Made by a program: the position numbers and the translations under genes
Assembly (NCBI RefSeq): GCF_000189635.1
Contig: NW_002476452.1
Location: forward strand, 124,001 to 188,000
Source: Tetrahymena thermophila SB210
Taxonomy: Eukaryota; Ciliophora; Oligohymenophorea; Hymenostomatida; Tetrahymenidae
Reading direction: 5' to 3'
DNA: 64,000 nt
Shown here: piece by piece, positions 1-64,000 of the stretch
How the letters are laid out: each line of letters begins with the position of its first letter
Position numbering within the stretch: position 1 is the stretch's first letter
The notes under the pieces: model-generated
Database searches by the model: none
Told to the model about the DNA's origin: nothing
What the model saw: the letters and a program-made list of their open reading frames with translations, nothing else

Positions 1-156
1 ATTTTTAATTTGGTTAAGAAAATAAATTTAGTGTGTGTAGACACCTAATTAATATTTAATTTATATGTTTGATATTTATTAAATTAATTAATTTTTGACA
101 AATAACTTGAACTTTAAAAAAAGATACTTAAGATATATATTTAAAGTAATAATTAG

Positions 157-384
157 CAAATAATCAAGTTCATTCATTATTAGCACTCAGCAATACACAA
201 TAGGAGCAAGCTTTCAAATGTTAATAATAATTTTATTTTTATTGATTAGGTAAATGAGATTGATGTTGAGAATATGAAATATTTCTTAGAGAAACTTCTC
301 AGAAAAAACTAATAAATTGATGGAAATATAAATGAGACTTTTACTTAACTAAATAGAATGATATGGATCTAGCTAGAATCATGA
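157..384 (+). CDS. 3' end of an unknown gene (last two exons, partial)
   Basis: Exons 157-219 and 250-384 are joined by a 30-nt GT-AG intron; both are in phase 0 and the frame ends at TGA 382-384. The upstream exons are beyond or near the left edge. The second exon encodes 44 residues that read as an amphipathic helix (VNEIDVENMKYFLEKLL, then more Leu, Asn and Gln), possibly a coiled coil. I do not recognise the family. Support is the intact frame through both exons, a protein-like composition and splice sites that fit. The intron is short for this genome, so the first exon is less certain than the second. Confidence 0.4.
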
Positions 385-932
385 TTTTAACAATTGAATA
401 GCTTTGAAAAAAAATTAGTAATTACATTATTTAAAATTAAAAAACAAAATAAAAGCTAAAATCCTTAATTAGGAACATAGGTAAATATTTATTTAATTAT
501 TTTAATTCATAAAAAAATACTAAAATTCCTCAATGCAATTGCATGAATTTTGTAAAATAAAAATAAATACTCAATACCTCAAAAAGCACATGTGAGGAAC
601 TCAAAAAAATCTGAAATAAAATTATATATTTTTAAATAAATAAATCAGTTATACTAACTACCCTAATGTCATTTTATTTAGTAACCCCACCCCACCTAAA
701 TGGGATTTAGAAAATTTTATTCTTTTTATTTCATTTATTTTATTAATATGCTATTAACTTACAAAATTTGTCATATTTATCAGGATAAAAATAATAATTA
801 ATCTAATTTTATTTTAGGTTAAATTATTCTAATACAAAATATAAAAGTATAAAACTAAACATATTAAATTCTATTATTTAAATATTTTTTTTTAGTTTAT
901 TAATTCTATTTTTATTATTCATGTATTTATTA
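385..932. other. AT-rich intergenic region
   Basis: Between the 3' ends of two converging genes. Only A/T-rich low-complexity sequence is visible. A short patch at about 683-710 is locally C-rich. No exon was found. Confidence 0.5.
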
Positions 933-3900
933 TCAAAAAAAAAAATATTTTTTCCATTATTGAAAAATAACTAATCTTTTTAGTTTAAAACATTTACTCT
1001 TTAGTTTCAATTCTTGTGATTCATTTAATTAATTAGCACTGTAGAAAAATTAATTTAAAAATAATTATTTAAATTAAGAGAAAAAAATGAAAAATTGTAT
1101 TAAGAATAAAATAAGTCAAATAATAAGTTAATAAATAAATTAAATAATTTATTGCTTTAAATTTATTTTTATATTAAAACTATCACAATTTAAAATAAAT
1201 TACTACAGCTCAAGGATCAAAAAATTTAGATTAGAGTAAATTGTTAAAGCAGAGCCTAAGTGTTATGCACCTATTGGGCCAATTTAATTTTCACTTTTAA
1301 ATATTAAAAAAAATATATTAATTGATTAGTTATTTAGCTTGAAAGAAAAAAGGAAGAAAAAAATGAGATAATAAGAAATTAATAATCAAAGTAAAAATTG
1401 AAAAATGAGTTAAATTAACAGAGAAAAAATTATTTTTAGAATAAAAAAGCATATTAATCAAATTAGTAGCTGATTAATAAATAAATTAAAAGAGTTGATT
1501 GGTTTTCAAATTCATTTTTATATTAAGAAATATCATAATTTATGACAAAAAAACTGTTTATACCTAATATCTAGTTTCAAATTTGTGAGAATATTGCAGT
1601 TTGCTAAAGCAAAGCCTAAGCCTGATATACCTTCATCACCAATTTAATTTTTACTTTTTAAATATTGATGATAATATATCATTAATTAGTAATTTAGAAG
1701 GAAAAGATAAAGAATAGATGTAAAATAATAAGAAATCAATTAATAAATAATCAATCAAAGCAAAAGTTAAAAACTTTGTTGAATTTAGAGAAATTAAAAG
1801 TGCAAACAGAATAAAAAAGTTAATAAACATATAAATAAATTAAAAGAGAGAGTTTTATTATTTCAAATTTATTTATATATTTAAAAATATCATAATAAAA
1901 AATAAAAAATTTACTGAAGATAAAGTTTCAAATTTGAGAGATTAGTGCACTTTGCTAAACTTTAACCTAAGCTTGATGCACCTTCGCCACAAATTTAACA
2001 AGACCTTTTTAAACATTGAAGAAAATTTAAATAGTCAACTAAAGGGAAAAATAAATTAAAAAAAAAACATGAATTAACAAGAAATTAGTTTAGAATGAAA
2101 GAAATAGTTGTAAATTAAAAAGTGAGTATATTAATTTCGCAATAAAAATAAATAATTTACTCAAAATAAAGTGCCAAATTTTATAGATTAGTGCATTTTG
2201 TTAAACTTGAGCCTAAGCCTGATGTGCCTTTATCACTAATTTGACAATCACTTTTTAAATATTGAAGAAAATATAATTTATCAACTAAAGAGAAAAAATA
2301 AGTAAACAAAAAGCATGAATTAATAGAAATTAGTAAAAAATAAACAATTTACTTAAGAATAAGTGTCAAATTTTAGAGATTAGTGCACTTAATTAAACTT
2401 GAGCCTAAGCCATGTGCACCTTCGTCACCAATTCGATTAGAACTTTTTAGATAGTGAAGAAAATATAATTAAAGGAAACAATTTTCTCAGATTTTTAGAT
2501 TTCAAAATTGATTTTTTTGAGATTTTTAGAAGTATTTAGATTTAAATTACATATTTTAAAAAACTTTTATATTTTATATAAATTCAAATTTAAGATTTTG
2601 TTGAATTGTTAAATTATAGGTTGTTCAAATTACTAAAAAATCTAAAAATTACTGTAATTTAAATTAAAGATTTTTAGATTTTAGATTAATTCTGATATAT
2701 ACATCTGCGAAAGGACACAGATTAGAATGAAAAATCATTTAACAATAAGAAATATGTAAATCCTTTAAAAAAAGTTGAAGGTAAAAAAATTAGTTAAATT
2801 AAGAGCTAAAAGTTATAATCAGAATTAAATAGTAAAAAAGCTGATAAATAAATTAGCTAAAAAACTTTATTATTATAAATTAATTTTAAAAAATAGAAAA
2901 ATCCAAAAGAAAAAACTGTTTTTACGAAAGATTAAGTTTATAATTTAAGATTTAAGCAGGGCATAAGCTTAATGCACCAGTTGCACCAATTTTATTTCTC
3001 CTTTTTAAATATTGAAAAAAACATTATAATTAATTTAAATAAATAAATAAACTGTTTTACTGGAGATTAAGTGTTAACTCTTCGAGATCAGTACAATTTT
3101 CTAAAACAGAACTTAAGCCTGATACACCATTATCGCCAATTAAATTATCACTTTTTAAAAAGAGAAGAATTTATAAATAATTAGTTATTTAAAAAAGGAA
3201 AAATGTAGTCAAATTATGAAATGAAAAGAAATTAATTAACTATTAAATAAAAAACAAATTAAATTTAGACAAAAATAGTATAATCAGTAGAATAAAAAGA
3301 ATATTGATCAAGACTAATAATTAAATTAATTAAAATATTTTTATTGTTTTAAATTAATTATAAAATTAAAGATATCATAATTCTAAACAAATAAACTGTT
3401 TTTACCCAAGTTCAAGTGTCAAATTTGTGAGATCAGTGCAATTTCCTAAAGCAGAACTTAATCCTAATACTCCTTCATCACCAATTTTATTGCCACTTTT
3501 TAAATATTGAAGAAAAATAATTAATAAAAAGGAAAAATAAAGAAAAACATGAAATTATAAGAAATGTATTCATAATCTCTTTATAATTTAAGATTTAAGT
3601 TTTGTTTTAAAGTTTTTAGTTTATCATTTAATTAATTTTCTATTAAAAACTGTAATGAAAATTTTATAAAAAAAACTACATTTTACAATAATTTAAGACC
3701 TATTGATTTTTTGAGTTAAAAATTTTTTTTTATTTAACCAAATTCAAAAACAAGATAGATTGATAAAAAGTGGCCTTTATTAATGAGGATATAAAATAAT
3801 CTGGATAATGCTAATAAATAAATTAATAAATTATAAGAGTTTTAATTTTATAAATTCATTTTTATAATTTATTTTATCACAATTCAAAAGAAAAATCTGC

Positions 3901-6895
3901 TTTTACTTGAGATAAAGTATCAAATTGGAGAGAATGTTGAACTTTGCTAAAGCAAAACCTAAACCAGATGCCCCAAAAGAGTGAATCCAGTTATTACTTT
4001 TTAAATATAAAGAACATATAATTAATTACTTACTCAATTAAAGTGAAAATATGAAGAAAATATACGAAATTGTAATAAATTAATGAAGAATTAAAGCAAA
4101 AGTTGAAATGAAATTAAAAAATAAGTTAAATTAAAAGAGAAAAAAGTGTATTGAAAGTAAAATGCAAATAAAAAAAATTAAAAGCTAATTTATAAATTCA
4201 AAGAATTTTATCATTTTAAATTGTTTTTTATAATAAATTTTATTTCAATCCAAAGCAAATAAACTATTTTTACTTGAGAATAAGTGTCAAATTTGAAAGA
4301 TAAAAGCACTCTGCTAAAGCAGTACCTAAGCCTGATACACCATCATCACAAATTTTACTTGAACTATTTAAATAAATAAAATAAAAACTTATAAATAACT
4401 AAAATGAGTTTTTTTTGAAATTCATTTTTAAGTTAAATAATAAATATTACAATCCAAAATAAATAAACTATTTTTACCTTAGATCAAGCTTTAAATTTGA
4501 GAGATTTTTGATCTTTGCCAAAGCATAACCTAAGTCTAATGCGCAATCATCACTAATATGACTTGAACTTTTAAAAAAATAATAATTAAATAAAAAGTTT
4601 AAAAATGTAAAAGAGAATTTTTTTTTAATTCATAATTTTGTTAAAAATCAAAAATAAATAAACTATTTTTACCTAAGATTAAGTTCTAACTTTTAGAGGT
4701 TTTTGATCTTTGCAAAAGCTGAACCTAGGTTTGATGTACCTTCAAAATTCATTTTATTTCGACTTATTAAATATCAAAGAAAAAAGATTTGTTAAAAAAT
4801 AATTATAAAAGTAAATAAATAAATCGGAGGAGGGAGGGAGGGAGGGTGGCTATATATGACTAAAAATAAAGATTTTATTGCATGCTAAATTAAAGGAGTG
4901 GTTGGTATGGGTAGTTGAAATGTTATAACTTTATTTTTTAATGCTTTGCATCAATAAAATAAGGTTGATTTTTGATGGACTAAGCTTATTAATTTAATGT
5001 GTTTTTTATTATCAATAAATAAAATTTAAAAATTTGTTTTAAAATAATTTTTTTAAATAAATAAAATTAAATCTTTATCTCAACATAAAAACTAGATTCA
5101 TATGATATATTAAGGTATAGCTAATACTTAGAAAAAATAATACTTTTTGGATAAAAGAAGGGGGAGCATCCAGGTCTAAGTTTAATTATTGTCTGAAAAT
5201 CTTTTTTGTATTAAAAAATATTCAATTACAAAACAAAACAAATAAACTATTTTTACCTAAGATGAAGCGTTAAATTTGAGAGATTAATGCATTTTGCTAA
5301 AGCAGAACATAAGCATGATGTACCATTATCACCAATTATATTTCCACTTTTATTTTTAAATATTGTAGAAATAATAGTTAATTAATCAAAGGAAAAAAAT
5401 GAACATGAAAAATAAGATATAATATAAAAAATTAATTGAAAACCAAATGTAAAGTTAAAAATTAAAAAAAGAATTAAGTGAAGAGAAAAAAAATTTTAAT
5501 CAGTAATTAAAAAATCAAATAAATAAATTAAAAGAGTTAATTTTTGAAATTTTTTTGTTTTAAAAAATATCATAACCCAAAACAAATACACTGTTTTACT
5601 TAAGGTAAAGGAGTAAATTTGAAAGGTTATTGTTTTTAACTAAAGCAGAAACTAAATTCGATGCACATATTGAATCAATTTTCTCACCTCTTTTAAAATA
5701 TTGAAAAAATATAATAAGTTAATTAATAAAGAAAAATACTAAATAATTAAAAATTTAATTATTATATTAAAATATCATGATCCCAAACAAATATACTACA
5801 TTGATTCAAAATAAAATGTCAAAATAGAGAGATTTTAACACTTTGCTAAAGCAGAGCCTAGGCATGATGCACCATTTGCACCAATTTAAGATTTACTTTT
5901 TAAATATTAAAGTAAATATATCATTACTTAGTTAGTTAGAAAGGATAAAATTATAAAAGAAATCAATTAATAATCAAAACTAAAGTTTAAAATTAAAAAA
6001 ATGATTTAAATTAAGAGAGAAAAATATAAATTAAAAATAAATCAAACAAATAAAATATTAATAGATAAACGAATTAAACAATCTTTTTGTTAGAATTCGT
6101 TTTTAATATTAAAAAATATCATAATCCAATACAAATAAACAGTTTTTACTTGAGATTAAGTGTCAAATTTGAAAGATTAGCGCAGTTTACAAGAGCAGAA
6201 CCTAAACTTGATGCACTTTTGTCACTAATTTAATTTTCACTTTTTAAATATTGAAGAATACATATTTAATTAATTAGTAGTTTAAAAGAAAAATTAAATA
6301 ATAATAAATCAACTAATAATCAAAGCCAAAGTTTAAAATTAAAAAATGATGTTAATTGAGAGAAAAAAAGTAAATTTAGAATTTAAAAATAAAATAAAAC
6401 AAATTAAAAGCTTTTTAATAAATAAAAAAAAATTTTTTTGTTTAAAATTCAATTTTATATTAAAAAGTATTACAATCTTAATATAATAAACTGTATTTAC
6501 CCTAAATAAAGTTTTAAATTTGTAAGGTTAGTACATTTTTTTAAAGCAGAATTAAAGCTTGATATTCCTTCATCTCCAATTTTATTCCTACTGTTTAAAT
6601 ATTAAGAAAAAAATATAATTAATTAGTTAGTTAGAAGGAAAAAAGGATGAGGAAAAATATGAAATAACAAGAAATTAATTAATCCTCAAACTAAAAGCTG
6701 AGCATCAAAAAAGAGTTAAAATAATTAATAATATTCATATGAATAAAAAATAAAATAAATAAATAATAATTGAAAGATCTGCATTTAAATACATTGATTT
6801 ATAAATTTGAATATAATAAGATAAATAATAATAAATTTAATATACGAAAGATCAATGTCTAGAACTGAATGAGATTAAAGAGAAGAGTTTAAAAA
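933..6895 (-). CDS. LRR protein gene with one LRR per exon (17-exon array; 5' end unresolved)
   Basis: Reading right to left, LRR exons are 6501-6590, 6150-6239, 5800-5895, 5600-5689, 5257-5346, 4673-4762, 4478-4567, 4274-4363, 3907-3996, 3406-3495, 3061-3150, 2926-3000, 2353-2442, 2161-2250, 1915-2004, 1564-1653 and 1207-1293. Fourteen are exactly 90 nt; the others are 87, 75 and 96 nt, all multiples of three. Every exon is one base, whole codons, then two bases, so all introns are phase 2. Each encodes one LRR of about 30 residues of the type N-x-IGDEGASGLGSALAKC-x-NL-x-NL-x-LxL (ribonuclease-inhibitor-like). The last exon 933-1038 ends in a Lys-rich tail with KLKRLV and TGA 933-935. A tentative upstream exon is 6846-6895 (ends SVLDIDL). 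No start codon was found. Introns are homologous to each other, so exon plus intron duplicated as a unit. No in-frame TGA occurs in the array. Such proteins usually mediate protein binding; the partner is unknown. Confidence 0.8.
4826..4849 (+). other. G-rich tract inside an LRR-gene intron
   Basis: A run of GGA/GGGA units in otherwise very AT-rich DNA, within the intron between LRR exons 4673-4762 and 5257-5346. It contains at least four G-runs and so could form a G-quadruplex on this strand. In the gene's own transcript it is a C-rich tract. Confidence 0.6.
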
Positions 6896-9200
6896 CTTTT
6901 TTTATTTAGAAAAATAAATATAAAATATTTATTAAAAAAAATGATAATAACAGTTTATAGCTTATAGTATTGTTTATTCTATAATATCATTTATTTTTTT
7001 TCAAGAATATTTATAGCAATTTATTTATACAGATTTAATTAATTAAAAAATTTATTTAGTTTTAGAGTTTACTTAGATAAAAAGATCAAATAAATATTAA
7101 TAAGATCATAAATTATTTTATATAATTTACTTTAGACAATAATATAATCAAAAATTTAGATATTAATATCATTTATTATATTTAAATCAATTTATATACT
7201 TAAAAATATTGTACTCATCAAAAATGGAAATAAATAAGTGAGTGAGTATAACCAAATGCCATTCAAAAATTTATTAATTTGATATCACTATTTTTATGAA
7301 TTGCTGATTTGTTTGAAAAAAATTTATGTTTTAATTAATTAATAATATTTATAATTATAATTAAAATCAATTTTTATAATTAATTTTTCAATCAAAATTT
7401 TAATTAATTTTAAACTTATTGCTCTATTAATATTTTTGATGTATATAAATTCCTAAAAAAATATCATAATAAGGTAAATAAACTATATTAAAAGATAAAA
7501 TAAAACCAAATTTTTAAATATGAGAAAAACAAAGGTAAAAATATTCTTGATAAAAGTGGATTTAGTTTCCAAAAAGGAGAAGGAGGATTAATAGGGATTA
7601 TCAAATCATTAATAAAAAACATAATTTAATTTCTATTAAACAAAGTAAATCAAGACAATATACCTTAAATTTTTTAGTTTAGTAGTAATTAATTTAATTT
7701 AAACTAAGAAACTTATTTTATTTTTTCTTTCATTAATAATTTAAAATAATACTTTGTAGAAATTTTATGAATAAATTCATCCTGTCTGTTTCTCTGTTAA
7801 TATTATTGTAAATTACTTTCATTTTTATTTGTAGACTTTAACTAGACATTTAGAATATATTTGAACTTTAATTAAATTTAAATTTTAAAACTTTAGCATA
7901 ATTTAAATGATGAATTCTATTAAAAACAAACATATATCAGCTAAATATTTTAAATGAATATTTTACTTTATTTTATAGTAAAATGTTTCTAAAATTGTTA
8001 AATTTATTATTTTATATAACTATATTATGAATAGCAGACAGTAAATTTACAAATAAATACTTGGATACATATATAAGTACTAATGAAAATTAGGTCTACT
8101 TTAATTATTTACTAAATTGGAAAGTGTTTAAAAATAGTTTACTGAATTTAAATTTTATGATACCAGATATGGATAGTCTTCAATCAATCAGTCTACTTAA
8201 TTGATTTTCTCATTTTGTACTATAATTTAATTTGGCATATTAAAAATAGATAAAGAACTTATTCTAAATAAGTACCTTAATTACTATATTAGAAAATAAT
8301 TATAAATTTTCAACCAACTTTCATGGTTGTGTTACCCAAATCTAATTATTTTATTGAGATGTTTTTTTAAAAAGAATATTATAAATTAAACAATCAAAAG
8401 AATTTTTATAAAATTTCATTTTTCATTTATTTTAATTCAAGAATTTTTGGCTAACCATAATTCTTCAATAAAAAAACTGAATCATATTCCACTAAACAAT
8501 TAAAATCTTCAATAAGTAATTAAAAAAATCAAATTATTTCATATTTATTTTTTAACTGCCTCTCTCCCTCCCTATTTTACCTCAATATGAGTAGGTTTCA
8601 TTATTTTCTTACTATATTTTATTATGTGCATTTTTTGCTTTTTATTTTAATTTCAAATAAAACTACTGGCTTTTAATTAATATAGATAATATAAATGTTT
8701 TTTTTGTTTTACTAAATATAGATCTATTTTCTTATTAACTATTAATTAAAAATATATCTTAATATTTTTTTATTTATAATTTTATAGATCATTTTAAATG
8801 TCAGATTAAGATTAATGTATGTATGGTTAATGAATGACAGATATTGAAATCTATTTTTATTGTCTTTAAAGATGAACAAACAAAACGGAATTAGTTAGAT
8901 CTTTCAATAGAAATTCATTTCAAAATAAATCACCCTATTTTGATTGATTTATAATGTAATCATTTAGTAAACTACTTATTTGTTAAACTTGGGCTTTATT
9001 TAAAAAGATAGAAATGCTCTTAATTAATGAGAAAAATGGGTTTTTGTCTCATAGAACTAAATAATATATTCTTTGCATAAAACTAATTATAGTACTGGTC
9101 TTATTATTTTAAATTAAGGCAGTTAAGAAAACATAATTAATTTAGATAATAAATTATAAGAAAATAATAAAAAAGATACAGAATAAATAAATAAAATCTA
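6896..9200. other. Gene-poor region upstream of the surface-antigen gene
   Basis: No supported exon. It should hold the missing 5' part of the LRR array gene (minus) and the promoter of the surface-protein gene at 9201 (plus). The stretch at about 7575-8300 recurs downstream of that gene (see repeat). A CT-rich tract lies at about 8558-8584. Confidence 0.4.
7575..8300 (+). repeat. Diverged direct repeat, left copy
   Basis: Matches 11045-11710 in the same orientation with many substitutions and indels. Shared anchors include the stretch ending in TTTTGTACTATAATTTAATT at 8214-8233, which pairs with 11624-11643. The two copies bracket the cysteine-rich surface-protein gene about 3.4 kb apart, suggesting duplication of a flanking region, for example during expansion of a surface-antigen cluster. 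Confidence 0.6.
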
Positions 9201-10850
9201 ATGTATTCAAAAGTTTTTTGTTTGATACTTGCTTTTGCTCTATTATAGATAGCATATACAGCTGACTGTGAACGTTGTACTTTTAGTGCAGATGGAAAAG
9301 ATGATAAGGGCCCTTGTACTCAATGCGATGAAGGTACATGTACTCCAGAAAAAGGAACTATAGGAACTACTTAATTAGCTTGTTCTATTAAAAAATGTTA
9401 GGCTGGTAAATTTAGTGAAACTGGATATGATTCTGATGGAAAGGGGAAAGGATGCACTAATTGTAACCCAGGTACTTACTCTATTGAAGGTTCAACAGAA
9501 TGCAATCTAATCCCTTGTGGCTATGGATATTATAGCGAAACAGGCTACTACGATTAAAACGAAGGAAGTAGATATAATGAATGTGAGATTTGCCCATATG
9601 GCAGGTCCACCACAAAAGAAAATACAATAGGAGATTATGATGAAGATGAAGATATTATTTGTGATTTACAGTTAGAAGAATGTCCTGAAGGTACATATAG
9701 TGATACAGGTTATGATAGTGATGGAATAGGTACTGGATGTTAAAAATGTGAGCCTGGTACTCATTCAATAAAAGGTTCAGACAGGTGTTCTCTAAAAGTC
9801 TGCGGTGTTGGCACTTATAGCTCAACAGGCTATTATAATACTATAAATTATGAGAAATGTACAGTTTGCCCAATTGGTAAATCAACTGATAAAGAAATGA
9901 CTATAGGAAAAGATGATAAAGTATGTACTTTGTAATTAAAATAGTGTCCTGAAGGTACATTTAGTACTACAGGTTATAATGGTAATACAAAAGAAAGTGA
10001 ATGTAAGAAGTGTAAATCTGGTACTCATTCTTTATTAGCCTCAAAATCATGTTAACTAAGACCTTGTGACTATGGTTATTATAGTAATACAGGATATTTC
10101 AATATTAATAAGGAAATTAATTGCACTAAGTGCCCTCTAGGAAAATCTACTAAGGAACAATAGACTATAGGAGAAGATGAAAAAGTTTGTGATGTGTAGC
10201 TATAATTCTGTCCTTAAGGCAAATTTAGTTATTCAGGCTATGATTTTGATGGGGAAGGGAAAGGGAACGGATGTTCTGATTGTTATCCAGGTACTTACTC
10301 TTTAGTAGGCTCTAAAAGTTGCGATCTAACATATTGTGGTTATGGTTATTATAACATAAATGGCTATTATAATCATTCTAAAGAAGCAGAATGCTAAAAA
10401 TGCCCAATAGGTAAATCTACCCCACTAGAAAATACATAAGGAACAGATGATAAAGTTTGCAGTGTGCAATCAAATAAGTGTCCTGAAAATAAATGGAGTA
10501 ATACAGGTTATGACTATGATGGAAAAGGGAAAGGATGTAAATATTGTGAATCAGGGACGTACTCTTTTGAGGGTTCTACAACCTGTGATCTAAAGTCTTG
10601 TGGTTATAATTTTTATAGCTAAACAGGTTTTTACATTACTAATTAAAAAGAAGAATGTAAGGCTTGTCCAGAAAATACTTATACTGATGGATATATTAAT
10701 GAAAGTTTGGATGATTCAATTTGTTTATCTTATAATTCAAGTGATTGTGATGAAAGTGAAAGTGAAGGATATGATAATAGTGAAAATACTTCAAACTCTA
10801 TTATCATTAAAACTACTTTAAGTTTGATTTTATTAGTTGCTCTTTTCTGA
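9201..10850 (+). CDS. Cysteine-rich repetitive surface protein, probably GPI-anchored (immobilization-antigen-like)
   Basis: Single-exon gene of 549 residues, ATG 9201 to TGA 10848-10850. Residues 1 to about 20 form a signal peptide (MYSKVFCLILAFALL). The body is five tandem units of about 75 residues, each of two half-units built on CxxC pairs: CPEGTYSxTGYDxDGxGKGCxxC followed by CGYGYYSxTGYYxxxxxxC and CPxGKST. These resemble the Cys-rich (ephrin-receptor/GCC2-GCC3-like) repeats of ciliate surface antigens. The tail is an Asp/Ser/Glu/Asn-rich linker, then a short hydrophobic end (IIIKTTLSLILLVALF) with no residues after it, the usual layout of a GPI-attachment signal. In ciliates such proteins coat cell and ciliary surfaces and are expressed one at a time. 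The first unit is less regular. Family assignment rests on architecture, not on a database match. Confidence 0.75.
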
Positions 10851-11044
10851 AACTGATTGATAAAAATATATTAAATATAAATTTATTATCAGAAATTAAG
10901 CTATTTATTAATATTTAATACTTATTTTTAAAGAGTTTTGTTAATGTTTACATTTATTTGTTGAACTGATATTGAAATTTGTTTTTAAATATAATTTTAA
11001 GATATTAAATATTTTAAAAATTAAACAGTTAAATATTTAGATTC

Positions 11045-11710
11045 CTAAAAAGAGGATTATTATGTGCTAACAAATTTAAATATTATAAGGTATTAATTAT
11101 TATCATAATTTAATTAATATTTAACAAAATAAATTACACACAATAATCTACCTTAATTTTTTTAGTTTTTGTTGTAATTATCTTAACTTAAACTTAGAAA
11201 CTTGCTTTTATTTTTATGTTAAGATGATTATAAATTTACTTTCTGCTTTTTATTTGGATACTTACTTTGACTAAAATCTCAAAATATTTTTTATTTTTAA
11301 TTAAATTTTAATTTGAAAAATATTAGCAAAATTTAAATAATGAATTCTGATAAAAATAAAATAATATTTGTAAATATTTAGTTAAATATTTATTTAAAAT
11401 TAATTAAAATCAAAGTAAAAGCTATCAGAAATTAATAAATTCATTATCTTCTTTTAATTTTTTATGAATAAAAATAAATATTTGAATACATAAATACAGT
11501 CTACTTTATTATTGTAATATTAATTATTTATCTAATTGAAAAGTCTATAAAAAATTATTTAAATTTTATCATAACAAATAAGGATAGTTTTCGATGGGTC
11601 TAGCTCTTAACTAAATTTTTTATTTTGTACTATAATTTAATTTATTATGCTAAGAATAGATAGATACTCTACCTCTAAATTAGATGCCATAATTAATTGA
11701 TTAGAAAACC
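11045..11710 (+). repeat. Diverged direct repeat, right copy
   Basis: Downstream partner of 7575-8300, same orientation, with indels. It sits between the surface-protein gene and the converging TPR gene. The rest of 10851-12009 is AT-rich sequence in which I see no exon. Confidence 0.6.
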
Positions 11711-12009
11711 CTCCTGTAAGTAACCTTAAAATTTTTCTGATTTATAATACAGTTTTTTAACTTTACTCAAATTTAAAAAATGTACAAATGTTTAAATTAA
11801 ATAAATAATTAGAGTGATTGAGTAGATTTAAGATAAAAAATAAATAATTAAATTTTATAAAATATATTTTTTTTTATTTAAAACTAAGCAAATAAATTAT
11901 GATACAAATCAAAATAATATTTTTAAAATTTTTAATAAAGCAATAAATAAGGTTTTGCTTATAAAGGTTTTATGACATTTTTGCTTAAAAAAAAATTTTT
12001 TTTTTTTTA

Positions 12010-12921
12010 TCATTTAAGCTAGCTAATTATATTATTTAGACGATCTCTCATATTTGAATCATTTATTTCTTCAGCAATTAACTTAGCTTTTTAATATTAT
12101 AATAGAGCCCTGTCCTGATGATAGAGATGTTCATCTTCTGCTCCTAAATTGTAGAAGCACATCATTTTAAGTTTGTTAAGTTCTTATAATTTATCTTCTA
12201 TTTCCTTTTCAGATAATTGGATGTTAGAAGGATTTTTAGCTTTTCCAGTAACTTCTTCTTCTTATTCTTTTTCGTTTTCTTACTGTTTAGATATTTCTTA
12301 TTAATCCTATTAATTACCTTGCTATAGTTCTTTTTATAGTCTTTCAATATAGTGAAGGGCTTTATTTAAACTATCTTGAGCTTTATTATGCTTGTTTAAA
12401 TTGCTTTAAATGGCAGCTTTATTAAACAAAGTAGAAATAATACTGTTTTTAGCATTAAAGTCGTTATCTTAAACTAATCTTTCTTCTAATTCAAGAGCAA
12501 AGTGAACAGCTTTCAAAGCCAAAACGTATTGCTTGCGCTTTTAGTAAATGCATGCTAAATTGTTAAATGTTAAAACTTTCATTTCTCCATATTTTATAAC
12601 AGGCTTAACAAATTTGTGAATTGATTTATGCATCAAAATATCAACAGCTTTCAAAAGAAAGTGAATTGCCTTTTCGTTATTATTGCAGTTGAAATGATCC
12701 ATAGCTATTTTATTGATAGATAACGCATAATCAATGAATTAATCAGAAAAATTAAATGGAATATCTGCATATCCTAATCCAGCCGACAAATAATCTGTGC
12801 ATAACAAAATTAATCTCTCCTAATGCAGTAATTTATTTTCAGAATTTGGATCCTTTTTCTTCTCAAATTCCATGACATTATAAAGTAAGCTAAGTATCTA
12901 GCTTCTGTCAGGTTTACTCAT
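12010..12921 (-). CDS. Tetratricopeptide-repeat (TPR) protein
   Basis: Intronless, 303 residues, start ATG 12921, stop TGA 12010-12012. At least four helix-pair repeats of TPR type are visible: around residues 65-95 (NNNEKAIHFLLKAVDIL), 110-145 (LACIYQKRKQYVLALKAVHF), 155-185 (AAIQSNLNKHNKAQDSLNKA) and 245-285 (YNLGAEDEHLYHQDRALLQY). Between repeats three and four lies a charged Gln/Glu/Lys-rich linker of about 45 residues. TPR proteins are scaffolds for protein-protein contacts; partner and compartment cannot be read from the sequence. No signal peptide or membrane segment. The frame is open with many in-frame TAA/TAG glutamines, as in its neighbours. It converges on the surface-protein gene and lies downstream of the SNARE gene on the same strand. 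Confidence 0.8.
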
Positions 12922-13148
12922 ACTGTATTGCTATAAATTGTATAATAAATGTAATTTTGCAGTTATTCTTTTAACAATTGAATATATTAAATAAATATCA
13001 GATATAAAAAAACAAAAATTAAAAATTTTAGTAGAAATTAATCAAAATGTTTGTTTATTTATTTTTTATATGTTCATTAATTAATTAATTAAAATAAATG
13101 GTTAATTAAACTAACAAAAACTCTATAAAAAATAAATTAATATTGAAA

Positions 13149-14322
13149 TCAACTGAATAAAATCTTTTATATCATTAATATTATGCAAATTGCTATGACA
13201 AATGAAATAATTATCTATCTTTTATGTTCTTCAAATTTTATTTTCATCAAAAACTACTCTATTTATGGTAGGGCATCTATTTATTTTAAATTATTATTAT
13301 TATTATATATTTATTTCTTCGACTTAAGAAAATTTTACTTGCAATTGCTTGCATTTTCGAATTGGAAAGCTTAAGAGACTAATTCTAATTATAAAGCTAG
13401 CTTTTTATCAACTAAGCTTCTCTTTTTATTTCAAATATTATTTATTAAATACTTTGAAAATTTATGATTTAAATATTAACCTTATAATGCTATTACTCTT
13501 GTTTAAAGAAGAATCTAACTAAATAACATTTTTAAGGAGCTATTTATCTTCTTCATCATCTTAATTATCGCCTATGTGCTTTCTTTATGATTTAGTGTAA
13601 ATTGCCTGCTCAAACAATTACATTTTTTTCTTATTAAAGTCTACTGTTTACTATAGAAAGTTAATAATAAATATTGCATAAACTTGTAGAAAAGTAATAA
13701 AAAATCAAATAAAAAGTTGTAGCGTTTGATAATTATAAAAGAATCTTTGAAAAATACTGATTCTACATTAATTTATTAAGATTAATTAATACCGATAGTT
13801 GTTTATGCTCTCTTTAACTTTCCTTTAAAATTTCTTTAAATCTTTATATAAGGTTATTTTTTACAAAAGCTTGTTTGTCATCCTACTAAATTTCTACATT
13901 TTAGATCAACTTTTCTGTCTTATATAAAAAATAAATAATTGTTTGTTTCATTAAAAACTAATTATTTATATGTCTATGCATCTATTTATTGCTAATGCTA
14001 AAAAATAATTTTGTACTTATTCTATCAAATTTTTTGCTTCCTATTCATGAATATTAAACTCCTCAAAATTTTGGTCTATATTTTTTCCTTAACTGCCTTT
14101 TTTATGTTATTTTTTTAAACCTCCTTCATGATCAACAGTGCCTCTTTTAATGATAAAGCAAAAATCTTGTTTAATAGTGACGTAATTTATATAAATGATT
14201 ATTTACTCCAAATCCATAATCTGTTTAGAAATGTTAAGCGAAATCTGATTAATCAAGTTAAGTTCTTGCTTTAATGAATTTTAAAGATTGTAATACTCTT
14301 TTTTGAATATTTCCCAGCTCAT
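13149..14322 (-). CDS. GOSR1: Golgi Qb-SNARE of GOS28/GOSR1 type
   Basis: Five exons: 14207-14322, 14017-14143, 13793-13918, 13481-13650 and 13149-13416, total 268 residues (human GOS28 is 250). All junctions are GT-AG and keep frame. The N-terminus (MSWEIFKKEYYNLQNSL) matches the WEDLRKQARQLENEL start of GOS28. Residues about 103-122 (IQRFKEILKESQREH) match its mid-region helix. The SNARE motif spans roughly residues 165-230, followed by a short linker (ALPQIEQFLMKIKFEEHKR) and a C-terminal membrane anchor with nothing beyond it. GOS28 works in ER-Golgi and intra-Golgi vesicle fusion as a cytosol-facing tail-anchored protein. Residues 80-100 are divergent. Alternatives such as membrin (GOSR2) are possible but fit less well at both ends. 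Confidence 0.75.
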
Positions 14323-14806
14323 CACCTATCAACTTCAAACAAATACCTTTGCTATATTATTTTTTACTAAAGCTTTCCTTTTTATGTATTTTTGATAATT
14401 TATAAATTTTTTAGCGTTTTGCAAACTAATTAATTATGAATTAAAAATATTTGATATTCTTTAGAAAAAAAATTTAGTAAACAAATCTTAAACGAGCTCA
14501 TCAAATAAAAATATTATTTATTGAATGAATGAATGACATGGTAAAAAATAAATATTATTTAAAGAGTTCCTAATAAAATCCTAATCAAAGAAATTTAAGA
14601 ATTCATATAATAAAGTTGATAAAATTATTTAGATTAAATAAAAATGGTCTTTTTTAGCTAGATTTTTGTTGTTTGTTTATTTATTTAGGCTAGAATCGAC
14701 TAAACTATATTTAAATGGTTAATAATTAATTACAAAACAAATAATTTGATTTAGTTTTTTGTCATTAAATTTTTAGAATTTTGTATAATAAGTGGCTAAA
14801 AAACTA

Positions 14807-15610
14807 TCAAATCTCTACCATTGTCTTCGCTAGCCATTCTATAACTTGTTGATGACCCTACTCTATAAAATATTTTCAAATAAAACTTATTAAATGACAA
14901 AATATGATAGATGAAAATTACTTAGTTTATTACTGCCTTGTATATTGTTTACAATTCTATGATTCTCTCTATTTTATTACCATATTAATTACGTTAATAA
15001 TAGAATGTCTAAGCTTTTCAAAATAAAATATAAGGAGCAAATTAATACCCTGGAATGGATGCATCTTTAAGCAAGTCTTCTACTTTATTTTTAATTTCAC
15101 CTTCTACCTTAATATCAGATTTATTTATAAATACACAGATAGGCACCTTTATAAGGTTTCTTTCTTTCAATAACTATTAAAGGGCATCTAAAGAATCTTA
15201 AAATGATTCCATAGAGCTGCCATCAACCACAAAAACTATTCCCTAAGCTCCAATATAATGATGTCTCCAGAAGATTCTCTTTCTTTCACATCCAGCAAAA
15301 TCCTTAATTTTTTATAAAATGAACAAATATGCATGAAAGTAATTAAAAAAAAGCTCGATTTACATAAAACTAAAGCCAAAATTTATCCTTTTTAACATCA
15401 ATAATGTCAAGATCGTTTGTTTCTACATAATTATTTTCATTCAATTCTTTTCCATTTACACATTATACAAAACCTACAAAAATAATAAAGCTTTATTTAA
15501 CTGAAAAGAAAAACAATTTTGTAAATACATGTTTTTCCACTCTTTTCTATTCCTAAAACTAAAATCTTTCTCTACTTTTTGCTAAAATTCTTTTCGTAAT
15601 TATTGCCCAT
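14807..15610 (-). CDS. ARF-like small GTPase, divergent
   Basis: Five exons: 15529-15610, 15364-15473, 15049-15302, 14922-14968 and 14807-14862, total 182 residues, the usual ARF/ARL length. MGNNYEKNF at the start offers Gly2 for N-myristoylation. G1 is GIEKSGKT at 20-27. The ARF-type switch II is DFAGCERKRIFWRHHY, where ARFs have DVGGQ: the catalytic Gln position is Cys and the second Gly is kept. VFVVD precedes the DGSS loop, G4 is NKSD, and G5 is probably GSNK. The C-terminal helix reads VIEWLAKTM, as in ARLs. ARF/ARL proteins recruit effectors to membranes when GTP-bound; loss of the Gln predicts weak intrinsic hydrolysis. The fourth exon (47 nt) is the least certain, but phases match only with it included. 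Confidence 0.8.
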
Positions 15611-16912
15611 ATTTCTAATTTCAATAAATTCTTTGTATTTATGTTTAACTTTAAAGATTATTAATTAAAAATATTCAATAAATAAAATAATTTGTATGGC
15701 AATTTATAACATCAACTATTCATACACACACAACTAAATGTTTTTATTCTATTTAAATCTAAATTTAGCATTAACTATTCTTTATTATTATTACAACAAA
15801 TTTTATCATTTTTCAATCCTAATCTAGATAGCAAATTCATAATTACATATAATTTTAGCAAAAGTGTAAAATATTCATTTTTAATTTTTAAAATGTAAAA
15901 ATATCAATCTATTAAATAAATAAATAAATAAATAAAATAAAATAAAATAAAATGAGATTCAAACTTTCTTTTGGTTAAATTAGAAATTTTATGAATATAC
16001 TTTTTTAGCACATTAATGGTATTTAAATTTAGTTTATTAAATTTGAACATCACAAATCGACTATATATTTTTTATTTCTGATCATTATTAAAGTAAGGAA
16101 AATAAGGTATTTTATCTTTATTTAATAATATAATATTAATTAAATAATATATAAGTGTAATCTAACTATTAGCATTTCTAAAAATATTTTTAACCATTCA
16201 AAATATTAGAAATTTTAAAAGATATTTACCTTAATAATCATTTAATTTTAATCAATAAATTAAAAAGTGAAAATCCTAGATTATATAACCAAAAGAAAAT
16301 GCTTTAAGGGAATCCTATTAAAATTTAAATCTAAAAAAACAAACAAATCAAACTAAAACTAAAAAATCTAGACGAATTTTAAAAACATTTTTAAAAATTT
16401 GAATTTTAAAGATAAAAATATGAATTTATTTAATTTGTTTTTAAACTAGAAAAAAAAAAATCTTATCTTAATTTATTAATTTAAGAATTTAGTATTGACA
16501 AATGATAAATCTACCAATTTCTATTATAAGTTCAGAAGAAAAATCTTTTCTTGTTATCAACTAATTGAAGTAGATTGAAAAAAAATTGATTTTTCAGATA
16601 GACACTCACTAGTAAATACTTCTTTTATAATACATAAGAAATAGTACTAATTATTTAGCTCCATCTTAGACAATCTCAATTAAATGAATATTTTTGCTGT
16701 CTATGTTTAATTTTAAGAATATTGTGTCTACAATAAAAAGTACTTAAAAATGAGGCTACTATAATAAGTAATTACATTTAATATATTTGTTTAGCTTTTA
16801 ATTAAAACGGAATTTTATGGTTTATTAAATTCATTCAATCAAAATTAAGATAATTAAACATAAATAAATAAATAAATAATTTATTATACTAAAAATTCAT
16901 AATAAAAACATA
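15611..16912. other. AT-rich intergenic region between divergent genes
   Basis: Holds the promoters of the ARF-like gene (minus) and the LRR-like gene (plus). An AAAT/AAAAT microsatellite lies at about 15912-15953. No exon or RNA gene was recognised. Confidence 0.5.
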
Positions 16913-18862
16913 ATGAATAAAGAAACATTAAAAAATATCTAAGAAATTTAAGAAGTTCCTGTGAGGTTTTATTCTTAGAATTCTTAGTTTAGCAGTGTTT
17001 CACTTTTTTAAACAATTTATGGCATTAATGGTATCAATTAATATGTAAATTAATTTGATTTACCTATTTTTAGGTAGAAAAACATTGATAACTTGGTAAT
17101 CAAGATGACTAAGTAAGAACAAGCTAGCCAACTGATTGTGGATTGGCATATTGCTCTTTTAAAAACTTTTACGTTTAAAAAATTACATATAGAGATCAAT
17201 GCGGTTTCTAATTATTTAAAGAGAATATTCGATTTATAGTCAAGCATTGATACTTTAGAATTATTTTATTATAATTAACATGACTCTAAACCTATTTCTG
17301 ATTTTTTGTCTTGCTAAGATAAAATAAAATCTCTCAAACATCTAACGATGAGTTTCCTATCATTTTAAAGTGATTAAACTAATTTTAAGAGATGCATTCC
17401 ATAATTTATTTCAAATAACATAGATTAACTTGAAACTTTTTAATTAGTTTTAGATATTAAATCAATGCTTTTTACGATTAGAAATATTCTAACAAGTTCT
17501 AAAAAAGATTGTTTATCTGAAAATATGTAACAAATAGATCTTTTCTTCCGTTCATTAAACATATAAAGTGAATAGCTATACTACTAAGACTAAGTATATA
17601 ATTAAGATTAACTTCTACTTAACTTTTTTAGAAAGTTCAAAGGATTAAATAAACTCAGTTTAATATTTTAATAATCTTTACTTGACTTAATTATGTATAA
17701 AAGTGTTTGTGAAGTACTAGAATATTAACAATAATTTAAATCACTTAAAGAACTAGTTATTTTTTTTACCCATTGTAGAATCCAGTTTGATTTACTTTAA
17801 CTGTTTAATATTATTAAAGAATATAAGACTCTTGAAACATTAAGCATTTGTTTGGATTTTGCAACATAAGTTTTAATGTCAAAACCAGAAGAAATAATTA
17901 TATTAGATTCAATTCAGAATTTTAAGCTTAGTCTAGCATATTGTCCTTGCTCTAATCATATAACAGAATACATTTGTTTTAATAGCCTAAAAAAACTGGC
18001 TATTAATTTAAACTATATCAATAATAAAGAAAATCAATCATAAAATTTTTAAAACATATCTTCTTGGATTTAAGATAATTCTATGATTGAGGATCTTTAA
18101 ATTTCTATGTGGAATTCAGCTAACTAAGACTATGAAATATTATCCAGCTTATTACATATCATAGATTAAAAATTAACATCTATCAAATTTTTATAAATTG
18201 AGGGCATTCCTGTAAAGTTTCTTGATACAGAAAAAATAATTTTTTTAAAATAATGTCAGAATTGGTATTTAAGCTTTGATAACTTTGTGCATTTGTCTTA
18301 TTAAGATAATGTTTTGAATATTAAAACTAATGAATAAAGTAAATTAAAATTAAGCATTATTAAATCTACAATAGATTTCACAAAAATCAATTTAAAATAA
18401 ATCTTTTTTAGAATTCAAAATATTATCTTTGAGAATAATTTAACAAGCGATGAAAACTTAGAAGTCTTGATGAATTTATTTTTAGAATGTGGCAAACTAG
18501 AATTATTATATTTAGCTGTAGATTATTTTAACTTGAACAACTAAATGCTTGAATTAATTATCAACAAAATTTTGTAAATTGAAAGCCTAACATCTTTTCA
18601 AATTTATCAGAGATAGAATGTATTTTATATTAGTACAGATTTGCTAAAAAAATTACAACAGCATGTATCAAATAAGATAAGCTTTTATAATTTAAGCTTA
18701 AATAGTTAAACTTACGATTTGTAGAGTTGGTTACGCTAAAGATAAACTTTTTTTAAGCGTATAATAAAAACTTTATAGCTTTATAAACAATCAAATGTTT
18801 TAAAAAATTATAGAAAAGACTTCATAAATTATTTGATTGATTTCTCATACAACAAATCTTGA
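16913..18862 (+). CDS. Unknown protein with LRR-like segments
   Basis: Single exon of 649 residues, ATG 16913 to TGA 18860-18862. A stretch at 17045-17077 looks like a tiny intron but is in frame and needs no splicing. The protein contains about ten loosely spaced beta-strand-like leucine motifs of LxxLxLxx type, for example LKHLTMSF, LNKLSLIF, LKELVIFF, LETLSICL, LKKLAINLNY and LELLYLAV, at irregular spacings. This suggests a divergent LRR or F-box/RNI-like solenoid. It is unlike the regular 30-residue LRRs of 933-6590. No signal peptide or membrane span. Composition is rich in Asn, Gln, Ile and Leu. Function unknown; such families are large in Tetrahymena-like ciliates. Confidence 0.7.
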
Positions 18863-19527
18863 AATAATATTTTTTTAATTAATATTCTATTTTTTTTATA
18901 TTTAAACAAAAATCTATTAATTTTATTTAATGTATCATAATTATAAAATATTTGAAAAGCTCATCATTATTTAAAATATTTCACCATTTTTTATTGTTAT
19001 TTTGAATGTCTAGAATATTATTTCATCTTCATTATTACAACTAAATTTGTTTATTTAGTATCTTTTTTTGCTCAACAGGTCACTAACTTTTACAATAAAT
19101 TTATAAATGTTTATTTTATATTTTAAACTTTGAATTCCATTTCTATTATTCTAATTTTAATTTATATAAATTTTTTTTTAATTTATAAACGGGATTATGA
19201 CTAAAAATTTCTTAAAAATCTATAAATTAATAGAATATATGAAAAATATTTCATTAAAATTTGAATATATTTCTCGATTACCTACCTACCTACCTACCTC
19301 ACCCTTACATTTTTTTAAATATTGAATCTGAATCTTTTTTTGAAATCGAGAATAAAGTAAACAATAAATATATTACAATATTAAATTATCAAACTGTTAA
19401 TTATATTAATTACTTAAGCAAAAACCTAAATTATTTACAAACATATTTAAAGATTTTATTTACAGTTAATTATAAATAATGAATTCTGTTTAGTGAGAGA
19501 ATTCATTTATAGTTAGTTAGTTTCTTC
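18863..19527. other. Intergenic region with CCTA microsatellite
   Basis: Between two converging genes. Contains a (CCTA)n tract at 19281-19299. The surrounding short open stretch (19261-19479) has no other coding support. Confidence 0.5.
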
Positions 19528-21046
19528 TCAATATAATAATTTATTTACAAAATGAGCCAAAAGATAAGCATTTAAGAAATATAAAATCTAGAAATTCATA
19601 ATGTTTAGGTAAGATTTTTATTCTGATAAATTTGAAAGGTTAAGATCTTTTTTTTAACTAATAAAGTTATTAATTAATTATAAAGCAGCTTCTGGCTAAT
19701 CCTTTGATACCATATGGCCAGCTTCATGAACAACGTGAAATGAGAAATTAGAAACACTTTTAACTTTTCCAATAACTTGACCATTCATTGTAACATTCTA
19801 ATATGATTCAGCTTAAAATTAATTTTTGTTTTTCCATTCAAAGTTATGAGTCCATTATTCTCCACCACTTTTTTTAATTAATTTTCTTTAATAAATAAGT
19901 TATCTAAATATTTAATTAAATACAGATAGTTGCACATGATATCAAGGTCTCCGCTGTAAATTAAGACTTCAATATTTGCTTCAACAACATTAAGAAGATC
20001 TTTAACTGCAGAACGATTTTCTAGAGTTATCATTTCGTCATAAACATTATTTACACATGAAGTCCATTTTCTGCCATCAACTCCTAAGATTTATTGCACA
20101 TCTTTTCTAGTTAAGAATTTTTAAAGATTATTATCTTCATCAAAACAAGTACTATCTAAACATGGTTTTTTATAGTTATAAAAATTTGCACTGCTATTAA
20201 TTACAATCTCTGTGAATGGAGGTTCACATACTTCGCTTTATTCGCTATGAGGAGCTTCAGCTTTAATTAATTTTGCACATTCTACAAATTACTATGATGT
20301 ACTTTTGTATGTTTCTTTATCTATCAAGCCGTTCTTGTATGTAAATTCGGCATAGGAAGGTCTTTGGTAGTAAGGGTCAACCTAATTAAAAAATTTATTC
20401 ATTTTAATTTATTTATTATTTTTCAATTTGTGTTAAGAAATTAATAAATAAATTCAAATATTAATTATTATTTTTTTACCCAACCATTACCGATCGCAAC
20501 ACCACGGAATTTAATTTAGAGATCTCCAGTTTTAACGATGTAAGAACCTATGGCAGGAATATATTAGCCTGCATATGACTCTCCAGCTATATAGAAATCA
20601 CGATTGACGTATTGAGGATATGTTTATAAAAAGGTTTATAGAACTTTATGCATATGTTATGAAATTTCCTCTTCAGTTTTAAGTATTTCGCTTTTACCTA
20701 AGCTACTGAATCCTGTACCTATTGGCTAATCTACAAATAGAACACTTGCATTGTTATTCCATGAATAAGGGTTGGATACAAGAGTGATATCTTTAGTTAC
20801 TCTAAATGGACCTAATTCTTAAAATAAACCAAGTAAAGAAGAACACCCTGGACCACCATTTAGCCATAGTATAAGAGGGTCAGATGATGGATTATTACGA
20901 GATTCGAATAAAATGTAGAAAATGTCGCTGTCATTTTACATTTTTACCAATCCTGGATAGAAAGTTTCATTCAAGAAAATAGGATTTTGCATAGCAATCG
21001 AGCTGCAAACGAGGAATGAAATCAAAAATATTAACTTTGCTTGCAT
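19528..21046 (-). CDS. Serine carboxypeptidase, S10 family (paralogue 1)
   Basis: Exons 20480-21046, 19924-20381 and 19528-19867, total 454 residues. Starts with a signal peptide ([16 protein letters not shown]). S10 hallmarks: [10 protein letters not shown] oxyanion region at about 75-84, nucleophile GESYAGQ at about 152-158, catalytic Asp in SGDLDIMCN and His in EAGHM. Intron 1 follows GNGW in phase 0 and intron 2 lies inside CNYL in phase 2, exactly as in the two other paralogues. Removes C-terminal residues from peptides in acidic compartments or after secretion. After the usual end (LINNFIS) the frame runs on for about 45 codons; part of that extension ([15 protein letters not shown]) resembles paralogue 2, so it is either a shared tail or conserved 3' sequence. 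Confidence 0.9.
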
Positions 21047-21994
21047 TTATTTTTAATATATCCAATAAATATGTATTATCTAACGAATTAATTAAATTAT
21101 ACTGGTTTTGTAGTAAAAAATTTTTATATTAAATTAATAAAATGCTGATTTATTTTTAATCTTTACAAAAATATTAATAAAGATAAATTTAATCTGTATT
21201 TTTAATTTAAATATTGAGTGGTTATGAGAGAAAAAATTATCTGCTTCTCTATAGAAATGATATTTTATTAATTAGAAAGTAAATAATATTTAATTGACAT
21301 GTAAAGAATCTAGTTATGCTTCAATATTTATTTAGTAATAGTTAATATTACAAGGAAAAAGAGATTAATTTAATATTTATCAAATATTTTCAATCACAAA
21401 TATTTTAATAGAAAACACAGTAATATAAAAATGGGATAAAACTTTTAGCATTAAGCTTGAATTTTTATAATTATTATAATAAATAAATGCTTAAATTGTT
21501 CATTAAAATAGGATAATGTGGTGAGAAATTAATCAAGAATTTATTTTTGTTTTAAAGAATAAAATTGTATAATGGCATAATTAATTTTTATTTTATTTAT
21601 ATATAATACTTCTTAAAGGATGAATAATCTTTTTTAATCAATTTACCTAATTCCTAACTTTAGATTACTTTGGAAGTATTTCAAAAAATTTTTTTTATAT
21701 TAAAAGTTCTAATTAATTAAATTAGTTTTTGTGGCTATCAAAGATTTAGATATAAATTCAATATTAAATTTATTCACTTCATAAATAGTACGAAATTTTT
21801 TTTTTTTTGCTGAATTATTGTGGTAATTATATAAATCAAGTAAATAAGTATCATTAATATAATTTTCATTATCTTATTATATTAAATTTACCAAAACAAA
21901 ATATAAAAGATAAAATTATTAACAGATTTTATTTTGAATTAATATTTAAATATGTTTTTTATTTTGTTTATTATCTTTTATTCCTTGCTCCATT
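21047..21994. other. AT-rich spacer between carboxypeptidase genes
   Basis: Promoter of paralogue 1 and 3' flank of paralogue 2. Nothing else recognised. Confidence 0.5.
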
Positions 21995-23504
21995 TCATTT
22001 TTATAAAAATCTAATAACTGCGTGAGAAACAAAATATATGTTTAAGTAAAATAGTATCTAGAATTCTAACATTTTTAAATAGCTTTCTTGGCTTATAAAA
22101 TTATTAATTAATTGCAAAGCAACTTCTGGCTAATCTTTAGGTACCATATGGCCTGCATTATAAACAATATAAAATTAAAATTTGGAAACTCCTTTTATTT
22201 TTCCTACTTCTTTACCGTTTAATTTAACAGTTTAATATTAGGCAACCTAAAATTAACTCTATTACTTCCAATTAAGATTATTAACCCAATTTTCTGTTCC
22301 ACTATTTTGATTTAATTATTTTAAATTAATTAATACAAGGTTATTTATAGTAAATTATTTGATTACATATAATTGCACATATAGTCTAGATCACCATTAT
22401 ATATCAAGACCTTTAGATCAGCATTAACAATACTAATAAGATCATTGGTTGAAGAACGATTTTCAAGATCTGATAAGGCACTGTACACATTGTCAACACA
22501 AGCACTCCATGTTCTACCTTAAACTCCTAATACTTATTACACATCTTCTCTACTCAAGAATTTTTGAACTTTATCATCATCAGCATCTTCAGAACATGTA
22601 GGATTAACACAAGGAGTTTTATAATTATAAATATCAAAGTTATTCTTTTCTGTAATTTTGTTAAAAGGAGCTTCACATGCATCTGTTAAGATCTATATGG
22701 GAGCTCCAGTTTTTATATACTGTTAGCACACTGCAAATTATTATTAAGTAGCAGTGTAGGTATCTAAATCTATCAGATTATATTTATAAGCATATTCAGC
22801 ATAAGCAGGTTGCTAATAGTAAGGGTCAACCTAATTAATTTAATTAATAAATAAATAAATTTGTTACTTTTACATTTAATCAAGTTTTTTAATTCATATC
22901 ATTCAATTAAATTTTAGTTGAAAGAATATTTTTTTACCCAACCATTGCCAATAGCAACACCACGAAATTTAATTTAGAGATCTCCAGATTTAATGATTAA
23001 AGAGCCTATAGCAGGAATGTATTGGCCTGCATAAGATTCACCAGCGATATAAAAATCGCGATTAACATATTTAGGATAGGTTTACAAAAAGCTTTAAATG
23101 AAGTCATGCATTTGTTTTGCGACCCCTTCTTCAGTATTAGGTATTTAACTTGAACCTAAGTTACTGAATCCTGTTCCAATCGGCTGATCTACAAAGAGAA
23201 CATTAGCTTTATTATTCCATGAATAAGGGTTCGAAGTAAGAGTGTTATCTTAAGTAATTTTATAAGGACCTAATTCCTCAAAAAGTCCAAGCATAGAAGA
23301 GCACCCAGGACCACCATTTAACCATAATATTAGTGGATCACTATTTTTATTTGAGCGAGATTCAAATAAAATGTAGAACATATCACTGTCGCTATTTATC
23401 TTGATCAGCCCTGGATAGAAAGTTTCATTCAAAAAAATAGAATTTTGTAAAGCAACCGAGCTGCAGATAAATAATGTGATTAATAATGCTTGATTTGCTT
23501 GCAT
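21995..23504 (-). CDS. Serine carboxypeptidase, S10 family (paralogue 2)
   Basis: Exons 22938-23504, 22367-22830 and 21995-22301, total 445 residues. The start at 23504 is chosen because a signal peptide ([16 protein letters not shown]) begins there; an in-frame ATG at 23597 would bury it. Exon 1 is 567 nt, identical in length to both paralogues. Catalytic motifs: [25 protein letters not shown] and [12 protein letters not shown]. Same two intron positions and phases as its paralogues. Predicted secreted or lysosomal carboxypeptidase. The C-terminus runs about 30 residues past the end of paralogue 3, ending in a hydrophobic stretch; whether this is translated tail is uncertain only if an unseen splice exists, since the frame is open to TGA 21995-21997. 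Confidence 0.9.
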
Positions 23505-25150
23505 TTTTAATTTATGTCTATCAAGTTTTTTATAATTTAATTTAATTATATGATTTTTATGGTTAAAAACATTGGATTTTAATGTATCTGCAAACAATTT
23601 TTAATAAAAAATAATTGGTGATTTTGTTAAAGAATGCATTAATGGTAGAAGTTTTAATTAGTTCGAATAAATTACTAGATATAAGCGCTTAATTAAAGAA
23701 ACGATTGGTTATCTATGAGTGATTAACAATTAGAAATATCCTCGAAATAAAAATAAATAAGAAGAAGAGAAATTAATCTATCAAGATTATTAATTATCCA
23801 ATTAATTGAAAACTTTCTTAAATTTTGATTTTAATTATTTATATATTTATTGTAACCAAACATTTAATAGTAAATAGATTAATTTAAACTTTATCTAGTA
23901 TTTTCACATACAAAAACAGTAAGCTCTACCTAAAAAAAGATAAATAATTTTATACTTAACACTTTAAAAAATCAACAAATATATATTTATAAAACTAATT
24001 TATTGCTAAATAAAAAAATATAATAATTATTTATTTTTATAAAATTATAATAATTATTATTTCCTTTCATTAGCATTTCTTTATTTTTTGTGAGTGAAAC
24101 CTTTATTTAATCTACTAAATCTTCTTTCAGTAGATTTCTATTTATTTACTAACTTTATATAAAATTAGGTATTTATTTTCACTAAAATTTAAAGTAAATT
24201 ACAATTCTTAAAAGAATTTATTTTTTTAATTTAAATAATTTCAAATCCTAATTAATATTGAAGTTCATGTTTTCAAATATTAAAAATTTATAATATAAAA
24301 TAAAAAATTTTTTTAATTAAAAAATGAGAATATTAAATTGTACATACTGACAATTTTTCAATTTTTTATTTATCACTTACTTAATTATTTTATGAAAAAA
24401 AAAGATATTGATATTAAATTCAATTTATTTATCTTAAAAAATACATAGAATTTTTTATAATAATTTTCTAATCAAAATTTTTTACAACTAATTTTGATTT
24501 TTAATGAAGTGTTTGTCTTGATCACATAAATAATTATAGATTCTATTTATAAAGAATATATTCATCAGAAAACTTTAATTATATAGTTAGATTAAAATCA
24601 TTATTGCAAAGTATATAAATGGTGCTAGATTTAAGTGAGTGAAATAAATTAAAAATAAACTATAATTAGAATAAAGTAAATATTAAATTGAGAAATTAAA
24701 ATCTATTTAACTAAATACACAATTTTTTCAAAATCTAAGTTTATTGAGAACAATCACATCCTATAGAAAGTTCCATCCAAATTAATATCTAGTTAGTAAT
24801 CTTGATTTATTAATATTACATTTTTGCGTTTTAAATAGTCTGAAATCAATAAATTAGGGTTATCTTAAATTACCATATTGTAATGTACTACTCTAATTTT
24901 TCTGAAGTCTTTTAAAATGTTGCAGAGCTTTAATTATGTGAATTCAGATAATAAACATTGCCAAAATTTAATAAATTTTAATATTATAAAGATCAAATAT
25001 TTTTTTATTAAAGATATTTATGTAAATTTCAATTATTAAGGTTTAAAAGGGATTTTATCTTAATTAATATTTATAAATTTAAGTTACGATAATTATCATT
25101 AACAAATTAAAAATAAATAAAAAAGATTATAAGCAAGAAAAGAAAAAAAA
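23505..25150. other. AT-rich region, with LRR-gene upstream repeat
   Basis: Divergent promoters of carboxypeptidase 2 (minus) and the first short LRR gene (plus). From about 24743 the sequence matches the region upstream of the second LRR gene. No exon seen. Confidence 0.5.
24743..25150 (+). repeat. Duplicated upstream region of short LRR gene 1
   Basis: Begins at TTATTGAGAACAATCAC and matches 27328-27752 closely, including a shared stretch around ATCAATAAATTAGGGTTATC. The duplication continues through the gene, so flank plus gene was copied together. A more diverged version precedes gene 3 from about 33930. Confidence 0.7.
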
Positions 25151-26565
25151 ATGGGTCAAAACTAAAATAAATAGCTTGAAAAATAGAAATAAAAGAGTAT
25201 AACAGTAGATTTGAATGAGTAATTTGTTTTATTTTAGGTTAAGAAAAGCTATTTATTAACTTTCTACATTTTTTGATGAAATCATTCTATTAATTAATTT
25301 CATATTAATTTCTACCATGATTTCAAAATAAATCATGCATTTAAAAATTAATAAATTATTTTATAATTTTAATGATATTTTTTAAATTTATATTTTAATA
25401 TGATTTATTTATTTCTTTGAAAGAGTAAAATATTTATTATTTAATAAAGTAATGCTTTAATGGAAGATTTATCCAATAATAGTTAACAAAATATCACTAC
25501 AATCGTATTTAGAATGTAATTTTCAAAAAAAATATATTTTTATATTTAATTTTTCATTTTATTATTAGGAATTCTTCTTAATAATTTGGTGATAAATAAC
25601 TCTTATAAACTGCAGCTGTTTTGAAAAATTGCAAAGATATCACCTAACTTTGCCTTTATTTTGATTTGAGATAGTATCGGTAATATTTATAGAAATAATT
25701 TTGTTTAATATTTTTTTGATAAATTTTTAGTGAAGAAAATATTGGAATTTAAGCTTAAAGATCTCTTTAAAGTGCTTTGATAAATTGCTAGAATCTAAAT
25801 TATTTAACCATAGCATTAAAGTAATTTTTAAAAATCTTTGATAGTAAACAATTTATAGTTTTTAGATTTAATAGTTTATTTTTTAAAGTAAGTTAGATCT
25901 AATTGAAGGAGATTAATCTCTTATAATTGCTCTTTAAAATTTAAAAAAAATAGTAAAATGTATTATTTTTTTAGAGTAAATTATTTATTTATCTATAAGT
26001 TTTAAAATTCAATTTTTAAAGTAAGTAAATAAATAAATTTTAAATAATAGTAATTGTATGAATGATTCTGCATCATACAATATTGGAATATAATTACAGA
26101 AGTGCTCAAACATCCTTTTCTTAAATCTTTTTATTATGTAATTAAATATTTATTGGAAATTTAGTATAATGTTAAATTAAATATATTTATACATAATTAA
26201 TTATATTTTTTACTTTTTTATTAATTTTTAATCTTAAAATATAGCTATACAAGTAAAAATATAAGGTAAAAAATTATTAATTTAGAATCTTTTCATATCA
26301 TGTTTTCTAAAGGTATTCAAATTGCACAAATTAATTTATAGATATATAATTATTATATTCTATATTATAAAATATATTAATTACTTTAATTATTGATATA
26401 TTAAGATAGTCATTATACTTCAAAATTTTATTTAAAAGCTATTCAGTAAAAATATTATTTATATTATTTTAAAGATATCTAGAATATACTGAAAAAGGAA
26501 GAGCGTAGATTAAAAGAAGAATGACTAAAATGAAAAGATTAGTTAAATACAATAATATATAATGA
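25151..26565 (+). CDS. Short LRR protein, tandem copy 1
   Basis: Seven exons: 25151-25218, 25569-25679, 25731-25820, 25889-25975, 26051-26137, 26245-26265 and 26475-26565, total 184 residues. All introns are phase 2 with GT-AG ends. The start MGQNQNKQLEK offers Gly2 for myristoylation. Exon 2 ends an LRR (AAVLKNCKDITQLCLYF); exon 3 is one 90-nt LRR (ENIGIQAQRSLQSALINCQ...); exons 4 and 5 are 87-nt LRRs (the latter with IQLQKCSNILFLN). Exon 6 is only 21 nt. The last exon carries a basic tail (KRRMTKMKRLV). The same structure is kept in copies 2 and 3. Probably a membrane-tethered protein-binding module; partner unknown. Confidence 0.75.
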
Positions 26566-26648
26566 ATAAATAAAATATCAAATTTACTTATTTATGATAT
26601 AATAAAATTGATTTTCTTCTTTTTTTAAAATAGTGTATTTTTTATATA

Positions 26649-26690
26649 CTGTAATTCCTCATATATTAATTAATTAAGGTGGATTTTTAG
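26649..26690. mobile_element. Possible internally deleted MITE remnant
   Basis: About 42 bp starting CTGTAATTCCTC and ending TTAATTAAGGTGGATTTTTAG. These ends are imperfect versions of the terminal inverted repeats of the 127-bp element at 32425-32551, with the interior missing. A TA precedes the left end; the right-hand TA is not intact. Confidence 0.4.
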
Positions 26691-27327
26691 GAAAATTTTA
26701 AGTTCTAAAAATCTTATACTAAATTAAATTTTTTTTTAATTGTAATTTGAGTTTAGATTTTTATGCATACATTATATATATAATTATAATTCGTTTCTTT
26801 CTAGTTTTATTTAAGCTTTAAAAAATTATATAAAAAGAACGATAGAGTTAGGATGAAACAAGATATATTAAAAAAAAATACAAATGCTCATTGAATTGAA
26901 CATATGCAAACCTTTAGGCTAGAAAAAATAACTAAATAAAATAAGGTTACAACGCTTACAATAGTGGATAATAAATAAATTGATTAAAATTGAGTAAAAA
27001 ATTTATTAATATTTTAATCTATTTGCCAATAAAAATAATTATCAGCATATTAATTTATTTATAAATTAGATTTTTTAAATATTTATTTTTATAATTAATT
27101 TGATTATCAAGTATCTATTCAACTATTTTTTAGAATAAATTAGCATTCTTAGTTCTTTGTCCAAACAAAGCTAAATTATTTTTTTTTATAGTTCACTAAT
27201 TTAAAAAATAAATTGATTTCTTTAAATTTATTAATAAAACTCTTTCTAAGATTTAGAAATTACTGTAACGTAACTAATAAATTAAGTAAATTATTACTAA
27301 ATTGAGAAATTAAATTTATTTTAATAC

Positions 27328-27752
27328 TTATTGAGAACAATCACAACCTATATAATATATAAGTTCATTCCAAATTAATATCTAGTTAGTAAGCTTGATT
27401 CATTAATATCACATTTGTGTGTTTTAGATAGTATGAAATCAATAAATTAGGGTTATCTTAAATTATCATATTGTAATGTACTACTCTACTTTTTCTGAAG
27501 TCTTTTAAAATATTTCAGAGCTTTAATTATATGAATTCAGATTATAAATATTGCTAAATTGATATATTATTTTAATGAATTTTAATATAGTTAAAATAGA
27601 TAAAAATCAAATAATATTTTTGATTAAAGAAATTTATTTAAATTTCAGATATTAAAATTTAAAAGTGATTTTATCTTAATATCTATTAATTTCGATTAAG
27701 ATAATTATCATTAACAAACCAAAAATAAATAAAAAAGATTAAAAGAAAAAAA
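27328..27752 (+). repeat. Duplicated upstream region of short LRR gene 2
   Basis: Partner of 24743-25150; same orientation and the same distance from the ATG. Probably carries shared promoter elements. Confidence 0.7.
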
Positions 27753-28622
27753 ATGGGTCAAAACTAAAATAAATAGCTAAAAAAATAAAAATAAAATAGT
27801 ATAAGGGTGGATTTGAATGAGTAATTTGTTTTATTTTAGGTTAACAAAAACTATTGATTAACTTTCTATATTTTTTGATGGAATAATGCTATTCATTTTC
27901 ATCTTCAATCAAGAAGATATTTTAAGCTATTTTCTTTTTATTTTCTACCAATATTTCAAAGCAAATCATACACTTAAAAATTAATAAATTATTTTATAAT
28001 TTAAATGATATTTTTTAAATTTATATTTTAATATGATTTATTTATTTATTTATTCCTTTGAAAGAGTAAAATATTATTATTTAATAAAGTACTGCTTTAA
28101 TAGAGGATTTATCAAATAATAGTTAACAAAATATCACTAGAATTGAATTTAGACAGTAATTTTCAAAAAAAAAATTTTTTTAATTATAATTTTTCCTTTT
28201 ATTATTAGGAATAATTCTTAACAATTTGATGATAAATAACTCTTATAAACTGCGGCTGTTTTGAAAAATTGCAAAGATATCACCTAACTCTGCCTTTATT
28301 TTCATTTGCGATATCATCGGTAAATATTTATAGAAATAATTTTGCTTAATATTTTTTTGATAAATTTTTAGTGAAGAAAATATTGGAATTCAAGCTTAAA
28401 GATCTCTTTAAAGTGCTTTAATAAATTGCTAGAATCTAAATTGTTTAACCATTGCATTAAAGTAATTTTAAATAATCTTTAATAGTAAACAATTTATAGT
28501 TTTTAGATTTAATTATATTAATTTTTCAAAAAAGTAAGTTAGATCTAATTGAAGGAGATTCATCTCTTATTATTGCTTTATAAAATTTAAAAAAATTAGT
28601 AAAATGTGTTTTTTTATTAGAG

Positions 28623-28661
<39 letters not shown>

Positions 28662-29241
28662 TTACTTTTAAAATTCAAAATATTTTATTAGAAAGCAGGT
28701 AAACCAACTAATAAATTTTATATAATAGTAATTGCATGAATGATTCTGCAGCAAAAAATATTGGAATATAATTACAGAAGTGCTCAAACATCCTTTTCTT
28801 AAATATTTTTATTCAGTAATTAATTATTTATTGGAAATTTAGTATAATGTTAAATTAAAAATATTTTTTCATAATTAATTATATTTTTTACTTTTTTAAA
28901 ATATTTATTCTTAAAATATAGCTATGGAAGTAAAAATATAAGGTAAAAAATTGTTAATTTAGAATCTTTTATTTATTTTCATGTTTTCTAAAGATATTCA
29001 AATTGCAAAAATTAATTTGATAGATAGATAAATAAATAATTATTCTTTATTATAAAATATATTAATTACTTTAATTATTGAATTATTCAGACAGTCATTA
29101 TACTTCAAAATTTTATTCAATAGCTATTAGTAAAAATATTATTTATATTAAAGAGCTCTAGAATATACTGAAAAAGGAAGAGTGTAGCTTAAAAGAAGAA
29201 TGATTAAAATGAAAAGATTAGTTTAACACAATAACAAATGA
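27753..29241 (+). CDS. Short LRR protein, tandem copy 2
   Basis: Seven exons: 27753-27820, 28209-28319, 28372-28461, 28535-28621, 28729-28815, 28922-28942 and 29154-29241, total 183 residues. Exon lengths 68, 111, 90, 87, 87, 21 and 88 nt match copy 1 except for the 3' end. Start MGQNQNKQLKK; LRR motifs AAVLKNCKDITQLCLYF and NIGIQAQRSLQSALINC; tail KRRMIKMKRLV. No frameshift or premature TGA in the model. An intron contains a (TTTA)n tract at about 28630-28662. Introns differ from copy 1 more than exons do, as expected for selected coding sequence. Confidence 0.75.
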
Positions 29242-29579
29242 TAAATAAATAAAATATTAAATTTACTTATTTATGAAATAAAATTGATTTTCTTCTTTTT
29301 TTAAATTTGTGTATTTTTTATATATACTATATAATTATTAGATTTTTTATAAATTTTACTTTTATTATTGATCATACATTTTTTTTGATTTATAAATTTT
29401 AATTTTAATTATCTAAATATTCAAATATTTTGATGCTATTCAAAGTTTACTAAAATATGAATTTAATTAATACTTTCTGAAATTTGAGTGCTCATGTGTT
29501 AGGATCTAAAATTTTATTTAAGCAAATTACAAAAAGTAAGCTAAATTTTTAACAATTTTTAAAACTTATTTTTCTCCTG
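29242..29579. other. AT-rich spacer
   Basis: 3' flank of LRR copy 2; no feature recognised. Confidence 0.5.
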
Positions 29580-30380
29580 TTTCTATTTTTGGGCAAATTT
29601 TTAATATTACTTTTTTCTGGTTTCGTTTCTAGATTATCTAAATCTTCTTCTTATTTTAATTAAATGCTCTATTTTGCTTAGATATATTTTCAATCATCTA
29701 CGATTTCAAAAAATCTAAAATTTCTTTTTCTAATTCTTCTATTTTATTTTTCATACTCTATGTGATTCAAATCCCTCAGATAAATTTAGTTTTAAATTTG
29801 ACCTTCTTTTTCCTCTAAAATTTTTTAGAATTGTGCTATTGTTTATATAATAGGTGGATCTGTATAATTCAATTCATATGTCATTTTATATTTTTCAAGT
29901 ATGTTTTACTATAATTTTGCACTTATATCATATAAACTTTTTTCTTTTATTTCTGCTTCTTTTATTCTTCTGCAGACTTTTCATGAAGATTATCTTCTAA
30001 AATTTTGTATTAATGTTTAATGGATAGTTTGTTTTTCTGTTTCTGATTCATCTAATCTGTCTCTTAATATTTTTTTGTTTGTCTTCTAATGCTTCTATTA
30101 ATTTTGCTTTGCATTCTTCATATGCTTTCTTATATTTAAGAAATTGTTTGTTTTGTTTTATATATATTCTATTTAGCAGCTTAATCTCATTTGTTCTAGA
30201 AGTTATTGAGTTTTGTTGAAATTAATTGTGTTATGTATTTAATTTTGTATTGTCCTAAACAAATAAATTCTCCTTTTTGTTAAAATTTTCTTCATTTAGT
30301 TTTCATTATTATAACAAACAGATCATAATTATCTTCGCTATTCAGTGAAGTAAACTGCAAATTAATTACTAATTTATTAT
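29580..30380 (-). pseudogene. Frame-disrupted coiled-coil gene fragment
   Basis: On the minus strand, successive reading-frame segments encode strongly coiled-coil-like sequence, for example DRLDESETEKQTIHQ, then LEDNLHEKSAEEQKKQ, then KEAEIKEKSLYDISAKL and YKMTYELNYTDPPIIQTIA, then EELEKEILDFLKSQM. The segments lie in different frames and are joined by what look like one-base indels rather than splice sites, so no intact frame crosses the region. Composition (Glu, Lys, Gln, Ile heptads) is typical of ciliary or centrosomal coiled-coil proteins, but no family was recognised. It could still be a gene with unusual introns or sequencing errors; pseudogene is the simplest reading. Confidence 0.5.
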
Positions 30381-31009
30381 GGTTATATCTAGGGTCAGAC
30401 CGAATATCACTTTTTTAAAGAATATGAATAAATAATAATTTAAAATTTTTTACTATTTTGAATACCGAATAAGTTAAAAAAAAACTTTCACGGAATACCA
30501 AATATTTAGATATTTTAAAATATATTTTCTATAGAATACCGAATATGTTCTGTTAAATAACTGAATGAATACGGAATAATTAATTTTCATACACTCCTTT
30601 AAGTTTGGATATATTCCAATCGTTAAAACAGTTTTTAAATATAAATTCAAAAACAAATTTTTAATAAATTTTTTCCAAACAAAGTATATAAAGAAAAATC
30701 ATTCATATTAATAAAAAAATTATAATTAATTTAAGTGTTTCTTTATTTTTGATAGGTGAGTGATAATTAAAAAAATAAGTATAAGAGTTATTGTTTATAT
30801 AAAGCTTAAATTCTGAAGACAAAAATTATTTTCAACAATTATAGTATATTTTTAAGTGTTTTTTATATAATCTTAATGTTTTTTAAGATAAATAAGAAAA
30901 TAAACCTCTTAATACGCAAGCTTCAACCATAATAAACTCAATTGATGCAATAATATCCTATAGATAAAAAGGATAATTAAACATTTTTATAGTAATATTA
31001 TATTTTTAG
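30381..31009. other. Spacer with short scattered GAATACCGAATA motifs
   Basis: The motif GAATACC(G/A)AATA occurs near 30460, 30521 and 30535 with a related form at 30570. Otherwise AT-rich with nothing recognised. Confidence 0.4.
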
Positions 31010-31545
31010 AAATAAAAAAGGAAGCAGTATAGTTAGTTATCTTATCAGAACAATAATTGTAAGTTAACAGCACATGAAATGAATGCTAAATACCTTGAGT
31101 ATAATAACTCATTTGCACATAATTCGATTTCAAAATGGAAAACTAAATATTTAACACACAAATAAATGGAAAATTTAAAAAACGAACATAAAACAAGATG
31201 TCAAAAAACATTTGTTTTTATTGAAGAAGAAATTTTGTAAATATATTGTAAAATTATGAGGGAATAGAAATTAACAATTAATGGAAAACTAATAACAGAA
31301 ATTTTCATCGAAATCCATAGTTTTAGAGTAGAAAAAAAAAAATAATTTTCAAAATTATCACTTAATATCTTAAATCAAAGCAAAGATGATGATATAAAAA
31401 ATCACTTTGATGTTGAAATCTTAATTTGAAAAATTTAACTCAATAAGATATTCAAGAGTATAAAGGAAAATGTAAGCATGAATTTCTATTTTCCTCAGGT
31501 TGGTTAAGAGGATTTCTGAGAGCTTTAAAATAAAGAAAAGGGTGA
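31010..31545 (+). pseudogene. Transposase-like DNA-binding relic (pogo/CENP-B-type HTH)
   Basis: An open frame from about 31010 to TGA 31427-31429 encodes KRKQYSQLSYQNNNCKLTAH, then a helix-turn-helix-like SFAHNSISKWKTKY, then FIEEEILQIYCKIMREQKLT. This is the order seen at the N-terminus of pogo/Tigger-type transposases. In another frame, 31480-31545 encodes FLFSSGWLRGFLRALKQRKG, which matches the F-x-x-S-x-GWLxxFLxR signature of the CENP-B-type domain. A frameshift therefore separates the two parts. No DDE catalytic region follows. I read it as a truncated, decayed transposase or a domesticated DNA-binding remnant. Confidence 0.45.
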
Positions 31546-32424
31546 CAACTCAATATTCTAAAAAATAGTATATGAAATTGATGAAAGTATTAAGACCTTT
31601 TTGAATACTCGCATAGTCACATGCATGAAAACGAAGAAAGAAAAGAAAATAAATTTAAATAAAATATATTATATTATATTTTAGCAATACAGCACATTTA
31701 TATTTTTATGTTTATATTATTAGATGCTTTTATGTGTTTATCATAACTTCTATCATTTTATTAAAAAATTGTTCTGTGCGCTCTCTCTATCTCAAAATGC
31801 TTAATTTGGGTTTTAATGTGCGAAAATTTTAAATAACATTCTGCTCATTTAAAAACATAATTATTCTATTTTTATAGTTATTAGATTTATTTAAAACATA
31901 ATAATATTTATAATATCATAGTAATTTTCAATATTTTTTTAGTTATTAAAATTATTAAAAGTTAAAACTAACTATATTATTATTTCTTATTTAAAAATTA
32001 ATTTTTGATTGATTTAAAATTTTAATTTTTTTTTAATTTTTAATTTAAAGTTGAGATTCTGATTCAAGATAATATTAGAAGAATTAATTAATTCGAAAAA
32101 TAATAGGTAAAATATAATTAGATAAATTTATAAAAATTGATTTATTTTAACTAATAAAATAGATAACAGTAGATTGACAATCAACTAAAAGTTAAATATA
32201 GCAAACCTGAAATTTAATAATTTATAAATTAAACTCTTCATAAATACGTTTCATAAAAATATATTTTTTATTTTTTTTTTTTTAAATTTATTGATTAATT
32301 AGACAATGGTTATTATTTATAGTTTAATTTATTCCTAAAAACTTTGCTTAAATCCTAATCTGAAGTAGATAATCTCTGAAAATATTTTATTTTTAAAACA
32401 AGATCTAATGTGAAGAATTTATAT

Positions 32425-32551
32425 ACTGTAAATCCTCCTTAATTAACACCAGCTCAAAAAAAAAATTTTTTCTCCGAATATTGGTGAAACTTTTTCAATT
32501 TTTAAAACTGGTGTTAATTAAAATTGGTGTTAATTAAGGAGGATTTACAGT
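32425..32551. mobile_element. MITE with 27-bp perfect terminal inverted repeats
   Basis: Left arm 32425-32451 and right arm 32525-32551 are exact reverse complements. Trimming the outer base pair, the element runs CTGTAAATCCTCC ... GGAGGATTTACAG and is flanked by TA on both sides, the target duplication of Tc1/mariner/pogo elements. The interior is about 73 bp and noncoding; next to the right arm the GGTGTTAATTAA motif is present twice in tandem. A transposase-like relic lies about 1 kb upstream. Confidence 0.8.
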
Positions 32552-32673
32552 AATTTATTATAAATACTATTATCTATCCTGACGATATAATAAATCAAAC
32601 AAAAAACTTTATAATTTTATAAATATAAGTCAATCAGATTATTTAATTATCTATGCATATAAATATATCTATC

Positions 32674-32946
32674 TCACTGATTTTAAATGAAAATTATAAA
32701 ATAATATTTTTTCCTAAAAACTTTCTTCAAAATTGATTAATATTATATTTTAATTTTATTTTATCTTTATTTATCTTCATCACTATAAAATTTGTTTCGG
32801 ATATAGCTTTAATGATCATGATTAATTTCAGAATAATCATCAAAATGTTAAATATAATACTATTCTTCGAATTCATCCATTTCACCTTCATCAATATAAA
32901 ATAACTGGAGAAAATTATTATTGATTATGGATTAAAAATTACCCAT
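32674..32946 (-). CDS. Small acidic hypothetical protein
   Basis: Intronless ORF of 90 residues, ATG 32946 to TGA 32674-32676. Starts MGNFQS (possible Gly2 myristoylation), followed by an acidic middle (YIDEGEMDEFEEQYY, HFDDYSEINHDH) and a basic C-terminal third. The biased charge distribution is more protein-like than random AT-rich sequence, but an open frame of this length is not rare when only TGA stops, so the call is tentative. It may also be the first exon of a longer gene. No family recognised. Confidence 0.35.
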
Positions 32947-34124
32947 TTTTAGTCCTGAATTTGTATTTTTTTTGTGCTTTTAAATAAAATTAATTAAAGT
33001 TCAAAAAAAATTTATGGTATTTATTATTTTCTAATGTTAAATAAAATTTTATTTTATTAATTGTAATTTGAGTTTAGGTTTTTCAGCATATACTTATCAT
33101 ATAGATATAATTTTATGCTAGTTTTAAAGAAGTTTTAAAAATTATCAAAGTAGTAAAAGTGATAGAATTAGGATGAAACAAGTAAAACCTTCAAGTAATT
33201 GTAAATATCCAAACCATTCCGTTTGTAATTAAAATTTAGATGCAACATTTAAAATACAAATAATTATTATAATTGATTAAAATATTAACTAATAAATAAA
33301 TAAATAAATCTATTTGTCAATAAATAAACAAGAATCATCAACATATTAATTTATAAATTAAATTTTTTTAATATTCAGTTTTATAAATAATTTAATTATC
33401 AAGTTTTTAATCTTTATTTCCTATGGCATGAAATGTTTATAATATAATGAATTACTTTAATTTGGCTAATAGATATTATATCCCTGTAAATTTATTTACT
33501 TTTTTATAATCATTAATTCTTTAAATATTATACATATAAAGTTGATATTTATTTAACTATAAAAGACTAAAATTTTTATAATTTAAAAAAAAAAATATTT
33601 TGAAAAAGAATATATTCATAAGAAGACCTTATTTCTATAGTTAGATTAAAAATCATTATTATACAGTATATTATAAATGCCTTTAGATATAATTGAATTA
33701 AATAAATTTAATATAAAATAAAATTAGAATAAAATTATTAGAATTAAAAGCAAACGCAAAGTTCTTTTCCAAAAATTGAAACTATTTGAGAATTGGTAAT
33801 TAATTTGCCATTTTCCTTATTAATCAAAGTAAAAATTTAGATTATAATTTACTTATATATGACCCTAGCTTTATTAAGTTGATTCAATAGTAGTAAAGTA
33901 AGTGAATGAAATTAATAAATGGATCAGGGGTCATTTTATGAGATACAAGTAGCTAAAAATTAAGTAAAAATCAATTATTTTTTTATAAAAGATATTTATT
34001 TAAATTTCATATATTAAGATTTAATAGGGATTTTATTTTAATATTTTTTAATTTTTATTACAATAATTATCACTAACAATTTAAAATCAATAAAAAAGTT
34101 TAAAGCAAGAAAAGAAAAAAAAAA
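32947..34124. other. Upstream region of LRR copy 3
   Basis: AT-rich. About 33040-33440 resembles 26700-27100 (upstream of copy 2) and about 33580-33720 resembles 24550-24690 (upstream of copy 1), showing that flanks were duplicated with the genes. No exon seen. Confidence 0.5.
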
Positions 34125-35579
34125 ATGGGTCAAAACTATAATAAGTAGCATCAGAAATAAAAATTAAAGAGCATAACAGTAAATTTGAATGAGTAATTTG
34201 TTTTATTTTAGTAAAAAAAAAACTATTTAATTAACTTTCTACATTTTTTGATGAAATAATACTATTAATTTTCATCATCAGTCAAGAGTAGATAAAAAGC
34301 TATTTTCATTTTTATTTTTTACTATGATTTCAAAATAAATATGCATTTAAAAATTAATAAATTATTTAATTTAATTTTAATTAAATATTTTAAATTTATA
34401 TTGATATGATTTATTTATTTATTCCTTTCAAAGAGTAAAATATTTATTATTTAAATAAGTACTGCTCTCATAGATGATTTATCTAATAACAGTTAACAAA
34501 ATATCACAAATATTATCTTTAGAATGTAATTAATTTTCAAAAAAAATAAATTTTATTTTGTTTTTCCCACCTTTATTATTAGGAATCTTTCTTAATTAGT
34601 TGGTGATAAATAACTCTTATAAATTGCAGCGGTGTTGCAAAATTGCAAAAATATCACCTAACTTTGTCTTAATTTGAATTTGAGATATTATGAGTAAATA
34701 TTTATAGAAATAATTTAAATAAATATTCTCTTTATAAATTTTTAGTCAAGAAAATATTGGAATGTAAGCATAAAAATCTCTTTAAACTGCTTTAGTAAAT
34801 TGCTAGAATCTAAATTATTTAACCATTGCATTAAAGTAATTTTTAAAAATCTTTAATAGTAAATAATTAATAGTTTTTTTAAAATTAATTTTTAAAGTAA
34901 ATTGGATTTAATTGAAGGAGATTAATCTCTTATAATTGCTATATAAAATTTAAAAAAATTAGTAAAATGTGTTTTTTTATTAGAGTAAATTATTTATTTA
35001 TTTATTAGTTTTAAAATTCAAATTTTTTTATCTTAGAAAGAAGGTTAACTAGCAAATTTTATATAATAGTAATTGCATGAATGATTCTGCATCATATAAT
35101 ATTGGAATATAATTACAGAAGTGCTCAAACATACTTCTCTTAAATTTTTTTATTCAGTAATTAATTAAATATTTATTGGAATTTTCATATAATATTGAAT
35201 TAAAAATATTTATTCATAATTATTTATTTTTTAATAATTTATTAATTTTAATAAATAGCTTTGGATGCACTAATATAAGGTAATAAATTAATAATTTATA
35301 TTGAATCATTTCATATCATATTTACTAAAGAAATTCAAAATCAACAAATAAATTTGATAGATAGATATATGATTATTCTATGTAATATTATAAAAAAATA
35401 TTAATAACTTTTATTATTGATATATTCGGACAATCAATCATTAATATCAAAAATGTATTCAACTGATATTGAATAAATATTATTTATATTACAGTTATCT
35501 AGAATATACAGGGATAGGAAGAATAGAGCTTAAAAGAAGAATAATTAAAATGTAAAGATTAGTTTAACATAATTAATGA
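34125..35579 (+). CDS. Short LRR protein, tandem copy 3
   Basis: Seven exons: 34125-34192, 34583-34693, 34746-34835, 34898-34984, 35070-35156, 35259-35279 and 35495-35579, total 182 residues. The first six exon lengths (68, 111, 90, 87, 87, 21) are identical to copies 1 and 2. Start MGQNYNKQHQK; LRRs include AAVLQNCKNITQLCLNL and IGMQAQKSLQTALVNCQ; tail KRRIIKMQRLV. This copy is the most diverged of the three but has no frameshift. It lies about 6 kb from copy 2, beyond the transposon relics. Confidence 0.75.
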
Positions 35580-36113
35580 TAAATAAATAAATAAAATATC
35601 AAATGTATTTATGAATTCAAATAAATCAAATTAATTTTCTATTTTTTAAATTAGTGTATTTTTTATATATATCATACAATTAATTTTTAGACGTTTTATA
35701 AATTTTTCTTTTAATATTTTATCCTAACCTCAAGGTTCTTCAGTCAATTTTTTAGGAAGGATTTAAACGAGATTATACGTTAATAAATATATAAATAAAT
35801 CTAATAATAAGAAATGTCAATTAAAAACTCTATTTTATACTACTTAAATTTTAAGAAACTTTAAAAATTTTTTTGAAGAAAATTTAGCAAGATTAAACAA
35901 TTATATTAGAAAATCTTAGTTAACATCCTTTATTATTTTGCTAATAAATTAATTTTTCATTATACTTTAGACATATAAAGTTATTGAATTTATTATTTAT
36001 TACATACAATATAAAATAAATGTAAAATCTAATTTTTGAGATAATAAACTGAGAATGATTAATATTTCTTTATAACTTTTACAGATAAAATATAATTACA
36101 AATATTTAATTAA
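35580..36113. other. Spacer between converging genes
   Basis: AT-rich 3' flanks of LRR copy 3 and carboxypeptidase 3; nothing recognised. Confidence 0.5.
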
Positions 36114-37529
36114 TCATTAATGGATGAAGTTATTAATTAATGATAATGCAACTTCTGGTTGATCCATAGGTACCATGTGACCTGCATTATAAACAATGTA
36201 AAATGAGAAGTTAGAAAAACTTTTTATTTTTCCTACTTCTTTGCCATTTAATAGGACAGGTTGGTATTATGCTGCTTAGAACTAACTTTTATATTACCAA
36301 TCTAAGTTATTAGTCCATTGTTCTCCTCCACTATTATTTATTTATTAAGATTAATTGCTATAATAAAAAAATATTATTTGAATAAATTTGATTACATGTA
36401 ATTGCACATGAAGTCGAGATTACCACTATAGATAAGCACTTTAAGTTTAGCATCGATAACATTGAGAAGATCCTTTGTTGATGAACGATTTTAGAGGTTT
36501 TACAAGGCATTATAAACATTGTCAACACAAGCGTTCCATGTTCTGCCTTAGACACCTAAGATTTCTTGAACATCTGCTCTGCTTAAGAATTTTTAGATTC
36601 TCAAATCTTAGTCATCGTAGCAGCCACTACCGATGCAAGGAGCTTTGTAATTGTAAACATTAAAGTTGTTGTTTCCTACAATTGTTCCAAAGGGAGGATC
36701 GCATGCTTCACTTTAGAATTTATAAGGAGCTCTAACTTTGATAATATATGAGCAAACATCAAGCTATTAAGCAGTAGTATTGTAAGTTGCTTAATCAATA
36801 AGGCCTGCTTAGTAAGCATATAAAGCATATGCTGGTTGCTAATAATAAGGATCAACCTAATTTTGTCATTAAAAAATATTTATTTATTAGATTTTTAATA
36901 TTTTTAATTCTCTTTACAATAAATTCTGATAAAAAAAATAATTAAAATAATAATCTTATTACCCAACCATTACCGATAGCAACACCAACGAAATTTAATT
37001 AGATGTCACCAGTGTTGACAAGGTAAGAGCTGATAGCTGGGATATATTAACCTGCATAAGATTCACCAGCAATGTAGAAATCACGACCAACAAATTAAGG
37101 ATATCTTTCCAAAAACTTGGTGAGGAAATGGTGCATATCTTTTGCAATTTTAACTTCACTCTTGTCTAAATCGTTTTAGCCTACTTTGCTGAGACCAGTT
37201 CCTACTGGCTGATCAACGAAGATAACGTTAGCATTAGTATTCCAAGAGTAGGGGTTTGAAGTGAGAGTGATGTTATCAGTAATCTTGTAAGGACCTAATT
37301 CTTCAAAGAGACCAAGTAAAGAAGAGCATCCAGGACCACCATTCAACCATAATACAAGAGGATCTGAAGAAGGGTTTGTACGAGACTCAAATAGAATGTA
37401 GAACAAATCACTGTCTTTATTTGTCTTGATCAATCCTGGATAGAAAGTTTCATTCAAAAAAATAGGATTTTTTAAGGCAAAAGAGCTGCAAACCAACAAA
37501 GTTATTAGTAAAATTTGCTTTACTTGCAT
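36114..37529 (-). CDS. Serine carboxypeptidase, S10 family (paralogue 3)
   Basis: Exons 36963-37529, 36396-36856 and 36114-36330, total 414 residues. Signal peptide [33 protein letters not shown] and NAGHMVP motifs; intron sites as in paralogues 1 and 2. The Asp motif reads SGNLDFMCN: the first Asp of the usual GDxD is Asn while the second, catalytic by analogy with yeast carboxypeptidase Y, is kept. The gene is visibly less AT-rich and uses more C- and G-ending codons than paralogues 1 and 2, which in Tetrahymena-like genomes marks strongly expressed genes. It ends at the normal family end, without the C-terminal extension of the other two. Confidence 0.9.
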
Positions 37530-39740
37530 TTATAGATATTTTATTTATTTATTTATGGATTAATTTTTGCTATTATTTATTAATTTATTCATTATACGAT
37601 TTTTAGAAAATAATTTCAAGTTTTAAAGCTACAAACCAGCTTTGAATTTGTAAAAAATAGTGTGGTAAAGAAACAATTGTAATCAATTCAATTAAATTAC
37701 GCTAACAATAAGGTTTTAAGTTTTAAACATTGCTCAATTATGAAATTATTTGTTTGAAATAAACTATGAATTTACGTAATTAAATAAATGATTTGGTATT
37801 ATTAAATTTAGCATGATAATAAACAATAACAATCTTTTGATTAATTTTTCTAAGAAACATCGCATTTTTAAATATTAATTTGTGGGAAATATTTTGATTT
37901 GAATTATTAATTAATAGAAATTTATCAGATTTTTAATATCAAATTAGGCAAATTTTTGATATCCTTTAAAAACATTCTGTCTACTTTTTGGCAAAAGAAA
38001 ATTTGAAAGTACTTAAAAATAAAATATATTTAAAAATTCAAATTATTTCTCTTTAAAATAATAAGATTTAAATTTTTTAAATGCTAGTTTTTATGAAAGC
38101 TATAAAAATCATTTAAATTATTTTGAAATAGCGCTTTTTTTGAAAGATACTACACGATAACTAGTAATATATTAGTTTAAAAATTGAAGATTTTAAATTT
38201 CTGATACAAGATAGAACATACAAAAAATCAGTTAATAAATTAGCTATTTTTTCAATTTTAATTTGCAAAATTTGATCTAATTAATTAATCGTCGATTTAA
38301 ATAAGAAATTATTCATTAACCTTTACTTTCTATTTACTAGAAATCAAACTAATTATCAAAACAATAAAAGAATTTGAAAAATCAAGATTGCATTTATGGA
38401 TTATTCTAAAAATTAATTTGGTCCATAAACAATTTTTAATTTACAATTTGAAGGGATAATCACTGATATTTGACTTTTATAACAAATTTACTGTGGTTAT
38501 TATAAATGGTTTTGCTTATAACATAAATAAATAAAAATAGAAAAAGTAATTTACTAGTAGTTCGATTTTATCTTTCATTCATTTTCCAATTATCTTTTAC
38601 AAAGATTTATGCTTATTTCAAAATAAAATAAAATTCCTTATATACTCACTAATGCACTTTGTAAAAATAAAATATATTCTACACATAATTTAACTTGAAA
38701 TTTTAACACTAACTTTGATGGCTTTTTAGATTCACTTTATAAATTTATTCAATTGCTTTATGAAATGATTAAATATGGTGATTTTTTCAAAATTTGAAAT
38801 TTAATCAACCAAACAAAAATTATATGATAATTAGGATGTTTCTGTATCAAAAGACAGAAAACAACTTATTCCAAAATATTTTTCTTTATTTAAATGAAAA
38901 TTGGATAACCTATAAAAAAAGTAAACTAATTAACAACGTTTTACATTTGATTAGAAGTTTTGAGCTATTTTTTAAAATATATTTTAACTATTCAAAATAA
39001 AATAAATATATTTTTTTTATTAAATTTATAATAATTAATATAATTTTTTTAATGATTAGTTTTTGATGAAATTATTAACTGTTGAATAAATGAAACAAAA
39101 ACAACTTTTAGATTATTTAATTTTATGAAAGAATAAAAGCGAATGTAATTTGTAAAAAATCAAATAAAAAAATAGCAAATTAGTTATGAAAATTATTTTT
39201 TTAATCAGTGGAATTTAAAAATTGGTATCAGTTATATAATTTGTGATCAAAAATCAAATAGATTGACCTTATTCTATTTTATAATGACCACATTCATGAA
39301 TATTAATACAGGCCAAAGTTGAGAATCAAAATTTTGATTTTAAAAAATGGATTGATACTTGATTTACATTCATTTTTTATTGATTTTGAAACCTTCGATT
39401 CCCAATTATGTTTATAACACCTTTCATTTCATAAAAATTTTCCATGAAAATATTTATTTAACTGTTTGAGTGTAAATTGGATTATAAAGATTCTATAAAA
39501 AAAATAATTCTATTTAAAAATATCAACTTATATTTGACAGGAAAGAAGTAATATTTTTTAACCTTTCAATAATTATTAGATTAATTAAATTACATGTAAA
39601 ATATTTATAAAAAAATATATAATAATATTTATTTATTTCATAAAAAATTGTTTAAAGTTTTGATTATCTTTAATTTAATTTATTTTAATTGATATTTAGA
39701 AATTTATTTTATTCTTTTAAAGATCTTTTAATTAAATTAA
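37530..39740. other. 2.2-kb AT-rich intergenic region
   Basis: Promoter of carboxypeptidase 3 and 3' flank of the monooxygenase. Short open stretches (for example 38794-39000) lack coding support. No RNA gene or repeat recognised. Confidence 0.5.
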
Positions 39741-41293
39741 TCAAAATAAATTGGTTGGAGGACTGTAGTTCTCTGGTAATTTATCAGAAAAGACTTATGA
39801 TTTTAATTAAGGATATTCTCCATTCAAAAATATTTGCTTCATTATAGGGACTGCTACATTGAGAACATAATCTTCAAACTAACTATCATATTCCATTTTA
39901 CATAGTTAAGCTAATGATCTAAAATATAAAAACTCATTTAAACCAACAAACAGTGATACTTTAAAGAAGTCTCTACAATCTCCATAAATAGCTTTGGTAG
40001 TAGATAACTCTTATTCATATTCTTTCATCATTTCTTCTTAAGTAGGTAGTTCAACTCTACCAGTTAAATATTAGCAAGCTGCTATTGATTGTCTTTCAAG
40101 TCCTTATTAAATAGATACAGTATTGGTTATACAGCCTAAGAATACAATTTATGGCTCTTTTATGCAAAACATTTTTTTATAAAGAGGACCAAAACAATTT
40201 CTTCTTGAATTTTAGCTTTGAAACTCAATTAAACTGTCAATATTAGAGTATTTTTCTAAAAATGGATAGGAATATTAATATCCTGTTGTATATAAAAAGC
40301 AGTCTATATTCTCAATCTTTTCACCTGATTGAAGTTCTACTGAATTGCTGGAGTCAAATTTCTTGATGTAAGTAGGCACAAACTTTAATTTATTACTAGC
40401 AAATTCCTCTTTGTAAGAAGTTGATTTTTGGAGTATTGAAATATGCTAGGCATTTCCAATCACAGTTATTTATTTTGGCTATTTGCTTGGCTCTGTTTTT
40501 TTTAGGAGAATCCAGACAATATCTTAAGCTGAAAGAGCGCAACCATATACTACTAAATGTTTATTCTCATAATTTTTCATGGTTTCCTCTCTAAAATAAT
40601 GCATATGAAGTTTATGACCTTTGAAAATTTCTTCATTTTCTATTTATGGCATGTTTGGTTTCTATAAATTAAAAATTATAATTATATTAATTTCATTAAT
40701 AAAATTTGATATACCGATGTTCTGCCACTTGCAACAATCACGCTGTCAGCTTAAATGTACCTAACATTATCTTGATAATCTTAACTTGAAGATATTTCAA
40801 TTAAGAATTTTTTGTTAACTTCGAAGCCTATTTATTTTCTTTCATCTTCAGATAAATTTTTAGAAAGTCTCACAACTTAAACATAAGTTTTAAAGAGCAT
40901 GTGCTTCTTTAGATTAAAATGTTAACAGTAATCTTAGAGATACTCAAAGAACTGCACACTTGTCATAAATTCATCGTACTATTACTTTACAGGAAAGCCT
41001 TTGTAAGTCATTAAAAACTTTGGTAAGTTTGTAATTAAATTTTCATACATAGATGAGTGCAAAACACCTAAATCTTTGTAAAAAGCATTCTTTTCAAGAT
41101 TAGGATGATTTAATTCATTTAGATTGTCAAAATGCCAGAGTCCTCCAATATCTTCCTTTGCATCAACGCATAATATATTAGCTTTATCTTACAAGTGCTT
41201 AACTGATAAAATTCCACAAGGACCAGCACCAATAATGACAATACTCTTTTAATGATAGTTAGACTTATAACGAGTTTCAGGGTTATTTTCCAT
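39741..41293 (-). CDS. Flavin-containing monooxygenase (FMO-like)
   Basis: Two exons, 40715-41293 and 39741-40661, phase 0 intron, 499 residues. FAD-binding Rossmann motif GAGPCG near residue 22, then DIGGLW; the FMO signature FxGxxxHxxxF is exact (FKGHKLHMHYF) just after the intron; the NADPH-binding motif is YGCALSAQDI, where the usual GxGxSAxDI has Ala at the second Gly; the C-terminal ATGY-type motif is YTTGYQYSYPF. FMOs use NADPH and O2 to oxygenate nucleophilic N or S atoms; the substrate is not predictable. No signal peptide or C-terminal membrane anchor is obvious, so it may be cytosolic, unlike mammalian FMOs. Confidence 0.88.
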
Positions 41294-42680
41294 TTTTTAT
41301 TTGTTTTTTTATAAATTCTATTTGAAATATTTAGATTAGTAATACTTAATAAATCTATCTTTAAACTAGTTTCTTTTATAGCAAATTAATACAATTTTAT
41401 AATGTAAGTAAAAATTATAATTAATTTAATTTTGTATTCTGATAAAATTTGTTTTTTAAACTGATAAATTTTATTAATTAAGATGAATGAAAATAAATTT
41501 TATAATGTAAACTCAAAAATTAATGAAATTTAATTTCTGATAAATTTTATAGGGTTAAAGATTTTTTAGTGAATGAAATTAATTTTTACAAATAGATTTT
41601 TAATTCTAGCAGTAAGCACTATTTTTATATTTAAAATTGTATATATTTTATGGAGCTTTATAAATATTTTGGTGTTTTAATTTATTTTTATTAAAATTAG
41701 AATACAAATTTTATCTGCTTAATTAATAATTTAACAATTATTACTTTAAAAAATTTTTAGGTGGAAATGTATAATAAAATGATAATATTTAGCTCTTTTT
41801 TTGAATTCAACAAAATTATTAAATTCAAATAGTTATTTAAAAATAATAATAATATGCCTTTAAAATGCAAAATAATATTCACCAAATATTGTTTGAATTA
41901 ATCCAACAAGTTTAAGTAAATATAAACTTTTAAAAAAATATTAATACAAAATAAAACAATAATTATTTTGATTACTTTTTCGAATCTATCAAAACTCATT
42001 CTCTTAATCAAATTTTTTAGATTTAAATTATGCCTATACTAACTAATATATATGTTCTTATCAGTAATATTTAAAATTTTATAAATTAATCTATTATAAA
42101 ATTACTAAAATTAATGATAAATAAATGACCTTATTAATATTGTAAGAAATTAAAATATATTAATATTTTAAATGTTAATATAATTTATAGAGTAACTTTT
42201 AATAAATTTTAATTTCAATTAATTAAAGTAAAAATAAGGGCTAGAAAATAATTCAATAAATAAATTTCTTCAAGTAGTTAATTAAAACATAGAAAATGTT
42301 ATGAGAAAGATTTTTTTAAATTATTAAAATCAAAATTTTACTTTAAATTACAGATACCGATTTTTTATTTTTTTATAATTCTGCTATTGATCATTATTAA
42401 GAAATTGTACATTATTAATTTATATATTTTTACTTTAAATAACAAACATAAAAAATATTTATTTTGTTCTATTTCTATTATTTCAAAAAAAATTAAATAG
42501 CAAGTTTAAAATTTTTTAATATGCTAAAAAGATATCAATAATTCTTTTTTAAGATTTTAAAAAATCATATTTGAAGATAAAAATGTCATAATATACTAAT
42601 TATAAAAGAAAATTTTTATTACAGGATTAAAAATTATTAAAATATATCGATTTGTTAAAATAATTAATATTAAGTTAAGA
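41294..42680. other. AT-rich intergenic region
   Basis: Promoter of the monooxygenase and 3' flank of acylaminoacyl-peptidase 1. No feature recognised. Confidence 0.5.
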
Positions 42681-43060
42681 TCAAATAGATTTTTGTAATA
42701 AATTGCTTTCTATAAAAGTAATTTGTTTAATTAAAGCTTCAAAGTGAGGGTGGGTATGATCTACCAAAGAATGACCCTCTTCGCTGAATAGATATGTCTC
42801 AATTTTATTTTTATTAAATACATTTTGAGCATGAAAAGCAATACTTTATTAGTAAGGAACTCTCTTATCTTTAACTCCTACTAAATTTAGAGTAGTCACT
42901 TTATTTATAAGGCTCATAGGAGATTACTCAAACATTAATTTATAGTCATCTCCTGTTAAGTTCCAATTCATTTCCGTTCCAAGGCATTCTGCTAAGGACC
43001 ACTCTGGAATATCTAAATTAAAATTGAAAAAATAAATTTTAAACAAAATTAAATTTTATT

Positions 43061-43103
<43 letters not shown>

Positions 43104-45712
43104 TTATTACCTGATGAATTCAATGAGAATGGGAAATTTAAAACAGCATTGCATATTACACAGCAATTAAACTTTTCTGAATGCTAAGAAGCAATCATAG
43201 CAGCTAAATATCCACCATAACTGCCTTTATTTAATATAAATAAATTAATTCGTTTATTTAAGATAATGAATGAAATTTGTATATTAATTATTAATATAAA
43301 AAAATAATTATATTTTATATAGTAAGTACCTCCACTAATCACTACTTTATTTTTGTTGCAGATTTTCATATCGATAACTTTATCTATCATGCCTACTACT
43401 TCATTTGAATCAACTTTTCCTATGTTTTTAAGTAATTTATTTATAAAATCCTAACCAAAGCCTGCAGAGCCTGTAAAATTAGGAAGAAGTAAAACATATC
43501 CCTAAAGCAAATAGTATAAATTAATAAGAGCAAACTCTCCTCCATAAGTTGCATGAGGTCCTCCATGAAGATCTACAATGAGAGGTCTATCTTCATCTTT
43601 ATAGTTTAGTGGATTTAATTTATCATTATTGTTGAAAAGTTGTGCTAATTCTGAAGGGATTTAGTCTCTGTTAAATTTTTTTACTCTAAGTAAACAACCC
43701 TAAGCATCTCCAGACTAGATAACTTATTCTTCAATAAAATTCAAAGCAAAATTTCTCAATTTTGAGAAAATAGAAGAAGTATTACTTGTTAAAGAAATAT
43801 ATTACCATTCAGATTTATGAACGATTTCTTCAACATCACCAATTAAATTGAAATTTTTTAGATAAGCTATGCATTTTGGTTCATAAATACTTACATAGGA
43901 AGCAAAAAGTGTATTATATCTAGGATTGTAGTGAGATACGATAAATTCTTCAGATAGAATCTTATTTTCTTTAAATTTAGCTATTTTTTTAGTTTTTGTG
44001 TTGACAATATATGAACTTGTAGAATGTCCAATTAAAGATGAAAATACATAATGAATGTTATCATTAATCCAAAATGAATTTTTTAAGTCTTTAGAATAAT
44101 TGCAAACTCCCATGAATTCTCCTTTATCAGCTAAATTTTCATTCTTTATTAACAAAATTTCTTCAATTTACCAATCTTCTGTGTTAATAATTTTTAACGA
44201 AAAGTAATTAAAATGAGTTGGATTAAAAGGTGAACCAAAATAAGCAATTTTTTTTCCATCATAACTAACGTTAGGCTTTAAAGATATTTCATCAACACTG
44301 ATCACTTTACAGTCAAATTAGTCATTCTATTCGTTTTATTTAGCTTTTATAATATATAAATTTGATTATTTATCAGTTTATTTTAATTTAAAAGTGAAAT
44401 AAAGATTAAGCAATTTTTTTTTAAATATCATAAATGCTCAAAAAATTACTTAAGTTTATTTAAAAATTTTAAAAAACTTTTGAAGAAAATATCAAGATAA
44501 TTTTCAAAACCAAAGCTTATTGTAATCTTCATAAAAAATGATAAATTAGATTATCTATCTTTTTGATAAATTTAATTTTTTTGTTTTGCTGATAAATTAA
44601 AATTTCTCAATCGATATTTTATTTTACTTAAATATTTAATTCAATCATTCAAAAACTAATTTAAAAGTTTTACTAAAATGAATCAGTTTTTGTTTTGAAA
44701 AATAAATTTTGTTTCTTTAAAGATAGATTTTAATTTAATCTTAATTTTGAGAATTATTTAAATTAATTTAAAAATTTAATTAAAAAACCAACAACTTTAG
44801 ATTAAATTTTTAATTTTATTACTTTAATCATTATTAAGCTTAGGATAGAGCTGAATTCTTTATATTTTACTGATATAGTAGATATCTATGTATCTGTTTA
44901 TAACTTAAATAGCATATTTAAATTCAGGATGAATTTTATAACCTTATAATACTATCTACTCTCCTTTATCATCTAAATATTAAGGGTAGCAAGGGAATAT
45001 ATTATCTGGAATTTTTATCTCATTTAAAGTTTTTTTTTCAACATCATACTCAAATAAATGCACTTTATTGAAGTTATCCATGTTTTCACCAAAATCTTGA
45101 ACAAATTTGAAGTTTTCAAAAGCATCTGCCAAATCTTTTTCATTTTCTACTTCAAAGAAAGATTTAGTTGTACTTTCGTTTACCTATCAAGATATTAATT
45201 CTGAATTTTAGAATAAAAATTAAAATGGAAATAAAAACCTGAGCCATATAAAGGAACTTAGTCTCCAATCTGTTCCATGAAATTGTGGAGCTTATACTGG
45301 CATCATTCAAAATATCTTTGTGAAAGCTAGATAGATTTAACTATGAAACGATGTCTTCGTTTTAGTAAACTTCTAAAATCTATTTTGTCTTTGCTTTGTC
45401 TTCTACATCTTAAATGACTACTTTATACGTGTTTTGTGGAGACTTTGATGAAATATTTGTTTTTCTTAATATTGGAAAATCATTGATTTTATTTCCTATT
45501 TAACTTTTTTCATGATTAAATTGATAATAATTAGAAAATGCATTTCTTGTATGGTATCTTTGGTTATACTAATACCAATCTAACCTTAATGTATTGTCAG
45601 AAATGACCTCCACCTAATCTATCTAATGAGAATTCAAATGAACCTTTTCCAAAAAACTTAATATCAATTTGACTCTTTCAGAGTCAATTTAATTCTACGA
45701 TATAGAACTCAT
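42681..45712 (-). CDS. Acylaminoacyl-peptidase (prolyl-oligopeptidase family S9C), copy 1
   Basis: Five exons: 45239-45712, 44823-45183, 43330-44343, 43111-43224 and 42681-43012, total 764 residues. The first 480 residues or so form the beta-propeller-like region. The alpha/beta-hydrolase part shows HGGPHATYGG (oxyanion hole), nucleophile GGSYGGYLA (split across an intron after the first base of its second Gly codon), Asp in GVKDKRVPY and His in EEGHSL. DIPEWSLAE before the Asp motif is typical of acylpeptide hydrolase. These cytosolic enzymes release N-acylated amino acids from short peptides. Intron 4 contains a (TTTA)n microsatellite at about 43057-43106. Copy 2 lies immediately upstream on the same strand. 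Confidence 0.88.
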
Positions 45713-46007
45713 TAATTTATTTAATTAATTAATATCTACTTTGTTTTTATTTAATTTTACATAAATAAATATTTATATGTAAGTTCTCCTAACTAATTTG
45801 GAGATTAACAAATAAATAAATAATTAATTAATCTAAGGATAAGATATCAAAAATACAAATTTTTTCTAACAACAAATACATTAATGATTATTATTTAATT
45901 AAATCCATCATTGAGTTATATGTCATTAATATTTATTATATAATTTAATTAAATCCATCATAGAATTATGTTAATTAACATTTTTTATATAGCATTAATA
46001 AGTAAAA
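45713..46007. repeat. Short direct repeat in the spacer between peptidase copies
   Basis: The stretch TTAATTAAATCCATCAT followed by a related AT-rich run occurs twice, at about 45895 and about 45948, roughly 53 bp apart. Otherwise AT-rich promoter and 3'-flank sequence. Confidence 0.5.
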
Positions 46008-49000
46008 TCATTTCAGTAAGTGCTTTTCTAAAAATGATATTTGTTTAATCAGCGAATCTACAATTGTTGGTAGACTCTCTCTTAGAGCATGATCAGATTC
46101 TGGGTAGATGTATGTTTCTATTTCAGTTCCATTATAAATTGACTAGGCATGATATGCTATGCTTTATTAGTAGGGCACTCTTCTGTCTTTAGCTCCTAAA
46201 AGGTTTAAAATGGGTAATTTATTTGGTTGACTCATTGGAGAAAATTCAAACATTGTTTTATAATCTTCACCTGTTAAATTCCAGGTCATTTTTTTCCCAA
46301 AACATTCAGCTAAACACCAATCAGGGATATCTAAATTAATTAAAGTATTTTTTAAATCAGGACTAAAATAAAAATTCTCATACCTGTTGCGTTAAGTAGA
46401 TAAGGAATGTTAACTACAGGATTTCTCATAACAGCGCAAATAAATCTTTCGTGATATCTTGTAGACAAAATACCTGTCATATATCCTCCGTAGCTTCCTA
46501 TTAAAAAAAATAGAAAAAATTAAATAAAAATAATTAGAATAGATAAATTAAATTCATTTCGATTTTACCTCCCATAGTAATTGCTTTTTTTGGATCACAA
46601 AGTTTTTTCTCAATAACTTAATCTATCATGTTAAGGATTTCCTTAGCATCAATTTCTCCTATGTTTTTAAGTAGTTTATTGATATAGTTTTAACCGTAAC
46701 CAGCAGAGCCAGTGTAGTTAGGGAGCAAAATGGTGTATCCTTAAAGAAGGAAGTATAAATGACTGATTGCAAACAATCCGGTTGAACTTGAGTGAGGACC
46801 TCCGTGAATGAAAACAATAAGAGGTCTATCTTAATCAGAGTTATTCAAAGGATTTAGTTTGTCGTTATTTTCATATAACTCTTTAAGCTCTTTTGGGATA
46901 AACTCTTTATCAAACTATTTAATTCTCCAAAGACAAGCAGTTGACTCACCTGATCTGATAACTTACTCTTCAAAATATTTTAAAGCAAATTCTTAAAGTG
47001 AAGGGAATATTGAAGAACTTCCTTGACTAAGTGTAATATATTACCAATCAGCACTCTAAACAATTTCATCTAAGCCTTTTGAAAGATCTAAGTTTTTAAG
47101 AAAAGCTAGCTAAGGAGGTCCTGCCATGTTTGTATGAGTAGCAAACAAAGTGTTAAATTTATTGTTATAATCAATCACCTAAAATTCATCCGACTCCGTT
47201 TTGTTAACAGCGAATCTTCTAATTTATTTAGTCTTTGAATTTACCAAAAAGGTACCTAGAGAGTGGCCAACAATTGTCGTTAAAACAAAATGGATGCTAT
47301 CCTTGAGCCAAAAAAAGTTCTTCAAATCATCATAAAACCCACAAATACCCATAAATTCACCTGACTCAGTAAGATTTTCCTTTCTGATAGGAATAATTTC
47401 TTCGATACTCCAATCCTAAGTATTAATAATCTTCATTCCCATATAATTCAAATGAGGAGGACTTAAAGGAGCTCCGAAATAGGCAATTTTTTAGCCATCA
47501 GGACTAACCATAGGTTTAAAAGAAACTTCGTCTTAGCTGATAACCTTAAAGTTAAGTTATTTTTTTTCATCACTTGCAGCTATTTTTAATAAACATAAAG
47601 ATAAATAAAAAATATAAATAAAAATTATCTCAAAATTCAGAAATAATTTTATTAATCAAAATAAATAAATAATTATATTTCATCAAAATGAGTGTGAAAT
47701 GTATATTCATCTTTTAGCTATTTATTTTGATTATTTGATTAATATATTTATTGATGATTAATATTTTAGATTTATTTTATAAGTAAAATAAAAATATTAA
47801 ACTAAAGAAATTAATTATTTATCGAGTAGTCAAATTATATTTTAAATGAATAAAATTAAAATAAATAATGGTTTTTATTGTTTAAGTTAATAATAATTTT
47901 ATCTTGTTTTTATTTAATTTTTGATTTATCAAATGATATTATTTTAATTTGATCAATTAATATTAGTTTATAACAAAAAATAATGAAGTAATATTTGTTT
48001 TATATTCATTTTATAAGTAATTAGTTGGTTGATTTGATTGATGATTCAATTTAATAATGAAACATATCCATTTTCTTGATGAATGTAATGATATTTTTTT
48101 TTAGTTTATTTATTTATGTATGTACTATGTATGAATGATTCAATTTTAATAAATTTTATTCTTTAATTTACAGTTTTTATTATTACTTACTAATTATTTA
48201 ATGTTATGAAAAAAAAAAATAATTACTATCATTTTTAGCATCTGATGAATTTTTAGCAGGTTTAGGATAGAGCTAGTTACGGTTTAGATTCTATAAGAGG
48301 AAAATATCAGATTACCTATTAAAACAGTGTAATATTCCATACCTAAATTCTGGGTGTAATTTGTACCCTTATAAAATAATACTCTCGCCACTCTCATCTA
48401 AATATTAGGGATTGCTTGGGAAAATATTTTCAGGAATTTCTATTTATGAAAGAGTTTAACTTTCAATATTGTATTCAAATAAATGAGCTTTTGTAATTCC
48501 ATTCATACCCTCACCAAAATCAGAATCTAGATTATATGTTCTATTCACATCATCTAAATCTTTATCTTCTTCTACTTCAAAATAGTTTTTTGTTGGCTTA
48601 GCCTTTACCTAAATGTTCAATAATTTAAACAGTAAAATAAAGTTGAATAAAATTCATGCATACTTGAGCAATATATAAAAATTTTGTTTCTTTTTTATTC
48701 CAAACTATCGCATTTCCAACGATGGGATCATCTAATATTTTTTCATGCATTTCTTAAAGATTAACTTGAGATACAATGTCTTCTCCTTTGTAGATTTCAA
48801 TCACTGAAAAATTTTTTGTCTTTGTCTTATCTTAGACTGATTATATCACAGCCTTTAATGAGCGTTCAGGTGAGTACACAGATATATTTTTTTGGACCTA
48901 AATAGGAAAATCATTCAATTTTTTACCTATCTCTCTCTTGTTCTGATCAAAATCGTAAAGATTAGAGTAATTATATGTTACAGAATCTCTAATATTGTGT

Positions 49001-49119
49001 TATGCCCAATTAACTTTAACTGTTTTATCAGATATCATTTCAACAGAATTAATAGAATGAGAGCTTTAGAATACTCTCTCTAAAAATTTGGTGAGCAATT
49101 TTAGTCTTTTTGAATCCAT
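46008..49119 (-). CDS. Acylaminoacyl-peptidase (family S9C), copy 2
   Basis: Five exons: 48664-49119, 48227-48608, 46569-47579, 46384-46497 and 46008-46330, total 761 residues. Intron positions and phases are identical to copy 1. Intron 2 is long (47580-48226, 647 nt). Active-site motifs: HGGPHSSSTG, GGSYGGYMT, Asp in GAKDRRVPY and His in ESDHAL; DIPDWCLAE precedes. Copies 1 and 2 align end to end (for example HPEFRYG against HPEFKYA), so this is a tandem duplication. The catalytic His context (SDHAL) is closer to canonical acylpeptide hydrolase than in copy 1 (EGHSL), hinting at some divergence in specificity. Confidence 0.88.
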
Positions 49120-50229
49120 CCAAGTAATGCAATTGAAAAATATGAACTTACTTTTTGATTATTTCCTGATATGAAATATTGTAAATTAATTATCTCTCTA
49201 CTAAGTTTTTTTATTTTAATTACAACAAATTAATTAATAAAATATCTTAAGATAAATTCAATTTTTTATGTTAACAAATATTTTTGATGTGGAAAGATTT
49301 TAGAAGAATAAAAGAACAAAAACAAATAAATTATTTATAATAGTAAATTTTCCTCCTTAAACTAATAAATATAATTTATGGAGAGGATATTTTTAATCAT
49401 AAAATATTTATGAGAAGTAAATATCAATCAAATAAAGTTTAGTCTCTTGAAAGTTTTATTAAAAAGTTAATAAACAAACAAACAAACAAAAAACAAATTC
49501 TCAAATTTATTTATGTGAACAAAGTTGATTTTAAAATATTTTTGAGAATTTAAAACCTAAAATGAATATAAAGAATATTATTGATTAAAATATTTTTTCA
49601 GTTATTTTTTAGTGTTTCAAATGAATTTAAATATAATTTCTATTAAATATTCTTTTATTATAGTTTTGTTTTACATGATAAAAAAGATGTTAGTTAGAGT
49701 TAGTTACATGCCAATTAATAAAATGTTATTTAAAAAGAAGAAATTTGATAAAATGATAATTCATTGATTAAAATTTTAATTTAATTTTGATGTGTTAATT
49801 AAACTGAAACTATTTGGTTTAATATTCATTAAAACAAATACTAACTAATTATTTCAAACTAAAAATTTATGCTTTAATTAAATTTATTTTATTTAAAATT
49901 AAAAATTGAAATTAATTTTTTACTATACTTAGAAAGAGAAATAAAAAAATATATTTATAATTACACTTTTTTGTTGGATTTTAAATCTAAAAATAATTTA
50001 ACTTTTAATAGATTATAAATTAAGTTGAAAAACACAAAGTTAGTCTAGCTAATTAATTATTAATTTATTAATTTAGTTAATGCTTCTTGAAATTAACTTA
50101 ATTGTATTTATTATATAATGTGTGTATCTAGTTTAATCAATATTTGATTTATATCAAATTAAAATATTTATATCTTCATAATTACAAATAGATAAATAAT
50201 CAAATATCTTTAGTTCAATTAGTTTAGCA
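49120..50229. other. AT-rich intergenic region between divergent genes
   Basis: Promoters of peptidase copy 2 (minus) and RPAP1 (plus). Nothing else recognised. Confidence 0.5.
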
Positions 50230-53200
50230 ATGGCAGAGTAAAAACAAACAGAGCAAAAAGGGAAAAAAGTTTCTCTTTTTAAGTAAAAAATGCAGGCTTA
50301 AAAAGAATAGTTAAAAGAAAGTTAACCAAGTGTATAATAAGCTTTTGTTACTGAAAATGTAATTTTTATTTCTTATTTTTGTTGCTATATTTGTTTATTA
50401 AGTAGAATAATAGCAGTAGCTTAAACAACCAAAATGATTAAGTCACTTAGGTAGCAGCTTTTCCAGAGTCAATTAAACTATCTTAAGAAGAAATTTAGAA
50501 AAATTTGATTAAAATAGAATAAGAGGAAGAACAAAAGAAAAAAGAACTTGAGTCTATTAAGAATAGCACTCTATTTGTAAATCCATAAGAGTATGAATAG
50601 ATAAATAGCGAAAATGAAGCAATCTTAAAAAATATGAAATCAGATGAAATTGAGGCTTTATAAAAGTAATTGTATTCTATTTTGGATCCAGGAGTTATTT
50701 CTAGATTCAAAAAGAGAGATCTCTTCAAGATTAATGAACATCCTTCAGCAATTAACGAATACAAGCAGGATGCTTACGGATTAGAAGTTGATCATTTTAT
50801 AAAAAACAATTAAGAAGAAATCAAGAAAGTGTATGGCATTGAATGTAGAACACCATAAGATGCAGTCAAACAAGCTTGCTTTGATAAAAATGGTAATTTC
50901 TAGCTAAATTAAACTCTTGAAAATAGAATGAAGGTAATTTTATTTTAATTCTAATAAAACCTTAAAAAAAAATAAGTAGCAATCAATTTGTTTGACTAAT
51001 TCTAGCAAAAATCATCTAATTTTAATTAATATTAAAAAAATAATTTTTAAAAAAGGATTTGGAGAACATCGATTTTGATTAAATAGATTCACTTAATTTT
51101 GATTTACTCAACTAGCTTATTGATCATGGAAATAGAAATTTCAATTCATTGGCAATAGATGCTATTGAAAGAATAATTACTTAAATGTAAAACCAAATAA
51201 AAAATTCAAATTAAGGAGATTTTTTATTTGAGCTACAAGGAATCAAAGTATTTAGACTAGATGTCATATATTACTTAGAATCAGAGTTATCTCTTGCCTT
51301 CACATTGTGCAGATGTTTAACCGTTCCTAACATGACTCTGAATCTCAATACTATCACTTGTTTAAGAATTTATCTGCAGTTTATGTTACAAGATGAGCTT
51401 AACTATTACAAATAGTTCTTATACAAACTTTAACATTCCGATTCTTAAAAGAAAAAATTCAAAGCAATTACTTAAATTTTCATTGATGAAAATCTTCTTC
51501 GTTAGATAAGCTACATTATTAATAACGTATTTCTTTTTTAAAAAAACTTCTTAGTATTAATCTATATTTAAAGCTTATACTAGGTGATAAGTCAGACACA
51601 TTTTTCATCATGTTTATTGATATACTTGAGAGTCTAATTTGTATAGATCATGAGTATTTCACTAAAAAAATTGTTGATTTTGGCTTTGTCGTAATTATTT
51701 TTTTTAAATTAAATTTATTTATTTGAATTAAATTATTGAAATTGATAAAATATAATGTGAATAATTAATTTAATTGAATAGAAATTATTTTTATTAAACT
51801 TAAAAATTTTGAAATTTATTTTTTCATTTATTGAAACTTACTTTTTAAGATTTAATTAGAGTTTTTTAATTTCAGTTTTGAAGACAAATTATTAATATAA
51901 AATTAAAATTATTTATTTATTTGAATTGAATAATTAAAATTGATACTACAGTGAATAATTTAATTTTAATAAAATTATTTTGATTTGATTTAAAATTTTT
52001 GAAACTTATTTCTGCATTTATTGAAACTTACTTTTTAAGATTTAATGAGAGTTTTTTAATTTCAGTTTAAAATTTATTTTATATTTGATTCATTTTTATT
52101 TATGATTTCTTGAGACAAAGTATTTATTTTGATTTTAATTTTTATTTGAATAAAGGAATAAATTAGAGCTATTGGAGGTTAGAAATTAGAAGAGAAGTTA
52201 GAGTTTTTAAAATTTGAGGTGAGTAGATTGGATTATGTTTATGAAAACATACCTTTGACTTTGGAAACATTTAAATTACTTAGAGAAGCTAAACAACAAA
52301 TTAGCAATATCACTTTGGAAAAATATAACTAAAGCTTGCAAAAGTTAATTAGTTAGTGGAAGCTTATTAAGATAGATTCCAAAGCATCTATTTAATAGAA
52401 AGAAGGGGTTTTAAAGAAAATTAGAGATTTATTGATTTTTGGTGAAAAATTAAATTTTGTAAAGAAAATATCTTTAGAAAAGAATTTATTCAGTCTCAAC
52501 TCTTCAATTGTAGAAAATACAATTTTATTAATACTTGAATTACATAATGAATAAGGAGAATAAGGATATGCATTGCCAGAAGAGAAGGTAGAAATAAAGC
52601 ATTTCTTATTTGAATAGAGTGAAACATTAAACAAATAACAATAAGCTGATAATAATTAAAGATAACATTAAGATTTCTAGAATACTTACACTAAATAAGA
52701 TATTTCTTATTTAATAGAAGGACTTATTTACTCTGAAGGCAAGGGAATTCCCCACTGCTATAAGCATATTATAGATAAAATTATTCCTTTAGATGTCCAA
52801 ATTATGTATAAGTACCATTATTAGTTAAAAGAAAAGAAAAGCAATAGAATTGCTAATCACTTTTTTTCTATGAAATCCATTATTAAATTATTTATTGCTC
52901 TTTACACTGAACTCAGTTTCTAGATGAAATTTGTTATATTGAAAAAGCAAAGAAAAGCTCTGTCAGTTAGGAGCAGCTTTAACGAATGCTTTTCTGATAT
53001 TCTTCGTGTTATTATTATTGAGTTTGTTGAATTCTTTACTTTAAGTGGTTAAGAAAATTAACAAAATTTAAATGAGTAACAAATCCAGTTATCTTTGAGC
53101 TTTATTCAACTTTTATCAGAAATTAAATAAACTGAAGCTTTTATTTCAGTATTAAATATTGTTAAGTAAGTATCCATTAAGAATACCTAAAATGCTTCAT

Positions 53201-53943
53201 TAAAGACATTTGATGCTCTTTGTAACTTTTTTGTGAACATCAAGGCTAAAACTAACTAAAATCGTCTACCTGGAAGATAAAAAGACTTAGAGATGTTCCT
53301 CGATAAAATTGATATTTTCTGCTCATTTTTTGAACCTAAATAAGAAAATCTATTTTATTATCATTCTGAGCTCTTTTACTTAAGGGCATGCAAGATATTT
53401 GATGATGAAAATCACACTTTCTCTTACTTAAATGTTGATGCTCTTGATAAACTATTCACAAGCGTTTGCTAATACGTTGACCCAAAAATTCTAAATATTT
53501 TGTATAACAAAAACTCAGATATACCTCAAAAAATAATTACTAATTTTAATTACAATTCTTATGGCAATCCTGTATTTACAAGAATAGTGTTTTTCTTGCT
53601 ATAAAAGCCATTTGATCTCAAAATGAAAAAGTAGATTCAAATAATTGCTATTTAATTACTTATTTTTCTAAATAACATTTTTATTTTATTTTCAAAAAGG
53701 AAAATTATGATTGATACTGTCTTAAGCTATGCTTTCCTTTTTAGTGAGAACTGCAAAGACAAAGTTTATGGAAAAGAATCTAATTATATAAGAAGATTGA
53801 GTAACCCTGAAGACAAACAAATTAAATTAAAAACCGAATGTGAGGAAATAGAAAAGTTTTTAACAATGAATGAGATCGACACCGTTTCTAGATAAAGCTT
53901 TTTTAACAAATTCTTGCATTCTTACATATAAAATTCAGAATGA
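50230..53943 (+). CDS. RPAP1: RNA polymerase II-associated protein 1 (RPAP1)
   Basis: Five exons: 50230-50358, 50403-50933, 51056-51526, 51574-51690 and 52156-53943, total 1011 residues, all introns phase 0. The RPAP1 N-terminal motif is clear at about residues 105-150: ENEAILKNMKSDEIEALQKQ then LYSILDPGVISRFKKR, matching the family pattern (EN..L..MS..EI..Q..L...LDP). A second conserved block near residues 205-225 (CFDKNGNFQ) corresponds to the RPAP1_C start (RFDLxG). The remainder is helical, as in the family. RPAP1 helps assemble or import RNA polymerase II and supports Mediator-dependent transcription. The N-terminal 90 residues are Gln/Lys-rich and low complexity. Intron 4 (51691-52155) contains an internal tandem duplication. 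Confidence 0.8.
51709..52068 (+). repeat. Tandem duplication inside RPAP1 intron 4
   Basis: Two diverged copies, about 51709-51882 and 51910-52068, share landmarks TTATTTATTTGAATT, CATTTATTGAAACTTACTTT and GAGTTTTTTAATTTCAG. The second copy ends about 87 bp before the acceptor; each copy carries its own TTTCAG, a potential cryptic acceptor. Confidence 0.65.
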
Positions 53944-54974
53944 AATCCTTAAAATTAAAATAAAGCACTATCTAAAATAAAGTATTTAAATTCTTAGAAT
54001 ATTTTGAATTGTTTTTTAATAAAAGATAAAATTTTAATTAACTTTATATTTATATTAAATTTTCTAACCTTCTTTTGAGGTTAAGAATAAAAAAAATATT
54101 TTAATTGATCTAATTTTTTTACTTCAAAAGAAAAAACATCTTTTAAAGTAAAAATTAATTTGATTATTTTAAATTTAAAAATTGATTTTTTCATCCTAAG
54201 TCATAATTTTTTTAAATAATTAATATAATTTTCTTTAATTCAAAATATAAATTTTTAAATTTATCTTTCTATTTAATGATTTTATCTCCTTAATCAAGTC
54301 AAATTAATTTGTTATTTAAATAGTATGATTTTATAAATTAAAAAATCTAATTTAGATATAATCAAAAATGAATTTTAGATCAAAAAAAAGAAAGATTAAG
54401 TTTAACATTTTTTTAATGTGCTTTTTGGAAAATTTAAATAAATCTTTTTATCAACTAATTTATTTTATGTTAACTTTTTAAATAATTAATTTGTTAAAAT
54501 ATTTGCTTTTTAATTAAGTAAAATTAAAATAATTTTTGAAAATAAATTAAAATTAAGATAATATTTTTTTATTAATTATTGGAATTTTATATAAACAGAT
54601 ACTCAATTAATTAAACATAATTAAAGCTATTGAATCCTTTATAAAATATTAATTCAAAAATTTATATTTATAAAGAGAAACAGTTTTTTTTTTCTTTTTG
54701 TTTTATTTTTTTCTAGTTTTTTAGATTACAAAAAACTAATATCAATAAGACATTAATATAACTCAACATTACAACAAAAATAAATCATTTTTATTTAATA
54801 TATCAATCGTAAATTCTATCCAGATCATAATTCCCAACGCAAAACAAACAAGGATATCAAAGAATACAAATATGCATGAAATAATATTAAAGGAATTACT
54901 ATTGATAGAATTAACATTTATTTAGCTTTTAAAATATAATTTTAGTACTTTTAAGAATTTAATAATGCCATATT
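53944..54974. other. AT-rich spacer between converging genes
   Basis: 3' flanks of RPAP1 and LC8. Long A/T runs only. Confidence 0.5.
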
Positions 54975-55253
54975 TCAACCGGTTTTGAAAAGCAAAATAG
55001 CGAGCTATCCAACATAAAGATAAATATAGTAACTACGCTCAAAAGTGACGAAACTTCCAAAGTTTCTGCCAACAATACAATGCCAAGTTCCATGATAACG
55101 AGATCTAAAATCATCCTTAATAAATGTGGCTATTTCTTTATCAGTGTTACAGTAATCGATAGCTTTTTTAGCTACTTCTTCAACTTCCTTCTACATTTCA
55201 ACACTCATATCAGAGTTCTTAATAACTGGTTAAACTTTATCCAAATGACTCAT
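54975..55253 (-). CDS. DYNLL: Dynein light chain LC8
   Basis: Single exon, 92 residues (LC8 is 89). The core is unmistakable: SDMSVEMQKEVEEVA near residue 15, WHCIVGRNFGSFVTFE near 56-71 and YLYVGQLAILLFKTG at the end, matching the LC8 sequence WHCIVGRNFGSYVTHE and the YFYLGQVAILLFKSG tail. LC8 is a homodimeric hub that binds short linear motifs in dynein intermediate chain and many other partners, in cytoplasmic and axonemal complexes. A few positions usually invariant (YNPTWHC) read YHGTWHC, so this is one of the divergent LC8-like paralogues that ciliates carry. Confidence 0.93.
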
Positions 55254-57081
55254 TACTAAGTTTTTACTAATTATATATATATATTTACTTTAACTATCCT
55301 TTTTATTTAATTATTTATTAATTTTTAATAATTCTTAACTTTTTAATTTTCTTTTTATTAATCAATCTTTAGAAAAGCTATTCAATTTATAAAATCAAGT
55401 TAGCTATTGAATAATTAATTACTTAATAAATATATAACAATTTTCTTTCAAATCTTTGAATTTTTAAATTTCCCATGGCTATTGATATTTATTTATGAAG
55501 TATTCCATGTTTAATATCTTTGCCATTACTTCTAAATTTTATTTTATTTAATTTTTTAATTCAACATCAAAAAACAAACAATTAATAATAAAAATAAAAG
55601 GCTTTAAATTCAAAAAAAAAATATTAAACATTTTATTTAAAAATATTGAAATAAAATTGATTTTTCCTAATCAAAATATTTTTATTTTAAATTTTAAAAC
55701 TGAATAGCAAACAAAAAAATTAGCCTAATTATATAAAATTTGAATCAATTTTAAATTTGATTTCATGGCTTTTAAGTATTAATTTTTATTTTGTTTTGTT
55801 TTATTTTATTTTTCTATCTGATCTTATTTTTATTTATTTTTTCTCTCTATCTTCTTATTTTTTCTTTTTTAATTAATTTTTTCTCTTCTTATTAATTTAT
55901 TTTTATTTCTTTTATCTTTTAAATTTAATTATTTATCTTTTTTCTTTCTTTCTTTTTATTTATTTAAATCTTTTTAAAAATCGATGATGAAGCGATGAAG
56001 GAGCATTCAGTATTCTTTCTTAGTATCCGAAACTTATTTCTCAACCTAGTTACTTAAAAAATATCTTTTATATATGTTTAACTAAAAGAGAATTTGCCGT
56101 TAGGCTGCAGAAGTTAAATAACTTTATATTGCATATCAATTTATCATATGTGAACATATGTTTTTAAAAACTTTATGCAATTATTTAAGTTATTTAGCAA
56201 TTTTTCTGCTATTTTGTTTCCGCGAGTTTCAATGCAACAATTAAAGGATATTTTTCTTTAAAAACTTAGTGAAAGGAAGTCTTTTTTTGCCTGAGACTTA
56301 TCCGAGTTTTAAAAACTTGTTTTTTTATCTTTCAATTATTGCATTGTTTTTTTTTTCCTAAATATTTTTTTCCTTTAAGAAATTTTTGATTAATTTAATA
56401 ATTATGTGAAATCTTTTCTTTATTAAAAATTTATATTTGGATTTTTTGTAAAATTATAAATGAAAAAATTAATCAATTAATTAAAAAAATTTTTGAGAAA
56501 AAAACTTTTGTCTTCAAATCTAATTTCAATTAGTGTTTTATAAAGAAATTAATAAATACAAAAGTAAAAAGGGTTTTTTTTTTAAATATTTATTAAAGTG
56601 ATTGAATTCAGTAAGTCATAGTTCATATGAAATAGAATAAACTAAACATTATTTAAATAAAAAAACAAAATTATTTAATAAATTTTCAACATGCTTCAAA
56701 ATAGAATAATTTTTTTAAATAATTTATAAAATAATTTCTCTTTCAGATAATAGCCTAAATATTTCAAAATAAATCTTATGAAAAATGTTAATATTATTAG
56801 CTAGGTTTATAAAATATAAATAAATTAATAAAGTAAAATGAAACATTATTTTATTAAAATACAATTTATATATATATAAATAAATATACAATATTAAATT
56901 AATAATGTAAAATTTACATTGTTTTTTATTTTTAAAATAATAATTTTGAAATTAATTAAAATTAATTTTAATTTATTGTTACTATATATTTTTTAGTAAC
57001 ACTTTGATTTTGTAAATAGATTTATTATTCATTTATTTGTTGGTTTTTGATTTATTGGTTATTTAGTTAATTGAAAAGAGT
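55254..57081. other. Intergenic region with pyrimidine-rich tract and structured segment
   Basis: A T/C-rich tract runs from about 55790 to 55970 and leads into a less AT-rich block at about 55980-56320 listed separately. The rest is AT-rich without recognised features. Confidence 0.5.
55982..56322 (+). ncRNA. Candidate structured noncoding RNA (orientation uncertain)
   Basis: This block is clearly less AT-rich than its surroundings and has no convincing reading frame. It begins TCGATGATGAAGCGATGAAG, which contains a box-C-like TGATGA. It contains a CATATG-TGAA-CATATG hairpin near 56147-56162. Near 56266-56314 is a nested stem-loop: outer arms AAAACT and AGTTTT, inner arms AAGTC and GACTT. 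I compared it by eye with telomerase RNA (no CAACCCCAA template), spliceosomal U RNAs, SRP RNA and RNase P/MRP and found no match. It could also be a promoter block or a decayed gene. Confidence 0.3.
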
Positions 57082-60000
57082 TCAAATTTTTTCATTTTTT
57101 TATTTATTCTTTAAGTTGGGTAGCTTGAATATCTATTTTTATATTAATTGTTTAATTTAAATTTTAATTTATTTACAAAAAAATTCATACCTTGTTCATT
57201 TAATTTATGCCAGATAATGAAAACTTCTCTGGTGAAAGGTTACTCTATCCTATGGCTATTTGCTATTTTGTTTTTCCAGAAGTCTTTGCTTATGCTTGAA
57301 GCTTGATATTATTATTAATGGCATTTTTGTTGTAGGGAGTTACAAAACTTGCATTGTTCAATTAATCTACTTCATTTATACTTGGACAAGGTATCTTCAG
57401 AGTTTATTTTGCTCTAATTAATTTATAAGAATAATTAATTAAAATTTTATAAATAATTTCTTTCAAATTTACATTTAATATTTGGTTTGAGCTTGTCGAT
57501 ATTTAATTGGTGGAGAAACTGATGATTGGTTTCTCGTGCGAAATAGATCGCTTTGCATTTTGATTTCAGACTGAGTAATTTAATTTATTATATTATTTGT
57601 GTAATTTAAAAAATTTAAACCTGATTTATAGTTTGAATCAAATGATCTATCGACCTGAGAGTTACCTTTAACATTGGTGTTATTTTTAGAAGAAGATAAA
57701 GCACTTTTGAAATTGCTTCCTAAAAAATTTATCCTTTTTGAGAAATCATCGACTTGTGAATCACTCATATCGGCTATATTAACAACAATTTCATTATTTT
57801 TTTATTAGTTTGAGTTCTCTTTTTTGTTTGCAGGCAATTCTTAGAAATCTTCTTAAGTTTACTCTTTCTTAGTTAATTTTTCATTTGGTTAAGTATTTGA
57901 AAGGCTTTTTACTTGCTGTTAGAGCTGTGATCCTGAGTTTTATTGTTGATAATTTCCAGCTAGATTCAAAGTTTGTTATAAACAATTTACTTGTTTGATT
58001 GAATTGAATCTGTGTTATCTATTTATTAGGTTTCTACTTTCATTTTCCTATGAATGATTTTTAGTTCTTTGTTTACTCCTTTCAACTTATGAAGAAATAG
58101 CATTTTAAGAGTTGATTTATTTTTCTGAAATCATTTAAGGCGTTGCGGAATTCCTATGATTTTGAAATGCAGGAAAATCGCTGGTGTTCAAGAGTTAATT
58201 TGGACTCCTTAAATTTTAATTCTAAATAACTTCCGATTCTATAATTTTTTGCTTGATACTCATAGAATTGAAGTAGTTTTACAATTTTTCCATGTATTTG
58301 TTATACTCTTCTTTATCTAATAGAGCTTGTTTAGATTTACCTGCCCTGATTACGACTTAATTAAAAATCTTTTTATTGTCTGTTTCTTCTTGAAATTGGT
58401 AATTATTTTATGATGATTGAAAATACTTATCAAAATATTCTGTTGGAATATTTGAACTTACATCACCATTTGAATTAGAAGAATTAGATGATGTTGACGA
58501 GACAGTTTTTTCATGTTATTTAATTTGCAACACTCCATCTGAATGAGGAGGTTAATTCTTGTCATTTTAAGATTTGCAATTATTTTTTCTTTTAGAATTA
58601 ATTCTATTTATATCAATTTATTAATTTTATTGCTAATGAATTAATTATATTTCATGCTATATAAACTCCCTTATTGTAGCTTAAGTAACTGTGGTGGAAG
58701 TCGTTTTAGTTGCTTTTTCGTTTCCAAAAATAGGATTGTTTTCTTAATAATACGAGCTCGCTACTTATTATTTTACTTAGTTTATCTAATCATTCAATAC
58801 ATTTAGAGAATCTTGATATAAAGACTAGCTTCCTCTCTATCGCATCTAGGAATAGTTTTTAGTTGGGGACCTTTATTAGCTGCTGTTTTACTATTGAAAT
58901 GAAGTTTAATTTTTTTGATCTATCAGCATCTTTTTAGAATCTTCATTAAATGTAGATTGCTATGAATTTTCATAAAGAATAGAAGGCTCATTGTAATTTG
59001 TGTTAAAATTTTAGTAATCATTTAAAATCTTTGAATCTGGAATAAAGTTTTGTTAAGTAGAAACTGAAAAAGTATTATTTAGACTTAAGAGATTCTAATT
59101 TTTGGTTGGTTATTAGATTGGTATTTATTGCTATATTGATAAAGTGTTGCTTTACTTTTAATTTATTAACTAAAGTAGCTTTTATCGTTATTCTGGATCT
59201 TAAGGACTATTATTATTGTTATTATAAATTGTTGGAGAAAAAGAAGGAATCTTTGTAGGATATAAAGATAGTTACTGAATCTATCCATTATAATTTTGAT
59301 TGTCTACATCTGTAAGACATCTTTAGCGTTTTGATTATACTCTATTTAAATATTACTACTGCTGATTTACATTTTACTAATCCGATTGTTTTTAATTAGA
59401 CGACTATCCCATTACGATAACCACATTTCCTTTTTAGTAATTATTTTAGCCACCTTTTTTAGTATCAACAGGTGATCGCTACTGATAACCCTGCTCAGTA
59501 GGTGATTTATTTTACATATATTCTTTGCCACTGAGAATAGTAGATGAAATATTAGACAAATTATTGGCAGGTGTTACATACACATTTTTCTTAGATCCTA
59601 CAGAAAGAATATTCTAATTTATTCCCTACAATTATTCAAATTGAGGCTCTACTTAAGTTTTGATCAAATTAGAGCTCTAAGAAGTTTCTTCATGCTAAGA
59701 TTAATTTCTCCTACAAGGAATAAAATTATTATCGACATCAAAACTTTATGCAAGTTAACAGTTCCCACCTAAGTTGTTGATTCCTGTTGATCCACTAATT
59801 GAGTTATTATTTTGCTTGTGTCTTTGAACCTTTGATGCATTAATAAGAGGACCTCTGTTTTGAATATTTTTTTTGAACTTATTTTAAGGAGAAGTGTTTT
59901 AAACAGGAAGATTAAATCCTGTGTACTTTTTAGTCATACTGTCTTTAATATTTAAAGGCCAATCTATATTTTCTTTCAGATTAAAAATTCTCATTTGTTC

Positions 60001-62495
60001 AATTTTCGAAAAAAAATTCTCATTAATTAGATTTATAATGTTTTTAGCTTTGCTGTACGACTGAGCATCTTCTTACCTTATTCTATCTGATCTAGCAACT
60101 TCTGCAGCAGTTTCTTTTCTAATATTTTCTATATTGCTATAAGAAGTATTTGCAATTCTTGAATAAGGATTTTTTTCATAAACATCTAACAAACTAATTA
60201 ATACAGCTTTGCCTGATTCCTCAAACATCTAAGGAGTGAAGTAATTAACGCCTCCTTCACCATTTTGAATTTAAAAATTTTATAACGTTAAATTTTTATC
60301 ATTTTCATCTAGCTTGTATTCCTTTCCCTCAATATTTACTTTAAATTCCCCATTAGAACACGGAGCTATAGGATTCAATTAAGTAGCATGATGGAAGCCA
60401 CATTCCAAAGTATAACTATGCACTATCCTTGAAGTTTAATAAACAAAAACTCTGCCACAACCCTCTTTTGTTAAATCATCTTATCTATCCTATTTAAATA
60501 TAAATTGTAATTATTAAAATGAATTCTTTCAAAAAATTCTTGAAAATTAAATATCTATTTTTATTCTCCTAATTCAATAAATAATATATTTAATTTTTTT
60601 ATTATTTCTTAATCAAAAATTTCTTTTGACAACCATAGTTTTCTATGTTTAATTAAATCTAATAATTTTAATTTGATTTCCTTTTTATTTTTTATTTAAA
60701 ATATTTTTGTAAGAACCATTTCAGTCATTTAGCCATTTCCAGCCTAGTGAAATATATCTTATAAAATTATTAAAAAAATATTGAGTAATTACTTTGGATT
60801 TCATTTAGGCTTTTGAAAAGTTGCAATAATTGTATTCGAAATGTGGATCGTTAATTGCCATAATTTTTGCGAAGACTTGATTTTCTACTTGCTGAGAGAA
60901 TTCTTCAATAGCATTTCCATAAAGAAAAGTTCCTTTTTTTCCTGCGTGAGAATGAAAATCCATATAGAAAAAAAGCCTTCCTTCTAAAGAGAGCTAGCAA
61001 ATAATTTTTTTCATGGCATATATGGAAGGTTATTTTGAGTTATTTGCTACTTGATAAAATCTATTTAAATTTTAATTGTATATATCCATTCTATAGTGAC
61101 CACAATAAACTCCATCAGGATTCAGCATTGGAACTACCCAAAACGTAAAATATTTTCTTAATAAAACAGCTCTGAGGTCATTTTTATTTAACAAAAACTT
61201 TAGAAAACCCTCTAGTGCAAAACTGGCTGGAGTTTCTCCAGGATGCACTCTTGCACTTATAAGAACAATTGGTTTGTTAGGCTTGAACCTTTACATAAAA
61301 ATAAAGAATAAATTATGCCAAAAAGATTTAAAATTACCTAACAGCCCTTTACTCAAAATCTCTTTCTGGAAATAAGGCATCACTGATATAAGATTCTTTT
61401 TACGGTAGCTTATCATCATGAGATGATATAGTTAGGAGATTGATGAGCCTTAACTAAGGTGTGTAAGTTAAAATTTCTCTATTGAAATAGATATCTGGAT
61501 CATTTGAATATTAATTAGCTAATTAATCTATAAACTCAATATTTCTTTAATAGGAATAGGGATAACTAAAACTAAAATAGACGTTTTGATCTTGAGTTGT
61601 TGAGAAGTCAAACTAAAAAGTTAGTTTTAAAACATTATCTTTTTCATCATACTAATATTGTAATATATATAAATATATTAGCCTTAACAAAATATTCATA
61701 ATCAAATAAATAAATAATGTGTTATGAGGTATTTTATTATTATTTATACTAATCAAAAACCATATTTTAAGCATTTTTAAAACTATATTTAAATTATTTA
61801 TTTATTTTTTTCCATTTTAAATTTCATTTTTGTTAAGAATTTTCTACTTTATTGTGAAAAAAATTTATATTTTTGTTTTTAATACATTGCTTTTTATAAT
61901 CGTTAAAATAATCATCTTAATCAATCATCTAAGAAAATATTTTTTACAACTAAATTTATGGGTCCTTTAAATCTGCTAAACTCCCCTTCTTCTCCTACTC
62001 TGAATACTGGTCTGTATGAATTTATATTGGCATTCTATATAACGTTTATTTTATAAGTCAAAAGGTGAGAATCTCTTTTACTCAAAAATTAATATTATTT
62101 TTACCGACCATAAATTATATAGCATTTTTAAACGAAGGATATTAAATTTTGCTTTACAATTCAGTCCTGTAACACTAAAATAAAACCAACTTTTTGACCA
62201 TCCTTCTGTCTAGCTTGTTAAGTCAAAATCTGGAGAAGTGTCTATTTCAAACTAGGATAAAAATTGTATTTAAGTAAATATTCTACTGCTTTTAATAATT
62301 AATTTAAGGAGACATGATGCAAATTTAAAACAATAGGCATCAATTTAAAAAAAATAAGTTTACTTCTGTGTTAGAAAGCATCACTACGTTACCACAGTTT
62401 CCAGAATCAAAATTGCTAGAAAATTTTACTTACCTTTCGTTGGAAAGAGTAAATATATATTCATTATGCTATGGGATATTTTGCTTACATTACAT
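57082..62495 (-). CDS. AGBL5: Cytosolic carboxypeptidase of CCP5/AGBL5 type with long Gln/Asn-rich tail
   Basis: Eight exons: 62364-62495, 62105-62251, 61948-62034, 61338-61651, 60793-61288, 57473-60489, 57191-57413 and 57082-57132, total 1488 residues. The N-terminus has the CCP5-specific VKFSSNFDSGN (human LLFSSRFDSGN) and SWFYFSV. M14 zinc site: SARVHPGETPASF (HxxE) and DFHSHAGKKG (third His), with MLNPDGVYCGHYR and NLNRFY for substrate binding, QVENQVFAKIM, and the catalytic Glu in HSYTLE. CCP5 removes branch-point glutamates from polyglutamylated tubulin. From about residue 500 onward the protein is low-complexity, rich in Gln, Asn and Ser, almost all in one 3-kb exon, giving a tail of about 980 residues. 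The acceptor of exon 2 could lie slightly upstream. Confidence 0.85.
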
Positions 62496-63680
62496 ATTCT
62501 TACTATTATTTTTATATTAAAGAAAATTTAGTAAAGTTATTATTTGCCGATATAATAAATATTAATTTTTGTTGGTGATTAAGCTTATAAGTATCTCCTT
62601 TGTATTCACTAACCAAATCTCATTTAATATTTTAAAGATAAACAAATAAATAAATATATAAATAAATAAATGAAATGAAATGGTTGGTAACTGACTGAAA
62701 AATTTTTTGCAACTAAAATAAACAAAAATCAGGCTAAAAAATATTTAAGTATCAGATAAATTGGATTTATGATTTAAACCCATTTGAGAAATAGTTGTGT
62801 TCCAAGATTTATAATTAGCTTTTATATCCAAAAAAACAAGCTATAAAACCAAGTAAATAATCAATTTTAACATTATTTTTATTCATATTATCTACTCTAT
62901 ATCTTATCTCAATTTTCCATTAAAAAAAGTATACTAACACAATTAAATTATTATTTTTAAAATTCATTTCCTAATCTAATTTTTCATATTTTAAATGTTT
63001 ATAATTAAATAAATTTTTTTTGATAAATTGATAGATAAATAAATAAATATTTAACAAAAAAAAAACTAGTAAATTTATTACTTAAATATATTTCCTTTTG
63101 TTAAGAGATATTTAATTAATTAATTAATTATTTGTTAGATTGTTAACATATTTCTCCTTTTTATTATGTATTTATATACCAACAAAATTATCAAATTAGA
63201 ATTGGATTTTGATTGTTAAATTGGCTAATTTAATAAAATAATTAACTTTATTTTTATAAATAATTAATTAAATTACTAAAAAATATTTACAAAAAATCTA
63301 AAAATATTTATTAAATAAATATAAATAATTTAAAAAATACCTGCATAAATCATAAGATAAATAATTTTATTTTTAATTCTTAAAATAATAAAAATATATT
63401 TTAGAAAGCAAATAAAAAAATTTTAAATTTGTAAATAATTCAAGAAAATTTACTAATAAAAACAGTTGAAATAACCATAAAATATTTTTTGTTTCAAAAA
63501 AAGATTGTTCTTAAAATATTTTTTATCTAAATGTCCGTTTTTAGATATGAATATATCCTATTTTGAACTTATTACTGATATTATTTAATCAATTTCAAAA
63601 AAATTAAATTCATTTAGATTAATTTTGTTACTAAGTAGTAGAGCTTAACAATAGTTTTTATAGTTAAAAATAAAATTATA
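62496..63680. other. AT-rich region between divergent genes
   Basis: Promoters of CCP5 (minus) and the small GTPase (plus). TAAATAAATA-type runs at about 62640-62680; no other feature. Confidence 0.5.
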
Positions 63681-64000
63681 ATGTCAGAGAATAAGGACAT
63701 TCCCATATATAGGATAGCATTACTAGGAGTTTCTAAAGTAGGAAAAACTCAAATAGTCAATTAGTTTGTTAACAACTGCTTTAATCCAAATCATGAAGAA
63801 ACATTTTAGGATACTAGGCCATATAGAAAGTTACTCAATTTAGGTACTGATAAGAACCCTATGCACGTTTTATTAATTATAGAAGATATGTAAAATAATA
63901 AAATAAATGAATTTAACTAAATAAAATGTATTTTTATTTAGATTCGCCACCAATCACCCATAGATTGAAGCAAGCAATGGTAAGGAAGACAATCCTGTTG
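63681..64000 (+). CDS. Small GTPase (Ras superfamily), 5' part only
   Basis: Exons 63681-63889 and 63942 to the window edge, phase 2 intron. Starts MSENKDIPIYRIALLGVSKV; the P-loop is GVSKVGKT at about residues 16-23, followed by QIVNQFVNN and a possible switch I (FNPNHEETF with the effector Thr). The DxxG and later motifs are not yet clear or lie beyond the edge. The Ras/Rab branch cannot be decided from about 90 residues. GTPases of this fold act as membrane-associated switches. Confidence 0.65.

Follow-up and report, generated by a model that had tools for sequence, protein, structure and literature searches.

The LRR gene on the minus strand of the window (the whole 64-kb stretch of DNA analysed here) is in all likelihood, at a probability of roughly 0.88 for the reading as a whole, an old, still-open member of a large LRR gene family in Tetrahymena thermophila that is built from tandem 90-bp phase-2 exons. 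Its exon array would have arisen by repeated copying of exon together with intron, probably through unequal crossing over, and it would most likely yield a single predominant full-length mRNA, translated into a ribonuclease-inhibitor-type LRR solenoid of 571 residues that is predicted to bind some protein partner. Because this reading overlaps with the alternatives weighed below, their likelihoods do not add up to one.

We model the gene as 20 exons coding for 571 aa, beginning with an ATG at 6990 and closing with a TGA whose last base is 933. The gene and its flank consist of the following parts:

6991..7209, minus strand, conserved 5' flank, common to other LRR genes of the genome
6952..6990, minus strand, exon 1 with the ATG, 39 nt, MILQNKQYYKLQT; intron 1 (56 nt, donor GTTATT) comes next
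6846..6895, minus strand, exon 2, partial first LRR, 50 nt, FLNSSLQSHSVLDIDL; 3' end in phase 2
6501..6590, minus strand, LRR exon 1, 90 nt (87 nt with the downstream tandem acceptor)
6150..6239, minus strand, LRR exon 2, 90 nt
5800..5895, minus strand, LRR exon 3, 96 nt; donor shifted downstream by 6 nt
5600..5689, minus strand, LRR exon 4, 90 nt
5257..5346, minus strand, LRR exon 5, 90 nt
4673..4762, minus strand, LRR exon 6, 90 nt
4478..4567, minus strand, LRR exon 7, 90 nt
4274..4363, minus strand, LRR exon 8, 90 nt
3907..3996, minus strand, LRR exon 9, 90 nt
3406..3495, minus strand, LRR exon 10, 90 nt
3061..3150, minus strand, LRR exon 11, 90 nt
2926..3000, minus strand, LRR exon 12, 75 nt; five residues missing, frame intact
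2353..2442, minus strand, LRR exon 13, 90 nt
2161..2250, minus strand, LRR exon 14, 90 nt
1915..2004, minus strand, LRR exon 15, 90 nt
1564..1653, minus strand, LRR exon 16, 90 nt
1204..1293, minus strand, LRR exon 17, 90 nt
933..1038, minus strand, last exon, TGA at 935-933; ANQLNESQELKLKSKCFKLKRLVIFQQWKKYFFF

The 17 LRR exons (6590-6501 to 1293-1204) are consecutive, each is preceded by AG and followed by GT, and all have phase 2 at both ends with a single open frame across all joins, so that the exon boundaries and splice borders bear out the proposal of the initial annotation that each of 17 symmetric exons encodes one LRR. Fifteen are 90 nt long, with a longest uninterrupted 90-nt run of eight (5689-5600 to 3150-3061). 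Fourteen exons of 90 nt and single ones of 75, 87 and 96 nt had been claimed: the 75 and 96 nt hold, but the count of 90 is 15, and the 87 probably refers to LRR exon 1, in which tandem acceptors at 6590 and 6587 give 90 and 87 nt, respectively. In LRR exon 3 (5895-5800) there is no GT at the usual donor position and the next lies 6 nt further. A profile of exon plus splice sites, built from 15 of the 17 exons and then refined on the family, matched these 17 sites and no others in the window at E <= 1e-3, the best match within 7101-64000 having E = 0.08, and it gave no LRR exon match in the 10 kb that adjoin the window on its left side. We regard the array as confirmed and not as a product of chance. 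A six-frame scan with translation table 11 gave no ORF of at least 150 aa, because TAA and TAG code for glutamine in this genome. The genome is that of T. thermophila: over two blocks totalling 237 residues, one of its frames is identical to the telomerase reverse transcriptase chain 6d6v_A of this species, the remainder of the frame being putative introns, and the assembly also has a ciliate telomerase RNA and a contig with CCCCAA repeats at either end. The spliced frame of 571 codons holds no internal TGA, the alternative frames 12 and 29.

The span first given, 933..6895, was correct at 933, the final base of the TGA, but 6895 is the start of the partial LRR exon and the ATG exon (6990-6952) lies upstream, which makes the gene 6990-933. 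A start exon of 36-39 nt followed by an intron of 55-57 nt fits in 21 of the 21 gene heads found, including that of the window gene, and an unspliced read-through from the ATG at 6990 was dropped as the 56-nt intron and the same start exon fit all of them. Splicing of the start exon through GTTATT is predicted but unproven, because this donor, found in the window gene only, deviates from those of the 20 other heads (GTAATT in 18, GTAAAT in two). The head, with more or less of the 5' flank, recurs at 41 further genomic places with 71-81% identity, and the flank (6991..7209) is a probable 5' UTR or promoter. A crude pattern search for the C-terminal ending of the window gene turned up a similar one in just one further array (L020), so that the gene ends in other arrays are mostly undefined and their exon counts approximate.

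The spliced 571-aa protein matches LRR_6 (E = 3e-21) and nothing else in Pfam, and five intron-containing frames that were searched gave no Pfam family. The repeat positions 12, 16, 22, 25, 27 and 29 are leucine in 14, 14, 15, 15, 15 and 13 of the 15 exact exons. Eleven sequences of solved structures match the protein, the best being a 'Leucine-rich repeat protein' (9y6s_8O, E = 4e-17), followed by 5irm/5irl (listed as uncharacterized, which we take to be NOD2), radial spoke protein 15, DRC5, RanGAP1 and others. If the gene is expressed, as we would expect, its product may well have a role in recognition.

The exon arrangement as such is already known, since PMC6564038 describes 90-bp-exon LRR arrays in the same species, T. 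thermophila. That paper (2019) reports tens of thousands of LRR exons of identical length and same phase across ten species and an intron-length peak near 257 bp in young T. thermophila LRR genes, and it proposes unequal crossing over. In the window and 20 further stretches, 271 of the 284 exons with assignable boundaries (out of 290 profile matches) are exactly 90 nt, with the proviso that the boundary script preferred 90 nt where several AG/GT pairs were possible, and the introns of these arrays are mostly about 240-280 nt. The family members sharing the 5' head have roughly 4 to 19 exons in the stretches fetched, some of these counts being cut by stretch ends and some perhaps spanning two genes. 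The youngest genes of the paper, group III, are described as masked by a MAC-genome consensus repeat and as pericentromeric or subtelomeric in germline chromosomes with IES/REP nearby. Pieces of the window gene each match more than 200 places, and the listed ones, leaving out its own locus, are about 67-76% identical. Because of its greater divergence and mixed intron lengths, the window gene may tentatively be placed either in group II or among ageing genes of group III.

The uniform exon length and phase follow from the array having arisen by copying of an exon plus intron unit, and the introns carry the trace of this. All 18 introns tested score higher against introns of other arrays than any of the 10 dinucleotide shuffles made from the same intron, and 14 of them also outscore the best of all 180 shuffles, which the other four do not. 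An E-value version of this test was dropped, because at 1e-4 it gave matches for 140 of the 180 shuffled introns as well.

That the copying is still going on in this array, with unequal crossover currently altering the repeat number, for instance from strain to strain, seems extremely unlikely to us. Other arrays that share the 5' head vary in exon number (by approximate counts) and have exons more like each other (identity 0.767 to 0.97 within a group), which speaks for it, as does the range of 1 to 51 exons of this kind that PMC6564038 reports for single T. thermophila genes. However, mean exon identity within the window array is 0.653, the lowest among the 23 groups compared (the comparison arrays were picked by similarity to part of the window and are non-random), and none of its 15 exact exons finds its closest relative within the array, as is also the case in three other groups (0/13, 0/6 and 0/2). 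The introns other than intron 1 range from 60 to 494 nt, a mix of lengths of about 255-277 nt with shorter and longer ones, and a low-threshold scan up to E = 50 revealed no relics of lost exons in them, only three short weak matches, one being the end of exon 2. The fast change of repeat number suggested earlier is thus not supported here, and these features suggest that the array is old rather than in flux.

An old array might also be a decaying one. A pseudogene still open by chance would be compatible with family membership, and the odd intron-1 donor, unique among 21 heads, the two LRR exons off the standard length and the loss of some conserved residues (Cys19 is kept in 10 of 15 window exons vs 97% elsewhere) could be read in this way. 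Nevertheless, we consider it quite unlikely. The 571 codons contain no internal stop or frameshift, although 7 to 12 TGA would be expected from triplet frequency in the 507 LRR codons, and leucine is retained at each of the six typical positions in 13-15 of the 15 exact exons. In simulations that start each exon from the family consensus, which is a simplification, zero TGA as in the window gene occurred in 9 and 4 of 500 runs, and 183 amino-acid-changing codons were observed vs simulation means of 206 and 203. The two off-length LRR exons and the family-typical residues lost in some exons could nonetheless reflect relaxed constraint or a recent silencing of this still-open gene.

Symmetric exons could be skipped in many combinations, and one gene would then give many LRR proteins of differing length. 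The claim that the frame survives loss or gain of exons stands: pairing exon 2, the 17 LRR exons and the last exon in every forward combination gives 171 junctions, of which 18 are normal and 153 are skips, and each of them stays in frame without creating a TGA. In T. thermophila, cassette exons account for 139 of 1,474 alternative-splicing events, and the introns at such events have the greatest mean length, 279 bp (PMC3274533); skipped exons have an animal-like 3n bias, the sole non-animal case in the account of PMC6142364 (p = 2.18e-5). Frame-safe skipping is, however, non-specific, as most arrays of such exons would show it, and tandem copying gives each copy equal phase, so the symmetry needs no splicing explanation. 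Intron retention is the majority type (832 of 1,474 events), and 25-33% of the events of every type give in-frame premature stops (PMC3274533). The word 'leucine' is absent from the main text of PMC3274533, as are 'leucine-rich' and 'LRR' from that of PMC6142364, so neither main text ties skipping to LRR genes, and like exons can cause mis-mapping of short reads. The exons of the window array are at most 86% identical to any other exon compared, diverged enough for RNA reads to be expected to map well. Among open-licence papers, none came up on alternative splicing of LRR genes in Tetrahymena, and among the matches listed in wider searches no title concerned LRR exon skipping. Altogether, combinatorial splicing of this gene appears very unlikely, and one main isoform the more natural expectation.

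The LRR exons of the window are nevertheless candidates for a cause of the 3n bias reported in PMC6142364. That skipping of 90-bp LRR exons occurs family-wide and causes this bias, the window gene being one of many sources, is a tentative idea that we find rather doubtful; if true, tandem exon copying would have handed a single-celled organism ready-made frame-safe cassette exons. Such a family-wide link would help to decide whether the arrays serve splicing or merely record duplication. In the present work, a published Tetrahymena peculiarity was found again from raw sequence, with the addition, for the window gene, of a complete ATG-to-TGA model and of signs of an old array and not of one in flux.

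Among known systems, Dscam-like arrays contain interchangeable exons used in combinatorial splicing. The window gene resembles them in having many frame-neutral exons of similar size in one gene, but there is no sign of its exons being alternatives to one another, and they read as consecutive repeats of one solenoid. By LRR_6 and the solved chains, the predicted protein is like the ribonuclease-inhibitor-like LRR proteins (RanGAP1, DRC5, radial spoke protein 15, 5irm), from which it differs in being without a recognised effector domain. With the arrays described in PMC6564038 it shares the tandem 90-bp exons, phase-2 introns on either side, an LRR protein, the species and a variable exon number, and as far as that description goes it differs from them in no way in kind, while the window copy is more diverged than the fetched arrays.

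The LRR gene lies on the minus strand, and the 17 successive LRR exons of the initial annotation, running from 6590 to 1204, are real: each has AG before it and GT after it when the splice borders are read from the window, and phase 2 is found at either end in 17/17. The length classes of 90, 96 and 75 nt also stand, with 15 of the 17 at exactly 90 nt. The 87-nt exon is probably the first LRR exon read from 6587, an acceptor three bases downstream of the one at 6590. The gene reaches further in the 5' direction than was first modelled, by an exon with the ATG. The outer exons and the two LRR exons of other length are as follows.

6990-6952, minus strand: start exon with the ATG, 39 nt
6895-6846, minus strand: partial first repeat exon, 50 nt
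5895-5800, minus strand: long LRR exon, 96 nt, without GT at the usual donor position and with the next GT six bases further
3000-2926, minus strand: short LRR exon, 75 nt, five residues fewer
1038-933, minus strand: last exon, with TGA at its end

A 56-nt intron separates the start exon from the partial-repeat exon. Joined, the exons encode 571 residues without an internal stop when TAA and TAG are read as glutamine, and the two alternative frames hold 12 and 29 TGA codons.

The array is beyond chance. A profile of exon and splice sites matched 17 LRR-exon places in the 64-kb window at E <= 1e-3 and no further one at this threshold, the top match in 7101-64000 having E = 0.08, and the 507 LRR codons contain no TGA, against 7 to 12 expected from triplet frequencies. 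The spliced protein matches LRR_6 in Pfam (E = 3e-21) and 11 solved-structure sequences, with 9y6s_8O 'Leucine-rich repeat protein' at the top (E = 4e-17), followed by 5irm/5irl (labelled uncharacterized), radial spoke protein 15, DRC5, RanGAP1 and others. These carry LRR-type names throughout, except one 'kinase domain protein' and 5irm/5irl, which we take to be NOD2.

The assembly (101 Mb in 445 contigs) is most likely the macronuclear genome of T. thermophila: one of its frames, for telomerase reverse transcriptase, is identical to chain 6d6v_A of T. thermophila over two blocks totalling 237 residues, with the unmatched parts probably introns, and its telomerase RNA resembles that of this species. 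Exons of this kind were collected from the window and 20 stretches of the same genome, and 290 profile matches minus six without settable boundaries left 284. Exactly 90 nt was found in 271 of them, in a non-random sample where the stretches (L009 excepted) were picked among the top-ranking of 225 matches that a portion of the window gave and the length script favoured 90 wherever splice signals left a choice; three odd-length exons contain a TGA. All 18 introns from exon 2 onward score better against introns of other arrays than do their own ten dinucleotide shuffles, and 14 also exceed the best of all 180 shuffles, with four below it. An E-value form of this comparison was dropped, as it did not tell real and shuffled introns apart. 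The unit copied is an exon with its intron, and copies of a single unit keep its length and its phase. Since copied units share their phase, the symmetry is a sign that the units are copies and says nothing of intended skipping.

That skipping would leave the frame intact, as initially claimed, is borne out: joining exon 2, the LRR exons and the last exon in forward order gives 171 junctions, 18 of them normal and 153 of them skips, and all keep the frame without making a TGA. Such joins are compatible with skipping, yet expected of almost any such array. For T. thermophila, the main text of PMC3274533 gives 139 cassette exons among 1,474 alternative splicing events, the greatest average length (279 bp) for cassette-exon introns, and premature stops from 25-33% of events whatever their type, and that of PMC6142364 names it the sole non-animal with an animal-like 3n bias of skipped exons. 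Neither main text links skipping to LRR ('leucine' is absent from the former, 'leucine-rich' and 'LRR' from the latter), and the main text of PMC6564038 lacks 'alternative splicing', 'exon skipping' and 'isoform'. The LRR exons are an obvious candidate for the source of the 3n bias, and short reads mis-mapped among like exons are a candidate explanation of it as well.

When the exact 90-nt exons from the profile search (a separate set that by coincidence also numbers 271) were grouped by locus and strand, 41% had their nearest relative within their own group, compared to 5% after label shuffling. We read the window array as old because none of its 15 exact 90-nt exons has its nearest relative inside the array, its exons share a mean identity of 0.653 (below every other group, at 0.767 to 0.97), its introns, intron 1 aside, vary between 60 and 494 nt, and no remnant of a lost exon was seen in it. 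Three of 22 other groups also have no own-group nearest relatives (0/13, 0/6 and 0/2), and the window exons are also the most distant from exons elsewhere among the groups compared. The low identity, the lack of own-array nearest relatives and of relics speak against the proposed fast change of repeat number in this gene. Arrays with the same 5' head (start exon, intron 1 and partial-LRR exon) have approximately 4 to 19 exons, and thus exon number does shift over the history of the family.

Compared to the family consensus, 183 codons are amino-acid-changing and 52 are not, against simulated means, at an equal number of changes and two base compositions, of 206 and 203 changing and 40 and 43 non-changing; as few as 183 changing codons occurred in 0/500 and 2/500 simulations. 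The absence of TGA from all 15 exons was matched by 9/500 and 4/500, and the repeat leucine positions are retained in 13 to 15 of the 15. Assuming that each exon began as the family consensus, these counts suggest constraint on the gene with weak to moderate strength, with recent silencing a less likely possibility.

The layout of a 36-39 nt start exon and a 55-57 nt intron fits 21/21 heads, counting the window gene and those of the other stretches. The intron-1 donor of the window gene, GTTATT, is the sole case among them, the other 20 having GTAATT (18) or GTAAAT (2). Window 6849-7209, with start exons and up to ~220 bp of upstream DNA, has 71-81% identity at at least 41 other places in the genome, a lower bound as 40 of 682 candidates were scored. 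Pairs of heads facing apart were seen on contigs C30, C85, C268 and C440 and in the fetched stretches L015 and L020, and this orientation suggests shared two-way promoters; 'promoter' and 'head-to-head' are both absent from the main text of PMC6564038. Ten contigs (C303, C36, C28, C440, C181, C260, C41, C85, C30 and C54) have heads no further than ~3 kb from one of their ends, so that LRR genes may often adjoin macronuclear chromosome ends.

A recent duplication between two contigs has its edge ~420 bp on the 5' side of the LRR gene's ATG: window 7410-8337 and 8517-8840 are 99-100% identical, in reverse orientation, to C4:147395-146468 and C4:146466-146143, and ~179 bp (8338-8516) are missing in the copy on contig C4, which has CCCCAA repeats at its two ends. 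A domain scan covered 10 frames of the window, and the neighbouring frames include:

8838-10850, plus strand: open frame holding a repeat protein that is Cys-rich and has a hydrophobic tail and an apparent signal peptide
12010-13041, minus strand: TPR frame (domain match)
21394-22893, minus strand: serine carboxypeptidase frame (domain match)
42968-44437 and 46477-47655, minus strand: adjoining frames of the prolyl oligopeptidase family, Peptidase_S9 (domain match)

The product of 8838-10850 has no match in Pfam, NCBIfam or solved structures and resembles the surface (immobilization) antigens of Tetrahymena; the DNA upstream of this frame is related to several C4 segments at 127-153 kb.

The arrangement of 90-bp phase-2 LRR exons is already published: the main text of PMC6564038 describes exons of exactly 90 bp in thousands of LRR genes of Tetrahymena, with >98% of the introns preceding such exons in phase 2 and, for T. 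thermophila, between 1 and 51 of these exons in a gene. Fast change is not upheld for the window copy, but the general outline of the initial interpretation holds for the family, for which it is already in print.
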